Counted from the stretch's first letter, positions 1 to 64,000 are shown. The stretch: DNA of 64,000 bases from Desulfosoma sp. (GCA_037481875.1 JBBFKY010000008.1:62001-126000), one strand, 5' to 3'. Numbers and translations: made by a program. The notes: a model not told the origin generated them from the letters alone.

Positions 1-1
1 C

Positions 2-22
2 AAAAGGCCCTGTCCTTTTTTC
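2..22 (+). terminator. possible terminator of a gene left of the window
   Basis: AAAAGG (2-7) and CCTTTT (14-19) can pair around a 6-base loop and run into a T tract (16-21). This looks like a weak intrinsic terminator for a plus-strand gene outside the window. The six-pair stem is short, so the call is tentative. Confidence 0.3.
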
Positions 23-653
23 TCTTGCCCTAGAACCTTGTCCGAGAATAGTTTTTGGCTGTGGAAGCGCTTGCCTTACGTCCGCACAAAGAGCGGGTTG
101 GACACGCGCTCCCATCCCAGGGTGTAGCCCAGATTCAGGTTTATAGAGGCAAGGCGTCACCTGGGCTCTAGCTAAAAATGGCATTCGAGACAACGCTCAT
201 TGTGCTTTCTCGGACAGCCTCCTGGAAACTTTCCCGAAAACGGCCCTTCTTCCACGTGTTTCCCGGGCGGTTCAGGCTCAGGGCCCGCAGCGGCAGTCAC
301 TCCGGTTCCCTTGGAGCTTTTATTCGTGCGACACAAGGTCTCAACCCCCAAATCTCCTCTTTAGGACAAACCCGTATGGGCCATTTCCCCATCCCTTGAC
401 CAATCTTTATCTGTTGCGATAAGTATTGTGTAATTTCTCACGCATTCAGGAACCCAGAAGGCACGGCATGTTGCTGGAATTCGGAAAGGACCGTCATGAA
501 AGCGGGAAGGTCCTGCCACAAAGGTTCTGGGGAAAAGACGTCCCATACCGAGGCGCCGCGTTCTCACGGGCTATTCTTCGTGTCTTTCATGGCATTGGAT
601 TCCGTTCAGAAAACGGGAAGATTTGAAAGTCTATCCCAAGGAGGGCTGAAGCC
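23..653. other. upstream non-coding region of cooS
   Basis: About 630 bases precede cooS. The short open frames here overlap in several frames, have no recognisable domains and lack good ribosome binding sites, so I read the stretch as non-coding. It holds one weak sigma-70-like promoter (396-424). I found no convincing CooA-type palindrome (TGTC-N-GACA) and no riboswitch. Confidence 0.5.
396..424 (+). promoter_or_regulatory. possible sigma-70 promoter for the CO dehydrogenase operon
   Basis: TTGACC at 396-401 is a good -35 element. About 17 bases later lies the weak -10-like ATAAGT (419-424), in the AT-richest part of the region. It would give a leader of roughly 220 bases before cooS. The poor -10 makes this a guess. 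Confidence 0.25.
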
Positions 654-2537
654 ATGTTACTTAAGAAAGCAGAGATTCAGGCGCGAACCATCACCGAAGA
701 CGGGCAAATTTTCCTTCAGAAGGCCGCTCAGGATGGTTTGGAAACGGTGTGGGACCGTTACGAGGTTCAAAAACCCCAATGCGGATTTTGCGAACTGGGG
801 TTGAGCTGCCGTAACTGTTCCATGGGGCCATGCCGTATCGATCCCTTCGGAGAAGGGCCTCAGCGCGGTATTTGTGGAGCAGATGCGGATATTATTGTCG
901 CGCGTAATCTCGGGCGCATGATTGCCGCAGGTTCGGCATCTCATTCCGATCACGGACGGGATCTGGTGGAAGTGCTCCGTAAAGTAGGGGAAGGCTACGC
1001 TCCAGGATACACCATTCGCAGTGTGGAAAAACTGCAAAAAGTGGCCGCGGAATTCGGCATCGCCTCAGATGGCAAGACACCGTCCGCCCTCGCGGTGGAA
1101 CTTGCCTACGCCATGGAAGAGGAATTTGGAACTCGCAAAAAGGCTTTAACCTTTCTTGCTCGTGTTCCTGAAAAACGCCGAGCCATATGGAATAAGCTGG
1201 GCATCACGCCCCGAGGAATCGACCGGGAAACCTCGGAAATGATGCATCGAACTCACATGGGCGTGGACAACGACTGGCAAAGCCTCCTGCTCCACGGACT
1301 GCGTAACGCTCTTTCCGATGGTTGGGGAGGTTCCCTCATCGCCACGGAAATCTCCGATATTCTTTTCGGTATTCCCCAGCCTGTGACATCGGAAGTCAAC
1401 CTAGGGGTTTTGAAAGAGGACCAAGTGAACATCGTCCTCCATGGCCACAATCCCATTGTGTCTGAAATGATCTACGAAGCGGCTCAGGATTCGGAACTTT
1501 TGGCTTTGGCTTCTCAAAAAGGCGCTAAAGGTATCAACCTGGCTGGGCTGTGCTGCACGGGCAATGAACTGCTCATGCGTCGCGGAATCCCCATGGCCGG
1601 AAACCATCTTATGACGGAACTGGCTCTCAGCACCGGTCTGGTGGACATGATGCTTGTAGATTACCAGTGCATCATGCCATCCCTGGGCGAAATCGCCACC
1701 TGTTATCACACACTGATGATCTCCACGAGCGATAAAGCCAAGTATCCGCACATGGCTCACCATGAATTCCATCCGGAAACGGCTCAAGCCAAAGCCCGGG
1801 AACTGGTCCGACTGGCAGTGGAAAATTATGCCCGTCGTATTCCGGCAAAAATTCAACCCGCACCCAACGCTCCCACGAGAATGCTCGCCGGATTCAGTGT
1901 GGAAGCCATTGTCGCCGCTCTAGGAGGAAGCGTGACACCACTCATCGAAGCCATCAAATCGGGAGACATTCAAGGAGCGGTTGGCGTCGTAGGTTGTAAT
2001 AACCCAAAAATTCAGCACGATTCCGGCCATGTTACCCTCACACGACGCCTTATCCAAAACGACATCTTGGTGGTGGACACAGGGTGCGCAGCGGTCGCCC
2101 ACGCCAAGGCGGGACTGAAGGTTCCGGAAGCTGCAACCCAAGCCGGCCCGGGTCTTCAGCGAGTATGCAAGGCTCTTGGCATTCCGCCGGTTCTGCACAT
2201 GGGAAGCTGTGTAGACAATGTCCGCATTTTGAATTTGGCTGCCACATTGGCTAACACTTTGGGGACCGACATTTCTGATCTTCCTTTGGCTGCCGCAGCC
2301 CCTGAATGGTATTCGGAAAAAGCCGTTTCCATCGCTTGTTATGCGGTGGCTTCCGGTGTCTTTACTGTCCTCGGAACACCCCCGCCCATTTTCGGCAGCC
2401 CCAAAATTGTCAAACTGCTTACAGAAGACATCGAGGGACTGCTTGGAGCTTCTTTTGCCGTGGAACCCGATCCCGAGAAAGCGGCAGAACGCATTGTCAA
2501 TCATATTCGGCAAAAGAGGAAAGCCTTGGGCCTTTGA
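654..2537 (+). CDS. cooS: anaerobic NiFe carbon monoxide dehydrogenase catalytic subunit CooS
   Basis: Oxidises CO with water to CO2 and two low-potential electrons, in the cytoplasm. The 627-residue length is normal for monofunctional CooS. B-cluster cysteines are C52, C55, C60 and C74. Candidate C-cluster ligands are all present: His in HGHNP (263-267), C300/C301 in CCTGNE, C339, C448, C478 and C519. The surface D-cluster pair is C43-x2-C46 rather than the common C-x7-CC arrangement, because the position before C52 is serine. This is the form known from Desulfovibrio vulgaris, where it binds [2Fe-2S]. The gene heads a ferredoxin/formate-dehydrogenase operon. No cooC, cooT or cooJ nickel-insertion gene is in the window. 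Function is secure from the metal ligands; the electron acceptor is inferred from neighbours. Confidence 0.96.
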   Translation: MLLKKAEIQARTITEDGQIFLQKAAQDGLETVWDRYEVQKPQCGFCELGLSCRNCSMGPCRIDPFGEGPQRGICGADADIIVARNLGRMIAAGSASHSDHGRDLVEVLRKVGEGYAPGYTIRSVEKLQKVAAEFGIASDGKTPSALAVELAYAMEEEFGTRKKALTFLARVPEKRRAIWNKLGITPRGIDRETSEMMHRTHMGVDNDWQSLLLHGLRNALSDGWGGSLIATEISDILFGIPQPVTSEVNLGVLKEDQVNIVLHGHNPIVSEMIYEAAQDSELLALASQKGAKGINLAGLCCTGNELLMRRGIPMAGNHLMTELALSTGLVDMMLVDYQCIMPSLGEIATCYHTLMISTSDKAKYPHMAHHEFHPETAQAKARELVRLAVENYARRIPAKIQPAPNAPTRMLAGFSVEAIVAALGGSVTPLIEAIKSGDIQGAVGVVGCNNPKIQHDSGHVTLTRRLIQNDILVVDTGCAAVAHAKAGLKVPEAATQAGPGLQRVCKALGIPPVLHMGSCVDNVRILNLAATLANTLGTDISDLPLAAAAPEWYSEKAVSIACYAVASGVFTVLGTPPPIFGSPKIVKLLTEDIEGLLGASFAVEPDPEKAAERIVNHIRQKRKALGL

Positions 2538-2558
2538 TTCTGACAAGGGGAGAAGAAA

Positions 2559-3113
2559 ATGCCAGAAAGCATTCGAGAAAGGGTGATGGTTCGGTTTGAA
2601 CGTTGCGTGGGATGCCATTCTTGCGAGCTGGCCTGCCGAGTGGCACATTCTCGAAGTGGCTCACTCGCAGTGGCAATTTTGGAAGAGCCAAAGCCGAAGC
2701 GGCGCATCTTTGTGGAACAGGCGGCCGAGAGCCCCGCTCCTTTTCTGTGTCGGCACTGTGAAGATGCCCCCTGTGTTCGATGTTGTCCAACGGGAGCCCT
2801 CCGTTTTGACGAAGCAAGCGGCTTGGTGGTTTACGGCGTGGATCGCTGCATCGGCTGCCATGCTTGTGTCATGGCGTGTCCTTTTGGCGTGATCCAACCG
2901 GGAGCTGGGGATCTTTTCGTGGTCAAATGTGATCGATGTCCCGATAGAGACCTGCCGGCATGTGTGGAAGCCTGCCCAACCAAGGCCCTTGTTTTGGAAA
3001 GAGATTTTCTGCTGGATCGACGTCGTCGTACCGTGCGTCGTTTCGTGGAGGCAGCCCGAACGGCGGGCACCGAAGCTGATTTTGTGGCAACCGGGAGCAT
3101 CGGAAACCCATGA
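2559..3113 (+). CDS. cooF: CooF/HycB-type ferredoxin with four [4Fe-4S] clusters
   Basis: A 184-residue electron-transfer protein with the cysteine pattern of four [4Fe-4S] clusters: CVGCHSCELAC near the N terminus, CRHCEDAPCVRCCP, CIGCHACVMACP, and CDRCPDRDLPACVEACP. This layout is that of CooF and HycB. GGGGAGAAGAAA precedes the ATG. It starts 21 bases after cooS and its stop overlaps the start of the formate-dehydrogenase-like gene by four bases, so the three are almost certainly one transcript. It probably takes electrons from the CooS B/D clusters. Whether it hands them to the next gene product or to another pool cannot be read from sequence. Confidence 0.9.
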   Translation: MPESIRERVMVRFERCVGCHSCELACRVAHSRSGSLAVAILEEPKPKRRIFVEQAAESPAPFLCRHCEDAPCVRCCPTGALRFDEASGLVVYGVDRCIGCHACVMACPFGVIQPGAGDLFVVKCDRCPDRDLPACVEACPTKALVLERDFLLDRRRRTVRRFVEAARTAGTEADFVATGSIGNP

Positions 3114-5161
3114 AAACTGTTCGCACCGTTTGTCCTTATTGCGCGGTCGGTTGTCATTTGGATCTCGTCGTGGAAAACGGCCGGATCACGGGATTGGAGT
3201 ACGCCCTTGATGCTCCCATCAATGCCGGCCGTCTTTGTGCCAAGGGACATGCAGCTTTAGATATTCTTTCCCATCCACAACGCCTGACACACCCACTTCG
3301 ACGCTCTCCTTCAGGTTGGAAACGGGTTTCATGGGATGAAGCCTTGGATACGGCCGCCGAACAAATTCAAAGGATCCTTTCGACCCATGGCCCTCAGTCC
3401 TTGGCCTTTCTTGCCACAGCCAAAGGCACCAATGAAGAAAACTATTTAGTGCAAAAGCTGGCGCGTGTTCTAGGAACCCATAACGTGGATCATTGCGCCC
3501 GACTATGCCATGCCAGCACCTTGACAGGTCTCGGTCCTATGCTCGGCATGGGGGCAGCAACCAATCCCCTATGGGATCTTGCTCGATCCCATTGCCTCTT
3601 TTTCGTGGGGTCCAACCTGGCTGAAAATCATCCGGTAGCCTTTCAGTGGGTTCAGAAGGCGAAAGACGCCGGTGCTCGTATCCTTGTGGCGGATCCTCGA
3701 CGCACGCCAACCGCCTGGATCGCCGACCTTTACCTGCCGGTGCGTCCCGGCACCGATTTGGCACTCTTTGCTGCCATGCTGCACGTCATCTTTCAGGAAG
3801 GTCTTCAGAACGATCGCTTTATCGCCGACAGGACCACCGGCGTGGAAGCTCTGCGAGCTTCGGTCATGCGAACCGACCCTCACTGGGCCGCCCGGATCAC
3901 CGGTGTTCCCGCTCGAGATATTGTGAGAGCGGCACGACTCTATGCGACTGCCTCAAAAGCGGCCCTTATCTACTGTATGGGAGTCACCCAGCATGTTTTC
4001 GGCACGGAAACAGTTCGTGCCTGCGCCGCTCTCGCTTTGGTCACCGGTCATGTAGGCAAGGAAGGCTCAGGCCTTTTCCCCGTGCGCGGTCAGGACAACG
4101 TGCAAGGTGCCTGTGACATGGGAGCGTTAAGCGGCCTTCTTCCTGGGTATCGGCCTGTGACAGATGCTGAAGCTCGAAGCTTCTTTGAAAAAGCTTGGGG
4201 CCTACCCTCGGGAACTCTGCCTACCACAGCCGGGCTCACGGTCACTGAAATCGAACAGGCCGCAGGGAAAACCATTCAAAGCCTTATCGCCATAGGAGAA
4301 AACCCGGTGGTGACCAGTCCCAACAGCTCGAAAACTCGGGAAGCTCTCCAGCGTTTGCCATTTTTCCTTGTAGTGGACCTGTTCTTGACAGAAACGGCCG
4401 AGTTGGCTCACCTGGTGCTTCCCGCTGCAGCCTGGGCGGAGAAGAGCGGCTCTCGCACCAACACCGACCGAAGAGTGCAGTGGTCTTCGCAAGTTGTCCC
4501 TCCCCCGGGAGAAGCTCGGCCGGATTGGGCCATTCTTGTCTCGCTGGCGCATCGGCTGGGATTAGCAAAATATTTTCCCTATGAAAGTCCGGAAGATGTT
4601 TTGGAAGAGATTCGACATGCGGTACCGGCTTATAAGGGAATAACGCCGGAAAGGCTTCGTCAAAGCACCTGCGGCATCCCATGGCCATGCCCCGATGAGG
4701 CTCACCCCGGGACACCTGTGCTGTACGAAAACCGTTTCGCAACAGAAGACGGATTGGCCAAGCTTTACCCCTTGGAATTTGCCGGTTTGCCTGAAACACC
4801 CGACGCCGATTATCCTTTTTGCCTCACCACCGGCCGAATGACATTGCACTATAACAGTGGGGCCATGACACGACGCACGGAAAGCCTCCTTTCCCGAGCC
4901 CCATATCTTACCGTGGAAGTGCACCCTGAAGACGCCGCCCGTGAGGGTCTGAAGTCTCAAGACCATGTCTGGGTTATCACTCGCCGAGGATCGATAAAAG
5001 CTCAGGTGCACCTCACCCGAGCCATCACACCCGGCGTCGTTTTTATCCCCTTTCATTTTCCTGAAACCAACCGACTCACCCAAGATGTCTTGGATCCTCA
5101 GGCGAAAATTCCAGAATACAAATCGGCCGCGTGCCGATTGGAAAAAGTGATCGAGGGCTAG
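3110..5161 (+). CDS. fdhF: FdhF-like molybdopterin (Mo/W) formate dehydrogenase catalytic subunit, Cys form
   Basis: A 683-residue bis-molybdopterin oxidoreductase resembling the soluble formate dehydrogenase of formate hydrogen lyase. An N-terminal [4Fe-4S] site is formed by C8, C11, C15 and C43. The metal-ligand region reads DHCARLCHAST: C133 sits where E. coli FdhF has selenocysteine, followed by the conserved histidine H134. No in-frame TGA is present, so this is a cysteine enzyme. The C-terminal half carries the dinucleotide-binding fold (LTTGRMTLHYNSG). It overlaps the upstream ferredoxin by four bases and is followed three bases later by another ferredoxin. There is no signal peptide, so it is cytoplasmic. 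Formate/CO2 chemistry is the best reading, but related reductases cannot be excluded. Confidence 0.88.
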   Translation: MKTVRTVCPYCAVGCHLDLVVENGRITGLEYALDAPINAGRLCAKGHAALDILSHPQRLTHPLRRSPSGWKRVSWDEALDTAAEQIQRILSTHGPQSLAFLATAKGTNEENYLVQKLARVLGTHNVDHCARLCHASTLTGLGPMLGMGAATNPLWDLARSHCLFFVGSNLAENHPVAFQWVQKAKDAGARILVADPRRTPTAWIADLYLPVRPGTDLALFAAMLHVIFQEGLQNDRFIADRTTGVEALRASVMRTDPHWAARITGVPARDIVRAARLYATASKAALIYCMGVTQHVFGTETVRACAALALVTGHVGKEGSGLFPVRGQDNVQGACDMGALSGLLPGYRPVTDAEARSFFEKAWGLPSGTLPTTAGLTVTEIEQAAGKTIQSLIAIGENPVVTSPNSSKTREALQRLPFFLVVDLFLTETAELAHLVLPAAAWAEKSGSRTNTDRRVQWSSQVVPPPGEARPDWAILVSLAHRLGLAKYFPYESPEDVLEEIRHAVPAYKGITPERLRQSTCGIPWPCPDEAHPGTPVLYENRFATEDGLAKLYPLEFAGLPETPDADYPFCLTTGRMTLHYNSGAMTRRTESLLSRAPYLTVEVHPEDAAREGLKSQDHVWVITRRGSIKAQVHLTRAITPGVVFIPFHFPETNRLTQDVLDPQAKIPEYKSAACRLEKVIEG

Positions 5162-5164
5162 ACC

Positions 5165-5668
5165 ATGAACGCCTTTCTTTATGTAGACTTTCGGCGTTGC
5201 ACCGCATGCTTTGCCTGTGAAGCCGCTTGCGAGGCGGCTCATGGAACCCCTTCCCGCCTTCATCTAGCCTTTGCCGAAGGGCTTCCAGCACCGCTCATGT
5301 GCCGCCATTGCCAAAACAGCCCATGTGTCGTCGTCTGTCCGGAACAGGCGCTTCAGTGGAATGAAAGCAACGGTGTTGTGTTCCTGGAGGATCGATGCAC
5401 ACGTTGCGGCTGGTGTGCCGTCGCCTGTCCCTTTGGAGTCTTGACCGTTAACCCCTTTGAGGCTTCAGGGCTGTTGAAATGCGACCTGTGTTCCAACCGC
5501 CGCCGACAAGGAAAACAACCCGCATGTGTGCTCACCTGCCCGACGGGAGCTATCAGGGATGATCCAGACGTTGCCCTTAAGCAACGTCGCGTGTCTCAAA
5601 ACCTTGCAACAATCATGGAACCCCGTACGTTGAGCTTTGGGACGAAAACTCGACAGGCACCTCGATAA
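5165..5668 (+). CDS. HycB/HydN-type 4Fe-4S ferredoxin
   Basis: A 167-residue ferredoxin with four cluster motifs: CTACFACEAAC, CRHCQNSPCVVVCP, CTRCGWCAVACP, and CDLC followed by CVLTCP. It starts three bases after the formate-dehydrogenase-like gene, an arrangement matching FdhF-HycB partners in formate hydrogen lyase and related complexes. It is a paralogue of the 2559-3113 ferredoxin, so the catalytic subunit sits between two similar electron carriers. No hydrogenase gene is nearby. The likely job is electron transfer to or from the molybdopterin enzyme. Confidence 0.88.
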   Translation: MNAFLYVDFRRCTACFACEAACEAAHGTPSRLHLAFAEGLPAPLMCRHCQNSPCVVVCPEQALQWNESNGVVFLEDRCTRCGWCAVACPFGVLTVNPFEASGLLKCDLCSNRRRQGKQPACVLTCPTGAIRDDPDVALKQRRVSQNLATIMEPRTLSFGTKTRQAPR

Positions 5669-5698
5669 ACCGGCGTTAAGCTCCTAAAGGATTCTAAC

Positions 5699-6151
5699 AT
5701 GAAAACACCAACACAAAGGCAACGGCTTGTGATTAACGTGGAAAAATGCTGCGGGTGTTTTGCCTGTGTTGCAGCATGCCCTGAAAAAGGGATTGCATTT
5801 CATGATGAAGGTACTCAAAGGCTTTTTTCGGCTCCATGGTTCTGCGAAGCTCTGTGCGACGCCTGCCAAAAGGTCTGCCCCGTCGACGCCATTGTCTTGA
5901 AGCCCTTAGAAGATTCCCAGGAAAGCCCCGTGTCTATGACCTTCACATGGTCCATAAGCCTCATGCCGTGCCGAAAATGCGGCCAACCTCACACAACGGA
6001 CAAACTTCGTCGTCTTCTCGAAGAAAAACTCAAGGAGCTTATAGAATCCTCCGAGATACCTCCTGACTGGATGCCTCTTTGTCCGCCATGTCGGCGTGAA
6101 GAAGAAGCGCACCGTTTGCGAGCTGCCACCCGCACCTTCCCATGGCCATAA
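5699..6151 (+). CDS. two-cluster 4Fe-4S protein with C-terminal CxxC pairs
   Basis: 150 residues. The N-terminal half has two ferredoxin motifs, CCGCFACVAACPEKG and CDACQKVCPVDA. The second half carries CRKCG and CPPCR separated by a charged helix, which could form a zinc-ribbon-like or extra Fe-S site. AAAGGA precedes the ATG by seven bases. It closes the CO/formate operon, 30 bases after the previous gene. It could be a third electron carrier or a cluster-bearing assembly partner. I do not recognise the C-terminal part as a named family. Confidence 0.75.
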   Translation: MKTPTQRQRLVINVEKCCGCFACVAACPEKGIAFHDEGTQRLFSAPWFCEALCDACQKVCPVDAIVLKPLEDSQESPVSMTFTWSISLMPCRKCGQPHTTDKLRRLLEEKLKELIESSEIPPDWMPLCPPCRREEEAHRLRAATRTFPWP

Positions 6152-6246
6152 AGGCGCTCCGGTACGCATCCTCTATGACAACCAACGCAAACCGCTCTTT
6201 CCCGCGGCGCGACAGAACAAGGTCAGAAAACGCGTCGATGGAAGAA

Positions 6247-6783
6247 CTATAAGAGATTAAAAGATTTCAGAATTTGGCGCAGATCTCCGTCCTTTTGGGA
6301 ATATTCTTGAAGGGCGAGAACGATCCGGCGGACAATACCTTCCCTTTCCAGATGATCTATTGTCTGCCGTCGAGCTTCGTGAATGATGGTTCTTCGATCC
6401 CAATAAGCAAAGGCAATCACGGCAACAACCAAGGTCGTGAAAATACCTGCAAGAATATAGAGGAAGTGGATGAGCTGCTCAAAACGCTTATCCACCGATT
6501 CAAAACGCCTGTCCATCGTTTCCCGATGCTCTTCGAAACGCCTGTCCACAGACTCAAAGCGCTTGTTCATGTCTTCTCGAAGCTCTTCAAAACGCTTGTT
6601 GGTGTCTTGACGAAGCGTCTCGATGGCTTTGGTCGTTTCCTCGACACGAAACTGAAGTGCGGTCAAGGTCTGCCGGTCTTTTTCCGTAAAACCGGTTTGC
6701 GCTTGCAGAACTGAGACCGAAGAACAGATTAAAAGCACCGTCGGCACCCAAGCTCGCCAGCAAAATGTTCGGAACGTTTTCAT
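6247..6783 (-). CDS. coiled-coil membrane protein of unknown function
   Basis: 178 residues. It begins with a signal-peptide-like segment (WVPTVLLICSSVSVLQA), followed by a long charged coiled coil built of imperfect tandem units such as KRFEELREDMNKRFESVDRR. Next comes one transmembrane helix (FLYILAGIFTTLVVAVIAFAY) and a basic tail. AAGGAG lies eight bases before the ATG. Similar small proteins with an R/KRFE coiled coil plus one helix are common in Desulfobacterota and cyanobacteria and have no established role. It is divergent from the iclR gene and convergent with the CO/formate operon, so it is an independent unit. Confidence 0.7.
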   Translation of the reverse strand: MKTFRTFCWRAWVPTVLLICSSVSVLQAQTGFTEKDRQTLTALQFRVEETTKAIETLRQDTNKRFEELREDMNKRFESVDRRFEEHRETMDRRFESVDKRFEQLIHFLYILAGIFTTLVVAVIAFAYWDRRTIIHEARRQTIDHLEREGIVRRIVLALQEYSQKDGDLRQILKSFNLL

Positions 6784-6964
6784 GGCAAGGCTCCTTGATC
6801 AGGCAAGGCCCATTTCCGATTTTGTGTAACTATACGAGTTAGGCAAAAAATGGGCAATGGGGAAGGATCGGCCATGCAAAACAACGAGGCAATTCGCGAC
6901 CGCACCGCGTGCAAAAATTTCTTCATGGCTTGTGTGCCCAAAGACGGTTCTTTGAGGAATCGGC

Positions 6965-6993
6965 TTGACACCTTTCCAACTATTTTCTACTTA
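6965..6993 (+). promoter_or_regulatory. possible promoter of the iclR-led operon
   Basis: A perfect -35 hexamer TTGACA (6965-6970) lies 17 bases before the weak -10-like TACTTA (6988-6993), about 55 bases ahead of the iclR start. The -35 is convincing and the -10 is not. Confidence 0.3.
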
Positions 6994-7047
6994 GCAGAAC
7001 CATCCTTTGCACTGTGAAATTCATTAAACCCTTTGGGAGTGATCAGC

Positions 7048-7878
7048 ATGATGCCAAAAGTGACGATTCCGGAGGACGAGTCTCGGACGTTTATTCAGTC
7101 CCTTGCTCGGGGCATGGCGGTGCTGGAAGTGTTGTCTCAGGCCGATAGACCCCTTAACCTGACAGAGATTGCCCAAGCTGTGGGCCTGAACAAGGTGACC
7201 GTTTCTCGGTTTTGTTACACGTGGGTACGATTGGGTTACGTGCACAGAACCCCGGACAAATACTATCACTTGGCTCCGAAGATGCTCAGCCTTGGCTATG
7301 CAGCCTTGAGTCGCATGGATATTCGGCAGGTGGCCGAGCCTTACCTTCAGGAATTGTCCCGATCTTTGGAAGAAACAGTGAACATGGCCGTCCGGGAAGG
7401 CATGGAAATTCTTTACGTGGATCGGTATGTCACCGAGCCCATCATGAAGCACCCGCTCCATATCGGTGCTCGGCTGCCCATTCATTGCACGTCCATGGGA
7501 AAAGCGATCCTGGCGTTCTTACCAGCCAAGGAACGTGAGGAGCTTCTGCAGCAGTTGCCTCTTTATGGCCTGACACATCGAACCATCACCTCTCGAGACG
7601 CATTTCAGAAGGAGCTGGATCTCATAAGGCGTCAAGGCTATGCGGTCAACGATGAGGAGCTTTCGGTGGGGTTGCGTTCCATCGCCATGCCGGTTCTCAA
7701 ACGCGGCAAACCGGTAGCGGCGGTCAATGTGGCTGTGCCCACAAGCCGTTACACGGTGGAGGCTTTGGTAGCAAAATGCCTGCCTCGGTTAAAGGAAACG
7801 GTTCACACCATTTCGGATCTTTTGGCCAAGCAGGTCTCCGTTCGACGCGTTCATCGGCAGCGAGAGGGAGATGCATGA
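7048..7878 (+). CDS. IclR-family transcriptional regulator
   Basis: 276 residues with an N-terminal winged helix-turn-helix (LTEIAQAVGLNKVTVSRFCY) and the C-terminal IclR effector-binding domain (HCTSMGKAILAFL, GYAVNDEE). GGGAG about eight bases upstream supports the ATG at 7048; a TTG at 7033 and an ATG at 7051 are alternatives. The stop overlaps the next start by four bases, so the regulator is the first gene of the catabolic operon it probably controls. IclR proteins commonly sense a small organic acid or CoA-pathway intermediate. The ligand here is unknown. Confidence 0.9.
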   Translation: MMPKVTIPEDESRTFIQSLARGMAVLEVLSQADRPLNLTEIAQAVGLNKVTVSRFCYTWVRLGYVHRTPDKYYHLAPKMLSLGYAALSRMDIRQVAEPYLQELSRSLEETVNMAVREGMEILYVDRYVTEPIMKHPLHIGARLPIHCTSMGKAILAFLPAKEREELLQQLPLYGLTHRTITSRDAFQKELDLIRRQGYAVNDEELSVGLRSIAMPVLKRGKPVAAVNVAVPTSRYTVEALVAKCLPRLKETVHTISDLLAKQVSVRRVHRQREGDA

Positions 7879-8711
7879 AAAAATTGGTGATTACCGTCGC
7901 GCCCACGGGCTCCTTGCCCGTAAAAGCTAAGACTCCCCATGTGCCCATCACTCCCAAGGAAATCGTGGAATGCGCACTGCGTTGTGAATCTGCGGGAGCG
8001 GCTATGGTTCACGTGCATGTGCGCGACCCCGAAACGCAGGCTCCCTCACCGCGCTTCGACCTGTTCCAGGAGGTGGTCGAAGACCTTCGAGGACGATCTC
8101 GGCTGATCATTCAAATTTCCACAGGCGGGCGTGCCGGCATGGGCTATGAAGAGCGCAGCGAGCGTCTTGCCCTATGCCCGGAAATGGCCAGCTTGACCAC
8201 GGGATCCGTAAATTTTCCTGATTCCGTGTACGTTAACAGCCCGAGCCTCATTGAAAAATTGGCTTCCGACATGCTTCGTTACGGCATCAAGCCGGAGATG
8301 GAAATCTTCGACACGAGCATGATCGCCAACGCTTTGGATTTGTGGGCCCGCGGCCTGGCGCAGGCACCCCTTCACTTCAACTTTGTCATGGGCCTCAAGG
8401 GGGCCATTCCCGCCACTGCGGAAAACCTGATCCATCTCAAAGCTAGCCTTCCTTCCGATGCCACCTGGACGGTTTCGGGCATTGGTGCCGCGCAGTTGCC
8501 CATGAACGTTCTAGGGATTGTCATGGGCGGGCACGTTCGCGTGGGGTTGGAAGACAACATTTACTACCGAAAGGGGGAACTGGCGTCCAACGAGCAACTG
8601 GTGGAGCGAATCGTGCGAATTGCCAGGGAACTGGGCCGGGAGGTGGCGACACCCGACGAAGCACGCTCCATACTCGGACTCACAAGGGCAAGCTCCGTCA
8701 TTGCCCAATGA
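7875..8711 (+). CDS. beta-keto acid cleavage enzyme (BKACE / DUF849 family)
   Basis: 278 residues of the family typified by 3-keto-5-aminohexanoate cleavage enzyme, which condenses a beta-keto acid with acetyl-CoA to give acetoacetate and a new acyl-CoA. The zinc-site motif HVHVRDP is near residue 50, the second-site ISTGG and GSVNF follow, and the glutamate in RVGLEDNIYY occupies the usual third metal-ligand position. GAGAGGGAGATGC precedes the ATG, which overlaps the iclR stop. BKACE members act on many substrates, and lysine fermentation is only one. The adjacent Liv importer suggests the substrate derives from an imported amino-acid-like or carboxylate compound. Confidence 0.88.
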   Translation: MKKLVITVAPTGSLPVKAKTPHVPITPKEIVECALRCESAGAAMVHVHVRDPETQAPSPRFDLFQEVVEDLRGRSRLIIQISTGGRAGMGYEERSERLALCPEMASLTTGSVNFPDSVYVNSPSLIEKLASDMLRYGIKPEMEIFDTSMIANALDLWARGLAQAPLHFNFVMGLKGAIPATAENLIHLKASLPSDATWTVSGIGAAQLPMNVLGIVMGGHVRVGLEDNIYYRKGELASNEQLVERIVRIARELGREVATPDEARSILGLTRASSVIAQ

Positions 8712-8797
8712 CGGTAAAGTGGATGGGAAGCATCGTGTGGAGGGAGAGGTCGAATCTTTCCCTTCGTTTTATGGGCTCAACAGGAAGGAGGCTTCGA

Positions 8798-9991
8798 ATG
8801 ATGTGGCGAAAAGTTTTGTCGGTTTCACTGGTTCTAGGGTTGTGCCTCTTCGGATTTGCTGGTGCTGGATCTACGGAAACCATCAAGATCGGGGTCGTGG
8901 GACCTCGAACCGGGCCCGCGGCGGCAACGGGCGCCGCTTTTGAGGAAGGCATTGCCTTGGCCCTGGATGTGATCAACGGGGAGCAGGGTGGTATTTTGGG
9001 CAAGAAGATGGAAGTGGTTTTTGAAGACACCGGTGGCACCCCCGAAAAAGCGGCCTCGGGTTTTGAAAAGCTCATCACCAGCGACAAGGTGGTTGTGACC
9101 GTTGGAGAGAGTCATTCTTCCTGTGCGTTGGCCGAGGTCCCCATCGCCGATCGCTACAAACATCCACTGATTATCGCGGAAGCCTGGGCGGACGACATCA
9201 CGGCTAAGAATTCCCGATACGTGTTTCGTGCCGGGCCATGTAACAGCGGGGTCGTAAAAGACAATCTGCTGGGGTTCATAAAGGACTATGGTTTCAAGCG
9301 GGTGGCCATTGTGGCGGAAAACACCGACTGGGGTTTGGGAATCAAGAAACTGGCCGAAGACGGCTTGACGGCCATGGGCGTGACCTTCATGACCGTGGAA
9401 ACGGAACGTCAGAGCCAGGATCATTACACGGAATTGAACAAAATTTCAGCGTTTGAGCCGGATCTTGTGCTGGCTTTCATCTATGGTTTTGGAGTCCATT
9501 ACTTTATCGCTCAGGCCAACGAAACAGGCTTGTTTCCACAAAAAGCCCTGATTTTGGAAGGGGCCGGCCCTCCGAGCCTCTGGCCCGAATTCTGGCAGAA
9601 TGTAGGCGATGCCGGCAATCTGGAACTTTTCCTTTCTCGCATGCACAGCAAGGTGGATTTCAATCCCGTCTCCAAGAAATATCGGGAAGCCTATACAAAG
9701 AAATTCGGTAAAGAACCCACTGATTACAAATCCCGTTCCATTTACGACGTGCTGCTGGTGGCCGCCGACGCCATTCGCCGAGCAGGTTCCACGGACAGTG
9801 AAAAGATTGTGGACGCCCTAGAAAAGACGCATTTGGAAGTGGGCAGCGGTGTTGTTCAATTTGGTCTGGAAAAGGGGGATTACCGTTACCATCAGTGGCA
9901 GCCGCCTATGCTGATTGTGCAGTGGCAAAACAAAGAACAGGTGGTGGTGTATCCTATGAATGTCAAGACCGGTGAGCTGAAGAAGAAATAA
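8798..9991 (+). CDS. livK: branched-chain amino acid-type ABC transporter substrate-binding protein
   Basis: 397 residues with an N-terminal signal peptide (WRKVLSVSLVLGLCLFGFAGA) followed by a Peripla_BP_6 type-I binding fold (IKIGVVGPRTGPAAATG, GVVGP-like opening strand, VAIVAENTDWGLG hinge region). AAGGAGG lies seven bases before the ATG at 8798; an in-frame ATG at 8708 has no ribosome site and would bury the signal peptide. It is the periplasmic receptor of the Liv system encoded downstream. HAAT-family receptors bind amino acids, short amides, urea or aromatic acids, so the ligand is not determined. Confidence 0.93.
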   Translation: MMWRKVLSVSLVLGLCLFGFAGAGSTETIKIGVVGPRTGPAAATGAAFEEGIALALDVINGEQGGILGKKMEVVFEDTGGTPEKAASGFEKLITSDKVVVTVGESHSSCALAEVPIADRYKHPLIIAEAWADDITAKNSRYVFRAGPCNSGVVKDNLLGFIKDYGFKRVAIVAENTDWGLGIKKLAEDGLTAMGVTFMTVETERQSQDHYTELNKISAFEPDLVLAFIYGFGVHYFIAQANETGLFPQKALILEGAGPPSLWPEFWQNVGDAGNLELFLSRMHSKVDFNPVSKKYREAYTKKFGKEPTDYKSRSIYDVLLVAADAIRRAGSTDSEKIVDALEKTHLEVGSGVVQFGLEKGDYRYHQWQPPMLIVQWQNKEQVVVYPMNVKTGELKKK

Positions 9992-9995
9992 CCTC

Positions 9996-10024
9996 CATCG
10001 GGGCGGGGCATTCCCGCCCCGATG
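9996..10024 (+). terminator. 12-bp GC hairpin between livK and livH
   Basis: CATCGGGGCGGG (9996-10007) and CCCGCCCCGATG (10013-10024) form a perfect 12-bp stem with a five-base loop, starting five bases after the livK stop. No T run follows. It is more likely an mRNA-stabilising or attenuating hairpin that sets the receptor above the membrane subunits than a full terminator. Confidence 0.6.
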
Positions 10025-10087
10025 CATCCTTCCATATCACCGGCACGACTTGCCCGTTGAAAGTTGGTCGAAAGGATGTGCGAGCTC

Positions 10088-10951
10088 ATGCAAGATTTCC
10101 TCCTCTACACCACCAACGGCCTTTTGCTAGGGGTCATCTATGCGCTGTCAGCCCTAGGTGTTTCACTCATCGTCGGCATCATGAACGTTATCAATTTTTC
10201 CCATGGGGAGCTTTACGTCCTGGCAGGGTATTTCAGCGCCCTGTTCGCCAGGGGTTTGGGACTACCCGTCACCCTGGCGGCGCTGCTGGCTGTCATCATG
10301 GTCTTCATCTTCGGCCTTATCCTCGAACGGGTCCTTCTTCGAAACACCTACGGCAACGATATGGCCTCCTTGATCATCACCTTCGTCTTATCCATAGTTT
10401 TGCAAAACGCTTACCTATTGATTTTCGGTCCGTACCCTCAAAAACCCCCCGGCTGGGTGACCGGATCGACGCATCTTTTCGGCCTGTTTTATTATGGCAA
10501 TCAAAGGTTGGCGGCCTTGGGGGTAGGAGCCGTTGTCATCGCCGCGCTATTCGTGGTCATTAAAAAAACCTGGTTTGGGAAAACAGTACGAGCCGTGGCT
10601 CAAGATCGGGAAATGGCTGCTATGTTGGGTGTCAATCCCACCATGGTGAACATGCTTTCCTTCGGCACAGGATGTGCCCTGGCCGCCGCAGCCGGCGTTA
10701 TTCTCTCACCCATATTTCCGGTGACGCCCACGGTGAGTGTCGGGGTGAGTCTGACCGCTTTTATTGTGGTGGTTTTAGGAGGCATGGGAAGCCTGACAGG
10801 ATGCGTCGTCGGAGGCCTTGTCCTCGGGTTGGTGCAAAACCTTGGAGCCGCTTACGTGTCTTCAGGGTACAAGCATTTCTTCGGCTTCTTCATTCTTCTT
10901 CTGGTTCTGGTGGTTCGTCCTACCGGACTTTTCGGCCAAAAGCAGCTCTAA
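10088..10951 (+). CDS. livH: branched-chain amino acid ABC transporter permease LivH
   Basis: 287 residues, almost all hydrophobic, with the LivH opening (GLLLGVIYALSALGVSLI) and the INFSHGELYVLAGY motif typical of this permease. About eight membrane helices are visible. The chosen ATG at 10088 matches the usual family start; in-frame TTG 10064 and ATG 10076 lie upstream. It pairs with LivM to form the inner-membrane channel. It lies between livK and livM on the plus strand. Confidence 0.93.
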   Translation: MQDFLLYTTNGLLLGVIYALSALGVSLIVGIMNVINFSHGELYVLAGYFSALFARGLGLPVTLAALLAVIMVFIFGLILERVLLRNTYGNDMASLIITFVLSIVLQNAYLLIFGPYPQKPPGWVTGSTHLFGLFYYGNQRLAALGVGAVVIAALFVVIKKTWFGKTVRAVAQDREMAAMLGVNPTMVNMLSFGTGCALAAAAGVILSPIFPVTPTVSVGVSLTAFIVVVLGGMGSLTGCVVGGLVLGLVQNLGAAYVSSGYKHFFGFFILLLVLVVRPTGLFGQKQL

Positions 10952-10973
10952 CATGGTATCAAAGGAGCCGCCC

Positions 10974-11897
10974 GTGACGCACCGTTGGACACAAGTGTTC
11001 TCGGTTGTTCTCTTTTTTCTGTGTGTCGGTTTCCCCTTTGTTGCAGGTGAATATTGGCTGCACACTGGCATATTGTGCCTCTTTTACGTGATGATGGCTT
11101 CCAGTTGGAATCTTCTGGCGGGATACACTGGACAGGTGTCTTTCGCCCACGCCGCTTTTGCCGGAATGGGCGCTTATGTTTCAGGTTTGGCAGCCATCCA
11201 TTTTCATGTCCCCCCCCTTCTGGGGGTTTTCTTAGGGACGGCCGTGGCCGCCGTTTTAGGACTCCTTTTGGGAATATTATGCATTCGCATGGGGGGCATC
11301 TATTTGTCCCTGACGACCCTGGCCTTTTCCGAAATGCTTCGAATCATCGTTGACAATGAATACGAATTAACACGAGGGACCATGGGGCTTTCGGTGCCTT
11401 TTCTTCTACCGGCTTATTCCAAAACCGCCGCTTATTTTCTCATGGCCGCTGTGACCCTGGTCCTTCTCTACGCCATCCATCGCCTTGTGCGTTCCGATTT
11501 GGGAACAGCCTTTCGAGCGGTCCAAAACGATGAGACGGCCGCAGCCTCCTTGGGTCTTCATGTGGTGCGTATTCGTGTGGTGGCTTTCGTCATCTCCAGC
11601 ACCATAGCCGGCCTGGCGGGAGCCCTCTATGGGCATTACCACCAGCTCATCACCCCGGAAATTCTGTCCCTCAACCTGATGTTTCAGGTCCTGGCCATGA
11701 CCGTTATCGGCGGCCTTGGCACCTTCGCGGGGCCCATCATCGGGGCCGTCTTTCTTCAGTTTCTCTCCGAATATATTCGCATCTACGGCCAGATCCATGT
11801 TCTTGTCTTCGGTCTTGTCGCCCTGGCGGTCTGTCGCTTCGCTCCCGAAGGTCTCATGGGGTTGCGACGCCGCCCCGGGCGCCTTTCCCCTTCGTGA
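10974..11897 (+). CDS. livM: branched-chain amino acid ABC transporter permease LivM
   Basis: About 307 residues, polytopic, with the LivM signature GYTGQVSFAHAAFAGMGAY and the conserved cytoplasmic loop AVQNDETAAASLGLHVVRIR. AAAGGAG (10961-10967) is six bases before the GTG at 10974, favouring that start; an ATG at 10953, two bases after the livH stop, is in frame but lacks a ribosome site. It forms the second half of the channel. Confidence 0.92.
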   Translation: MTHRWTQVFSVVLFFLCVGFPFVAGEYWLHTGILCLFYVMMASSWNLLAGYTGQVSFAHAAFAGMGAYVSGLAAIHFHVPPLLGVFLGTAVAAVLGLLLGILCIRMGGIYLSLTTLAFSEMLRIIVDNEYELTRGTMGLSVPFLLPAYSKTAAYFLMAAVTLVLLYAIHRLVRSDLGTAFRAVQNDETAAASLGLHVVRIRVVAFVISSTIAGLAGALYGHYHQLITPEILSLNLMFQVLAMTVIGGLGTFAGPIIGAVFLQFLSEYIRIYGQIHVLVFGLVALAVCRFAPEGLMGLRRRPGRLSPS

Positions 11898-11906
11898 GGT
11901 CATCCC

Positions 11907-12638
11907 ATGGCGTTTTTGCAAGTCCAGGATGTGGTGAAACGCTTCGGCGGTCTCGTGGCCGTGGCCGGAGTCAGCTTCGAGCTTGAGGAAGGCTCCATCG
12001 TGGGCCTCATCGGACCCAACGGCGCCGGCAAAACAACCCTCTTCAACCTTATCGCCGGCACCTTTCCCTGTGATCAGGGTACCATTCGCTTCTGCGGCAA
12101 AGACCTGACACGCGCCAAACCTTACACCGTGTGCCGATCCGGCATCGCCAGAACCTTTCAAATCACGCGCCCCTTTGAACAGATGACCTGCTACGAAAAC
12201 GTGACGGCGGCCCTCATCGGCCGCGACGGGTTCACCGGAGAAACCCCTCGCAGACGCCGGGAAGTTCGCGAGCTTCTGGAGTTCGTGGGACTCCAGGACT
12301 TCACGGACACCCAAGCCCGCCACCTCAACCTGATCCAAAAGAAGCTCCTGGAAATGGCCCGAGCCCTGGCCACCCGTCCCAAGCTCATCTTGCTCGATGA
12401 AGTCCTCGGCGGCCTCAACACCGGAGAAATCCCAAGAGCCTTGGATCTCATTCGCGCCATCCGCCACCGCTTCGGCGTCACCATCCTCTGGATCGAACAC
12501 GTCATGGGCGCCCTCATGCAGGTGGTGGAAAGGCTCTTGGTCCTGGATGCCGGTCGCCTCCTTTGTCAGGGAGACCCCCAAACCGTCGTGCACGATCCCC
12601 GTGTCATCAAAGCTTATCTGGGAGAAACGGATGATTGA
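11907..12638 (+). CDS. livG: branched-chain amino acid ABC transporter ATPase LivG
   Basis: 243 residues. Walker A is GPNGAGKTTLFN (near residue 40), the Walker B region is LILLDEVLGGLN, and the H-loop lies in LWIEHVM. The usual signature loop reads LNLIQKKLLEMARAL, the degenerate form seen in LivG proteins. The C-terminal YLGE ending is typical of Liv ATPases. Its last eight bases overlap livF. It energises the importer as a heterodimer with LivF. Confidence 0.93.
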   Translation: MAFLQVQDVVKRFGGLVAVAGVSFELEEGSIVGLIGPNGAGKTTLFNLIAGTFPCDQGTIRFCGKDLTRAKPYTVCRSGIARTFQITRPFEQMTCYENVTAALIGRDGFTGETPRRRREVRELLEFVGLQDFTDTQARHLNLIQKKLLEMARALATRPKLILLDEVLGGLNTGEIPRALDLIRAIRHRFGVTILWIEHVMGALMQVVERLLVLDAGRLLCQGDPQTVVHDPRVIKAYLGETDD

Positions 12639-13332
12639 CGTCCAAGACCTTCACGTCTCCATCGGAGAAAACAACATTCTCCACGGCCTTTCCCTCACGG
12701 TCCAAGATGGAGAAACGGTGGCCGTCGTCGGACCCAACGGCGCCGGCAAAACCACCCTGATTCGAACCCTCATGGGCCTTCTCAAACCCACGCAGGGCAC
12801 CGTGCGCGTCAACGGAACAGACATCGCCCCCCTGGCTCCTCACCAGGTGGTTCGTTTAGGCATGGCGTGCGTGCCCGAAGGACGCCGCGTGTTCAAGGAC
12901 CTCACCGTGCAGGAAAACCTGGAACTAGGCGCTTACCGCAAGCAAGCACGGCCCCTCCTGCAGGAAACCATGGATCGGGTCATCGCCATGTTTCCCATTT
13001 TGGGCCGGCGCCGCCATCAACGAGCCGGAACCCTTTCGGGCGGAGAACAACAGATGCTGGCCATCGCTCGAGCCCTCATGGCCAGGCCCACGATCCTTCT
13101 CATCGACGAACTCTCCCTCGGCCTCGCCCCATTGATCGTCAAGGAAATCTTTGAACAACTTCGAGACATTCGGCGATCCATGGCCGTGCTTTTGGTGGAA
13201 CAAAACGTCGAAATGACCTTGAAAAACAGCGACCGGGCCTACGTCCTGGAAACGGGACGCTTCACGCACCACGGCCCTTCAAGGCAATTGCTCCATGACC
13301 CCAAAATTCGCCAAGCCTACCTGGGACTCTGA
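12631..13332 (+). CDS. livF: branched-chain amino acid ABC transporter ATPase LivF
   Basis: 233 residues with Walker A GPNGAGKTTLIR, the LivF marker VPEGRRVFKDLTVQENL, signature LSGGEQQMLAIARALM, Walker B ILLIDELSLGLAP and a C-terminal YLGL. The ATG at 12631 overlaps the livG stop by eight bases; a longer in-frame reading from 12397 is only an extension inside livG. It ends directly against the convergent moaD-like gene, with no spacer. Confidence 0.93.
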   Translation: MIDVQDLHVSIGENNILHGLSLTVQDGETVAVVGPNGAGKTTLIRTLMGLLKPTQGTVRVNGTDIAPLAPHQVVRLGMACVPEGRRVFKDLTVQENLELGAYRKQARPLLQETMDRVIAMFPILGRRRHQRAGTLSGGEQQMLAIARALMARPTILLIDELSLGLAPLIVKEIFEQLRDIRRSMAVLLVEQNVEMTLKNSDRAYVLETGRFTHHGPSRQLLHDPKIRQAYLGL

Positions 13333-13566
13333 TCACCCCCCTTCCAAGGGCGGAAAGAAAACCAACGAGTCCCCGGCGGCCAAAACCGTTTCCGGGAACC
13401 GGGCTCTGCCGTTGACCAAAAGGATCTTCGGCGCCTCCTCGGGCACGCCCAACATCGCCAGCACCTGGGCCACGGTGGCCCCTTCGGGCACCTCCAGGCT
13501 CTTGTCCTCAGGGAGGTTTCGCGTATAGTCTCGATAGGTGGCAAAGCTTTCAACCCGAATCTTCAC
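13333..13566 (-). CDS. MoaD/ThiS-family sulfur-carrier protein
   Basis: 77 residues of the ubiquitin-like MoaD/ThiS fold, ending in the double glycine (FPPLEGG) that is activated and thiocarboxylated. The family supplies sulfur for the molybdopterin dithiolene. It lies divergently beside an aldehyde ferredoxin oxidoreductase, a common pairing for tungstopterin enzymes, and its stop abuts that of livF (convergent). A dedicated carrier for the AOR cofactor is inferred. Other sulfur-transfer roles remain possible. Confidence 0.82.
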   Translation of the reverse strand: MKIRVESFATYRDYTRNLPEDKSLEVPEGATVAQVLAMLGVPEEAPKILLVNGRARFPETVLAAGDSLVFFPPLEGG

Positions 13567-13693
13567 GGCTTGACCTCAGACCACGGTTCTCGTTTCAGGA
13601 AGGCGTCCCGCCGGCCTGCGCCCAGGCTTCAAGGGACACACTCTAGAGACAATGACGCCAAAAATCGAGTCTTCTGCATGGGAGGGCACCACC

Positions 13694-15520
13694 ATGGGAT
13701 GGATGGGAAAAATCCTTCGAGTCAATCTCACCACGGGCACCATCACCGTAGAGCCTCTGGACCGAACCAAGGCCGTGGACTATGTGGGCGGGCGAGGCCT
13801 CGGCATCCGGATGCTCCTTGACGAAGTCCCCCCGAAGATCGACCCTTTTTCGCCCGAAAACAAGCTCATCTTCCTCACAGGCCCTCTGACCGGCACAGGC
13901 GCTCCCACCGGAGCCCGCTACATGGTCATGACCAAATCCCCCCTTACGGGAGCGCTTACCTGTTCCAACGCGGGCGGCCAATTTCCCACTATGCTCAAAA
14001 GGGCGGGATTTGACGGCCTGGTCTTTGAGGGCTCGGCCCCCGAACCCGTCTACCTTTGGATCTCCGAAGGCAAGGCCCAACTGCGTTCCGCCCGACACCT
14101 GTGGGGCAAGGACACCCATGAAACAGACCGTCTTTTGAGGCAAGAGACGCACCAGGAGGCCAAGACCGCGGTCATCGGGCCTGCTGGAGAACGGCGCGTT
14201 TTGTTTGCCGCTGTCATGAACGACAAGGACCGTGCGGCGGGCCGCTCGGGCGTCGGAGCCGTCATGGGATCCAAAAACCTCAAGGGCGTTGCCGTCTTCG
14301 GCACCTCCAAGGTTCCCCTCCATGACCCCACAACCTTCAAGGCTTTGGTCAAGGACATCATGGCGGGGTTCAAACAAGCCACGCAAAAAGGTCCGCTGCC
14401 GCTTCGAGTCTACGGGACGGCCATCACCTCCACCGGAACCCAAAATGTGGGCGCTTATCCCACGCGCAATTTTCAACAAGGCACCTTTGAGTTCTGGAAG
14501 GACATCGGAGGCGAAGCGCTCACGGAAAAATACCTCATCCGCACCAAGTCCTGTTACAGCTGCCCGATTGCCTGTGGGCGCGTCACCCGAGTGGCCGAAG
14601 GCCCTTTTCAGGGCGAAGGCGAAGGACCCGAATACGAGACCATTTACGCGCTGGGCAGCAATTGCGGCGTGCGGGATTTGGCCGCGGTCATTAAAGCCAA
14701 CTACATCTGTAATGAAATGGGCATGGACACCATATCCTGTGGCGCCACCATCGCTTGTGCCATGGAAATGTACGAACGAGGCATCCTCGATGCAAGCACC
14801 ATAGGAAGGCCCTTGCCTTTTGGGGACGCTCAGGCCATGGTGGATATGGTCCGAAAGACGGCGCTTCGCGAAGGTTTCGGCGACGAACTGGCGCAAGGAA
14901 GTCTTCGGTTGGCCGCCCTTTACGGGTGCCCGGAACTGGCCATGGTGTCCAAGGGCCAGGAATTTGCCGGGTATGAGCCCCGTGCGGAAAAGGGGATGGG
15001 TCTGGCCTATGCCACTTCGCCCATCGGAGCCAGCCACATGCGAGGGGATCCCGCCTATATCGAGATTCTCGGGGTGCCCCTTTTGGTCGATCCGCTCACC
15101 TGGGAGGACAAACCTCAGATCGTCAAGGACTGGCAGGATGTGTTCGCCCTGATTGACTCGGCGGGGTTGTGCGTGTTTTTTTCCGTGCGAAATCTGGTGT
15201 CCAAGACCAAGGACATTCGGCCCGTGCGTCTCCTGGAACTGCTCAATGCCGCTGTCGGAGCCGGTTACACCATGGAAAGCCTTATGACCGCCGCCGAACG
15301 GATCATCAATGCCGAACGGTTGTTTTTGGTGCGAGCCGGTTTTGATGTCAAGGACGACAGTTTGCCGCCGCGCATGACGCAAGAACCCATGCCTGAAGGG
15401 CCGGCTCGAGGCCATGTGTGTGAATTGGATAAGATGCTTCCCATGTATTATCGCCTGCGGGGCTGGGATGCCTTCGGCCGTCCCACACCGCAGCTCCTGC
15501 AACGCCTAGGACTGGCCTGA
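13694..15520 (+). CDS. aor: aldehyde ferredoxin oxidoreductase (tungsten, AOR family)
   Basis: 608 residues. The N-terminal AOR domain starts GWMGKILRVNLTTGTITVE with the TGPLTGTGAPTGARYMV pterin-binding stretch. The [4Fe-4S] site is CYSCPIACGR around residue 290, with a further cysteine near the C terminus (AGLCVF). It interconverts aldehydes and carboxylic acids with ferredoxin in the cytoplasm. GGAGG eight bases before the ATG at 13694 decides the start over an in-frame ATG at 13652. It is the only plus-strand gene between the moaD-like gene and the convergent thiolase. Its substrate may be an aldehyde or acid from the imported compound, but this cannot be told from sequence. Confidence 0.92.
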   Translation: MGWMGKILRVNLTTGTITVEPLDRTKAVDYVGGRGLGIRMLLDEVPPKIDPFSPENKLIFLTGPLTGTGAPTGARYMVMTKSPLTGALTCSNAGGQFPTMLKRAGFDGLVFEGSAPEPVYLWISEGKAQLRSARHLWGKDTHETDRLLRQETHQEAKTAVIGPAGERRVLFAAVMNDKDRAAGRSGVGAVMGSKNLKGVAVFGTSKVPLHDPTTFKALVKDIMAGFKQATQKGPLPLRVYGTAITSTGTQNVGAYPTRNFQQGTFEFWKDIGGEALTEKYLIRTKSCYSCPIACGRVTRVAEGPFQGEGEGPEYETIYALGSNCGVRDLAAVIKANYICNEMGMDTISCGATIACAMEMYERGILDASTIGRPLPFGDAQAMVDMVRKTALREGFGDELAQGSLRLAALYGCPELAMVSKGQEFAGYEPRAEKGMGLAYATSPIGASHMRGDPAYIEILGVPLLVDPLTWEDKPQIVKDWQDVFALIDSAGLCVFFSVRNLVSKTKDIRPVRLLELLNAAVGAGYTMESLMTAAERIINAERLFLVRAGFDVKDDSLPPRMTQEPMPEGPARGHVCELDKMLPMYYRLRGWDAFGRPTPQLLQRLGLA

Positions 15521-15939
15521 TCAGGGGAGGCCACCGCCCCGTCAGCTTGGCGTGGACGGCGTATCTTATCTGGCACCATGGGGTGCGCCCTTTGCCCAAG
15601 CCACTCGAGCGCCCCAAAGGGTGCGCTCCCGATCCCCGCAACCAGAACGCTCCAGCCTGGTGCTCAAGCGGGTCGAGCCCACGAGGGGAGAAACACCGCT
15701 TCGGGTTTGGAGGGGCATGGCGCCGCTTCGCCCCTACACCCCGATACGAAACAACCCTGCCTGGAACTGAGCACCTTTCGAGTCCTCGGACAAGCCGCCG
15801 GTCCAAAGATCCCTCTGATTCTTGCACAGGCATGGGAATACGCAGGGACCTGCTATTAGGTTTGTCTTTGCCGAAGGGAAAGAAAAAGGGCGGACCAAAG
15901 GTCCGCCCCTAGACAAAGCATTGCCCGCAAAAAGTAAAC
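15521..15939. other. non-coding gap between aor and the thiolase gene, with two hairpins
   Basis: About 420 bases between convergent genes; overlapping short frames here show no domain. It holds a 14-pair hairpin with three G-T pairs (15581-15594 with 15615-15628, GGGTGCGCCCTTTG against CAAAGGGTGCGCTC). It also holds the palindrome at 15888-15908 that ends the thiolase transcript and belongs to the dispersed GGGGCGGACC repeat family. Confidence 0.6.
15882..15911 (-). terminator. intrinsic terminator of the thiolase/3-hydroxyacyl-CoA dehydrogenase transcript
   Basis: On the minus strand GGGCGGACC pairs perfectly with GGTCCGCCC around a three-base loop and is followed by TTTTTC. It lies 30 bases past the thiolase stop. 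The stem is also a member of the dispersed palindrome family seen elsewhere in the window. Confidence 0.75.
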
Positions 15940-17142
15940 CTAGTCGCGCGTAACGATGGTCGCCATTCCCATGCCGCCACCCACACACAAAGTCGCCAAA
16001 CCCACACTCAGGTTGCGCCTTGCCATTTCGTAAATCAGGGATACCACAATGCGTAGCCCCGTGCATCCTACGGGGTGCCCTAAACCGATACCACTGCCGT
16101 TGACATTGGTGATGGAACGATCCAAACCCAAGCCTCGTTCGCACGCGATGTATTGGGCGGCAAAGGCTTCGTTCAATTCAATCAGCTGAATGTCCTTCAA
16201 GGCCATACCGGTTTTCTTAAGAATTTTCTCCGTCGCCGGTACCGGACCGTACCCCATGTATTCGGGTTCCACGCCTGCCGCGGCTGTGGCTAACACACGG
16301 GCCATGGGTTCCAGTCCCAATTCCTTGGCCTTGACTCGACTCATGACCAAAGCCGCCACGGCTCCGTCGTTGAGCCCCGACGAATTTCCGGCCGTTACAG
16401 TCCCGTCCTTTTTAAAGACAGGTTTTAAACGAACGAGATCATCCATGGTCAAGCCGAACCGAGGATGTTCGTCTTGTTCAAACAAGGTGATTTTCCCCTT
16501 GGGTCCAGGAATTTCCACCGGAACGATTTCATCTTTGAACCGCCCGCTCTTAATGGCATTCTCTGCATTGTGGTGACTTCGCAAAGCCACCTCGTCCTGA
16601 TCCTGTCTGGAAATTCCATATTTTTCCGCAAGATTTTCCGCCGTCACTCCCATGATCATGGGATTCCCCAAAAGTCGGCTTCCAGAATGGAGCATTTCCC
16701 ACACACTGTCCACCACTTCATGGTTCATGAGGCGCATGCCCCAACGGGCGTTGGGCAGGTAATAGGGGGCGGAACTCATGGATTCCACACCACCCACCAT
16801 GACCACCTGAGCATCCCCTGCTTTGATCATCTGGGACGCCGTCGCCAGAGCCTGCATGCTGGAAGCGCATTGACGCTGAATGGTGTGCGCTGGAATGTCC
16901 ACGGGAAATCCCGCCTGCAGCATGGCCGTTCGAGCCGTATTGGCTTCATCAAAGCACTGGACACAATCGCCGGTGACCACTTCGTCCAGAAGGCTCGGCG
17001 AAAGATTCCCCGCCCGTTTCAACACCTCTTTCATAACATGAGCTAGAAGAGCGGACGCCCGCACATCCTTCAAGGCTCCGCCGAACTTACCTATAGGCGT
17101 CCGTGCCGCCGCAACGATCACCACATCTCGATCCGTTTGCAT
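15940..17142 (-). CDS. atoB: acetyl-CoA C-acetyltransferase (thiolase)
   Basis: 400 residues of the thiolase fold. The nucleophile is C92 in QRQCASSMQAL. The second site has NEAFAAQ and the C-terminal GHPVGCTG supplies the catalytic histidine and cysteine. The C-terminal LCVGGGMG is characteristic. It cleaves acetoacetyl-CoA or 3-ketoacyl-CoA to acetyl-CoA, or condenses it in reverse. It sits 16 bases after the 3-hydroxyacyl-CoA dehydrogenase gene and ends at a clear terminator. Since BKACE makes acetoacetate, a thiolase beside it fits a route to acetyl-CoA, although no CoA transferase is in the window. Confidence 0.93.
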   Translation of the reverse strand: MQTDRDVVIVAAARTPIGKFGGALKDVRASALLAHVMKEVLKRAGNLSPSLLDEVVTGDCVQCFDEANTARTAMLQAGFPVDIPAHTIQRQCASSMQALATASQMIKAGDAQVVMVGGVESMSSAPYYLPNARWGMRLMNHEVVDSVWEMLHSGSRLLGNPMIMGVTAENLAEKYGISRQDQDEVALRSHHNAENAIKSGRFKDEIVPVEIPGPKGKITLFEQDEHPRFGLTMDDLVRLKPVFKKDGTVTAGNSSGLNDGAVAALVMSRVKAKELGLEPMARVLATAAAGVEPEYMGYGPVPATEKILKKTGMALKDIQLIELNEAFAAQYIACERGLGLDRSITNVNGSGIGLGHPVGCTGLRIVVSLIYEMARRNLSVGLATLCVGGGMGMATIVTRD

Positions 17143-17158
17143 GAAAACCCCTCGTCAT

Positions 17159-18016
17159 CTACTTGGAATAGTCATAAAACCCTTTGCCACTCTTGCGTCC
17201 CAGGTAGCCTGCACGAACCATCTTGCGCAGTAACGGCGCCGGACGATACTTGTCCTCTCCCAATTCCTTGTGAAGCCCCTCTAGGACGAAAAGCAAAGTA
17301 TCCAAGCCCACCATATCCGCTAAGGCCAAAGGACCGATAGGATGATTGGCCCCCAAAGTCATGGCCCGGTCAATGTCTTCAGCGGATGCGATCCCTTCAG
17401 CATACACGAAAATGGCCTCGTTGATCATGGGACACAGAATGCGGTTGACGGCAAATCCCGGTGCCTCCTTGACCTCTATGGGCACCTTGCCGATCTTTTC
17501 CACCAGCGCCTTGGTCACCGCAAGGGTGTTCTCGTCGGTCGCCAACCCTCGAATGATTTCCACCAGCTTCATCACGGGGACCGGATTAAAGAAATGCATG
17601 CCGATCACTTTGTGAGGACGCTTGGTGACGGAGGCCATTTCTGTGATGGAAAGCCCGGAGGTGTTGGAAGCCAAAATGGTTTCTGGAGGACATAAGCTGT
17701 CCAGTTCCTGAAAAACCTTTCTTTTGAGCTCCATGTTCTCAATGACGGCCTCGATCACAAAGTCCGCCTCGGAAGCCGCGTCCGCCATATCCGTTGTGCC
17801 GTGAATGCGGCCCATGATCGCTTCAGCTTCTGTCGCCTCCATCTTGCCCTTGGCCACGGCACGATCCAGGTTCCCCTTGATCCCACCTAAACCCTTATCG
17901 ACGAAGCGCTGCTCAATATCCCGTAAAGCCACCTGGTATCCCGCCTGAGCCAGAACCTGTGCGATTCCAGAACCCATGATGCCGGCACCTAAAACACACA
18001 CCTTTTTCACTTCCAT
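17159..18016 (-). CDS. hbd: 3-hydroxybutyryl-CoA / 3-hydroxyacyl-CoA dehydrogenase
   Basis: 285 residues with an N-terminal NAD-binding Rossmann motif ([18 protein letters not shown]), the [13 protein letters not shown] substrate loop with the catalytic histidine, and the C-terminal six-helix domain ([28 protein letters not shown]). GGAGGAGGGGTTC precedes the ATG at 18016; a longer in-frame start at 18046 has no ribosome site. It oxidises 3-hydroxybutyryl-CoA to acetoacetyl-CoA and is co-transcribed with the thiolase. The pair is the lower part of beta-oxidation or butyrate metabolism. Confidence 0.93.
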
Positions 18017-18075
18017 GAACCCCTCCTCCTTGTGATAATTCCGCACTGATTTTCCCTAAGCCGCTGGAGCGCGCA

Positions 18076-18140
18076 ATCGTGAAGTCATAAATCGTAAATC
18101 GTGAAATCGTAAAGTGTGAATCATGAAGATGGGAGTCGTG
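18076..18140 (+). repeat. degenerate ATCGTGAA-type 7-8-mer tandem repeat (copy A)
   Basis: Between rpe and the hbd gene the plus strand reads as a chain of related 7-8-base units: ATCGTGAA, ATCGTAA, ATCGTGAA, ATCGTAA, TCATGAA, then TCGTGAA. The mirror-image copy B lies on the other side of rpe. No open frame crosses it. Confidence 0.75.
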
Positions 18141-18168
18141 AACGGCCCAGCCACGGGTCATCGTTCCC

Positions 18169-18834
18169 CTAATTGTTAGGAAACCGATTTTTAAGAGCGC
18201 CGACGGTCCGATGGTAGTCGGAACCTTGGAAGACCGCCGAACCGGCCACAAAGACATCCACACCGGCTTCCACCAAAACATCCACCGTGTCCACGCAGAC
18301 TCCCCCATCCACTTCAATGAGCACTTTCAGGGATCTTTCGTCGATCCATCGGCGCAGTTCTCGAATCTTAGGAACCACCGAGCCGATAAATTTCTGGCCT
18401 CCAAAACCTGGGTTCACGGTCATGAGCAGCACCATGTCCACGTGCTCAAGCAAGGGTTCTATAAGACATAGCGGCGTAGCAGGGTTCACCGCCACCGATG
18501 CCTTGGCTCCCAATTCCCGAATACGTTGCACGATTCGATGTCCATGAGTGCACGCCTCCACATGGACGCCAAGCCAGTCGGCCCCGGCGGCCACAAAGGC
18601 TTCCAAGTAACGATCGGGATCGGTGATCATGAGGTGCACATCCAAGGGTAAAGAGGTTGCCCGCCGTACCGCCCTGACCACGTCCGGACCGATGGTGATG
18701 TTGGGAACGAAATGGCCATCCATGACGTCCACATGAATCCAATCGGCACCCGCCTCTTCCACGGCTCGAACTTCTTCGGCCAACCGTCCGAAATCCGCCG
18801 AGAGAATGGATGGTGCCAGAATCCGTCTTCCCAT
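18169..18834 (-). CDS. rpe: ribulose-phosphate 3-epimerase
   Basis: 221 residues, the family length. The TIM-barrel markers are present: APSILSADFGRL at the start, HVDVMDGHFVPNIT with metal-binding His/Asp, HLMITDP, VMSVNPGF-like MTVNPGFGGQ, and EVDGGV with the second catalytic aspartate. It interconverts ribulose-5-phosphate and xylulose-5-phosphate. It is the last gene of the priA-def-fmt-DUF116-rsmB-rpe run and is bracketed by two inverted copies of an ATCGTGAA-type repeat array. Confidence 0.96.
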   Translation of the reverse strand: MGRRILAPSILSADFGRLAEEVRAVEEAGADWIHVDVMDGHFVPNITIGPDVVRAVRRATSLPLDVHLMITDPDRYLEAFVAAGADWLGVHVEACTHGHRIVQRIRELGAKASVAVNPATPLCLIEPLLEHVDMVLLMTVNPGFGGQKFIGSVVPKIRELRRWIDERSLKVLIEVDGGVCVDTVDVLVEAGVDVFVAGSAVFQGSDYHRTVGALKNRFPNN

Positions 18835-18862
18835 AACTGGCTCTCCCTACCCCTGACCCCTC

Positions 18863-18912
18863 CACGACTTCACGATTTACGATTTCACGATTTACGATTT
18901 CACGACTTCACG
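18863..18912 (-). repeat. degenerate ATCGTGAA-type 7-8-mer tandem repeat (copy B), overlapping the rsmB stop
   Basis: The minus strand reads TCGTGAAATCGTAA repeated about twice, flanked by GTGAAGTCGTG. The rsmB stop codon (18908-18910) lies inside the array, so the repeat supplies the 3' end of that gene. The array is inverted relative to copy A at 18076-18140. Confidence 0.8.
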
Positions 18913-20254
18913 AAAAACGTCGCCATCGTGCGACGAAAAAGCCGTCCGTGCCATGCCTGTGCGGCCAGGTAGCCACGTACGGTCCTTCGGCCACAACTTG
19001 GCATGTTTCCGGGAGCGTTTTCGAAGCCGGTTCCCGAATCCATTCAGGAAAGGCCTCGGAGAAATCGTCAGCCACCCCTTGATTTTCCAGCTCAAAAACC
19101 GTGCACGTGGCATAGACCAGAATCCCGCCCCTTCTAACAAAACGGGCGGCCTGGCGCAAGAAGGCCTTTTGGGTGAGGCTGGCCCGGTAAGGAGATCGTG
19201 CGCTTCGACGCCATTTGATATCGGGATTTCTTCGAAGCACTCCAAAGCCTGTGCATGGCGCATCCACAAGCACTCGATCGAAAAGCCCTGTCTCTTCCGG
19301 CCTTAACTCCATAACGTCGGCTTCCAAGGTTCGGACACAATCGAGGCCTTGACGTCGAGCATTGAGCTCGAGCTCTTCCAGCTTCCAGGCGTCCCGGTCC
19401 ACGGCCACAATTTCCCCTTGGTTTTTCATCAGGATTCCCAGATGCGTCGTCTTTCCGCCAAACCCCGCACACAGATCCAAAATGCGCTCTTTGGGCTGAG
19501 GATCCACCACCAGGGCTACCATCTGGGAGGCGTCATCCTGCACTTGAATCCATCCAAGAGCATAGGGTTCGCAGGTTCCCAGATCCATGCGGACGGACCC
19601 AAGACGAACGGCATGGGACAGAAGCGGGGAAGGTTCCGCCGGGATATTCCTTTCGCGAAACCATTGAATCACCTGGTCTCGATCCGCTCTTAAAGTGTTG
19701 ACTCGACAGGTGGTTCCCGCCGGTTCATTGTTGGCGCGCAATAATGCCGACGCTTCTTCCAAACCCCATCTTTTCAAAGCATATTCCGAATACCACTCAG
19801 GATGGGACGTCATGACGGAAAGCCATAGCACCGCATTTTCATCGGCCCTTGGCCACGGCCATTTCCCTTCCATGCGCAGCGCCTGGCGAAGCACCGCGTT
19901 CACAAACCCCACCGTGCGTTTTGGATAAGCCGTCTTGGCGATTTCCACGGTCTCATGAACCGCTGCATGAGCTGGAATCTTTTCAAGGAAGAGAATCTGA
20001 TAGAGGCCGAGACGAAGGAGGAGGCGTACATTCGGGTCCAACTTTTTCCCTTCAGTCAGCACCTCCAGGTGCCAATCTAAACGTTGCCTCCAGCGCAACA
20101 CCCCGTAAACGAGTTCGGTAAGCAAAGCACGATCTCGAGGGTCAATATGAGGGTTTTGGCCCAGGGCCACTCGCAGAAGGCGGTCTGGATGAGCTGGACG
20201 TCGCTCCATCTGCAGAAGCAAACGGTAAGCCAGGGAACGTACGTCGTCCATCAA
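18908..20254 (-). CDS. rsmB: 16S rRNA (cytosine-C5)-methyltransferase RsmB
   Basis: 448 residues. The N-terminal NusB-like helical RNA-binding domain spans roughly residues 1-140. It is followed by a SAM methyltransferase with LDLCAGFGGKTTHLG (SAM site), VDAPCTGFGVLRRNPD (catalytic-assist Pro-Cys) and VYATCTVFELEN (Thr-Cys nucleophile). It methylates C967-equivalent of 16S rRNA in other bacteria. Its start overlaps the DUF116 stop by four bases. Its stop is embedded in a repeat array, so the last residues (RRWRRFS) may be shaped by the repeat. Confidence 0.94.
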   Translation of the reverse strand: MMDDVRSLAYRLLLQMERRPAHPDRLLRVALGQNPHIDPRDRALLTELVYGVLRWRQRLDWHLEVLTEGKKLDPNVRLLLRLGLYQILFLEKIPAHAAVHETVEIAKTAYPKRTVGFVNAVLRQALRMEGKWPWPRADENAVLWLSVMTSHPEWYSEYALKRWGLEEASALLRANNEPAGTTCRVNTLRADRDQVIQWFRERNIPAEPSPLLSHAVRLGSVRMDLGTCEPYALGWIQVQDDASQMVALVVDPQPKERILDLCAGFGGKTTHLGILMKNQGEIVAVDRDAWKLEELELNARRQGLDCVRTLEADVMELRPEETGLFDRVLVDAPCTGFGVLRRNPDIKWRRSARSPYRASLTQKAFLRQAARFVRRGGILVYATCTVFELENQGVADDFSEAFPEWIREPASKTLPETCQVVAEGPYVATWPHRHGTDGFFVARWRRFS

Positions 20255-21027
20255 GGTCTTTCTTGGTTCGTTTCCATGAGGCTCGTCAACACGGCGCGTA
20301 CTTCCTCAAGAGGCACCCGCGTATCCACGCACGGCCCATGGGGTCTCTCGTTAAAAATGCCGTACACAGGCAAAGGCAGCGTATCTTGAATACCGCTCAC
20401 AAGGTCGCGTTCACAAGCCACCGCCACAATGAGGTCGGGACGGGTTTCCGTCACAATACGACGAGCCATGGTGCCTCCTGTGGCCACAGCCAGATGGATC
20501 CCATAACGTTCTTTGATTTCAAGAAGTTCGGCGATAGGGCACTGGCCGCACCTTTTGCAATTGTCTACATGAAAGGTGACGCGTACAGGACACTGAGAAA
20601 ACTGAAGGCAATGAGGCATAAGCAACAACACATGACGGGGCTTCCTTCGAGATCGCACCCAGGCAAGGACCAGTTCGTTGTTAACGTTTACAAAGGCATG
20701 CTGCACAGCCTTTTTGGATACCCCTACAAGTCGCCCCACGAGGATCAGCAAAGGAAGAAGCACTTTGGCGCTCATGTGGCGTAACAGAGCGGAAAAGGGG
20801 ACATCGCGGCCCAGCAGAATGGAGACGATAAGAAGACCAAAACCGCTCAATAATGTGGTCAAGAGTACAACAAAAAAGATCCCTGCCACCTGAGGAAGCA
20901 GAGGATGAAGGCGTTCAAAACCCCAGTAGGGTACTGCAAAGAGAAGCCCCAGCCCTGCCACTAAAAAAACACAGGCCGCCAAAAGCAGTCCAATGATGAG
21001 GGATTTTTCTGATAGGAACGAACCCAT
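20251..21027 (-). CDS. DUF116 family membrane protein
   Basis: 258 residues. Two membrane helices fill the first 75 residues. A cytoplasmic domain then has the DUF116 cysteines: CLQFSQCPVRV, CKRCGQCPI, ACERD and a late HGPCVDTRVP. The cysteine spacing suggests a metal or Fe-S site. The family is often found, as here, between fmt and rsmB, and its biochemical role is not established. It overlaps rsmB by four bases, so it is in the same operon. Confidence 0.88.
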   Translation of the reverse strand: MGSFLSEKSLIIGLLLAACVFLVAGLGLLFAVPYWGFERLHPLLPQVAGIFFVVLLTTLLSGFGLLIVSILLGRDVPFSALLRHMSAKVLLPLLILVGRLVGVSKKAVQHAFVNVNNELVLAWVRSRRKPRHVLLLMPHCLQFSQCPVRVTFHVDNCKRCGQCPIAELLEIKERYGIHLAVATGGTMARRIVTETRPDLIVAVACERDLVSGIQDTLPLPVYGIFNERPHGPCVDTRVPLEEVRAVLTSLMETNQERP

Positions 21028-21048
21028 GAGACCGAAGGGCTTTCTCGC

Positions 21049-21981
21049 TCAGGTAAAGACCGAACCGAGGGGAAGATCGTAGCCTCTAAGGAAAGCCTCT
21101 GCAGGCACCGGCTTTCGCCCCTCCATCTGAAGCGTTCCTATAGCCACGGCGACTCCATCGCCGGCGCGTACGAGCAGACCGTCCTGGGAAAGGCCCAGCA
21201 CCTCCCCCGGAAGCCCTTCTGCGGAGTGTGCCGTCAGGCGGGCGTTAAAAAACTTGATCCTTTTTCCCCCATGATAGCTAAACGCCCCTGGCCAAGGATC
21301 AAAGGCTCGAATCCGACAACTCACGGAAGCCGCAGATTCCTGCCAAGGAATATGGAGTTCATGCTTTTGAATAGGAGGTGCCAGGACAGCTTGCGTATCA
21401 TCTTGAGGCACGGGTCGGCACGCACCGTGAATCCAAGCTTCCAGAGTTCGGCAAAGGAGCTCGGCTCCTACTCGGGCCAAGGTGTCGTGCAGTGTTCCAA
21501 AAGTGTCGAGCTCACCGATGGGTACCCGTTCTACGGCCAGGACAGGACCGGTGTCCAGACCTTCAGTCATAAGCATGATGGAAACGCCGGTTTCCTTTTC
21601 CCCATGAAGAACCGCTCGCTGAATGGGGGCCGCGCCACGGTATTTGGGCAGCAGTGAAGGATGAACATTGAGAGCACCAAAGGGAAAACCTTCCAAAAGA
21701 CTCTTTGGAAGGATCTGCCCATAGGCTACAAGGACCAAAGCCTGGGCTTGCAAGGAAGTGAGATCCCGAACTGTTTCCATATCCCGAATTCGATGAGGCT
21801 GCATCACCGGCAAACCCAAGCGATCTGCTGTTATTTTTACAGGGGAAGGCGCCGGTTTTTGCCCACGGCCCTTGGGACGGTCGGGTTGGGTCACCACCTG
21901 AACAATGTGCACACCGCGCTCGTGCAAACGCAATAGAGTCGGTACGGCAAATTCCGGTGTACCACAAAAAACCACTCGCAC
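21049..21981 (-). CDS. fmt: methionyl-tRNA formyltransferase
   Basis: 310 residues, matching the family. The start region VRVVFCGTPEFAVPTL, the catalytic NVHPSLLPKYRGAAPIQ (Asn/His) and EGLDTGPVL are all present, with the C-terminal tRNA-binding domain after residue 205. AAAGGGA five bases before the GTG at 21981 supports that start; an upstream in-frame ATG at 22026 would overlap def by 34 bases and add 15 atypical residues. It formylates initiator tRNA, with def (the opposite step on nascent peptide) immediately upstream. Confidence 0.95.
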   Translation of the reverse strand: MRVVFCGTPEFAVPTLLRLHERGVHIVQVVTQPDRPKGRGQKPAPSPVKITADRLGLPVMQPHRIRDMETVRDLTSLQAQALVLVAYGQILPKSLLEGFPFGALNVHPSLLPKYRGAAPIQRAVLHGEKETGVSIMLMTEGLDTGPVLAVERVPIGELDTFGTLHDTLARVGAELLCRTLEAWIHGACRPVPQDDTQAVLAPPIQKHELHIPWQESAASVSCRIRAFDPWPGAFSYHGGKRIKFFNARLTAHSAEGLPGEVLGLSQDGLLVRAGDGVAVAIGTLQMEGRKPVPAEAFLRGYDLPLGSVFT

Positions 21982-21992
21982 CGGATTCCCTT

Positions 21993-22505
21993 TCAGGCCG
22001 ATGCCTCGAGAGCCCGCTTTTTCCATTTTCTCTTGAATATGTCTTTCTTAATGGGATTGAGGTAATCGATAAAAAGACGCCCGTTCAAATGGTCGATTTC
22101 GTGTTGCAGGGCGACCGCAAGCAACCCGTCGGCTTGGATCTCTATAGGCTTTCCATCGGCGTTCAGACCACGGACAACAACCTTTTCGTGTCTTTGAACC
22201 GGAGAAAAAAAGTCCGGCACACTCAAACACCCCTCTTCCCACACGATGTGTCCCTCGGCACGTACGATCTGAGGGTTCACCAACACGATCAAGCCGTGAG
22301 GGTCGTCTTCCTTTTGAAGATCCACGACGATAAGTTGAACGGGCTTGCCCACTTGATTAGCCGCCAGGCCGATACCTGGGGCGTTGTACATGGTTTCGGC
22401 CATATCGTCTATGAGTTTTCGGACCTTTCCATCCACTTTCTCGATGGGTTTCGCTTTTTCTCGAAGTACAGGCTCCGGATAAATGCAAATGTTCAAAAGG
22501 GCCAT
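21993..22505 (-). CDS. def: peptide deformylase
   Basis: 170 residues with the three deformylase motifs: GIGLAANQVG, EEGCLSVP (metal cysteine) and QHEIDHLNG (HExxH-type metal histidines and catalytic glutamate). The ATG at 22505 (ALLNICIYPEPVL) has GAGG six bases upstream and gives the normal N terminus; a longer in-frame reading to 22586 adds unrelated residues. It removes the N-formyl group from nascent proteins. It is transcribed between priA and fmt. Confidence 0.95.
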   Translation of the reverse strand: MALLNICIYPEPVLREKAKPIEKVDGKVRKLIDDMAETMYNAPGIGLAANQVGKPVQLIVVDLQKEDDPHGLIVLVNPQIVRAEGHIVWEEGCLSVPDFFSPVQRHEKVVVRGLNADGKPIEIQADGLLAVALQHEIDHLNGRLFIDYLNPIKKDIFKRKWKKRALEASA

Positions 22506-22620
22506 GATTCGCCTCGATTTGTCTTTCGTCATGCACTGTTCTGAAGCTTTTACCGTACTGTTTGACAGTAATAGTCCCACGGACAAATTGCAAGATAAGG
22601 TCGATCAAGTCTTTTCGTTT

Positions 22621-25092
22621 TCACAGGCTGGAGACCGGATCCCGATCCACGGCGATCTGAACCGAGGTCATGCCAGAGTGATGGACGGCTTTCTCAAGAA
22701 TTCGTTCCACCGCTGTCTGAAGATCGTCGGCCTTCCATGCTTTCACGTAAAGATTATAGCGGTATCGCTTTTTGAGCTTTTGAATGGGTGCGGGAGCCGG
22801 GCCCAGAATCGCCAGAGGAATCCCTTGCGATTCTAATGCCTCTTTGGCGGCACGACCGATCTGCCCTAACACCGCGGCCGCCTGAGCGGTCATGTCAAGG
22901 TTCGGGCCTGTGACCAGCAAGCGAGCCATCCGTGTAAAGGGAGGGTATTGAAGAGCACGGCGTGACGTCAATTCATGCTCGCAAAAATGACCATAATCCA
23001 AGGTTGCCGCCGCCTGAATCACGTAATGATGCGGATTGTAGGTTTGTAAGACCACTCGACCGGGTTTTTCTCCACGCCCGGCTCGACCCGCCACCTGCAT
23101 CAACAGTTGGGCCGTGGTTTCTCCCGAACGAAAATCGCTGATCTGCAGGGAGGTATCGGCATTGATCACACCCACCAAAGTGACATGAGGAAAATCATGA
23201 CCCTTGGTGATCATCTGAGTGCCCACCAGAACCTGAACCTTTCTAGCTCGAAAAGCATCCAAAGTCTGCACCACCTTGGAAGGGCACGTCATCGTGTCCC
23301 GATCCATACGCAGGGTTTTTACATCAGGAAAGGTGCGCCGAAGTTCTTCCTCGACCCGTTCCGTGCCAAAGCCGAAAGGCACCATGACACCCTTGCCGCA
23401 GGCAGTGCATGTGCCGGGAATATTCTCTTCATGGCCGCAATAGTGGCACAAGACACGTTCCAAACTTTGATGATATGTCAAGCTCACGGCACAATGGGGG
23501 CATTGGCGCACGGTCCCGCACAGACGGCACAGGAAAAAGGAGGCAAACCCGCGCCGGTTTAAAAACAACATGGCCTGTCCGTCATCCTGAAAGGTTTCCT
23601 GCAACGCCTTCACCAGCTCGGGAGAAAGCACTCGATAAGGACCCCGATGCCGCCGCATATCCACAATATCAATCTGCGGCAATGGGCGGTCTTCTACTCT
23701 CTTGAGCATAGTCACCAGGGTGTAACGTCCTGTGCGGCCATGATAGTAGGATTGGAGGGACGGTGTGGCGGAACCGAGAATCACAGGCACATTGGTGATC
23801 CTGGCGCGCATGACAGCTACATCTCGAGCATGATAGCGTAATCGTTCTTCCTGCTTGTAGGACAGGTCATGTTCTTCATCGACTATGATCAATCCCAGAT
23901 TTCTGACGGGACTCAAAACCGCCGATCGCACCCCTAGGACCACCGTGGCCTGTCCGGACCTGATTTTCCTCCACTGATCATCTCGAACCCCGGAAGCCAA
24001 GCCGCTATGCCAAACGGAAAGCCCATCTCCAAAGCATGCTCGAAATTGCGCCTCCAGCTGCGTGCTCAAAGCAATTTCCGGTACCAGCACCAAAGCCGTT
24101 CGCCCCTGAAGGATCGCCTTTTCCACAAGATGCAGGTAAATCTCCGTTTTTCCACTTCCTGTCACCCCGTAGAGCACAAAAGGTTTAAAGGAAGGGGACA
24201 AAACGGCCCCTTCCATGATGCTCAAGGCCGCTTTTTGCTCAGGGGTGAGCTCCACAGGCCTTGTGGTAGACACATCTTGTGCCAACGGGGATTCGCGCAC
24301 CGTTTCCCGCTCTTCAACAACAATGGATCCTTCGGCGGCCAACTTTCGCACCCAGTAGGACGCCTGGGGTGCGAGTCGACGCAAGTCCCTCAAAGAACAA
24401 GCCCCCCCGGAATCCTGAAGAACATTCAGGAAACGCCTTAGGTGAGGGCTGGCGGCGATTCGCTTTTCTGAAGGCATCTGCCGCAAGACCACGATCTTTT
24501 GAATCTTTGCCGAAGGTTCCAGGGACGGCCAGGAGTATTGCCAGGAAACCCAGCCTAGGGATTCCAGACGTTTCAAATGGGCTTTCCATCCCTTAGGCAG
24601 GTTTTCAAGATCCTTTAAGTCCAAATCTTGTCGTTCCAAAAAAGCAGCTTCAAGAGCCTGAGCGCCGGGGTTTTTATTTTTGGGCTGTGAAGAATCCTGA
24701 ACCCCGTAACGACCTTCAGATGTAAGACCATAGCGTTTTTGAGGATGAGCCACGAGGCTTGAAGGCAAGACCGCCTCCAAGACTAAAGGCAGGGGATGAA
24801 AGTAGTACCGAGACATCCACGCACACAAAGCCATCACATCAGAAGGAAGAATGGGCGCTTCGTCCACCACATGCCGAACCTCTTTGAGGGTCGCAGGATC
24901 AACATCTCCGGGTAAATGCTCTTCCATGGCCACCACCACGGCCACGGCTTCACGGTGTCCGAGAGGGACCAGGACTCGGCAACCTACCAAATTCTTTCCG
25001 GACCACAACGCCGAAAGACGGTAGTGTAGACATTCCGAGGGTCCTCTTAAAACGGCACACAAGACTAAATTCATGGAATCATTGGAACTCAT
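22621..25092 (-). CDS. priA: primosomal protein N' (replication restart helicase PriA)
   Basis: 823 residues. The helicase core has GVTGSGKTEIYLHLVEKA (Walker A), VDEEHDLSYKQEE (DEEH box) and GSATPSLQSYY. The eight-cysteine zinc-binding insert begins CRLCGTVRQCPHC and ends CTACGKG. The late GRAGRG motif is present. It reloads the replisome at stalled forks. The ATG at 25092 overlaps the upstream peptidase stop by four bases; an alternative ATG at 25074 gives MNLVLC. The N-terminal 3'-end-binding domain looks complete. Confidence 0.95.
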   Translation of the reverse strand: MSSNDSMNLVLCAVLRGPSECLHYRLSALWSGKNLVGCRVLVPLGHREAVAVVVAMEEHLPGDVDPATLKEVRHVVDEAPILPSDVMALCAWMSRYYFHPLPLVLEAVLPSSLVAHPQKRYGLTSEGRYGVQDSSQPKNKNPGAQALEAAFLERQDLDLKDLENLPKGWKAHLKRLESLGWVSWQYSWPSLEPSAKIQKIVVLRQMPSEKRIAASPHLRRFLNVLQDSGGACSLRDLRRLAPQASYWVRKLAAEGSIVVEERETVRESPLAQDVSTTRPVELTPEQKAALSIMEGAVLSPSFKPFVLYGVTGSGKTEIYLHLVEKAILQGRTALVLVPEIALSTQLEAQFRACFGDGLSVWHSGLASGVRDDQWRKIRSGQATVVLGVRSAVLSPVRNLGLIIVDEEHDLSYKQEERLRYHARDVAVMRARITNVPVILGSATPSLQSYYHGRTGRYTLVTMLKRVEDRPLPQIDIVDMRRHRGPYRVLSPELVKALQETFQDDGQAMLFLNRRGFASFFLCRLCGTVRQCPHCAVSLTYHQSLERVLCHYCGHEENIPGTCTACGKGVMVPFGFGTERVEEELRRTFPDVKTLRMDRDTMTCPSKVVQTLDAFRARKVQVLVGTQMITKGHDFPHVTLVGVINADTSLQISDFRSGETTAQLLMQVAGRAGRGEKPGRVVLQTYNPHHYVIQAAATLDYGHFCEHELTSRRALQYPPFTRMARLLVTGPNLDMTAQAAAVLGQIGRAAKEALESQGIPLAILGPAPAPIQKLKKRYRYNLYVKAWKADDLQTAVERILEKAVHHSGMTSVQIAVDRDPVSSL

Positions 25093-26438
25093 GGATGGCC
25101 GGACTCCGCCGATTCCTTGGAAGCCACAGCGGGAAAACTCATGCGGGCCGCATATTCGCGTTGCTTATTCATGAAATCGGCCATAAGTGACTTGGGAATG
25201 GATCGAGCACGAGGAAAAGAAGTTTTGAGAAAATCCACCGGTCTTTCGTTCTGGTAAAATCGAAAATCCAGGTGCGGGCCTGTAGCCAGCCCCGAAGAAC
25301 CCACGTAGCCGACAATGTCGCCTTGTCGTACGCGAGAGCCTACCTTGAGCCCACGGGCATAGTCCGACAGATGCCCATAGGAGGTTTTGTACACGGCATC
25401 GTGTTGAATTTCTATATAGCGGCCGAAACCACCGTTCCAGCCTAGCTTGACGACCTTTCCGTCACCGAGAGCACAGACGGGTGTTCCGGTGGGTGCCGCG
25501 TAATCGATTCCCAGGTGAGGCCTGAAGATCCTGAGCACCGGATGCAATCGTCGGTAGGTGAAGGTGGAGCTTATCCGCCGATAACTCAAAGGGGCCTTGA
25601 GAAACATTTTTCGTAGGGACCGACCTTGCGCATCGAAATAGTCCCTGAAGCCATCCGGAAATTCGTAAAGGTAGGCCTCGTACGTCTCCCCCGAAACGGT
25701 CATCTTTGCGGCTAGAATGGGCCCCCCCTTGACGAGCCGGCCGTCAGCAACGGTGATCTCGTAAAGTGCGGCAAAGCGGTCCCCGGACTGAAGATCCGAC
25801 GTGAAATCCACATCATAGGCAAAGAGATCGGCTAAATCCATGACGAGTGCCGAGGGCATGCCTTGTTCCACGCAGGAACTGTAGAGATTATCCGTGATGG
25901 TTCCTATGACGGATTCCGTAAAAGTCAGCTCAGAAGGGTTTTCATGTCTACAAACCCAGGCATCCCCCTGTCTCAAAAGTAGGCGCCGTTCCCCCGATGA
26001 TGCCCTTATATGAAGGCGCACCGAATCGCCCGTGTTCCGCAAGACGTCGATTTCCAAAACATCGCCAGGTTTCAAATCCTCCGGGCGACACGCCGCAAGA
26101 GCTTCCCCTTGCCACACACTCATATCCTGTAAGGAAAGACCCAAGGAAATGACAATCTTGTAGAGGTTGTCTCCCGACTTGACGGTGTAGTTCTTCTTCT
26201 CAAATCGGTCCCAGTACCGCAGTTCTAATGAATAGACATCTTCATAGACGGATTGTTGGAAAGGCTGAGGCATCGGTGCCCCTGTGTCTGAACTAACGGC
26301 TTCGTTTGCAGGGCCTTTTTCTTGAGGTGATTTCACCCACAAATGCCAAGCGGCCCACCCTGCTACCAAACTCAAAACAATAAGGCCCAATCCTCCCAAA
26401 AGCCTTCTCAACATCCTTCGCGCGTTGGAATATCCCAT
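25089..26438 (-). CDS. M23-family peptidoglycan endopeptidase with LysM/OapA-like domain
   Basis: 449 residues. An N-terminal membrane anchor (GGLGLIVLSLVAGWAAWHLW) is followed by a LysM-like stretch (YTVKSGDNLYKIVISLGLS) and, from about residue 280, the LytM/M23 domain with HLGIDYAAPTGTPV (HxxxD zinc site) and YGHLS. The usual HxH reads GPHLDFRF here: the second histidine is aspartate, so full zinc ligation is not certain. GGAGGGG precedes the ATG. It probably acts on or scaffolds the cell wall from the outer face of the inner membrane. It is the first gene of the priA operon. Confidence 0.88.
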   Translation of the reverse strand: MGYSNARRMLRRLLGGLGLIVLSLVAGWAAWHLWVKSPQEKGPANEAVSSDTGAPMPQPFQQSVYEDVYSLELRYWDRFEKKNYTVKSGDNLYKIVISLGLSLQDMSVWQGEALAACRPEDLKPGDVLEIDVLRNTGDSVRLHIRASSGERRLLLRQGDAWVCRHENPSELTFTESVIGTITDNLYSSCVEQGMPSALVMDLADLFAYDVDFTSDLQSGDRFAALYEITVADGRLVKGGPILAAKMTVSGETYEAYLYEFPDGFRDYFDAQGRSLRKMFLKAPLSYRRISSTFTYRRLHPVLRIFRPHLGIDYAAPTGTPVCALGDGKVVKLGWNGGFGRYIEIQHDAVYKTSYGHLSDYARGLKVGSRVRQGDIVGYVGSSGLATGPHLDFRFYQNERPVDFLKTSFPRARSIPKSLMADFMNKQREYAARMSFPAVASKESAESGHP

Positions 26439-26667
26439 TTCCCCTCCATAATGATGTTGCTCGTGAGCCTTTTCCCTAAAAGTCCTAGCACATCCTTTGA
26501 GAATCGGTCAAAACAAAGCCGGCAACCCCCGGCGATCCTTTGTGTCTGCTTCAGATAATAGCTTGGTTTTCTTATGTTATCTCTTTTCTCCATGCCGCCC
26601 GGCCTGCCTCACAAAAAAACCCTTGAAAAAAAACTTGATTCCATGCGGCTTTTCAGCGATTTATGGC
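26439..26667. other. divergent non-coding region between the M23 gene and hup
   Basis: About 230 bases before the hup promoter (the whole gap is 379 bases). It is AT-richer than its neighbours and carries no recognisable gene. Divergent promoters for the M23/priA operon and hup must lie here or just downstream. Confidence 0.5.
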
Positions 26668-26706
26668 TTGCCAAGGGTTTTTCGGCCAGTATAATTGGCT
26701 TGCCAA
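26664..26706 (+). promoter_or_regulatory. hup promoter flanked by two TGGCTTGCCAA operator-like repeats
   Basis: TTGCCA (26668-26673) and TATAAT (26690-26695) are separated by 16 bases, a good sigma-70 promoter. The same 11-mer TGGCTTGCCAA occurs at 26664-26674, covering the -35, and at 26696-26706, just after the -10, exactly 32 bases apart. The 11-mer is near-palindromic (TTGGC/GCCAA arms). The layout suggests a repressor binding both sides of the promoter, possibly HU itself. Confidence 0.6.
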
Positions 26707-26817
26707 TTGAGAATTATTCGCCCTTGACGATTGTGCGCCGGCAGACGTTCCACAGCTTCCCTTTGGTGTGTAGCCAAGTACGGGGTCAGGCTTCAACGAT
26801 AAACAGAGGAGGAGAGT

Positions 26818-27090
26818 ATGACGAAGGCGGATCTTATTTCTAGAATGGCCGACGAATCTGGAATCACCAAGGCCGCGGCTGAAAAGGCTCTGAACAGCTT
26901 TGTGGCGGCTGTCGCCGACAGTTTGGCCAAAGGGGAAAAAGTGACGCTGGTAGGCTTTGGAACGTTCAGCGTTGCAGAAAGGGCTCAAAGGGAAGGGCGA
27001 AATCCGCGTACGGGCGAGACCATCACCATTGCGGCCAGCAAGACCATCAAATTCAAAGCGGGAAGCAAGCTTAAAGAAGCTCTTCAGTAA
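26818..27090 (+). CDS. hup: HU-family DNA-binding protein
   Basis: 90 residues, the exact HU size, with the family signature [21 protein letters not shown] and the beta-arm proline in RNPRTGE. GAGGAGAGT precedes the ATG. It is a nucleoid-associated, DNA-bending protein. The gene stands alone between a strong promoter with duplicated operator-like sites and an intrinsic terminator, so it is a monocistronic unit. Confidence 0.96.
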
Positions 27091-27175
27091 TATTTTCGTT
27101 GACTGGGTTGTTGAAAAACTCGAACGTAAAATGCCGTAAACCAGGCACGCAACAACCTTTAAGGGGCTGGATGAC

Positions 27176-27211
27176 AAAAACCCGGCACCATCTTTTCAGG
27201 GCCGGGTTTTT
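27176..27211 (+). terminator. intrinsic terminator after hup
   Basis: AAAAACCCGGC (27176-27186) pairs with GCCGGGTTTTT (27201-27211), an 11-bp stem with A and T tails that can work in both directions. It lies 85 bases after the hup stop and before the nucleoside phosphorylase gene, which argues that the latter starts downstream of it. Confidence 0.85.
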
Positions 27212-27230
27212 CCATTTTCTTGAAAGCTCG

Positions 27231-27974
27231 ATGACCTGCCCAGAGTCCATGGAAAAACCTGCTTCTAAAGCCCTCATTGAACCCACAAGATCCCGCAAAG
27301 ACATTCCCTTACCCGCCGATGCCTTTTTGGTGTTTACACACCAAGACTTGGTTCTCATGAAAGCCCAATGGCCTCAGCGGCACCAAAGACCCGGTTTTTT
27401 CCTCAGCGAGGTGCTCGTGGGTGAAGGGGACGGATCGCCTGTGGCTCTTGTAGGTCCAATGATTGGATCTCCTCAAGCGGTTTTGGTCCTAGAAAAAATG
27501 ATCGCTTTAGGAGTCCGCCGGGTCGTCGCCTATGGATGGTGCGGCTCCCTCCAACCTCATGTGCTGATTGGCGATGTGGTCTTGCCTGAAGCCGCCTATT
27601 CGGAAGAAGGCACTTCGCCTCATTACCCTATCTCCATCCCCCCTTCCCCTTCTCGAACTCTCGTCCGTCTCCTAGAAGCGACCTTGCAAAAGGAAAAAGA
27701 TTTTACAGTGCATAAAGGTCTCGTATGGTCTACCGATGCACCTTATCGAGAAACGGAGGAAAAAGTCCGTTTCTATCAAGAAAAAGGTGTTTTGGGCGTG
27801 GACATGGAAACATCGGCTTTGTTCACGGTCTCAGCCTTTCGAGGCATCGAGCTGGCGGCGGTGTTGGTGGTTTCCGATGATCTTTCGCAACTCCAGTGGC
27901 GACATGGGTTTCGAGACGCCCGCTTTCAGAAGACGAGAAAACGGTTGCCCGAACTCTTTCGTCGGCTTCATTGA
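27231..27974 (+). CDS. nucleoside phosphorylase (PNP/UDP family)
   Basis: About 247 residues of the purine/uridine phosphorylase fold: VALVGPMIGSPQAVLVLEKMIALG (phosphate-binding strand), AYGWCGSL, and VDMETSALFTVSAFRG with the sugar-binding Met-Glu. The start is placed at ATG 27231; the open frame extends upstream but would run through the hup terminator. ATG 27249 is an alternative. It probably cleaves a nucleoside or methylthioadenosine-like compound. The base specificity cannot be read. Confidence 0.83.
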   Translation: MTCPESMEKPASKALIEPTRSRKDIPLPADAFLVFTHQDLVLMKAQWPQRHQRPGFFLSEVLVGEGDGSPVALVGPMIGSPQAVLVLEKMIALGVRRVVAYGWCGSLQPHVLIGDVVLPEAAYSEEGTSPHYPISIPPSPSRTLVRLLEATLQKEKDFTVHKGLVWSTDAPYRETEEKVRFYQEKGVLGVDMETSALFTVSAFRGIELAAVLVVSDDLSQLQWRHGFRDARFQKTRKRLPELFRRLH

Positions 27975-28076
27975 GATTCAGTTCCGCTGTTCTACGCTTG
28001 CTCCCATCCATTGCTTGTGTGTATTTTTCGAAGCCGACTCAGTGCCTAGTTTTTCCGAGCCGATGGAGGTGAGCCC

Positions 28077-31156
<3,080 letters not shown>

Positions 31157-31187
31157 GCCTTTTCTTGAAAGACGGAAAGGAAAAGAT

Positions 31188-31472
31188 ATGCAAAAGAAGC
31201 GAGTGCATGTGTGGATTTCAGGCAGAGTGCAAGGGGTTTTTTACAGAGCCTATACACAGGACGCCGCTAGAACTTACGGAGTGACAGGATGGGTTCGCAA
31301 TCTGCCCGACGGACGGGTGGAAGCTGTCTTTGAAGGCGACGCTCCTGCTGTAGACGCCATGGTGCAATGGTGCCATCGAGGAAGTCCGCTAAGTCGGGTC
31401 GATGGCGTGGAAGTGCACGAAGAACCTTATCAGGGAGAATTCGCCGATTTCGGTGTGCGCTCATGGAGATGA
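31188..31472 (+). CDS. acyP: acylphosphatase
   Basis: 94 residues with the family signature GRVQGVFYRAYTQD (catalytic arginine) and GWVRNLPDGRVEAVFEG (catalytic asparagine). GGAAAGG precedes the ATG. It hydrolyses carboxyl-phosphate bonds such as those of acetyl or carbamoyl phosphate. It lies 31 bases after ligA and four bases before the next small gene. Confidence 0.95.
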   Translation: MQKKRVHVWISGRVQGVFYRAYTQDAARTYGVTGWVRNLPDGRVEAVFEGDAPAVDAMVQWCHRGSPLSRVDGVEVHEEPYQGEFADFGVRSWR

Positions 31473-31476
31473 AAAC

Positions 31477-31809
31477 ATGAACGATATGTGGTCTAAGCTC
31501 ATCGGTTTTCTCAAGGAATACAACATGACCAAGGCCGGTGAAGCTTTGCGGAATGTGGATTGGTCCCAACTCCTTCGAGAACCTCTGTTTTGGCTTGCCG
31601 TCATCGCCTTTCTCGGCTGGGTGCTGTGGAAAAAGGCTTTGCGCAGCCTTTTGGTGGCCTGTTCCCTTGTGGTCTTTGTGGTCCTGCTGCATTACACGCT
31701 GCCGCCTCCCGGGGAAGCCATGACCCTGCAAAAACTTTTGCCGTTCGCCGGAGGATGCCTGGGATTGCTTGCCGTTAACATCTATTTTCTCATTATTCGC
31801 AACGGTTAG
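31477..31809 (+). CDS. small membrane protein of unknown function
   Basis: 110 residues with three hydrophobic helices (WLAVIAFLGWVLW, LLVACSLVVFVVLLHYTL, GGCLGLLAVNIYFLII) after a short charged N terminus. GGAGATGAAAAC precedes the ATG at 31477. It starts four bases after acyP and is the last gene of the operon. It is convergent with tilS, overlapping its stop by four bases. I recognise no family. Confidence 0.7.
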   Translation: MNDMWSKLIGFLKEYNMTKAGEALRNVDWSQLLREPLFWLAVIAFLGWVLWKKALRSLLVACSLVVFVVLLHYTLPPPGEAMTLQKLLPFAGGCLGLLAVNIYFLIIRNG

Positions 31810-33395
31810 TCCCAAGGTCGCCAGTGAATCTTCAAAATCCTTTGCGTGCGCTCGGTGACCTTGACCCGATCGTCCAAACGATGGCCGACAACCCAACAGA
31901 TCTTTTCCTGGTCACAGACCAGCGGAACACGACGACGAGCGCTGCGAGGCACTTTGGCGTCTGTAAAAAAGTCCTGCAACTTCTTAGAACCTCTGGCACC
32001 CACAGGACGAAATCGATCGCCGGGTTCAAAGGAACGCACGACAAGAGGCCAACGTAGGGTGTCGGCATCCATCACCGCTGTGAAAGCATCCTCCATGCCT
32101 GGCCGTCCATCCATAAACCGGGCGATCCTAAAAAATACATCGCCTGAACCCTTCTTTTCGTTGTGATGACCATGCATGGTGGGCTCTATCTTTTCACCTT
32201 CTTCAAAGTCTCGCCAAGCCCCGCCATCGGCACGGCCTTTGCCGGACATGGATCCTTTGAAGGAAGGGCATGTCCCTACCAAATCGTCAACAAGAATCGC
32301 TTGTTCTATTTGGATTTCCCCTTGAAACTCCTGGAGCGGGTAGCGACCGGGAGCCCAAAATTCATGACGCTTTAAGAACGCTGTATTGGGGGCCCGATTT
32401 GTGAGCACCAAAGTCGTTCCTTCCTTCACGGCACGAATCCCCGAAGGAAGCTTGACTTCTCGACCGGACGAAGACCGCCTCAGCAAACCTTCAAGCATTC
32501 TCAGATGCACAGCGAAGATGCCGAAAGAATAGCCCATCTTTTCCAGAGCTCTTTGAAACACTCTTATTGACAAAGCCTCGGGGAGTGCCCTCATTTTCAA
32601 AACGTCCAAGACCACAGTCTCGGTGTCTTGAACACACACCAGCTCCTTCCAGGCTTGGGTTACCTGATTTTCCCAGTAGGCTTCCTCTTGAGCGACCTGC
32701 TCGGCATGACGGCATAAAGTTTCACGAATCCTTGGGTGAAAGATCTCTTCCAAGAGTGGAATCACTTCCAGGCGGACACGATTCCTTTGGCAAAATCCTC
32801 TAAAATTTGTGGCATCCTGCCGAAAAGGGATGGCCTTTGCTTTCAGATAATCGAGAATTTCGCCTCGATGCGCCCACAACAGAGGACGCACGAGACCTTC
32901 CGATGTCTTGGGCCGCATGCCTTGCATGCCCGAAGGACCTGTCCCACGACACAAGCGCAAAAGGATTTCCTCGGCCTGATCGTCCGCCGTATGCCCTAGA
33001 GCGATCCGATGAACTTCACCCCGGCTTAAAAAGTCCAAAAAAAATTCTCGACGGCATTGCCGCGCCGCCATCTCTAATGAAACTCCCTGCCGGGTTTGAA
33101 CCCGCCGTACATCCCCGAAGCCCACAAGAACTTTACAACCGAGATGTGATGCAAGATCGAGGACAAAAAGCCGGTCCTTGGCGGAATCTTCCCCGCGCAG
33201 TTCGTGATCGAAATGCAAGACCTTGAGGGTTCGGTAGGAAAGGACCTTCTTAAGCGATAAAAGGACGTGCAGCAGCGCCACGGAATCCGGACCTCCAGAT
33301 ACCGCAACACCGACGATCATTGAGGGATCCACCAAGTGATGGCGTTGAATGAACTGAAGTGTGCGACGTTCAAAAGGATGAAAACTTTGCGTCAC
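31806..33395 (-). CDS. tilS: tRNA(Ile)-lysidine synthase
   Basis: 529 residues. The N-type ATP pyrophosphatase motif is AVSGGPDSVALLH, followed by HFDHELRG and LGHTADDQAEEILLRL. The central substrate-binding and C-terminal TilS domains follow, the latter with FRPVGARGSKKLQDFF. It attaches lysine to cytidine 34 of the tRNA reading AUA. The GTG at 33395 forms a GTGA overlap with the upstream stop and gives a normal N terminus; a longer frame to 33497 is an extension inside the upstream gene. Somewhat long for the family (about 430-480). Confidence 0.92.
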   Translation of the reverse strand: MTQSFHPFERRTLQFIQRHHLVDPSMIVGVAVSGGPDSVALLHVLLSLKKVLSYRTLKVLHFDHELRGEDSAKDRLFVLDLASHLGCKVLVGFGDVRRVQTRQGVSLEMAARQCRREFFLDFLSRGEVHRIALGHTADDQAEEILLRLCRGTGPSGMQGMRPKTSEGLVRPLLWAHRGEILDYLKAKAIPFRQDATNFRGFCQRNRVRLEVIPLLEEIFHPRIRETLCRHAEQVAQEEAYWENQVTQAWKELVCVQDTETVVLDVLKMRALPEALSIRVFQRALEKMGYSFGIFAVHLRMLEGLLRRSSSGREVKLPSGIRAVKEGTTLVLTNRAPNTAFLKRHEFWAPGRYPLQEFQGEIQIEQAILVDDLVGTCPSFKGSMSGKGRADGGAWRDFEEGEKIEPTMHGHHNEKKGSGDVFFRIARFMDGRPGMEDAFTAVMDADTLRWPLVVRSFEPGDRFRPVGARGSKKLQDFFTDAKVPRSARRRVPLVCDQEKICWVVGHRLDDRVKVTERTQRILKIHWRPWD

Positions 33396-34225
33396 GTGTT
33401 GCCATCGGGTACCGTTGCCTGAGGCAGAGCCTCCTGGGGCACTGATCTGGAAGAACTCTCTGGGGTCACGTCCAGGAGCGGCACCGCGTCCTTCCACTTC
33501 TTTCCTCGAACAAGAAGCTTCCCGTCCCGGTTGAGCACCGTGTTGTCCTCAAGAATGACCAATCCATACTTATCGGCCACTTGGGATTTGTAGTGGTATT
33601 CCATGGATCGTTTGCGCAGCTTGTAATTTAACACGAGGTACACCAAGGCAAAAAAACATGTTGCCGCCAATAGAGCTGCACCGACCATGAGGGCCACACG
33701 GACGGTGTGTTCCCCGATTTCGCCGATGACGCGAAGCACCACGTCCAGGTTGTAAACAACGCCGATGGCAGCCGCCAAAAGGACCAATAGGCCCAGGTAG
33801 GGAAGCTTCTGCATCCAGGCCACCAAAGCGGCCAGTTTGTAAACCTTGGCGTCCTGAACCGAGGCTTCCGGGGAATCTTTATCCACGTGGCTCGATTCAT
33901 TGGCTCCACCATGCCCGACAAAGTAGCGGTTAAAACCCACCACTACAGTCCCCAAAAGAAAGCTCACAGCCACCGGGGCGAGAAAGGCCACGAGAAAGTA
34001 GACCTTCCAAGGAAAGTGTCGTTCCACGGGCCCGAAACGATCATAACCGTCCGTTCCCAGTTGGTAGAGCCAGCAGGCAACAAAAATGCCCACCTCCATC
34101 CAGGCAAGAAAAATGAGGTATTTACGAAAGAGCTCCTTACGCTCCGCATCGTCAAACAGGGCGGCGATGCCGCCGACGCTTTTCCTGACCTTCGGTTCAG
34201 TTCCATCCATGGTGTAAGCCCGCAT
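33392..34225 (-). CDS. membrane protein of unknown function upstream of tilS
   Basis: 277 residues. Four or so hydrophobic segments are visible: YLIFLAWMEVGIFVACWLY, VYFLVAFLAPVAVSFLLG, LLVLLAAAIGVVYNL and ALMVGAALLAATCFFALVYL. A cytoplasmic tail follows (VADKYGLVILEDNTVLNRDG). CAGGGA four bases before the ATG at 34225 supports that start; a GTG at 34240 and an ATG at 34210 are alternatives. It is translationally coupled to tilS. I recognise no family. Confidence 0.7.
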   Translation of the reverse strand: MRAYTMDGTEPKVRKSVGGIAALFDDAERKELFRKYLIFLAWMEVGIFVACWLYQLGTDGYDRFGPVERHFPWKVYFLVAFLAPVAVSFLLGTVVVGFNRYFVGHGGANESSHVDKDSPEASVQDAKVYKLAALVAWMQKLPYLGLLVLLAAAIGVVYNLDVVLRVIGEIGEHTVRVALMVGAALLAATCFFALVYLVLNYKLRKRSMEYHYKSQVADKYGLVILEDNTVLNRDGKLLVRGKKWKDAVPLLDVTPESSSRSVPQEALPQATVPDGNT

Positions 34226-34655
34226 TGATCCCTGTGCCACAAAGTCTATTCACCCGATTGATACACCTTACCAAAACCCTATCCACAGGGTCAACCGGGA
34301 AACCGCTCTTTGGGCGATATCGAAAGACGGCCTATGTAGGGGCATGCCGACTTGTGCACCCCTATCGTCATCCATCCCGGCGGTTCTGGGACGGAACATC
34401 GGTCCGCCCCTAAGATTCTTGCCTGTGCTGGTCAACACATGAGACAGACCATCCAAAAACTTCGGCATGCCGCAAGGACACATCGGTTCGACCCTACAGT
34501 TCCTAGAAGTGCTGGTGGAAACATGCGTCCGTCCCAACGAGGGGTTGTCCGAGGAAAGGTTATTTGCTCTTTGGCACGGCCCAACACCTGTGATAAGAAA
34601 ACGACTTCCAAGCTTAAAAACCATCAAGCCAATGGGAAAGGACGAGGAGCACGTC
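34226..34655. other. non-coding gap before purC with a cluster of dispersed palindromes
   Basis: 430 bases between divergent genes. It holds at least four elements of the GGGGCGGACC-type family: TGTAGGGGCATGCC...GTGCACCCCTA (about 34332-34363), GGGACGGAACATCGGTCCGCCCC (34388-34410), and two half-elements near 34467-34498 and 34519-34543. An open frame continues upstream from purC through these repeats, but it has no ribosome site and looks accidental. Confidence 0.6.
34388..34410. repeat. dispersed palindromic repeat, GGGGCGGACC family
   Basis: Imperfect palindrome GGGACGGAACAT followed by CGGTCCGCCCC, the same design as the elements at 15888-15908 and 38873-38896. Found only between genes in this window. 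Confidence 0.6.
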
Positions 34656-35555
34656 ATGCAGAGGGTGGCCTTGTTTGAAACGCATTTTCCATCTCTCAAA
34701 CTCAAATCTCGAGGTAAAGTGCGCGACATCTACGACCTTGGAGATTCTCTGGTCATCGTCGCCACGGATCGTATTTCGGCCTTTGATGTAGTGATGCGCA
34801 CAGCCGTTCCGGACAAGGGGAGGATCCTCACGGCGCTCTCTCTCTTTTGGTTCGATTTTTTAAAGGACACAGTCGACAATCACCTCTTGCACACAGATGT
34901 CCACGCTTTTCCCGAATCGTGCGCACCCTATGCCGATACCCTTCGGGATCGCTCCATGTGGGTCAAAAAAGCCGAACCTCTTCCCGTAGAATGCATCGTT
35001 CGAGGGTACCTGGTAGGATCGGGTTGGAAAGATTACCAAAAAACAGGATCCGTGTGCGGCATTCCATTACCAAAAGGTCTTCGACTGGCCGAAAAATTGC
35101 CCGAACCCATTTTCACGCCGTCCACCAAGGCGGAGCAGGGTGCCCACGACGAAAATATTTCTTTTGATCAAATGACGGATCGCATCGGTAGGGATCTGGC
35201 CGCGCGTGTGCGTGACTTAAGCCTGAGTATCTACGACAAAGCCGCCGCATACGCTTTGAGCAAAGGCATCATTTTGGCCGATACCAAGTTGGAATTCGGT
35301 CTCGCCGACGGTCATCTGATCCTTATCGATGAAGTTCTGACGCCCGACTCCAGCCGGTTCTGGCCTGCGGATCGATACCGCATAGGCTCAAACCCTGAAA
35401 GTTTCGACAAGCAATATCTTCGGGATTACTTGGTGGACATTGGATGGACACCGGAACAGCCGGCGCCGGAACTGCCTGAAACGGTGGTGCAAAACACCCG
35501 AAGCCGTTACCTGGAAGCCTTGGAGCGACTGACAGGCCACGGCCTTAGCCTGTAA
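34656..35555 (+). CDS. purC: phosphoribosylaminoimidazole-succinocarboxamide synthase
   Basis: 299 residues with the SAICAR synthetase motifs: [14 protein letters not shown] (ATP loop), [39 protein letters not shown] and [21 protein letters not shown] six bases before the ATG at 34656 supports the start; ATG 34632 is an in-frame alternative. It adds aspartate to CAIR in purine synthesis. The longer, roughly 300-residue form matches the yeast ADE1-like subgroup. It is followed six bases later by the ParB-like gene, so the unusual trio downstream probably shares its transcript. Confidence 0.96.
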
Positions 35556-35561
35556 AAACTC

Positions 35562-36584
35562 ATGGAATCCAAGCGTCTCGTTTCCGCTCCCTTGTCTCAG
35601 ATAGACTGGGAAGACCACACCTTTGCCGTTCCATCTTATGTGCCGGACGAAAGGCTGGAGCAATCGCTCGAAACGTGTGGAGTCCTCACACCTCCGACTC
35701 TATGGGAAAAGACGCCACATCGTTTCGTTATCCTTGATGGGTTCAAAAGGCTTTTCTGGTTGCGGTGCCGGTGCGATCATGTGCAGGCTTTGGTCCATCC
35801 AACAGATGCCGAACACAGAAAGCTTCTGGCTTTTCGGCTTGAAACCAAGATGTTTTCCAGGCCTTTGAATCTGGCGGAAAAAGTTCATATTGTCGCCAAG
35901 TACGCCACACTGACCACACAAGAGGACCTGCAGCGAAGGATTTGCCCGACCTTGGGAATATCCGGTGCTGCCGATACCCTACCTCGATGGTGCTCCATCG
36001 CCACATGGCCTTCAAACCACCTTGCCGCTTTGGCTCAAGAGCTTATCGCCGACAAAACGGCTCTTCTGTTGACTTCCGTCTCTCATACGGATCGAGAGGC
36101 TTTTCTGGACCTCATACAAACTCTACGCTGCAGTGCCAGTCTTCAGGTGGAAATTCTTGAGCGGTGCAAGGATATTGCCCAACGAGACGGAGTGACATGG
36201 CAGACACTCCTTTCGGCTTCGGAAATCCAAAACATTGTGAAAGATCCTGAACGGAATCGCCGCGAAAAAACAGCCGCTGTCCGTGAACTCCTGAAGCAAT
36301 GGCGTTTTCCACGGTTATGGAAAAAAATGACCGCCATCCAAAATGCCATTGCCCAGATGAGCTTGCCTTCCAACATGTCCCTTGCGCCTCCTGCGTATCT
36401 GGAAGGCGAGGTATGGGAACTGAAGGTACACTTTCGTCACCCTGAGGCCCTGGCCGCCTCTGTTCAGAAAGCGGCGTCTCTTGCCCAATCCCAGGAATTC
36501 CAAAATCTTTTTCATCTTGTGGATCATCCCGTCGCCTTCCATGAAGACGAACCTACACCCTTTCTTTTCACCCGTCATCCATGA
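35562..36584 (+). CDS. ParB/Srx-like domain protein of unknown function
   Basis: 340 residues. Residues 10-100 resemble the N-terminal ParB nuclease/CTPase fold: PLSQID opening, PDERLEQSLETCGVLTPPTL, and ILDGFKRLFWLR in place of the ParB GxRRxxA box. The remainder is helical and unlike chromosomal ParB; no partner parA is nearby. It is followed by a spore-photoproduct-lyase-like gene whose coding region begins at its 3' end. The degenerate arginine box makes ParB-type DNA clamping doubtful. I treat it as a regulator or DNA-binding partner of the downstream enzyme, by inference. Confidence 0.65.
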   Translation: MESKRLVSAPLSQIDWEDHTFAVPSYVPDERLEQSLETCGVLTPPTLWEKTPHRFVILDGFKRLFWLRCRCDHVQALVHPTDAEHRKLLAFRLETKMFSRPLNLAEKVHIVAKYATLTTQEDLQRRICPTLGISGAADTLPRWCSIATWPSNHLAALAQELIADKTALLLTSVSHTDREAFLDLIQTLRCSASLQVEILERCKDIAQRDGVTWQTLLSASEIQNIVKDPERNRREKTAAVRELLKQWRFPRLWKKMTAIQNAIAQMSLPSNMSLAPPAYLEGEVWELKVHFRHPEALAASVQKAASLAQSQEFQNLFHLVDHPVAFHEDEPTPFLFTRHP

Positions 36585-36588
36585 AGGC

Positions 36589-37713
36589 ATGAAACCGACC
36601 GTTCGAAATCCCATCACCTCCCTTGTTGTGGAAAAGGCCGTCGCCTCCAGCCCCATCGTTCGTACCCTGCTGGAAAGATTGCCATCCATTCCTGTGGTCT
36701 ATGTGGACAAGGTGGCGGAGACCCAAGAAAAAATTCCGGGTCTTTTGGAGGTCGTTCATTACAAGGGACGATTTTGGCGAAACTGTCCGGGAACCAAAAT
36801 CTATGAATGTTGTGGATACCAGATCGTCCATATTGGCACGCAATGCAGCCTGGATTGCACCTATTGCATCTTGCAAGCCTACTTTGAAAGTCCCAATTTG
36901 AGGATCTTTGGAAACCTAGACGACCTGCTGGCAGAAGTGCAGGCAGTTACGGCGTCCTCACCCCAACGCTTGCTTCGAGCCGGCACCGGAGAATTCACAG
37001 ACTCCTTGCTCCTGGACCCTTGGACGGGTTTGTCCCAGCACTTGGTCCCCCTGTTTGGGCAAATCCCCAACGCCGTTCTAGAATTGAAAACGAAAACCGA
37101 TCATGTGTCACAACTCAAGGGCTTAGACCATCGAGGTCACACCCTGGTCTCGTGGTCCCTTAATGCCGAGGAGATCATCCGCACGCAAGAACCCCGCGCC
37201 GCTCCATTAAAGGCTCGGCTGCACGCCGCGCAACAATGCGCTCAATGGGGATACTTTTTAGGGTTTCACTTTGATCCCATGATTGATTATCCAGGATGGC
37301 GCGAAGGGTACCGACGCACTTTGCAGGCGCTTTTTGAAGCTGTTGACCCTGCCAAAGTGGTGTGGATCAGCTTAGGGGCTTTTCGGTTCATGCCCGATTT
37401 GAAAGCCATCATTGAACGGCATCATCCCAAAAGCCGCATAGTCACCGGAGAATTCATTCGCGGACTGGACGGTAAGATGCGCTATTTTCGAGACATCCGC
37501 CTAGAGCTTTACCAATGGATGGTTGAACAACTTCTGGGCTGGGATTCAAACCTGTGCGTCTACCTGTGCATGGAAGGACCTTGGATCTGGAAGCATGTCT
37601 TCGGACAAGAGCCTGCATGCAAAGGGGGACTTCCTGCCCTTTTGGACAAAGCCGTTAAGGAACGCATGGGGATCGAGCCAATGACGCACGGAGGAGACAA
37701 TGCCCTTGAATGA
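36589..37713 (+). CDS. spore photoproduct lyase family radical SAM protein
   Basis: About 374 residues. The radical SAM cysteines are C86, C90 and C93 in CSLDCTYC, preceded by the family stretch YECCGYQIVHIG and followed by LRAGTGEFTDSL and ELKTKTDHV. SplB repairs thymine dimers of spore DNA by direct reversal, and homologues occur in non-sporulating bacteria. No sporulation genes are in the window. Start: ATG 36589 is five bases after the upstream stop; ATG 36541, in frame, overlaps the upstream gene. Neither has a strong ribosome site. It overlaps the next gene by 14 bases. Confidence 0.83.
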   Translation: MKPTVRNPITSLVVEKAVASSPIVRTLLERLPSIPVVYVDKVAETQEKIPGLLEVVHYKGRFWRNCPGTKIYECCGYQIVHIGTQCSLDCTYCILQAYFESPNLRIFGNLDDLLAEVQAVTASSPQRLLRAGTGEFTDSLLLDPWTGLSQHLVPLFGQIPNAVLELKTKTDHVSQLKGLDHRGHTLVSWSLNAEEIIRTQEPRAAPLKARLHAAQQCAQWGYFLGFHFDPMIDYPGWREGYRRTLQALFEAVDPAKVVWISLGAFRFMPDLKAIIERHHPKSRIVTGEFIRGLDGKMRYFRDIRLELYQWMVEQLLGWDSNLCVYLCMEGPWIWKHVFGQEPACKGGLPALLDKAVKERMGIEPMTHGGDNALE

Positions 37714-38731
37714 AAACGATAAACGGGCGGTTCTTTCCTGGAATACCCATGTGTCCGGCAAGGTGCCCTTGGGGCTGCAGAAGACACGGGACACACGGAG
37801 TGCAGTGCTTCAAGCCTTTGGAGATGAACTTGTCGGGCTCACGCCGCACATCAGCCTCGAGACGACCTTTAGGGACACAAATGATTTACCGGCCTTTTTT
37901 GTTGGAAACGGCTGGATATGGCACGCCGCCCCGTCAGGAGCTGAATTCAGGCCGTTTCTTGAAACTCTGGCCCTTTTTCACGAGAGGTCGGCAGAGTCGT
38001 TTCCTTCATCGGAAAAGGAACAAAAGGGATCGTTTCAGCAAAGGAAACCCGATCTGTGGGATAGGCTTCAAGGACTGCAAAAGCCTACGGAGCTTTTGGT
38101 GTTTACGGCCTCTCAGTGCCCCCATTGCGCTCATATGCTTTTCGAACTAGGCCCTCTACCTTTCCTCTCCTCGTATCTGGTTATCCGTGTCCTGGACGCC
38201 TTGCTTTTCGCCGAAAAAGCTCAAGAGGCCGGCATTCGATCCGTTCCCACGATCCTTTACGGCGATCATTTTCGCTGGACGGGCCGTGTCGATCTGGCTC
38301 ATGTCCTGGAAGTGGTCTGCCGTGATGAACACACAGAACTCTCGGCTGCTGCCGCCGTTCGTCTGCTTAAAGAAGGCAAAGCCAAAGAGTTGAGCCGACT
38401 CATGTTGACTTCTTCAAAAATTTGGAAAGATTTCGCTTCTGTGCTCACCCATGCCGAATGGTCGGTACGCCTGGGCGCTCTGGTAGTCCTCGAAGAATTG
38501 GCCGAGAAGAACGTTACCAGGGCTCGAGCCTATCTTCCGCTTCTGTGGGAAAACATGGACACCTTTTCAGCGGCGGTTCAAGGCGACGTGATTTATGCCA
38601 CTGGAATGGTCGGGGACTCGACCTGGGCTGAGACAGTCCTTCAATGGGCCCAAAAACATGCCCAGGACGCAGAGCTTCAAGAAGTGGCCGAAGAAACAAT
38701 CAATATACTGAGAACAAAGCGCAGTCCGTGA
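37700..38731 (+). CDS. thioredoxin-fold protein with C-terminal HEAT-like repeats
   Basis: 343 residues. The N-terminal 115 residues look like a thioredoxin fold without a CxxC. A second fold follows with the redox pair C140-P-H-C143 in FTASQCPHCAH and the cis-proline loop RSVPTILYGDHF. This double arrangement recalls protein disulfide oxidoreductases and the AhpF N-terminal domain. From about residue 210 the chain is alpha-helical with HEAT-like repeats (WSVRLGALVVLEELAEKN). Cytoplasmic, no signal peptide. It overlaps the SPL-like gene, suggesting translational coupling. A thiol-supply role for that enzyme is possible but untested. Confidence 0.72.
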   Translation: MPLNENDKRAVLSWNTHVSGKVPLGLQKTRDTRSAVLQAFGDELVGLTPHISLETTFRDTNDLPAFFVGNGWIWHAAPSGAEFRPFLETLALFHERSAESFPSSEKEQKGSFQQRKPDLWDRLQGLQKPTELLVFTASQCPHCAHMLFELGPLPFLSSYLVIRVLDALLFAEKAQEAGIRSVPTILYGDHFRWTGRVDLAHVLEVVCRDEHTELSAAAAVRLLKEGKAKELSRLMLTSSKIWKDFASVLTHAEWSVRLGALVVLEELAEKNVTRARAYLPLLWENMDTFSAAVQGDVIYATGMVGDSTWAETVLQWAQKHAQDAELQEVAEETINILRTKRSP

Positions 38732-38872
38732 TCCGTGTCGGCACCGTACGGTGATATCCTTGCGAGATTCTGGAGAAAGCCGTTTCTCTCCATCGTTTGT
38801 CATGGGAAAGAACCTTGGAGGGGTGGCCCCATGTGTCCGTCCCATATTCTCCTCGCACCAGGCAGTTGCGGG

Positions 38873-38896
38873 GCGGACACACCGGTCCGCCCCTAC
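38873..38896. repeat. dispersed palindromic repeat, GGGGCGGACC family
   Basis: GGGGCGGACACACC followed by GGTCCGCCCC and then TACAAA: a near-perfect inverted repeat matching the elements at 15888-15908, 34388-34410 and 51294-51315. A half-element (GGCCCCATGTGTCCGTCCC) lies about 40 bases upstream. Confidence 0.7.
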
Positions 38897-39065
38897 AAAC
38901 CCTCGGACACAGGGATGAAGATGCCGAGACGCCCTTGGATAAAACTCCGAGACCTTTTGGGCCCGCTTCGAAAAATCAATCTTCTGCCTTAAAGCGGCTT
39001 TGGAGAGAAGGGCCCTTATCATTCAAGGCTATAAAGCAAGCTTCGTAAGAGATTCCTCATGGACG

Positions 39066-39100
39066 GCCGGGGTCTGAACTTCGCGGCGGAAGACCCCGGC
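39066..39100. terminator. 10-bp hairpin between convergent genes
   Basis: GCCGGGGTCT (39066-39075) pairs perfectly with AGACCCCGGC (39091-39100) around a 15-base loop. No T run follows on either strand. Its place between converging genes suggests a bidirectional terminator or a barrier hairpin. Confidence 0.4.
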
Positions 39101-39149
39101 ACCAGACGGTGGACTCGGTTTTCAAGTGTGCGGCCTTTCCTTAACGGCA

Positions 39150-39350
39150 TTAAGCGGCTTTGCCCAGGAGCATATTTTCCAGGATTTCCCTCTTGGCCGC
39201 AAATTCCCCCGTAAACATGGGCGGGCAGGCTTTCAGCTCCACTTCCTTTTTGGCCAGCTTGGCGGCAAACGCCATGCACGTGGCCTCTCCACATTCCTTG
39301 CAATTGGTCTTTGGTAAATGCTTGAGAATTTCCACGACGTTGAGCTTCAT
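39150..39350 (-). CDS. small 4Fe-4S protein resembling the corrinoid Fe-S protein gamma N-terminal domain
   Basis: 66 residues. The single domain has NCKECGEATCMAFAAKLAKK and a later CPPM, the C-x2-C-x4-C-x(n)-C pattern of the 4Fe-4S domain at the start of CdhE/AcsC. GGAGGTGGAAGC precedes the ATG. Stand-alone versions are widespread in Desulfobacterota. Its role is unknown; an Fe-S electron carrier in one-carbon metabolism is an inference from family resemblance. It is monocistronic and downstream of the two-component genes only in map order. Confidence 0.8.
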   Translation of the reverse strand: MKLNVVEILKHLPKTNCKECGEATCMAFAAKLAKKEVELKACPPMFTGEFAAKREILENMLLGKAA

Positions 39351-39619
39351 GCTTCCACCTCCTTCCCTTAAAATTCAGGGAGCAGCTTTTCGGGCGGCGC
39401 CTTCACGGCACCGCTGAAACCCGGTCAAAAGCGGAGGTCTTCGCCATGGAGCACGAGGGGAGAAAAACACTAAGGAGCCCAACTTCTGCAACCGAAAAGC
39501 GACTCAAGGGATTGAACACATTGGTAACTTAACCGAAACCCTCAGGGCCGTCAACCCTGCCTCATGTCCTCCTAAAAACCGTGCACCGTTTCAAAAAAGG
39601 CTTTTAACCCTTGCCAAGG

Positions 39620-41071
39620 CTATGATGGCTTGTCGTTGGCGTTTCGAAACTTTTCAGCCTCGATGCCGAAGCGACGCATGACCTGCTGCAAAGCCTGACG
39701 TTCCAGACCGCATTGTTTGGCCGCTTGTGTGACGTTTCCGCCTGTTCGAGCCAGAAGTTTTTCTAGATACCTCTTATGAAAACGGCGAAGTATTTCTTCC
39801 TTGGCCAGTTTATAGGGCAAATTTTCCAAGGACGCATCGTCAAACTCCGGGCACGACCTGCGTTCCGACAACAGCCCCACGTGTTCCGGACGTATTTCAT
39901 CGCCTGAAGCAAACAAAAGACCTCGCATGATCATGTTTTCCAGCTCGCGGACGTTTCCTTCCCACTCCCGACCCAGAAACAGCTCCATGAGCTCCGAAGA
40001 GATGGTTTTACGGGGTCGGCGAAGGGATTCGGCGTGTTTTTTCAAAAAGTAGTCGCACAACAAAGGAATATCTTCGCGGCGCTGACGAAGAGGCGGCATT
40101 TCAATGGGAACGACATTAAGGCGATAATAAAGGTCTTCACGAAAGGTACCTGCGCGGATCTTTTCTTGAAGGTTACGGTTGGTGGAAGCAATCACGCGCA
40201 CATCCACCTTGATCATCTTGGTGTCTCCGAGAGGCTTGATGGCCTTGTCCTGCAGCACTCGCAAGAGCTTGGTTTGAATGACAGGTGAAATGTCCCCGAT
40301 CTCATCCAGAAAAAGGGTTCCGCGGTGAGCTTCTTGAAAAAGACCGATCTTGTTTTGTGTCGCGTGAGTAAAGGCACCCTTTTTGTACCCGAAAAGCTCG
40401 CTTTCAAGAATGTTTTCCGGAACCGTAGGGCAGTTGACAGCCACAAAGGGCCCCTCACTGCGCTGGCTCAGGTTGTGAATCGCACGAGCCACCAAGTCTT
40501 TTCCCGTCCCGGACTCTCCCGTAATAAGGACCGTGAGATCCGACGGAGCCACCATTTGCACCGCATCAAAAACGCGGCGCATGGCCGGGCTGCGTCCCAC
40601 GATCTCTTGAAAGGCCACTTCGCCCTTATATCGCCTCTGCAATCGCATGTTTTCGCGAAGCAGTCGATGCCGTTCCAAAGCCTTTTGAAGCGTAAAAACC
40701 AAGGTCTCATGGTCAAAGGGTTTGGTTATAAAATCATAGGCTCCCTGGCGCATGGCCTGAACGGCCAGCTCCACGCACCCATGGGCCGTCATCATAATGG
40801 CCGTCACCCATGGATGCATCACGCGTAAGCGATCCAAAAACTCCAGACCATCCATGCCCGGCATTTTCATGTCCACGAGCACCACATCCACAGGCTCTTC
40901 CTGAAGCACCTCAAGCGCTGCCTCTCCCGAAGAGGCCGTCAAAACCTCACACTCCAGGTCCTTGACCAGACTACGCTTTAAAAGGCGTAAAAAATCAGGT
41001 TCGTCATCCACCACAAGGAGGCGGTCCTTGAGAATTTCAGGCCTGTCTTGGGGGCTCCCATCAGTTTTCAT
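39620..41071 (-). CDS. NtrC-family sigma-54-dependent response regulator
   Basis: 483 residues. The receiver domain has the phospho-acceptor D67 in VVLVDMKMPG and VVDDEPDF. The AAA+ domain has Walker A GESGTGKDLVARAIH and Walker B LFLDEIGD. The sigma-54 contact loop reads GAFTHA instead of the canonical GAFTGA. The C-terminal Fis-type helix-turn-helix is NVTQAAKQCGLERQALQQVM. The ATG at 41071 overlaps the histidine kinase stop by 11 bases; an in-frame extension to 41179 lies inside the kinase. It should activate sigma-54 promoters, and candidate targets lie at 50634-50650 and 51470-51485. Confidence 0.93.
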   Translation of the reverse strand: MKTDGSPQDRPEILKDRLLVVDDEPDFLRLLKRSLVKDLECEVLTASSGEAALEVLQEEPVDVVLVDMKMPGMDGLEFLDRLRVMHPWVTAIMMTAHGCVELAVQAMRQGAYDFITKPFDHETLVFTLQKALERHRLLRENMRLQRRYKGEVAFQEIVGRSPAMRRVFDAVQMVAPSDLTVLITGESGTGKDLVARAIHNLSQRSEGPFVAVNCPTVPENILESELFGYKKGAFTHATQNKIGLFQEAHRGTLFLDEIGDISPVIQTKLLRVLQDKAIKPLGDTKMIKVDVRVIASTNRNLQEKIRAGTFREDLYYRLNVVPIEMPPLRQRREDIPLLCDYFLKKHAESLRRPRKTISSELMELFLGREWEGNVRELENMIMRGLLFASGDEIRPEHVGLLSERRSCPEFDDASLENLPYKLAKEEILRRFHKRYLEKLLARTGGNVTQAAKQCGLERQALQQVMRRFGIEAEKFRNANDKPS

Positions 41072-42599
41072 GGCCCATGAACTCCTGTGTCTCTGCAGGA
41101 GCAGGAAGCACAACCGTGAACACAGAGCCCTTCCCAGGTTCACTGGCCACTTGAATCTCGCCCCCATGGTCCTTGACAATGCCGTAGCTTACAGAAAGGC
41201 CCAAACCTGTGCCCTCCCCCGTGCTTTTCGTGGTAAAAAAAGGGTCAAAGATGCGCGGTAAATGTTTTGGGTCGATTCCCATTCCCGTATCTGACACCAC
41301 GATGTGAACACTCGGCCCGTTTTCCACGAAAGCCGTGCGTATCTCTATGCGGCCTTCCTTGCCGATGGCTTGCTGAGCATTCATGATCAGATTCATGAGA
41401 ACCTGCCGCATTTTGTCTTTGTCTAACACGAGAACAGGCACCCTTGGATCGAAATAGGTTTCCACCTGGATCCGCTTCAGCTCCAGATTGTGTCGCACCA
41501 CACTCAGGACCTCCTGCACCAAGTCGTGAATCGAGGCAGGCTCCTTGCGACTATGAGCGCTTCGAGCAAAACTCAGCAAGTCTTCCACGATCGTCTTGCA
41601 TGTGCGCGTATGCTTTTCTATGGTTTTCAAGTCTTCATAACGTTCCGTGCCTTCAGGTTCCTCGCGAATCAAAAGCTGCGTATACCCCAGAATGATTCCC
41701 AAAGGATTATTGATTTCGTGGGCCACTCCGGCGGCAAGCTGCCCCAAGGAAGCCAATTTGTCTGCCTGCAAAAGCTGTTGCTGCATGATTTTGCGTTGCG
41801 TGATGTCTTTAACCACCAAATGGAAAACTTCCCTCTTTTCCTGAAGGTCACACTGGGAGGAGGCACTGATCAAAGCGCTGATCTCCCGCCCATCTTGACG
41901 CACCAGAGCCACTTCCTCGTCTGTAACATAAAAGGACCGCTGAAGATTCTCCCTAAGACGCTCCCAGTCCCGGGGTTGTTCGAAAAATTTCCCAAAGTCC
42001 AATTTTTTTGCAGCCGCCTCGACCATCACGTTGTTGCCATCGATCCCGAGCATCTCACAACCTGCGGGATTGATGTCCAACAGCGTTCCGTCTGCCGCCA
42101 CGACGGCGATCATATCTCGTGACGCCTCAAAAATGCGGCGAAACTTTTGCTCAGATCGTCCTAACTCCGCGGTGCGCTCGGAAACCAAATCCTCTAAGTG
42201 TTTATTCATCAATAGAAGCTTCTCATGGGCTTCCTTTAAGGCTTGACGATCGCGCAGGATCTGTTGATGGACTTTCCAAATTCTTTCGAAAAAGAGCGTC
42301 ACCGCTCCCACGACGCAAAAACTGATGGTGTTCAATGATCCACTGTAGGGCCTTAAAGACTCCCAAATATGCCGGTATCCCCCCAGCAGCAGCAATTGTT
42401 TGGCGATATGACCAATGCCTCGAGAAATGGCAAAAACAGCCAAAGCATGACAAACCATGAGCAGATACAGATACAGCACATTTTCTCGGTCACGAATATG
42501 CAGCGCATAAGACAGCCGCACACAGGCTATGGCGAAAAACACCATGCAGGCTGAACCCACCAAGTCAACAAAAAAAATAGGAAAAAAAGGTAGAGTCAT
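41061..42599 (-). CDS. membrane sensor histidine kinase with PAS domain
   Basis: 512 residues. N-terminal membrane helices (roughly 5-110) are followed by a short coiled coil, a PAS domain (FRRIFEASRDMIAVVAADGT), HisKA with the phospho-accepting histidine in GVAHEINNPLG, and HATPase_c (DTGMGIDPKHLPRIFDPFFTTK, GTGLGLSVSYGIVKDHGG). It is the kinase for the overlapping NtrC-type regulator. Its ATG overlaps the upstream membrane-protein stop by four bases. The signal is not evident; the hydrophobic N terminus could sense a membrane or redox state. Confidence 0.92.
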   Translation of the reverse strand: MTLPFFPIFFVDLVGSACMVFFAIACVRLSYALHIRDRENVLYLYLLMVCHALAVFAISRGIGHIAKQLLLLGGYRHIWESLRPYSGSLNTISFCVVGAVTLFFERIWKVHQQILRDRQALKEAHEKLLLMNKHLEDLVSERTAELGRSEQKFRRIFEASRDMIAVVAADGTLLDINPAGCEMLGIDGNNVMVEAAAKKLDFGKFFEQPRDWERLRENLQRSFYVTDEEVALVRQDGREISALISASSQCDLQEKREVFHLVVKDITQRKIMQQQLLQADKLASLGQLAAGVAHEINNPLGIILGYTQLLIREEPEGTERYEDLKTIEKHTRTCKTIVEDLLSFARSAHSRKEPASIHDLVQEVLSVVRHNLELKRIQVETYFDPRVPVLVLDKDKMRQVLMNLIMNAQQAIGKEGRIEIRTAFVENGPSVHIVVSDTGMGIDPKHLPRIFDPFFTTKSTGEGTGLGLSVSYGIVKDHGGEIQVASEPGKGSVFTVVLPAPAETQEFMGHEN

Positions 42600-43144
42600 A
42601 ACCCGGTATCATCCTGCGGCGAAAAACGATGAGGTGAACGTCTCATTTCTCTGAGTGCCAGATAGAGAAAAACAATAGCGGGAACACAGAGCAGGTGGTC
42701 CATTTTTCCTAGAAAGAAGATCCAGGCGAGCCATTCCCGCCCTGGATATGGTCGAAGATAGGCATGGAGTGTTCCTTCGGAAAACTTCATAAAAATATCA
42801 TCTTGATTTTCCAGGTGGTGCACCAAAATGGCATCCAGATTCCAAAGGGTAAAAAGCAGCGCCGAGTATTGAAGGTAACGCCACCCCTTGTAACGAATAA
42901 GCCTTCGGCCTCGAAGCCAGTACGCCAGAACCCCCATGGATAAGATAAAAAAGCCGTGGCCCATCTGATGACTGTACAGACCTTCGGGATCGGCATGAAT
43001 TTGAGTCGCCCAAAGTTCTCTTGGGAAAAGGACAACGGCCAAAAGGCAGATGGCAATCGAAACCATAGTCTCTGAAAAACCCTTGAAACTTGGAAAAGAA
43101 TACAGATCTCTAACAAATCCTCGAAAAACCTCGAAACACAGCAT
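42596..43144 (-). CDS. multi-pass membrane protein upstream of the sensor kinase
   Basis: 182 residues with about five hydrophobic segments (TMVSIAICLLAVVLFP, HGFFILSMGVLAYWL, LQYSALLFTLWNLDAILVHHL, LLCVPAIVFLYLALREM) and several histidines beside them (YSHQMGHGFF, LVHHLENQ, MDHLLC). It is translationally coupled to the kinase (ATGA overlap), so it likely takes part in signal sensing; histidine-rich helices suggest haem or metal contact, by inference. GGTGGCGGAAG precedes the ATG. No family recognised. Confidence 0.72.
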   Translation of the reverse strand: MLCFEVFRGFVRDLYSFPSFKGFSETMVSIAICLLAVVLFPRELWATQIHADPEGLYSHQMGHGFFILSMGVLAYWLRGRRLIRYKGWRYLQYSALLFTLWNLDAILVHHLENQDDIFMKFSEGTLHAYLRPYPGREWLAWIFFLGKMDHLLCVPAIVFLYLALREMRRSPHRFSPQDDTGL

Positions 43145-43434
43145 CTTCCGCCACCTGTTAAAATACGTGTCCGTGCGTAAAAAATGAGGTCAAGTCGTTA
43201 AAATCTCCGCGCATTTTTTCTCTGAAACGCTTTGGTATGCGCTTTGCCTTTAGCTTACAATGTTCAAAAGGTCAATCGGGGCGTGAAATCGTGAAGGCGC
43301 GACGGCGGAAAGGCGCAAAGGGGCGAAAGGGAAGATGTGATGGTAAGGTTGGAAGCACGAAGGGCCACCGCGCGCCGTGACCCTTCGTGTTTTAAAGGCA
43401 TTTTTGGAAAGGGCCTAAAGAAAGGATAGGGGGA
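43145..43434. other. non-coding gap carrying a short ATCGTGAA-type element
   Basis: 290 bases upstream of the two-component operon. At about 43283-43297 the sequence GTGAAATCGTGAAGG matches the 7-8-mer repeat unit around rpe. No gene is seen, and no confident promoter could be placed. Confidence 0.5.
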
Positions 43435-44193
43435 TCAGCGCTGTTTTTGGCGCAGCGCCAATTTGACGCGATCGGCGAGCATCTTGGCGCAGGTGGGACA
43501 GTATCGGTGATGCTCCTTCACATCCGGATGCGGATGCACATGGTGCTCGGCATATTCCACGAATTTTCGTGTGGCAAAAGGACGTCCGCAGGCTTGACAC
43601 CGCTCCATGGCATGAATGCCGATGACCTCATTGCGTATGGAAACGGTTCGAATCCCTTCGCTGTCCTGGACGCAAATGGCGCCGGTAGGACACAGGTTGG
43701 CGCAGGTGCCACACCCAATACACGCCCCTTCCACCGGAACCACAAAATTCACGCCGTCCCGTTTTTCCATGCGCAAAGCTTCGGCCCGGATAATTTCCTT
43801 ACAGACCCGAATACATAAACGGCAGCGCACGCACCCGTCGGGAGGAGGTCCCAGATCCACGCCGTATTGCTGAGCCAAGTCCCGAATTCTTGTGCTTTGA
43901 GGCGCCATCTGCAAAAGGCTTCGAAAAGCCTTCGTACGTGCCGCCTGAACCACTTCTCCTTCCGTTCGAACCTGTAACCCTTCCTTGACCGGCATGATGC
44001 AGGACAACATGGCAACGGGACGCCCTGATTTGCCGGACACCTCGACCGCACACAGGCGACAACTACCCGAAGGTTTCAAAGCAGGGTGGTAACAAAGGGT
44101 GGGCACAGAAATGCCATGCCGACGCATCACCTGCAAAACATTCTGCCCCTCTTCCGCTTCGTAATCCTTTCCATCAATGGTAATCATGACCAT
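43435..44193 (-). CDS. NuoG/HydA-type 2Fe-2S and 4Fe-4S electron-transfer subunit
   Basis: 252 residues. The N-terminal [2Fe-2S] site uses C34, C45, C48 and C65. Two [4Fe-4S] motifs follow, CVRCRLCIRVC and CIGCGTCANLCP. The C-terminal part has CQACGRPF and YCPTCAK, zinc-ribbon-like. The His/Cys cluster expected between the 2Fe-2S and 4Fe-4S parts of NuoG is absent, so this is a shortened version. AAAGG seven bases before the ATG at 44193 supports the start. It is the last gene of the group that encodes a molybdopterin oxidoreductase and a GltD-like flavoprotein, and probably wires them together. Confidence 0.87.
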   Translation of the reverse strand: MVMITIDGKDYEAEEGQNVLQVMRRHGISVPTLCYHPALKPSGSCRLCAVEVSGKSGRPVAMLSCIMPVKEGLQVRTEGEVVQAARTKAFRSLLQMAPQSTRIRDLAQQYGVDLGPPPDGCVRCRLCIRVCKEIIRAEALRMEKRDGVNFVVPVEGACIGCGTCANLCPTGAICVQDSEGIRTVSIRNEVIGIHAMERCQACGRPFATRKFVEYAEHHVHPHPDVKEHHRYCPTCAKMLADRVKLALRQKQR

Positions 44194-44209
44194 CGAAGGC
44201 ACCTTTCTT

Positions 44210-44698
44210 TCAGTCGTGCTGCGCATCTTCAAGACGGTTGATGTAGTCCTGCAAGTAGGTGAGTTCCGCCTGAAGGGATCCCACGTATTGATGAATGATG
44301 TCTCGAATGGACAAAACGCCGACGATTCGACCTTCGAAAACCACGGGCATGTGTCGAATATCCGCCTGCACCATGGCTGACATGACGGTGTAAAGGTCAT
44401 CATCCGGGCGGGCGACGATCAGTTTTTCTGTCATACCGTCTTTAATGCCGATGGCCGTAAAAGGTTTTTCGCGAAACTTCACATGGACTTTAAGAACATC
44501 CCTTTCCGTGAAAATACCCACGGGACGTTCTCGATCCATGACGATCAGGGCGCTGATACGACGCGAGGTCATCTCGTCGATGGCCCTTTCCACCGTTTCC
44601 CCGACATCGATCGTGTAGACTTCAAATCCCTTGCCGGCTAACAGGTCCTGCACTTTCACAGAAAACTCCACCGTTTCCTTTTGAAAAAGGCCTCTCAT
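44210..44698 (-). CDS. CBS-domain-pair protein
   Basis: 162 residues made of two CBS domains (GETVERAIDEMTSRRISALIVMD and PDDDLYTVMSAMVQADIRHMPVV), ending in a short coiled tail. Such modules bind adenine nucleotides such as AMP, ATP or NAD and regulate partner proteins. It lies 16 bases upstream of the NuoG-like gene and downstream of a small conserved gene, so it may report energy charge to this redox complex. No strong ribosome site precedes the ATG. Confidence 0.87.
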   Translation of the reverse strand: MRGLFQKETVEFSVKVQDLLAGKGFEVYTIDVGETVERAIDEMTSRRISALIVMDRERPVGIFTERDVLKVHVKFREKPFTAIGIKDGMTEKLIVARPDDDLYTVMSAMVQADIRHMPVVFEGRIVGVLSIRDIIHQYVGSLQAELTYLQDYINRLEDAQHD

Positions 44699-44722
44699 GG
44701 CCGGCCTTCGGGCCCAACCTTT

Positions 44723-44935
44723 TCACTCGTCAAGAACACGAAGGCAATCCTGAGGAAACCGGTGGGTGCCCTTGTCATCCAAGCTCACTTCCACCAGAGC
44801 CGTGGGATCGTTCTTGCTCGTGTCCGGATCCGTGATCACACCACGGGCGCCTACATACTGGTCCATGTACGGTTCCCAACTTTCGTCCTCGGACTTTCTG
44901 TATATCTCTACCCTTTGTCCTCGACGAAACGTCAT
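44723..44935 (-). CDS. small conserved protein of unknown function
   Basis: 70 residues, rich in charged residues, with the look of a small beta-barrel: RRGQRVEIYRKSEDESWEPY, QYVGARGVITDPDTSKND and VEVSLDDKGTHRFPQDCL. AAAGGAGGTGCTTT gives a very strong ribosome site. It sits between the GltD-like and CBS genes on the same strand. An SH3-like fold is a guess from the strand pattern. It is too well placed and too well signalled to be noise. Confidence 0.72.
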   Translation of the reverse strand: MTFRRGQRVEIYRKSEDESWEPYMDQYVGARGVITDPDTSKNDPTALVEVSLDDKGTHRFPQDCLRVLDE

Positions 44936-45026
44936 AAAGCACCTCCTTTTGTCTGCGGTTGCTGCCGTTGTCGAAAAAATCCAAAAGGCTTGATAGGACA
45001 GCCGAGCCGCAATCTTTTTGTGTCTT

Positions 45027-47189
45027 TCAAGCGCCCGGAGGTGTTATTTCCGCATGGCTGCTGGCAGCCTTTTTGCGGGCACATTCCAGGCACCATCGGT
45101 GCCCTCGAACAACAGACGCTAAATGGTTCATGCGCTTCATGATGAAGTCATGATACCTTTCCGGCCCCAAAACATTTCCGCATTCTTCACAATATTCCAG
45201 TTTGAGCTGGTTGAGAACCGTGCCGCAAATAGAAAGAACGCGTGTACCGTCCTTATCCTCAATCTGCATGGCGTCATTCGGGCAATGGGTAGCGCAAGCG
45301 CCACACGCGATGCACTTTTCCGCCGTCACTCGAAAATCCGTCCCCGTCGGCTGCTCCAAGTCCACATACCCTAGTTTCAGGGCGTCGATTTTCATCTTAT
45401 CCCGGCAGATCTCCACGCACAGCCCGCATCGTCGACAGACGTCACAACGCAAGCACCGTAAAGCTTCGTCTCTTGCCTCCTGTTCCGAAAGCCCGAGCTC
45501 CACCTGCTGAAACGTGATGCGCCGGCGGTCCGTATTCAGTTCAGCCATTCTTGGTCGTTCCAGACGCATCTTTTTGGATGCAGAAACCTTTAGGAAAGGC
45601 AAGCGGCGACGACGTACAGGCACCGGGGGCATCTTTGGTTGAGGAAGCCCTTGAAGGTAACGATCGATGGCATCAGCGGCCACCTTACCCATCCCGATGG
45701 CTTCGATGACCGTCGCCGGTCCCGTGACCACGTCTCCCGCGGCAAAAACACCTTCCTCAGTGGTTTCCATGGTGGCCGTGTTCGTCTTGATCGTGCCACG
45801 TTTCGACCAGGCCAGACGATCCAGGCGATCCAAACCTTCGGGATTGATCACTTGACCGATGGCGGCAATGACACAATCCACATCCAGTTCATGATCACTT
45901 CCTTCCACCGGAACCGGTCGCCTTCGTCCGCTGGGGTCCGGTTCCCCCAGTTCGGCACGCAGACAACGCAACGCCGTCACCCGCCCATCCTTGCCCTTGA
46001 TTTCCACCGGAATGGTAAGAAACTGAAACTGAACCCCTTCCTCTTCCGCCTGCCGCACTTCTACTTCATGGGCCGGCATTTCGGAACGCGTCCTTCGATA
46101 AAGCAAGGTGACGGACTCACAACCCAATCGAATGCAGGTTCGAGCCGCATCAATGGCCACATTGCCGCCCCCAATCACGGCCACCTTTTTCCCCGGCGCA
46201 TGCCGCTCGCCTAAGGCCACTTGGCGCAAAAAGTCCACGGCGCTGATAACTTGAGGGTAATCGTCTTCCCCGGAAATCATAAGCTTGTAGGAACTGTGAG
46301 CCCCGATGGCGATGAGAAAAGCTTCATAACCTTCCGCTCGTAATTGTTCGATGGTGACATCTTTGCCAAGGCGAGTGTTCAGCCGAATTTCCACGCCCAA
46401 ATCCTCGATCATCGCCACTTCCCGATCAATCACCTCTCGAGGCAAGCGGAACCGAGGAATTCCAACCATCATCATGCCCCCGGCCACAGGCAAAGCCTCA
46501 ATGACCGTGACATGATAGCCTTTGAGGCGCAAGAAATAAGCAGCCGTCAGACCCGCCGGACCGGCTCCCACCACACAAACTTTTCGGCCGTTCAACGGAG
46601 GGGCTGGCGGATTTACGTACTCCATACGAGACATGGCCCGTTCGGCCGCGTAACCCTTCAGATCCCTGATGGCAATGGGCTTGTCCACGCGACCTCGCAC
46701 ACACATGAATTCACAGGGATGCGTGCACACCAAGCCGCACACCCAGGGAAAAGGATTATCCTCGCGAATGATACTGATGGCCTCCGCTTCCCGGCCCATG
46801 CCAATGAGGGTCACATAGCTTGGAACGTCCAATCCGGCAGGACACGCCATTTGGCAAGGAGCAGGAGCCAATTTCACGCAGTCGCCCGTGGCGCAATTGT
46901 GCGTCTCGATATGGCTGACGAAAACTTCTTCGTATTCCGCCAAAGTCTTCAACAGGAACGTGCCGGCTTCCACGGTCTTGGCATCGGGCCCTTTGGATGC
47001 AAGGGCTTCGCCCAAAGATCGTAAAGCACTCACATGCTCATGCCCGCCTCGCCCCCAAGCTATGTCTTCCAAAAGAAGAAAAATTTCCTCCGCCACGTGA
47101 CGAAACCGCGGCGTGGTAATGGCCTCCGTGGCAAGAATTTCTTGAAAATGCCGACGGCACTCACTGACCGGACATGCTGAAAGCGTCAT
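45027..47189 (-). CDS. GltD-like NAD(P)H-binding FAD/4Fe-4S oxidoreductase
   Basis: 720 residues. The first 105 residues are helical and unassigned. Then comes an Fer4_20-type Fe-S domain (CQMACPAGLDVPSYV, VCGLVCTHPCEFMC), the FAD motif VCVVGAGPAGLTAAYFL, and the NAD(P) motif VAVIGGGNVAIDAARTC. A second C-terminal ferredoxin domain has CDVCRRCGLCVEIC and CIACGACATHCP, with a terminal CEECG ... CLEC pair. This is the flavin subunit that exchanges electrons between NAD(P)H and Fe-S partners, as in NfnB and GltD. It lies downstream of a molybdopterin oxidoreductase and its ferredoxin and likely supplies or receives their electrons. Confidence 0.9.
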   Translation of the reverse strand: MTLSACPVSECRRHFQEILATEAITTPRFRHVAEEIFLLLEDIAWGRGGHEHVSALRSLGEALASKGPDAKTVEAGTFLLKTLAEYEEVFVSHIETHNCATGDCVKLAPAPCQMACPAGLDVPSYVTLIGMGREAEAISIIREDNPFPWVCGLVCTHPCEFMCVRGRVDKPIAIRDLKGYAAERAMSRMEYVNPPAPPLNGRKVCVVGAGPAGLTAAYFLRLKGYHVTVIEALPVAGGMMMVGIPRFRLPREVIDREVAMIEDLGVEIRLNTRLGKDVTIEQLRAEGYEAFLIAIGAHSSYKLMISGEDDYPQVISAVDFLRQVALGERHAPGKKVAVIGGGNVAIDAARTCIRLGCESVTLLYRRTRSEMPAHEVEVRQAEEEGVQFQFLTIPVEIKGKDGRVTALRCLRAELGEPDPSGRRRPVPVEGSDHELDVDCVIAAIGQVINPEGLDRLDRLAWSKRGTIKTNTATMETTEEGVFAAGDVVTGPATVIEAIGMGKVAADAIDRYLQGLPQPKMPPVPVRRRRLPFLKVSASKKMRLERPRMAELNTDRRRITFQQVELGLSEQEARDEALRCLRCDVCRRCGLCVEICRDKMKIDALKLGYVDLEQPTGTDFRVTAEKCIACGACATHCPNDAMQIEDKDGTRVLSICGTVLNQLKLEYCEECGNVLGPERYHDFIMKRMNHLASVVRGHRWCLECARKKAASSHAEITPPGA

Positions 47190-47479
47190 ACGTTATGACC
47201 TCGGAGTCGTGAAATCATGCATAGATCTTCACTAAAAAGCGGCCTTGGTAGCCGGGTGTGTCCATCTTGCGCCCCACCAAGATCCCTCTTGAAGGCTTTA
47301 TGGGAACTCGTAATGCCACGACATTTCTACCATTTTTCAAAGGATGGGCAAGGCGGCGCCTCGCCCCTACAAGTCTAAAGACTGCGTTTTTTTAAGAAAC
47401 ATAAGCTTTCGGCCCGCTCATTGTGCGAGCGGGCAGACCCGCGCTTTCGGGAAAAATCCGTTCGTTCTCGAGAAAGCTT
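47190..47479. other. non-coding gap with a hairpin and two repeat elements
   Basis: 290 bases between the ferredoxin gene and the GltD-like gene. It holds an ATCGTGAA-type element (47205-47218), a palindrome GGGCAAGGCGGCGCCTCGCCCC of the dispersed family (about 47346-47367), and the hairpin GCCCGCTC/GAGCGGGC (47412-47419 with 47427-47434). The hairpin has no T run. The gap may allow partly separate transcription of the two halves of the gene group. Confidence 0.55.
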
Positions 47480-47983
47480 TTAGTCCAGAGGCGAAAGAGC
47501 CTTGGCGTGGCGTTCCCTTCGAATTTCACGAATCTCTTCGGGTTTTCCAAAATGCAGGCAATGTGTTGTGCACACCGTCACGCAGGCAGGCTTTAGGCCT
47601 TGATCCACGCGATCCTTGCAATAGTCGCACTTGACCACCTTGCCTGTTTCCGCATGCCACTGAGGGGCTCCCCACGGACACGCGGACATGCAAGTCTTGC
47701 ACCCTACACAAAGCTCTTCATCGACAAAGACAATGCCGTCCTTGGCCCGCTTTTGCATGGCTCCCGTGGGACAAGCCGCCACACACCAAGGGTTTTCACA
47801 ATGAAAACAGGGCATGAAAATGTAGGAAGCCCTCGGCAAGGCTCCCACGAACTTAGGGCCGACTTCCACCACTTGGCACACTTTCGGGCCCGCGGGCAAT
47901 CCCTTGTTGGCCTTGCACTGGACTTCGCAGGTATGACATCCGATACACTTTTTTATGTCCTGAAAGAGATAATACTGGCTCAT
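47480..47983 (-). CDS. four-cluster 4Fe-4S ferredoxin, molybdopterin oxidoreductase beta subunit
   Basis: 167 residues with four motifs: CIGCHTCEVQC, CFHCENPWCVAACP, CVGCKTCMSACP and CDYC ... CVTVC. This is the DmsB/PhsB/HycB layout. GGAGG eight bases before the ATG at 47983 decides the start; another ATG at 47989 is too close to it. It lies 30 bases after the catalytic subunit. There is no membrane subunit, so the pair is probably soluble and hands electrons to the GltD-like flavoprotein. Confidence 0.9.
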   Translation of the reverse strand: MSQYYLFQDIKKCIGCHTCEVQCKANKGLPAGPKVCQVVEVGPKFVGALPRASYIFMPCFHCENPWCVAACPTGAMQKRAKDGIVFVDEELCVGCKTCMSACPWGAPQWHAETGKVVKCDYCKDRVDQGLKPACVTVCTTHCLHFGKPEEIREIRRERHAKALSPLD

Positions 47984-48013
47984 GAGCATATCCTCCGGGT
48001 TCCTTCCATCTTC

Positions 48014-50104
48014 TTATTGAACGCGCTTCACCGTCACGATGGTGTGGTCCAGTGCAGGGCTGCCGCCGATCATATCCGTCACGTTCTCCTGCAACATGGT
48101 GTCGGCAAGACCCCGATTGAAGCTTCGTGCCGCCAACCGCGCTTCGTGTCCAAACCCATGCAGCATAAAGACCGATTCCGGATGAATCATGTCGGTCACA
48201 TAAGCTCGAATCTGCCCGGATCCCACCTTGGAAGAAACCTCCACCCATTCGCCGTTGTTGATCCCCAAGCGTTGCGCTTCCTTGGTGTTTATCCACAAGC
48301 GGTTTTCGGGGACCAGTTCGTGAAGATACGGGTTGTTCTGCGTGGAAACGTGAGTGTGCTGCGCACATCGTCCGACCATGAGGCGATAATGGCCTTCTGG
48401 AGGCACCTGAACCGGCTCATAAGCGGGAAAAGACGGAAAACCGGCATTTTCCAATAAGGAAGACACCAGCTCGATTTTGCCGGATGGGGTCTTGAATTTG
48501 ATTCCGTCTTCCCGATTCCATAAGATCTGCTTGTCCGTATAGGCCACAAACCCTTTCTTGTTAAAATCTTCCAGATAAAATCCCGTACCTTCCAACTGCC
48601 AGCGGACCAGGTCTTCCATGGTTTCGTAAGGAAAATATTGACCAAAACCGAGACGTTCCGCCAACTGCTTCAGGATGATCGCTCCAGGACGCGTATCGTA
48701 ACGAGGGCTCACCGCCTGCTGGCGCAGGAACATTTGGGGTTTGAGGCCGTTGGCCTGCTGAATGCAATCAAGCCGTTCCAGGTAGATGGATTCAGGCAAA
48801 ATGACATCGGAATACCAGGCGATGTCACTGTAATTGATATCGATGCTGACAACCAAGTCCAGTTTTTCCAGAGCCCTTTTGTTCTGGTTGAGGTCGGGAA
48901 TGGACATGAGAGGGTCAAAACGGTAAGCGATGAGAGCCTTCAGAGGGTAAGGGTCCTCGTTGAGGATGGCCAGAGGAAGCCTTTGCCCCACCCCATGGTC
49001 CTTGTCCGGCAAAGGAAAATCGGGGGTACCCACCTTGTCAAATCGAACCACGTCGACCTTGGGCAGGCCTTCCTGTTCCGTTAATTTTCGAGCGGGCTTG
49101 CCGCCCACTTCGCCTGGACCCTTTTTGAAAAACAGTCCGCCCTTAGCTTCCACGCTTCCCATCAGAACATTGAGAATCAAAATGGAGCGGCGCAGATAGA
49201 TTTCATTGGGATGACTGGCGCCACGATAGCCGTAATGGAAGATGACCGAAGGCTTCTTTTTGGCCATCTCCCTCGCCAAAGTCACGATGCGATGCGCTTC
49301 GATTCCCGTTTCCTGTTCCGCCCATTCCGGCGTATACGGCTGCACAAAGTCCTGTAGCACGGCAAAACCGTCCACCCACCGTTGCACATAGCGGGTATCG
49401 TAAAGCTTTTCGTTGATGATGACATGCATTAAGGCATAATTCAAGGCAAGGTCTGTGCCCGGTCGAATCATGAAGTAATCATGGGCCTTGGTCGCCGTCA
49501 CGGTCACTCGAGGGTCGATGTAGGTGATCTTCGCCCCGTTTTCCACAGCCTCCATTAAGTTGTTGACCGCTCGAACCTCCACGGCTTCAAAAAAGTTTCG
49601 ACCGTAAAAGACGATGTGCTTGGTGTTCTTGTAGTCTGCACCCATCTGAGCGTCCGTGTAGCCGAAAAGGGATCGGCATGCGGTGTTCACAGAGCCCTTG
49701 CAGATGGCATCATGGGTAAAATGATTGGGGGAACCGAGGGCCCTTAGGAAGGTCTTGCTAACATGGGTGGCAAGCTGCGTCCGTTCACCTAAAACAACAC
49801 TTTGGGGGCCATGTTTCGCAACAATCTCTTTGAGCTTTTCGGCGACATAGCTCAGGGCCTCGTCCCAAGAGGCCTTTTTCCACTTCCCGCTGCCTCGAGG
49901 ACCGGTGCGAATGAGGGGCGACTGAACCCGTTGGGTGTCATTTAAAAGGGCGATACCCGCCGCACCCCGTGGACACAAGCTGCCTTCCATCCCCGGCACA
50001 TGAGGATTCCCTTCGATCCATTTCACCTGACCGTTTTCCACAATCACCTGGATGGGGCAGCGAACCGAACACATAAAACAAAGACTGAAGACTTCCTTTT
50101 TCAT
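48014..50104 (-). CDS. cytoplasmic molybdopterin oxidoreductase, PhsA/PsrA-like
   Basis: 696 residues. The N-terminal [4Fe-4S] site is C9, C12, C16 and C44. The candidate metal ligand is C135 in HDAICKGSVN. The dinucleotide-binding C-terminal domain follows (YRLMVGRCAQHTH). No Tat signal is present, unlike periplasmic polysulfide, thiosulfate or arsenate reductases, so it works in the cytoplasm. AAAGGAACATTT precedes the ATG; a longer in-frame reading to 50143 adds only upstream residues. Substrate is unknown. Candidates include a sulfur oxyanion or an organic substrate as in PadB-type enzymes, and the divergent TSUP exporter mildly favours sulfur chemistry. Confidence 0.88.
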   Translation of the reverse strand: MKKEVFSLCFMCSVRCPIQVIVENGQVKWIEGNPHVPGMEGSLCPRGAAGIALLNDTQRVQSPLIRTGPRGSGKWKKASWDEALSYVAEKLKEIVAKHGPQSVVLGERTQLATHVSKTFLRALGSPNHFTHDAICKGSVNTACRSLFGYTDAQMGADYKNTKHIVFYGRNFFEAVEVRAVNNLMEAVENGAKITYIDPRVTVTATKAHDYFMIRPGTDLALNYALMHVIINEKLYDTRYVQRWVDGFAVLQDFVQPYTPEWAEQETGIEAHRIVTLAREMAKKKPSVIFHYGYRGASHPNEIYLRRSILILNVLMGSVEAKGGLFFKKGPGEVGGKPARKLTEQEGLPKVDVVRFDKVGTPDFPLPDKDHGVGQRLPLAILNEDPYPLKALIAYRFDPLMSIPDLNQNKRALEKLDLVVSIDINYSDIAWYSDVILPESIYLERLDCIQQANGLKPQMFLRQQAVSPRYDTRPGAIILKQLAERLGFGQYFPYETMEDLVRWQLEGTGFYLEDFNKKGFVAYTDKQILWNREDGIKFKTPSGKIELVSSLLENAGFPSFPAYEPVQVPPEGHYRLMVGRCAQHTHVSTQNNPYLHELVPENRLWINTKEAQRLGINNGEWVEVSSKVGSGQIRAYVTDMIHPESVFMLHGFGHEARLAARSFNRGLADTMLQENVTDMIGGSPALDHTIVTVKRVQ

Positions 50105-50139
50105 AAATGTTCCTTTCCTTTTCTGAACTTCCCTGAACT

Positions 50140-50514
50140 TCACGGAGTCGCGAATCGATTCTCTAAAACCTTTCTGACGCGATATTCCAGCTCGTCAAGC
50201 TCCACCGGCTTCACCAAATAATCTTCGGTCGCCAACCGCCTCGCCTCCTGAGCCGTTTCCGCAGAAGGAAAACCTGTAATGATCATCACACGAACACGGG
50301 GTTTATGAGCCCGCAGAAACCGTAACACCGAAAGCCCATCGTCATCCTTGAGCTTGATGTCCAGTAAGGCCAGGTCCGGATCATGGTCCTCCAGCCATCG
50401 GCGCGCTGTGCTCGCATCACAAAACGTGTGCACTTCATGCCCCAGCCGAACCAAAACCCTCTGCATTAAGCGGCACGCATCCTTCTCATCATCCAATACC
50501 ATGATGAGGGCCAT
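50140..50514 (-). CDS. single-domain response regulator (CheY-like receiver)
   Basis: 124 residues, one receiver domain: acidic pocket LDDEKD, phospho-acceptor D52 in LALLDIKLKD, the Thr in MIITGFPS and Lys in YLVKPVELDE. No output domain. GGAG before the ATG at 50514 favours it over ATG 50526. It lies 36 bases upstream of the molybdopterin oxidoreductase and leads its operon. A stand-alone receiver may relay phosphate or act by protein contact. Its kinase is not adjacent. Confidence 0.9.
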   Translation of the reverse strand: MALIMVLDDEKDACRLMQRVLVRLGHEVHTFCDASTARRWLEDHDPDLALLDIKLKDDDGLSVLRFLRAHKPRVRVMIITGFPSAETAQEARRLATEDYLVKPVELDELEYRVRKVLENRFATP

Positions 50515-50633
50515 AACAAACTCCATGAACCTTGTCCACCACCACGCGACGAGGGAATCTTGTGGACAGCCCTTGGAAGAAAGAGACTTTCGAGCTCATC
50601 ACATCCCCACGAGGCGACATCGCGGTCTTGATG

Positions 50634-50650
50634 GGCAAAGTCCATGCCAA
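50634..50650 (-). promoter_or_regulatory. sigma-54-like (-24/-12) promoter of the response regulator/molybdopterin operon
   Basis: The minus strand reads TTGGCATGGACTTTGCC: TGGCA at -24, TTTGC at -12 and exactly ten bases between the GG and GC, as sigma-54 requires. It lies about 120 bases before the response regulator start, giving a leader near 110 bases. Confidence 0.55.
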
Positions 50651-50711
50651 CGAGTAGCCCTTGGTGTTCAAGGAAAACTTCAGCGGCACACGAGAAGAAA
50701 GGCTGGATACC

Positions 50712-50748
50712 TGCAATCTTTCTATAGCACTGCAATTTTTTTATTGCA
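50712..50748 (-). promoter_or_regulatory. candidate upstream activating site (TGCAAT palindrome)
   Basis: TGCAAT (50731-50736), six T, then ATTGCA (50743-50748) is a perfect interrupted palindrome, with a third TGCAAT half-site at 50712-50717. Its centre is about 115 bases upstream of the start predicted from the sigma-54-like promoter, where enhancer proteins of the NtrC class bind, and the TGCA-N-TGCA arms recall NtrC sites. On the plus strand the T tail also makes it look like a weak terminator. Confidence 0.45.
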
Positions 50749-51100
50749 TTTTTGATGATGGATGGACCCGGCTTTCATGTTCGAAGTGCTTGGACAAGGC
50801 TGGTGGAGAGGTTTCGTCCACGGAAGCGGCGCTACGGATTCTCAAGGGCCAAGCTTCAAGGCATCCGTAACAAATGGGAGCCTGTGAAAAGGGAAGTTTT
50901 TAAGGGACATGGAGGCTGCCTCTGATTCAGGAGGTTCGCTTAGGCATGCCGGCATGGATGCCTGAGAGCTGGAAATAATCAGGCAGGAGACGGTTCCGGA
51001 AAAGGATCTCTCCCTTGCGATTTCTGAGCGCGGGCGTTCCGCCTGGAGACAGAGCGGGCTGGTGGACAGCGCTCCGGGGGAATCCTCCAGTTCCGGGTTT

Positions 51101-51129
51101 GCAGGGGCGAGGCGACGCCTCACCCCTGC
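51101..51129. repeat. dispersed palindromic repeat, GGGGCGAGGCG subfamily
   Basis: GCAGGGGCGAGGCG (51101-51114) faces CGCCTCACCCCTGC (51116-51129), a 14-base palindrome with one mismatch around a single central base. The element near 47346-47367 has the same core, distinct from the GGGGCGGACC core of the other copies. Confidence 0.7.
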
Positions 51130-51293
51130 AGAATTTGATGGTATGAGATGCCTTGTATCGTGACAATATTGACCGCCTTTTGGCGTCAAGACTCTGTATT
51201 CGCAGGGGCAGACCGATGTGTCAGTCCCAGAGAGAGCCTCTCGGTGCATGGGTGTTGAAGCACGCCAAGCTGCTTTTTCAAGAGAGGATTTTG

Positions 51294-51315
51294 GGTGGAC
51301 ACGTAGGTCCGCCCT
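51294..51315. repeat. dispersed palindromic repeat, GGGCGGACC family
   Basis: GGTGGACACGTAGGTCCGCCC followed by TACGAGG: imperfect inverted repeat of the same family as the elements at 15888-15908 and 38873-38896. A related half-element (GGGGCAGACCGATGTGTCAG) lies near 51206-51230. Confidence 0.55.
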
Positions 51316-51469
51316 ACGAGGACTGGCTCTCGATGCTAAAACGTCCTACGACGCCGCTGGCCTTTGTGCGTGGGATAGATCCTGGAGGCATAGCCGACTT
51401 GCGGCCTGGTGGTGCTGGGACGGACACGCGGAGCCGCCTCCACGATGAATGAACAGAGACTGAAGGCGT

Positions 51470-51485
51470 TGGCATGGATGATGCT
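51470..51485 (+). promoter_or_regulatory. sigma-54-like (-24/-12) promoter of the TSUP exporter gene
   Basis: TGGCATGGATGATGCT has TTGGCA at -24 (with the preceding T at 51469), TGC at -12 and exactly ten bases between GG and GC. It lies 100 bases before the exporter start and shares TTGGCATGGA with the minus-strand promoter at 50634-50650. Confidence 0.45.
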
Positions 51486-51584
51486 TGTGTAGGGTGCGTT
51501 GTGGTGTGCCGGAGATGTGACCGCTGACGTCAAGCGGGTGTTCATTTCGGCGTCTGTATTAACTTTTTAAAGGAGGATGGTGCA

Positions 51585-52880
51585 ATGAGGAAAAAGTTTC
51601 GATGGTCTTTGGTATGGATGATTTTTATGGCGACACTTGCTGTGGCGGGAGTCACGGCGGAACCTGTGCTCAGCCAACAGCAGGACACGCAGGCTCAAGG
51701 AACGACGGCACCGGGGGCCCAGCCGCAAACTCCCGCAGCCCAAACCCAAACGGCTCCTGCTGCAGAAAAGCCGGCAAGTACTGAGGCTAAACCTGTAGGA
51801 GACACCCTGGGACTTCCCGGAAAAATCGGTAAAGAAGTGGCTAAAGCGCCTCTGGGAAAAGAGCGGGGTCAGATTGACCCCACAGCACCTCGTGGTGCCT
51901 TCGGAATTCCTGGAGCCCCTAAAATTAATTACGTGGTTGCGATTTTGTGGTCCGTATGGGTCGGTTGGATTTTTTCAACGGTTGGGGCCTTCGGCGGGAT
52001 TATGGCCGGTGTGGGTCATATGTCTGTTTTGGGTATTGGACCCTACGCCAAGACCTTTGCTAAGACGGCTCCGGGTCTCAATAAAGCTCTTACGGATAGT
52101 GTGCGCACATCCAACCAGTTCCTTGTGGGACTCTCTGCCCTGATCAGTACCATTAATTATTTAAAAGCACGCACCTTGGCCTGGCCTGTTGGTATCGTTC
52201 TGGCTTTGGGATCCATCGCCGGCGCAATTTTCATTCCCTGGCTCACAGGTGGTAAGGTCACTTTCAAGCAGTATCAGGGCTGGTTCGGCTTGTTCGTCTT
52301 CGTGGTCGGTGCCTTCCTCTTCTACGAAACCACACCTGCAGGTCAACAGAAGAAGAAAGCCGCCAAAGAGGCTGCCCAGGCTTTTTCAAAGGCCATGAAG
52401 GAAAAGAAGGACATGGCCCAACAGGGCATCCAGTTTAAATCCTTCTCCATCACGAAATCCACATTCAGCTTCTTTGGGACTGAATTCCACTTCAATCCCA
52501 TCGTCATCTTCTTGGGTGGCGTGGCGATCGCGGCCATCTCGTCCTTCCTTGGCGTGGGCGGCGGTTTCCTCTACGTCCCGTTCCTCACCTCGTTCACAGG
52601 CGCTCCTATGTACGTGGTGGCCGGCACATCGGCTATGGCGGTGCTCCTTAGCATGATCACCAGCATTGCCAGCTATATCACCGTGGCCAAGGCGGGTATG
52701 GACTGGACCCTGATCGGCTTGGAACTCATCGGCATCTTTGTGGGCTCTATGATCGGTCCACGCACACAAAAATATATTCCGGACATCTGGCTGAAGAGAC
52801 TCTTTGTGTTGCTTGCTCTTTACGTAGGTCTTGGCTACTTTAGCCTCGGTTTCTTCGGCAAGGCCTGGGTGCCCATGTAG
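51585..52880 (+). CDS. TSUP (TauE/SafE) family anion exporter with periplasmic extension
   Basis: 431 residues. A signal peptide (WSLVWMIFMATLAVAGVTA) is followed by about 60 residues rich in Q, A, T and P, and then a polytopic region with two TSUP repeats: one near VSVWVGWIF-like 115-145 and the second with FLGVGGGFLYVPFLTSF, the family signature. TSUP proteins export sulfite, sulfoacetate or related anions. GGAGGATGGTGCA precedes the ATG. The signal plus low-complexity linker is not part of the minimal TSUP fold. Divergent from the molybdopterin operon and followed by a small membrane protein. Confidence 0.88.
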   Translation: MRKKFRWSLVWMIFMATLAVAGVTAEPVLSQQQDTQAQGTTAPGAQPQTPAAQTQTAPAAEKPASTEAKPVGDTLGLPGKIGKEVAKAPLGKERGQIDPTAPRGAFGIPGAPKINYVVAILWSVWVGWIFSTVGAFGGIMAGVGHMSVLGIGPYAKTFAKTAPGLNKALTDSVRTSNQFLVGLSALISTINYLKARTLAWPVGIVLALGSIAGAIFIPWLTGGKVTFKQYQGWFGLFVFVVGAFLFYETTPAGQQKKKAAKEAAQAFSKAMKEKKDMAQQGIQFKSFSITKSTFSFFGTEFHFNPIVIFLGGVAIAAISSFLGVGGGFLYVPFLTSFTGAPMYVVAGTSAMAVLLSMITSIASYITVAKAGMDWTLIGLELIGIFVGSMIGPRTQKYIPDIWLKRLFVLLALYVGLGYFSLGFFGKAWVPM

Positions 52881-52982
52881 ATCATGAAGCCTTACGGGAG
52901 CTGACACCTTTTTGGACAAAAAAGTGGCGTCCTTCGGTCATGCCCTTGTATGCACCGAAGGACACTTCAAGGAAAAGCACAA

Positions 52983-53513
52983 GTGGCTTTCTTCCAATGG
53001 GTCCACTCTTCTCAAGGTTCCTATGGAACTTATCTCGCTGAGGTCTTCCTCGTGGCGTTCTTGGCTACCTTGGCAGGAGAGACCACACTTGCCTTAGGGT
53101 ATCGCATCAACCGCCGGTACCTCAAAAAACTTTCCGAGGATCTCGCCGAGTACCAAAAACTTTCCGATGAAGCCGAACGCATGGGCGATGAGACTTCCTA
53201 TCAAGCTGTCAACAAAGTAGGGAACGAAGTCTGGGGAAAATTGTTCTTTTTCAAGGTCGCGCTCTCCGCGGCAGCCCTGTGGCCTGTTTTCTTCGGCTTG
53301 GCATGGCTTCAAGCCCGTTACCGCCACTTCGATCTTCCCATCCCCGGAACCTCCATCGGCCTCAACTATGTGGTGGTCTTTTTGATCGCCTATGTGGCGG
53401 CACGCCTTATGTTCTCACGTATTTCTCGAAAGCTGCCCTTTTTTCGAACCGTGCTTGGCATGGTGGATGCCGATGCGGCTCATTCGGACACAGCCCCACG
53501 AATCCATCGGTAA
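52983..53513 (+). CDS. small membrane protein downstream of the TSUP exporter
   Basis: About 176 residues. Hydrophobic segments: YLAEVFLVAFLATLAGE, FKVALSAAALWPVFFGLAWL and GLNYVVVFLIAYVAARLMF, separated by a charged helix of about 45 residues (SEDLAEYQKLSDEAER). AAGGA nine bases before the GTG at 52983 favours this start; ATG 52950 lacks a ribosome site. It follows the exporter on the same strand and probably works with it. Its 3' end overlaps the convergent acyl-CoA dehydrogenase by 34 bases. No family recognised. Confidence 0.65.
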   Translation: MAFFQWVHSSQGSYGTYLAEVFLVAFLATLAGETTLALGYRINRRYLKKLSEDLAEYQKLSDEAERMGDETSYQAVNKVGNEVWGKLFFFKVALSAAALWPVFFGLAWLQARYRHFDLPIPGTSIGLNYVVVFLIAYVAARLMFSRISRKLPFFRTVLGMVDADAAHSDTAPRIHR

Positions 53514-55141
53514 ATATTCGCCGTCAACCGTTCCTTTTTCGTGTTCCACAGCTTGAGGCAGCCCCTGCGCTGTTCTTTCATCTCCTCCACCATGTAGGCC
53601 AAAAGGAGGCGATGTTCTTCCTGGAGAAGACCTCGATCCAAGTCCTTTTGCATGCGGGCCAGCATCGCCAAAATAGCAAAGGTATAAAGGCTCAGCGTGG
53701 TCAACCGCCGAAGAACGTATTCCTTGGTCGCCGTTTTTTTGCCGTAGAGTGCCGGAAGAATCCAAAGGGCATAGCGAAGAAATCGAGCATTCCATTTCGC
53801 TTGCCGCGAGGCCCGTTTGAAGTCTTTATCCGTGAAAGGAAAAGTCCACTGCATGGGCCGTGTAAGCTCCTTCCACAAAAGGCGAACTTTGCCCCACAGA
53901 CCTTTTGAAACCTCTCCCATTTCTTTGGCCATACGCCGAATGGCAAAAAGCGGAGGGTATATGGAATGAATTTCCGTGGTGCCTTCAAAAATGGTGGTCA
54001 CGCGAAAATCACGCAGCCTTTTTTCATAGGGCTGAGTGGTCAGGTACCCGGAGCCTCCCGCCGTTTGCAGCGCGTCATAAAGGACATCCCAGGCTCGCGT
54101 GGTCCCGAAAAGCTTCACATGGCTTGTTTCCATGGCCAAGTTGCGATGCGGGCTCGCTTCCAAAAAGGCGGCCGTCAAGGTGGTCATGGCCTCGCAGGCA
54201 AAAGCATGGGCGCGGGCTTTGACGATTTTTTCCTGGATGAGCTCGAAATTTTCGATAGGCACCTTGAATTGCGTGCGCGTGCGGGCACGGTGCACCATAT
54301 CCTTCACGGATTGTTCCATAAGTCCCGTGGAGGCGGCTCCTAATCCCAAGCGACCGAAATTGAGAATGGTCATGGCGATTTTGAAACCATCGCCGGGATT
54401 TCCCAAAAGGTTTTCTCGAGGCACCTTGACATTCGTGAAATGGATGGCCGCCGTGGAACTGGCCTTCAGGCCCATCTTGGGCATGTCCGCGCCGATCTTA
54501 ACCCCGTCCCAGTGGGTTTCTACGATGAAAGCTCCCATGTGACCGGGATGTTCCGGATCAAGTTGAGCAAAGACGGTCAATCCTCCGGCGTAATTGGCGT
54601 TGGTAATGTAGGTTTTTCGACCGTTGAGGATGTAACACCCTTCCGATTCTGAAAAGACGGCCGTGGTTTCAATGTGTTTCGCATCGGATCCCACGTGGGG
54701 TTCGGTCAGGGCGTAGGAAAAGATCATGTCTCCGGAAGCGGCAGGCGGCAGGTATTTTTCTTTTTGAGCTTCGGTTCCGAAAAGCTGAATGCCTTTGATA
54801 CCAATGGAAAGATGCGCAATGGATACCAGCGCCACAGCCAAATCCCTTCGGGCCATCTCGCGAATGACTTCCAGGTATTCCCAGAGATTCAGACCAAGCC
54901 CTCCGTATTCCTCGGCCACGGAAAATCCAAAGAGCCCAGCCTGGGCCATCCGTTGAAGCATCTCATCGGGAACCCTTCCCAGATTTTCTATTTCCTGGGC
55001 AGGAAATTCCTTGAGAATGTCCTCATAGGCCGATATCAGCGCTCGAACCCTTTCGGAGTCCACATGCACGGGAAACCTTTCGAAAATGGAGGCATCCAAA
55101 GCTCCTCGGTACGCCGCTTCCAAAAATCCAGCTTGCTCCAT
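53480..55141 (-). CDS. acyl-CoA dehydrogenase with C-terminal extension
   Basis: 553 residues. The acyl-CoA dehydrogenase core spans about residues 40-410: GLFGFSVAEEYGG, YALTEPHVGSDA (flavin/substrate loop), GRKTYITNANYA, and TTIFEGTTEIHSI near the position of the catalytic glutamate loop. A further 140 helical residues follow, as in VLCAD/ACAD9-like enzymes. It oxidises acyl-CoA to enoyl-CoA with electrons to ETF. No etf or enoyl-CoA hydratase genes are in the window, though hbd and atoB lie elsewhere. It is 12 bases downstream of the J-domain gene. Confidence 0.92.
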   Translation of the reverse strand: MEQAGFLEAAYRGALDASIFERFPVHVDSERVRALISAYEDILKEFPAQEIENLGRVPDEMLQRMAQAGLFGFSVAEEYGGLGLNLWEYLEVIREMARRDLAVALVSIAHLSIGIKGIQLFGTEAQKEKYLPPAASGDMIFSYALTEPHVGSDAKHIETTAVFSESEGCYILNGRKTYITNANYAGGLTVFAQLDPEHPGHMGAFIVETHWDGVKIGADMPKMGLKASSTAAIHFTNVKVPRENLLGNPGDGFKIAMTILNFGRLGLGAASTGLMEQSVKDMVHRARTRTQFKVPIENFELIQEKIVKARAHAFACEAMTTLTAAFLEASPHRNLAMETSHVKLFGTTRAWDVLYDALQTAGGSGYLTTQPYEKRLRDFRVTTIFEGTTEIHSIYPPLFAIRRMAKEMGEVSKGLWGKVRLLWKELTRPMQWTFPFTDKDFKRASRQAKWNARFLRYALWILPALYGKKTATKEYVLRRLTTLSLYTFAILAMLARMQKDLDRGLLQEEHRLLLAYMVEEMKEQRRGCLKLWNTKKERLTANIYRWIRGAVSE

Positions 55142-55153
55142 GTCCTTTCTCCC

Positions 55154-56389
55154 TCATTCACGGTCAGCCCTTGGCCCTTCCGAAAGGGCCTCCCTTTCGA
55201 CGAAACGCAATCGGCCCTCGGGATCGTTCACCCATCCCACACGTCCGTTTCGAAAAAGCACATCGGAGAAATGGTAAAACCACACGTTACCGCGAATACT
55301 TGTGGGAGTTCCCTGAACTGCCAAAACTTCATCGGCGGAAGAGCCGATGGTAAAAAAAGATGGAATTTTTCCTCCACTCTTGGCCAAATATTCTTGGGAA
55401 GGCAACAGACGAACCTTGAGATTGCCAAATGCATTATCATAGGCTGCCACACGATCCTCCACAAAACGTACGGAACTGAACCCGTAATGCCACAAAGCCC
55501 CGCGAATCCCCGTGGGGGTTCCCTGAACGCGTAAGACCTCGTCCTTCGTGGAACCCAGCGTGAAGAAATCCATCGATTCCTTTCGGATCGAAGAGTCGGA
55601 AGGTTTCAAAAACACACGAAGTCTTCCATCGAAATTGTCATAGCCCACGACGCGTCCGTCTTGAAAACGCACTTCCGAAAGTCCATACGCCCAACGGCCG
55701 GCGTTTCGCCGATCCGGAGAACCCTGCACTCGAAGCACATCCCTTTCGGTGCTTCCAAGACCGAAAGTCTCGGCACGATCCAAAGGTGCCTTGGGCGAAA
55801 CCTTTCCGGATTCGGAAGCATCCAGATCTTGTAAGGGAATGGTCAAAGAAGGAAGCCTCAAATCCTTACGCTGTGAGGGAACATCAAACGTCGCCGACTC
55901 CCTTGATTCTCCCGCAACAGAAGCGCCGGGTTTTTCGGGACCAATCTTTGAAAATTGAAATCGGTTTTTATGGCCCACGGCCCAAAAGATCCATAAAACG
56001 GCCACCGCCAGTACGGCGACGGCTCCGATCCACTTTCCGGAAAAATCCAGGGAAAAATTTCGAAAAAAACCAAACCGCCTTGACTCTTGCTGTCTCGGTT
56101 CTGAAGGGGAGCCTTTCTCCGGCGCCCTTCGCCGTCTTTCCTTGAAAACCTCTTTGTCCCCAGACCCATTGGGCAAAGGGTGGTTCAGAATTCGATGATA
56201 GGCTTCTTGAAGGTCCTTGAACTTTTCTTCAGCGCGAAGTCGAGCCCATTCAGGGGAATCGGCATAGAGGTCGGGATGCCATTTTTTGGCCAATTCCCGA
56301 TAAGCACGTTTCACATCTTCGAACGAAGCTCCCGGCTCCAATCCTAACAATTGATAATCCTTAGGGGTGGCGTTGTTCGTCACCGACAT
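55154..56389 (-). CDS. J-domain protein with a membrane helix and three C-terminal repeats
   Basis: 411 residues. An N-terminal J domain has the HPD motif ([16 protein letters not shown]). A charged linker leads to one membrane helix ([19 protein letters not shown]). Three tandem repeats of about 60 residues then fill the C terminus, each built on LGSTxxEVLxVQGTP, W-x-YG/HFSxVxF and RVxxYDNxxGxL. The ATG at 56389 begins [12 protein letters not shown]; a TTG-started extension is unlikely. The helix would put the repeats outside the cytoplasm and the J domain inside, or the reverse. The repeat looks like a SmpA/BamE-type or beta-hairpin unit, unproven. Confidence 0.85.
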
Positions 56390-56565
56390 AGGAACCCGTC
56401 CGATGATCAAAGATTTTTGCCTTCTTTGCAACAAAGCGTCAAAAGCATAGCTTTTCAGCTTTTTCGGTTCAAGACTTTGCGGCTTCTTTCCGATAAGGTA
56501 AGAGAAGATTCAGGAAGAGCGGAAAGATCTTTTTTGAGTTGAAAGATTTGACGGAGAGAAGATTC

Positions 56566-57432
56566 ATGGATCGTGACACAACCCTGCAAGATAAGCCGGT
56601 GGATGAGATCCTTGGCATCGCGGAAAAGTTACCGCCCTTTCCCGATGTGGTACAGAAAGTCATGCCTTTGCTCCAGCGCATGGCTCCGGTGGAAGAGATC
56701 GAAGCCGTCATTCGCTATGATCAGGTCATCGCTGCCAAGGTGCTTGCCCTGGCACGATCCCCTCACTACACCCGTGCACAACCGGCCAAATCTCTCAAGG
56801 ACGCCATCATTTCCCTGGGCCAGCGAGCTTTGGTGGAAGTCATTCTGGCCGCCTGTTCGGCACGGTTTCAGGATGATGCGGTCAAAGGCTATGATCTTCA
56901 AGAGGGGGAACTGTGGGAACATGCCGTAGGCACTGCCATCATGGCGGATCGTATCGCCGAAAAAATCGGAAGCCCAGATCGACTCACTATTTATACCGCC
57001 GGTCTGTTGCATGATATCGGCAAGACGGTTTTGAACCATTACGTGGACCACTACCTGGACCGCATCATCAAGGCCATCAAAACCCGAAAACAAACCTTTC
57101 TGGAAGCTGAACGGGAAATCTTGGGCATCGACCATCAGGAATTGGGAGCCCTTATCGCGACACGATGGAATTTTCCGCCCGCCGTGGTCGCCGGTATCGC
57201 GCACCATCATAGTCCTCAAAAGGCCGAAGAAAACCGACAGGTTGCTTCCATCGTTTACGCGGCAAACCGCATGGTCGCCGCCATGGGGATCGGAGCGGGT
57301 GTGGACGGGTTTCTGAATCCCAACCAAGACCACGTCTTAGAAACCCTAAATCTGGATGGACGTTCCATCGAAAAACTCATGGCCGATGTTTTCGTAGCCC
57401 TGGACGAAACCAAAAAATTTCTGGCCGGCTAG
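56566..57432 (+). CDS. HDOD domain signalling protein
   Basis: 288 residues. The HDOD core runs from LPPFPDVVQKVMPLLQ through HDIGKTVLNHYVDHYLD to GIAHHHSPQ. A true HD pair (HDIGK) is present, so it may hydrolyse a phosphodiester or bind cyclic dinucleotides, though most HDOD proteins are regulatory. GGAG nine bases before the ATG at 56566 supports the start; an in-frame TTG at 56539 is weaker. It lies upstream of csrA on the same strand, suggesting a link to flagellar or motility control. Confidence 0.9.
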   Translation: MDRDTTLQDKPVDEILGIAEKLPPFPDVVQKVMPLLQRMAPVEEIEAVIRYDQVIAAKVLALARSPHYTRAQPAKSLKDAIISLGQRALVEVILAACSARFQDDAVKGYDLQEGELWEHAVGTAIMADRIAEKIGSPDRLTIYTAGLLHDIGKTVLNHYVDHYLDRIIKAIKTRKQTFLEAEREILGIDHQELGALIATRWNFPPAVVAGIAHHHSPQKAEENRQVASIVYAANRMVAAMGIGAGVDGFLNPNQDHVLETLNLDGRSIEKLMADVFVALDETKKFLAG

Positions 57433-57675
57433 AAAATTTTCATCGCGAAAAAAGAAACGAGCCTCGTTGCCCGGTCGAGAGAAAGGTTTCAGGGTGGCCT
57501 TGGATACATGTTTCTGCTAAGGTGTTCCCGAAGAGCGGGCGTTCGTAGCGGGGCGGCGTCTCAGCACCTCGGCCGGAATCTTCCCGAAAGCCTCTGCGAA
57601 CTCCGCGCTTAGGCGGTACGTTTTCCCTTCTTTTGCGCCGCCGCGGCAAGAACCACCGTCGCAACGGGGGACACC

Positions 57676-57912
57676 ATGCTCATACTGACCCGCAAGGTGG
57701 GCGAAGCTATTCGCATCGGGGACGATATTCAGGTGGTCATCACCGCCGTGGACCAGAACAAGGTAAAGGTAGGTATTCAAAGTCCCCGCCACGTGCCTAT
57801 TTTTCGCGAGGAACTCTATCAAAAGATCCAGGAAGAAAACCGGCAGGCGGCCGCCATGCAGACCGAGGATCTGGAAGAAATTTTGGATCGTCTACCGACA
57901 AGAACACCTTGA
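57676..57912 (+). CDS. csrA: carbon storage regulator CsrA
   Basis: 78 residues, the full CsrA: MLILTRKVGEAIRIGDDI and the RNA-contact strand SPRHVPIFREELY. It binds GGA hairpins in mRNA leaders; in flagellated bacteria with fliW it limits flagellin translation. GGGGGACACC precedes the ATG. A candidate target lies at 63182-63193. Usually fliW is adjacent to csrA; here two other genes intervene. Confidence 0.96.
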   Translation: MLILTRKVGEAIRIGDDIQVVITAVDQNKVKVGIQSPRHVPIFREELYQKIQEENRQAAAMQTEDLEEILDRLPTRTP

Positions 57913-57934
57913 ATGCTCGGCGCCTTTGAGCATT
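57912..57934 (+). terminator. small hairpin after csrA
   Basis: AATGCTC (57912-57918) pairs with GAGCATT (57928-57934) around nine bases, beginning at the last base of csrA. No T run follows. It could moderate read-through into the nucleotidyltransferase gene. Confidence 0.35.
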
Positions 57935-57942
57935 GAGTTTGA

Positions 57943-58482
57943 ATGAGAGCCATGAACTGGAACATCATTAGAGGTCGGCTCAAAACTTTTTCCCCGCACC
58001 ACGAAGCTTATGTTGAAGCGGTCTTAGGGCAAATTTCGGCCCACGACCAAGACCAACTCCTGGCCTGCGCCATCTTCGGTTCTTACGCCCGTAAGGAAAA
58101 CCGACTCAATTCTGACCTGGATCTTCTCCTTATTCTTGACGTTAAGGAAGGCTTCACCCAACGCATGGCGCGGTTCGTGGAACAAATCGAGCTAAAACAT
58201 GAATCCCTGGCTCAAGAACTGTATGAACAAGAGGGGATAATTTGTGAGATCTCCCCTTACATTCTCATGCGGCAGGAGGCGCTAGTCGTCCACCCTGTTT
58301 ACTATGATCTTGTGTCCCACCACGTCATCGTTCATGACCCCCACGGACTCATACGGCACATTGTGCACCGGGTGGAAGAGTATCTCACGAAAAAGGGAGC
58401 CCATAAGGAAACGGTGGTCACGGGCTGGCTCTGGCACGTAAAGGATGCCGAGATTCCCAACGTCCTCGAGGTTGCGCCATGA
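57943..58482 (+). CDS. MNT-type nucleotidyltransferase, likely half of a HEPN pair
   Basis: 179 residues of the polymerase-beta-like nucleotidyltransferase fold. The motif FGSYARKENRLNSDLDLL fits GS-X10-DxD, the active site of MntA-type enzymes, followed by LLLILD. The C terminus (about 90-179) is a longer helical extension than minimal MntA. It overlaps the next gene by four bases. In characterised MntA/HepT systems such an enzyme AMPylates the HEPN toxin. ATG 57943 is used; ATG 57952 is in frame. Inserted between csrA and fliW. Confidence 0.85.
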   Translation: MRAMNWNIIRGRLKTFSPHHEAYVEAVLGQISAHDQDQLLACAIFGSYARKENRLNSDLDLLLILDVKEGFTQRMARFVEQIELKHESLAQELYEQEGIICEISPYILMRQEALVVHPVYYDLVSHHVIVHDPHGLIRHIVHRVEEYLTKKGAHKETVVTGWLWHVKDAEIPNVLEVAP

Positions 58483-58862
58483 GAACGGACAATCTCACCC
58501 AAGCTTATCTTCACAAGGCCAAAGTCCATTTGGAAGCTCTCGGCTTTTTCAAGGATAGGGAAGCCTATTCGGATGTGGTCCCTGAGGCTCAAGAACTTGT
58601 GGAATTGCTGATGAAAGCTGTTTTCCGAGCAGCGGGCGCGAAGGTTCCCAAAGTCCATGACGTGGGAAAGGTCCTTGAAAAGTATCGAGAGCATCTTCCT
58701 CAAAGCTTGACGAGTCATCTCCATGAGATTCGACGCATTCGTAAGAGGCTTCGAAAGGAACGTGAGCTCAGTTTTTACGGAGCTGACGACTTTATTCCCA
58801 CGGAAGAATACCACGTGGAAGACGCGGAACACGCTATCTGTGACGCAACTTTCGTGGACTAG
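58479..58862 (+). CDS. HEPN-domain protein paired with the nucleotidyltransferase
   Basis: 127 residues, all helical, with the pattern of the PF05168-type HEPN domain: YLHKAKVHLEALG, EAQELVELLMKAVFRAAG and a closing ERELSFYGADD. The canonical RNase motif R-x4-H-x-Y of HepT toxins is not visible, so ribonuclease activity is doubtful and a substrate-binding or inactive HEPN is as likely. Its ATG overlaps the nucleotidyltransferase stop, the usual HEPN/MNT arrangement. It lies 53 bases before fliW. Confidence 0.82.
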   Translation: MRTDNLTQAYLHKAKVHLEALGFFKDREAYSDVVPEAQELVELLMKAVFRAAGAKVPKVHDVGKVLEKYREHLPQSLTSHLHEIRRIRKRLRKERELSFYGADDFIPTEEYHVEDAEHAICDATFVD

Positions 58863-58915
58863 GTAGTCTGGGAAATGTTCGAGACGTGCCAGAAAAAGGA
58901 AGAAGAAGAACCCAC

Positions 58916-59347
58916 ATGAAAATCGAAACCAGCCGATTCGGAACCCTGGAGTTGGACGAAAGCACCTTTATCCACTTTCCATGGGGCATTCCCGGTTTTG
59001 AAGAGATCAAACGCTACGTGCTCTTGGAACATCGGCAGGGACCGTTCAAGTGGCTTCAAGCCGTCGATCATCCCGACGTGGCCTTTGTGGTCGCTCCGCC
59101 CGACATCTTCGGCGTTCACTACAAAGTCCCGGAAAATCGAATGTCGGTCCTTGAGCTGCAGGATTCAAACGATCTTGCCATACTGCTTCTGGTTTCGTTG
59201 GACAGGACCACACGCACGGTGCGCCCTCATGTACGGGCCCCTCTGCTCCTGAATGCGTCCAATCGCCGAGCCTACCAGTGGGTCATAGAAGCCGGAGAAC
59301 AGGTAAACATTTTGACCATCCAGGAATCATCGAACGCGGTCGAATAA
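58916..59347 (+). CDS. fliW: flagellar assembly factor FliW
   Basis: 143 residues, typical FliW: FGTLELDESTFIHFPWGIPGFE, the FKWLQAVDHPDVAFVV core and LNASNRRAYQWVI near the end. FliW binds flagellin and CsrA in turn, releasing CsrA when flagellin is scarce or exported. The ATG at 58916 follows an AAGGAAGAAG tract; a longer in-frame start at 58886 is unlikely. Convergent with the fliT-like/fliS/fliD operon. Confidence 0.95.
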   Translation: MKIETSRFGTLELDESTFIHFPWGIPGFEEIKRYVLLEHRQGPFKWLQAVDHPDVAFVVAPPDIFGVHYKVPENRMSVLELQDSNDLAILLLVSLDRTTRTVRPHVRAPLLLNASNRRAYQWVIEAGEQVNILTIQESSNAVE

Positions 59348-59354
59348 GGCAAAT

Positions 59355-59394
59355 CCCCTGAATTCCCACGGCCGGAGGCGTGGAAGCTCAGGGG
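59355..59394. terminator. hairpin between convergent flagellar transcripts
   Basis: CCCCTGA (59355-59361) pairs with TCAGGGG (59388-59394), and inside it TTCCCACG pairs with CGTGGAA, giving a two-part stem. No T run follows on either strand, but the place between fliW and the FliT-like gene suits a bidirectional terminator. Confidence 0.5.
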
Positions 59395-59432
59395 ACCTGA
59401 GGGTCGTCGATCCCTTGGGAACGAGAAAAAAT

Positions 59433-59801
59433 TCAGCCAAGATCCGCGATTTTCTGATACTGCCGGGAAACGGCCTGAGCCTTTTGCATACCGGCAAGTT
59501 TTTCCCCGGTGCGGGTCAGAGCTGTGGCGAGTGCGTTGAGACAGGCGTCGTGGCTTTGTTGCAGCTCCGCAAACAGGGAATAGGCTTGGTTTCTGGAGGA
59601 CTCGTCTTGAAAGGTTTCGACGACAGAGGAAAAGTTCAAAAGGTTCCGGACCCGGTAAAAAGTGTCTTGGCATCGTGAAACGAGACCTTCAATGTCTTCG
59701 GCCTCGGCGTCTTCGTGGGCGGCCTTCTGCAAGGCGTGAAGATCCGCACGAAGATCCTGAATCAGGTGAGCCAGGACCTGGATGGCGTCGAGTGTCTCCA
59801 T
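59433..59801 (-). CDS. FliT/FlgN-like flagellar protein
   Basis: 122 residues, all helical with heptad character (IQDLRADLHALQKAAHEDAE, QSHDACLNALATALTRTG). No catalytic motif. AAAGGTTTC precedes the ATG. It is the last gene after fliD and two fliS copies, where fliT commonly lies, so an export-chaperone role is likely. The sequence alone is not diagnostic. Confidence 0.62.
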   Translation of the reverse strand: METLDAIQVLAHLIQDLRADLHALQKAAHEDAEAEDIEGLVSRCQDTFYRVRNLLNFSSVVETFQDESSRNQAYSLFAELQQSHDACLNALATALTRTGEKLAGMQKAQAVSRQYQKIADLG

Positions 59802-59828
59802 GAAACCTTTCCTTTTCCCACTTGTGTC

Positions 59829-60269
59829 TTAAGCCGTCACAGACCTAGCCCAGTTCCCGGCAACTTCCTGAACATCCAGATTCAGTTCTCCCCGATCGTA
59901 TTTCCTTTTCACTTCCTGCCAGCCTTCCCGAAGTTCTTTCAAGATATCGATCAGGTTATTGTAGGTTTCCGGCGGTTTTGTAGAATTGATGCCGATGAGT
60001 TCCCGAAGGAGGTAATTATAGATTCGTGAAAGGTTAACGGCGATTTCACCGCCGCGTTCGAAATCCAAGCCCACCAAAAGCTCCGTGATAAGGTCCTGCC
60101 CATGGCGAATGCGTTCATAGGCCGCATCCATGCAGTGGGAAGCATGGTATTCCTTGGCCTGCTGTAGATCGCGAATGGTCGCATCGTAGCACATGAGGAC
60201 AAGGCTGGCGATGTCCGCCGTTTCCACGTTGGTCCTTCGGTAAGCTTCCTGAGCCATGTTCATCATCAT
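59829..60269 (-). CDS. fliS: flagellar secretion chaperone FliS (copy 2)
   Basis: 146 residues. The FliS core is clear: AQEAYRRTNVETAD, LVLMCYDATIRDLQQA, and FERGGEIAVNLSRIYNYLLREL. GGAGG eight bases before the first of three ATG codons (60269) fixes the start; an in-frame GTG upstream is not needed. It holds flagellin in an export-competent form. It is clearly paralogous to the copy at 60295-60666 and longer at the C terminus. Confidence 0.93.
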   Translation of the reverse strand: MMMNMAQEAYRRTNVETADIASLVLMCYDATIRDLQQAKEYHASHCMDAAYERIRHGQDLITELLVGLDFERGGEIAVNLSRIYNYLLRELIGINSTKPPETYNNLIDILKELREGWQEVKRKYDRGELNLDVQEVAGNWARSVTA

Positions 60270-60294
60270 GGATTCAACCTCCACAGGCCTTCTT

Positions 60295-60666
60295 CTACAC
60301 GACAGCGGTTATCTGAACCCAAGCTTCTCGAAGATCCCCGGCCATGGAAATCATACGACCCAGAGTCCCCTGGGCTTGGGTGTCATGAACAGCGATGAGC
60401 TCTCGAAGCATGTAATTGTAGATTCGGCCCAGGTTGACGGCAATTTCTCCACCTCGTTCGTAGTCCAAACCGATCAGAAGTTCCGTGAGAATATCCTGGG
60501 CGTGTCGAAGCCGATCCATGAACAGATCGTACCGGCCTTCTGCGTGAGCGTGTTTCGCGTCTTGCAAATCCTCGATGAAAGTGTCGTAGCACCTGACGAT
60601 AAGATTCAAAAAATCGCCGTTGGAAGCGTCATGACATTGGCTTACTGGCAGGGCACACGCGGTCAT
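60295..60666 (-). CDS. fliS: flagellar secretion chaperone FliS (copy 1)
   Basis: 123 residues with LIVRCYDTFIEDLQDA and YERGGEIAVNLGRIYNYMLREL, strongly similar to the second FliS encoded 25 bases downstream. AAGGAGG four to five bases before the ATG at 60666 decides the start; an in-frame extension to 60714 is unneeded. A tandem pair of different FliS proteins downstream of fliD suggests separate clients or a dimer of unlike subunits, by inference. Confidence 0.92.
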   Translation of the reverse strand: MTACALPVSQCHDASNGDFLNLIVRCYDTFIEDLQDAKHAHAEGRYDLFMDRLRHAQDILTELLIGLDYERGGEIAVNLGRIYNYMLRELIAVHDTQAQGTLGRMISMAGDLREAWVQITAVV

Positions 60667-60747
60667 TTTTTCCTCCTTGCTGTCAATTTTTTCCGCTCCA
60701 GAACCATACATCAACGGTGGGAATGGCTCCCTTTGAACAGGCTCCTC

Positions 60748-62058
60748 TCACGCGCTTTGTGACATGCTGGAAAAGAGCTTGGAAAGGTTCGACATCTGCT
60801 CGTTTAAGGTGCTCATGGCTTTGTCCATGGCCACAAACCTGGCCCTCATTCGTTCTATGTCGGCATCGATGCGATCTTCCAGCTTCTGCATACGATCGTC
60901 CAGCGACTTAATCTTTCCCTGAACACTCTTCTTTTGCATGGTGACCGTGCCATCCAGGGAATCCGTGAGCCCGTTCAAAACGGATTGCAAGCCTTGAGCC
61001 ATTGTATTGAATGCCGAGACTGTACCGGAAAAATCCTGCAACAGGGCGTCCTTGAACTTATCGGCGTTCAGTTCGAGGGTGCCTGACCGGGAAAATGTGA
61101 TACCGTAACTGAAAAGTTCCTGATCGAGTACGGTGCTCTGCAAACGGGTCTTGATGGAACGAAGCGTGGCATCGCCGAAAAGCACTCCTCCGGTCTTTTC
61201 GCTGAGCGCATTGTAGCTGAACTGCTCGTTGATGTATTTGACAAGGCCGTTGTAAGCATCGACGAAATTTTGAATCTTTTCGGTGATGCCGCTTTCATCC
61301 CTCTCCACATCAAGGGTGATGGTGGTGTTGGCATCCGCACCGCGCAGCTGAAGAGTGACTCCTGGAATGGCATCGGTGATGGTGTTGGAAGAGCGCGTCA
61401 TGGCAATGCCGTCGATGGTAAAGGAGGCATCGACGCCGGCCTGAAGAGTGGAAAAATAATCTCCTGCGGCATCGGTGAACGAGATGCCTGCGGTGCCTTC
61501 ATTTTCACTTGTGAGGATAAGCCGATAGTCGGAATCGGACACTTTGAGCACGCTGGCGATAACGCCGGTGGGGTTGGAACCCGTGTTCAGGCTGTTGATC
61601 TCGTCTCGAAGGGTATTGAGGTTTTTCCCATCCAAGCTGACTTCTTGACCGCTGATGGTGATGGTCCCGGTCCATTCGGTGGGATCGGACGCCGAAGTCA
61701 CGGATGTGGACTGCAGTTTTTCGGCCTTGGCCAGCTGAGTGACCTGAATATCAAACCGGCCTCTGGCTGCTCCGGAACCCACTGCCACCGTCAGAAGGTT
61801 TTCCGGATTGACGCCGCTGGAAGTTTTCAAGGAAGCCGAGAAAACATCGAAGTCGCCGGTATCCTTGATCTTTTGAACCGCAGAGAGCAAATCCGAAAGT
61901 TTGGTGGAAACCGTGTTCCAGGCGGAAAGCACATCCTCCTGATTCTTTTTCTGCCGTTCCAAGGGCTTGATAAACTGGTTTTCTTCCACGCGACGAAGCT
62001 GTTCCAGCAGGCTCTGCCAATCAAGTCCGCTTCCTACGCCACTGAGACTGAACCCCAT
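60748..62058 (-). CDS. fliD: flagellar hook-associated capping protein FliD
   Basis: 436 residues. N-terminal FliD domain (GFSLSGVGSGLDWQSLLEQL, YNGLV-type middle), variable centre with many Thr/Ser/Gly strands, and a C-terminal coiled coil (LDDRMQKLEDRIDADIERMR). GGGAGGTGCGTCC precedes the ATG at 62058; the longer frame to 62127 has no ribosome site. It caps the growing filament and guides flagellin folding. A sigma-28-like promoter lies about 80 bases upstream, followed by fliS, fliS and a FliT-like gene. Confidence 0.94.
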   Translation of the reverse strand: MGFSLSGVGSGLDWQSLLEQLRRVEENQFIKPLERQKKNQEDVLSAWNTVSTKLSDLLSAVQKIKDTGDFDVFSASLKTSSGVNPENLLTVAVGSGAARGRFDIQVTQLAKAEKLQSTSVTSASDPTEWTGTITISGQEVSLDGKNLNTLRDEINSLNTGSNPTGVIASVLKVSDSDYRLILTSENEGTAGISFTDAAGDYFSTLQAGVDASFTIDGIAMTRSSNTITDAIPGVTLQLRGADANTTITLDVERDESGITEKIQNFVDAYNGLVKYINEQFSYNALSEKTGGVLFGDATLRSIKTRLQSTVLDQELFSYGITFSRSGTLELNADKFKDALLQDFSGTVSAFNTMAQGLQSVLNGLTDSLDGTVTMQKKSVQGKIKSLDDRMQKLEDRIDADIERMRARFVAMDKAMSTLNEQMSNLSKLFSSMSQSA

Positions 62059-62138
62059 GGACGCACCTCCCACTCTCCAAGTGCCGCCCTTCACCTGATC
62101 GGCAACACCTTTTGTTTTTGAATTCACCCTTGCCTAAT

Positions 62139-62166
62139 TTATCGGCATGAAAAGATGAAAACTTGA
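62139..62166 (-). promoter_or_regulatory. sigma-28 promoter of the fliD-fliS-fliS operon
   Basis: On the minus strand TCAAGTTT (62166-62159) is followed after 12 bases by GCCGATAA (62146-62139), a perfect flagellar -10. The start would lie near 62132, giving a leader of about 75 bases. Confidence 0.75.
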
Positions 62167-62242
62167 CACATTTTCTGAAGGAATCCATCGAGTTTGCCCA
62201 AAACGGCCGAGGAAGCCGTCGGCGTTTAAAGTCTCTGAAAGG

Positions 62243-62282
62243 AAAAAGGGGTAGCTCCCTTTTAGGAACCACCCCCTTTTTT
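62243..62282 (-). terminator. intrinsic terminator of the flagellin gene
   Basis: On the minus strand a stem of about ten pairs, opening AAAGGGGGTGGTTCC and closing GGGAGCTACCCC, is followed by TTTTT. The A run on its other side lets it work in both directions. It ends the flagellin transcript about 30 bases past the stop and before the fliD promoter. Confidence 0.8.
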
Positions 62283-62314
62283 CGGACTGGTAGAACGTAA
62301 GACGGCTCGTTCTT

Positions 62315-63151
62315 TTACCTCAAGAGGGTCAGAATCTGCTGGGGTGCCGCGTTGGCCTGGGCTAACATGGCCATTCCGGCCTGCTGCAGGATCTGAGTTT
62401 TGGTAAATTGAGTGACTTCATAAGCCATGTCTGCATCCCGAATGGCCGACTCGGAGGCCGAATAGTTTTCAATCATAATATTCAGGTTGTCCATGGTGTG
62501 CTGCAGACGGTTCTGATAGGCGCCGATTTCGGCCATGTAGGTATTGATACTGGTGATGGCTGTATCGAGCGCGTCCATGGCCGCTTGGGCAGCGGACTGC
62601 GTTCCAATTCTGCTTGCGCTGACTCCCAAGGCAGCCGAAGAAACCGCTTGCAGTTCAACCTGCAATTGATCGTGGGATCTATTAAGCGAGCCGATCTGGA
62701 AGGTGAAAGAGGCGGCTGTTCCGGTTCCTGTCGAGTAAACCAACGTGACCCCATTATATTGCGATGTCATGGCGATTCGATCGAGTTCCGCCTGAAGTTG
62801 AGTGAACTCAGTGTTAAGCAATTCCCTGTTCGCGTTCGTGATTTGTCCGCCGGCTGCTTGAGTTGCCAGATCCTTCATGCGGACCAGAATGTTATACATT
62901 TCATGATAGGCCCCATCGGCCACCTGCAGCATAGAATTAGATTCCGTGGCGTTTTGGTAAGCCACCCTCAAGGATGAAATTCTAGCCTTGAAGGTGTTGG
63001 CCACGGCATAACCTGCCGCATCGTCAGCCGCCTTGTTGATGCGGTAACCCGTGGACAATCGTTCCAGCGCATTCTGCATGTTGCGATTATTGACGGTCAG
63101 ATTACGCTGAACATTCAATGAAGCAATGTTGGTGTTGATTCGAAGTGCCAT
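62315..63151 (-). CDS. fliC: flagellin
   Basis: 278 residues, a short flagellin. The N-terminal D0/D1 helices (ALRINTNIASLNVQRNLTVN, ALERLSTGYRINKAADDAAG) and the C-terminal D1/D0 helices (TQFTKTQILQQAGMAMLAQA) are intact, and the variable D2/D3 region is almost absent. AAGGAGGA about six bases before the ATG. A sigma-28-like promoter and a CsrA-type GGA hairpin lie in the leader. The glycosyltransferase upstream may modify it. Confidence 0.96.
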   Translation of the reverse strand: MALRINTNIASLNVQRNLTVNNRNMQNALERLSTGYRINKAADDAAGYAVANTFKARISSLRVAYQNATESNSMLQVADGAYHEMYNILVRMKDLATQAAGGQITNANRELLNTEFTQLQAELDRIAMTSQYNGVTLVYSTGTGTAASFTFQIGSLNRSHDQLQVELQAVSSAALGVSASRIGTQSAAQAAMDALDTAITSINTYMAEIGAYQNRLQHTMDNLNIMIENYSASESAIRDADMAYEVTQFTKTQILQQAGMAMLAQANAAPQQILTLLR

Positions 63152-63157
63152 GGGAAA

Positions 63158-63165
63158 TCCTCCTT
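63158..63165 (-). promoter_or_regulatory. flagellin ribosome binding site, second CsrA-type GGA
   Basis: AAGGAGGA about six bases before the flagellin ATG contains two GGA triplets. With the upstream GGGA hairpin 27 bases away it forms the two-site layout used by CsrA to block ribosome entry. Confidence 0.6.
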
Positions 63166-63181
63166 GATCCTTTTGGTCTTT

Positions 63182-63193
63182 GACATCCCTGTC
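63182..63193 (-). promoter_or_regulatory. CsrA-binding hairpin in the flagellin leader
   Basis: The transcript reads GACAGGGATGTC: a four-pair GACA/TGTC stem displaying GGGA in the loop. The core ACAGGGATGT fits the optimal CsrA target, ACARGGAUGU. It lies about 30-40 bases before the flagellin start. Confidence 0.65.
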
Positions 63194-63233
63194 TCGTTAA
63201 GGTCTACCAGTCCGCTTTTCGCTTTCATTTACT

Positions 63234-63261
63234 GTATCGACAGGATTTCCCAATCCCTTTA
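63234..63261 (-). promoter_or_regulatory. sigma-28 promoter of the flagellin gene
   Basis: On the minus strand TAAAGGGA (63261-63254) and GTCGATAC (63241-63234) are 12 bases apart, the same spacing as at fliD. The -35 overlaps the stop codon of the upstream glycosyltransferase. The start would fall near 63227, giving a leader of about 75 bases. Confidence 0.72.
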
Positions 63262-64000
63262 ATTTTTTTTGAGGCCCAAAATTCCATGCTTGAGAAGCCA
63301 ATCCACGTGCAGCAAAGCCGCCTGCCGGGAAAGTCCCAAAGAGTTTTTCACCATGAAAACGAGATCGTCGAGTCGATACCCCTTAGAAGCATCGAGGCGG
63401 CGAATCAACGAGAGCACCTCTTTGCAAATGAATGATGAACTCTCCCCGTAAACGACGGGAACGAACCCCTCAGCCAATTGATCGAACCCATAGGGGCTGA
63501 CAGCAAACATTGTGTCTTCACGAAGTGTCTGAGTAGGGTAATGCCCAAAAATCTTCCTAAAATGGGGAGTAAGTATCGGCAACACTTGGTCTTTCGGTTG
63601 ACTCCCGTTCCTCTCTCTCAGGGCGGCCTGCGCAAGTTCTTGCCAGAGATTTCCATATTCGGCGACAATGACAGACCATCGGTACCGCCCAGCTTCACAT
63701 TGCCCAGCTTTTCCCATGGATTGCCTCGTCTCTTCCTGGGTCAACAGACAGGACAAGGCCTCCAGAAAGCTTTCCATGTCAAAGGCGACCTTTTGGGCTC
63801 GGTAATAACGAAGTACGGAAGAATCCAAAATGCCGGCAAGGTCTTCCCACGGTTCGGCTTCGGCGGAGGCGTAGGTCCGAACTAAAAATCCCGAAACACC
63901 CGGTTTGACCAGTTCACGATAGCCGTTGAAATCGGATGCGATGACCGGCAATCCATAGCTCATGGCTTCAAGGATCGTCAGGCCGAAAGTTTCCTGGTAG
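63259..64000 (-). CDS. glycosyltransferase family 1 protein, 5' end beyond the window
   Basis: Partial. The frame is open to the right edge, and the sequence before the first internal ATG (63963) reads YQETFGLTILEAMSYGLPVI, the nucleotide-sugar-binding signature of GT-B enzymes, so the gene continues outside. After the GT-B domain, a C-terminal region of about 90 residues ends in a winged-helix-like stretch (YRLDDLVFMVKNSLGLSRQA). It is immediately upstream of flagellin, and its stop is inside the flagellin promoter. Flagellin glycosylation is a reasonable guess from position. Confidence 0.82.
   Translation of the reverse strand, partial: YQETFGLTILEAMSYGLPVIASDFNGYRELVKPGVSGFLVRTYASAEAEPWEDLAGILDSSVLRYYRAQKVAFDMESFLEALSCLLTQEETRQSMGKAGQCEAGRYRWSVIVAEYGNLWQELAQAALRERNGSQPKDQVLPILTPHFRKIFGHYPTQTLREDTMFAVSPYGFDQLAEGFVPVVYGESSSFICKEVLSLIRRLDASKGYRLDDLVFMVKNSLGLSRQAALLHVDWLLKHGILGLKKN

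Follow-up and report, generated by a model that had tools for sequence, protein, structure and literature searches.

A ParB-like gene paired with a spore photoproduct lyase-fold radical SAM gene in Desulfobacterota and a second phylum

The conserved core of the locus described here is a vertically inherited, chromosomal pair of genes encoding a ParB-like protein and a radical SAM enzyme with the fold of spore photoproduct lyase (SPL), and not a trio completed by a thioredoxin-fold protein. We are nearly certain that the two genes work together as a real unit, and the conservation of the pair across two phyla points to an undescribed system of DNA-directed radical chemistry.

The window, i.e., the whole stretch of 64,000 nucleotides from Desulfosoma sp. 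that was analyzed (GCA_037481875.1 JBBFKY010000008.1:62001-126000), carries three head-to-tail ORFs, all on the + strand, as the initial annotation had proposed. They are listed here together with purC, immediately upstream, and with the GT2 glycosyltransferase gene of the same genome:

34467..35555, + strand: purC (SAICAR synthetase; Pfam 7e-76), with the true start probably near 34665
35562..36584, + strand: ParB-like gene (P0001), 340 aa
36589..37713, + strand: SPL-fold radical SAM gene (P0002), 374 aa from the ATG at 36589
37700..38731, + strand: double-thioredoxin-fold gene (P0003), 343 aa
G000:C12:86211-87017 (L272:5616-6530), on another contig and outside the window: GT2 gene (PF00535, 1.4e-32)

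We took the ATG at 36589 as the start of P0002; a longer ORF starting at 36481 runs into the upstream ParB-like gene. The end of purC at 35555 is separated from the ParB-like start by 6 nt, the ParB-like and SPL-like genes by 4 nt, and the SPL-like and thioredoxin-fold genes overlap (spacing of -14 nt). The four + strand genes form a single run, with the trio in one operon behind purC. A scan of the operon for promoters and terminators gave no signal beyond that of shuffled sequence. Just past the operon, at 38838-38900, lies an inverted-repeat-like stretch, GGGGCGGACACACCGGTCCGCCCC, which occurs once in the window and is possibly a dispersed genome element.

In neighborhood clustering, the order purC-ParB-SPL was found across much of the class to which the window belongs, and purC is also directly 5' of the ParB-like gene in Syntrophobacteria, Desulfobacterales, and further families (L313, L318). 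We rejected purC as a functional partner: it is a frequent and old neighbor, but it is missing outside some classes. An ORF of ~110 aa, lysine-rich and resembling the Rho N-terminal domain, adjoins GT2 or purC in several families (L105, L292-L297, L313); this ORF and the other neighbors of the trio were likewise rejected as partners, their recurrence being limited to few families. A phage or defense origin of the module was also rejected, with 0 matches to the models of known defense proteins in PADLOC, no plasmid match, and no PHROG match for either the ParB-like protein or the SPL-like protein of the window.

We counted the genes in 178 Desulfobacterota genomes that were at least 90% complete, leaving the weak SPL matches in G118 and G224 out of the counts. 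The SPL-like gene was present in 99 genomes and the ParB-like gene in 102; 98 had both, 5 had only one, and 75 had neither (Fisher test: P = 4e-44; the range over all pairs, GT2 included, was 3e-36 to 4e-44, with kinship among genomes ignored). In 65 genomes, from 25 families, the two genes are same-strand neighbors. In a comparison of other SPL-positive genomes, 33 of 34 carry a ParB-like gene with a longer match, including those in which the two are apart. The identities of the two proteins are correlated (r = 0.86), and co-occurrence within Desulfobacterota could be partly due to shared ancestry. In G068 the ParB-like, SPL-like, and GT2 genes are all missing, and three genomes of the same genus have all of them; G068 represents a joint loss of three genes.

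The pair recurs in a second phylum, to which a KSB1 MAG belongs, and there we counted SPL-like genes scoring > 330 bits in 82 genomes. Both genes were present in 48 of these and neither in 26; the pair was adjacent in 44 of the 48, with the ParB-like gene upstream in all 44 and most gaps between 11 and 60 nt. Because the neighborhood recurs both within Desulfobacterota (25 families) and outside it, in the second phylum, it exceeds what chance would produce, and both co-inheritance and fixed order are plain from the comparison of genomes.

In Desulfobacterota, the pair is usually joined by a GT2 glycosyltransferase belonging to a distinctive subfamily, and not by the thioredoxin/HEAT protein. 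It is present in 98 of the 178 genomes, 92 of which have all three genes (74 have none of the three), and a profile search returned one high-scoring copy in nearly every pair-bearing genome. The GT2 domain has DDGS and DxDD motifs, whose residues are invariant in the family alignment, and the nearest profile is that of polysaccharide glycosyltransferases such as TuaG, which it matches under the cut-off. GT2 and ParB-like genes are adjacent in 31 Desulfobacterota genomes from 13 families, and 27 genomes from 10 families have contiguous GT2, ParB, and SPL genes in that order, often overlapping; in Desulfobulbia it is GT2 and SPL that are adjacent, and elsewhere GT2 and ParB with SPL apart. In the window's own genome GT2 is near a dihydrouridine synthase gene and a LytB/IspH-UbiA fusion, the latter a single ORF of 583 aa that joins LytB/IspH to a UbiA-type prenyltransferase (L272:6547-8298; PF02401, PF01040). 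The second phylum includes four genomes with the full GT2-ParB-SPL order (G265, G267, G319, and G323), and GT2 is found there in 24 of 50 SPL-positive genomes and without the pair in 18. Since GT2 is uncoupled in the second phylum, the core is the pair, with GT2 a frequent but separable partner.

P0003 has a double thioredoxin fold like that of protein disulfide oxidoreductase (PDO) or the AhpF N-terminus (TIGR02187, 5e-9; AhpF, 8e-9; both under cut-off), but it differs from these in having only one CXXC, a CPHC formed by cysteines 140 and 143, and an added C-terminal extension. The double fold and the CPHC, which is retained in 23/23 homologues, agree with the initial annotation; Pfam HEAT families gave no match in P0003, and the word HEAT is descriptive only. 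Among 77 relatives, a P0003-type gene is present in 26, vs. 61 for the SPL-like and 60 for the ParB-like gene. It adjoins the pair in 8/8 genomes of the window's family and lies away from it in 18/18 of the other genomes that carry it. These neighborhood data speak against the thioredoxin/HEAT protein as a general third partner, so that of the proposed conserved trio the ParB-SPL pair stands, and the third gene, adjacent in a single family and missing from most pair-bearing genomes, does not. P0003 is a lineage-specific neighbor, a local add-on outside the conserved core, and is dispensable for the core function of the pair. The proposal that it serves as a dedicated thiol donor is unsupported, and such a donor is needless as a general feature.

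P0002 matches the Pfam SPL family (PF20903, E = 2.8e-31) and an SPL structure in PDB (4rh0, E = 1.4e-24). Its predicted structure (pLDDT 90.8) superimposes over the whole fold on SPL of Geobacillus thermodenitrificans (GtSPL; 4rh0/4fhc) with Z = 32.8 and 2.4 A over 310 residues at 24% identity, the next fold being at Z = 14.5. The radical SAM motif CX3CX2C is present, its cluster cysteines C86, C90, and C93 being conserved in 47/47 homologues, and the positions that match GtSPL Y96 and K174 do not vary either. To this extent P0002 resembles SPL (SplB) of G. thermodenitrificans and Bacillus subtilis, and its assignment to the SPL family holds for fold and cluster motif, but both canonical radical-relay residues are missing. 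In B. subtilis SPL the chain of hydrogen return and SAM regeneration is carried by the pair C141/Y99 (PMC3742179). The P0002 family differs at both sites in all 47 homologues: the position of the hydrogen donor (C140 in GtSPL, C141 in B. subtilis) is Glu in 47/47 (E135 in P0002), and that of the relay tyrosine (Y98 in GtSPL, Y99 in B. subtilis) is Ile in 40, Val in 4, and Phe in 3 (I94 in P0002). In the second phylum the two positions are Glu in 10/10 and Ile in 10/10 sequences. A canonical SPL identity was rejected on this account, and since the Cys140/Tyr98 relay is missing, SP-lyase chemistry is not to be assumed. P0002 should not be filed as SPL, because the curated NCBIfam equivalogs score far under their cut-offs (TIGR04070: 110.1 vs. 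400 bits; TIGR03886: 44.9 vs. 437.55 bits). From sequence and model, P0002 is best described as having the predicted fold of SPL and as not being a canonical SPL.

The family also differs from SPL in its ParB-like and GT2 partners and in four extra cysteines, C66, C74, C75, and C327, each near-invariant (45-46 of 47 homologues), which may supply a hydrogen atom or else be ligands of a further Fe-S cluster. The GtSPL residue aligned to C75 is S76, which a Cys replaces in structure 4rh0 (C140A/S76C). In Clostridium acetobutylicum SPL (CaSPL), C74 is described as the conserved cysteine, on another side of the pocket than C141 (PMC5368176). CaSPL as described there resembles the P0002 family in that its conserved cysteine is not of the C141 type, the C74/C75 loop of the P0002 family aligning near GtSPL S76, but it retains the conserved tyrosine that the P0002 family lacks; the cysteines of the two are putatively equivalent, the comparison being with the published description of CaSPL. 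A second, shorter-matching SPL paralogue (~190-210 bits) is present in addition to the main copy in the genomes concerned, at G127:C39, G125:C15, G260:C13, G175:C21, and G185:C29.

The ParB-like partner had been called degenerate, a description that its confident full-length model (AlphaFold, pLDDT 94.3) overturns. The model has three predicted domains:

residues 1 to ~81: ParB/Srx N-domain
residues ~87 to 206: central Noc/ParB-type helix-turn-helix (HTH) domain
residues ~250 to 325: C-terminal alpha/beta domain

A Pfam search with P0001 alone returned 0 matches, vs. 21/47 homologues matching ParB_N (best 7e-8), 26/47 matching Noc, and 19/47 matching parB_part (best 1.5e-12). The best solved structural matches to the model are a pNOB8-like ParB, PadC, CTP/CDP-bound ParB, Noc, and KorB, and sulfiredoxin and serine kinases match the N-domain alone. 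Residues 87-206, predicted to form the central HTH domain characteristic of the ParB/Noc superfamily, align to the Noc DNA-binding domain on its site (6y93; Z = 6.7, 2.6 A, 113 residues). The GxxR P-motif of the ParB-CTPase fold (G60/R63) is invariant in 48/48 sequences, and likewise in all 8 second-phylum sequences. By its predicted structure, P0001 is a full-length orphan ParB of normal layout. It thus resembles Noc, ParB, KorB, and the orphan ParB-CTPase-fold proteins in multi-domain layout, GxxR, and fold matches to CTP-bound ParB and Noc, but it differs in its surroundings, its neighbors being purC and SPL, and elsewhere GT2, and not the parA of canonical ParABS, and in the "EN..R" stretch, which is altered in most Desulfobacterota members and keeps D/EN in others. 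The fast change of the ParB-like sequence (median identity 29% vs. 54% for the SPL-like enzyme), in which a recognition helix is not evidently conserved, is a point against the DNA-directed mechanism considered below. A survey from 2025 (PMC12704722) found CTP, ATP, or GTP binding among orphan proteins of the ParB fold, with a nucleotide choice that is unpredictable from sequence; it used an R to A change in the GxxR motif as the non-binding control for such binders of diverse NTPs and mentions no radical SAM or photoproduct partner.

The reading that we favor, tentatively and at somewhat less than an even chance, is that the ParB-like protein is an NTP-gated adaptor that directs the SPL-fold radical SAM enzyme to DNA, where a lesion would be reversed or a base modified. 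The ParB-like protein would be a dimeric DNA-binding adaptor that binds CTP, ATP, or GTP, finds or clamps DNA, and delivers the enzyme there. The [4Fe-4S] cluster of the enzyme, together with SAM, would generate a 5'-deoxyadenosyl radical that takes a hydrogen from a pyrimidine or a linked base, and the lesion would be reversed or the base rearranged or modified. Because the Cys140/Tyr98 relay is absent, the return of hydrogen would need one of the family-specific cysteines (C66, C74, C75, or C327); these cysteines might instead hold an auxiliary Fe-S cluster, with an outcome different from simple lysis. DNA is the putative substrate by an argument from fold and partner, and we infer the NTP-gated adaptor role and the radical chemistry on a base; lesion reversal and base modification are indistinguishable by sequence. 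The hosts are mostly anaerobes of dark habitats, and UV lesions are for this reason unlikely as the main substrate.

The partnership with GT2, near-perfect in Desulfobacterota and loose in the second phylum, is unexplained by a pure repair function, and the two closest rivals both involve this enzyme. Under one, the SPL-fold enzyme modifies a base in DNA (or RNA) to which the ParB-like protein guides it, and GT2 then attaches a sugar to that base. Such hypermodification would fit the 92 of 178 genomes in which GT2 accompanies both partners, the contiguous GT2-ParB-SPL order in 27 genomes and in G265, G267, G319, and G323, the alternative adjacencies of GT2 to SPL in Desulfobulbia and to ParB with SPL apart, and the dihydrouridine synthase gene near GT2 in the window's genome, and the four extra cysteines leave scope for chemistry other than lysis. 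We nevertheless judge it rather unlikely, given that the second phylum does not couple GT2 to the pair (GT2 in 24 of 50 SPL-positive genomes, and in 18 with no pair), that its nearest profile, under cut-off, is of polysaccharide enzymes such as TuaG, and that a modified base is not known here. That same likeness to envelope glycosyltransferases, together with KorB among the structural matches of the ParB-like model, would suit the other rival, which makes the ParB-like protein an operon-linked transcription regulator and gives the enzyme a non-nucleic-acid target, e.g., an envelope precursor alongside GT2. This too we regard as unlikely: the ParB-like gene keeps with SPL or GT2 in very different neighborhoods and co-occurs with them when apart, which is more like a partner in a complex or pathway, and the fold of the enzyme is specifically that of SPL.

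Two further explanations are much weaker. An SPL-type repair enzyme with P0003 as its dedicated hydrogen or electron donor would account for the overlap of the two genes in the window, their adjacency in 8/8 genomes of the family, and the CPHC in 23/23 homologues, but we consider it very unlikely with the thioredoxin protein in 26 of 77 relatives, vs. 61 for the SPL-like enzyme, and never beside the pair outside one family. We give hardly any credence to the view that co-occurrence and adjacency are leftover ancestral gene order with no functional meaning. Vertical descent does predict the correlated identities (r = 0.86), and purC shows that a frequent neighbor need have no obvious functional link; but the surroundings are reshuffled among families while the pair or the GT2-containing trio holds its order in two phyla, and joint presence and absence persist with the genes far apart. 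Beyond the favored reading of a ParB-like adaptor and its SPL-fold enzyme, a fuller proposal, in which a ParB-fold NTP switch, an SPL-fold enzyme with an auxiliary Fe-S cluster on C66/C74/C75/C327, and a GT2 that finishes the product would make up a new chromosomal pathway of DNA/RNA modification or repair in a substantial fraction of Desulfobacterota and also in the second phylum, seems to us improbable as a whole.

We found no described system with a ParB-like and SPL-like pair, in keeping with the initial suggestion of an undescribed one. Searches for ParB with SPL, for SPL in sulfate reducers, and for radical SAM with ParB and a glycosyltransferase gave nothing relevant; they covered the open literature, which leaves most subscription journals outside, so that this is weak evidence. 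The parts come from known superfamilies, and it is their combination and the residue signature that are undescribed in the literature searched.

The pair ties an orphan ParB-fold protein to a catalytic partner and, if the favored reading is true, would make the ParB clamp or switch part of radical chemistry targeted to DNA. The enzymes form an SPL-fold subfamily that is widespread among non-model anaerobes and whose catalytic residues depart from those of the textbook enzyme. On a family match alone, such proteins would be named spore photoproduct lyases, a label that the residue data make untrustworthy. The module is compact and conserved, and lends itself to experimental tests.
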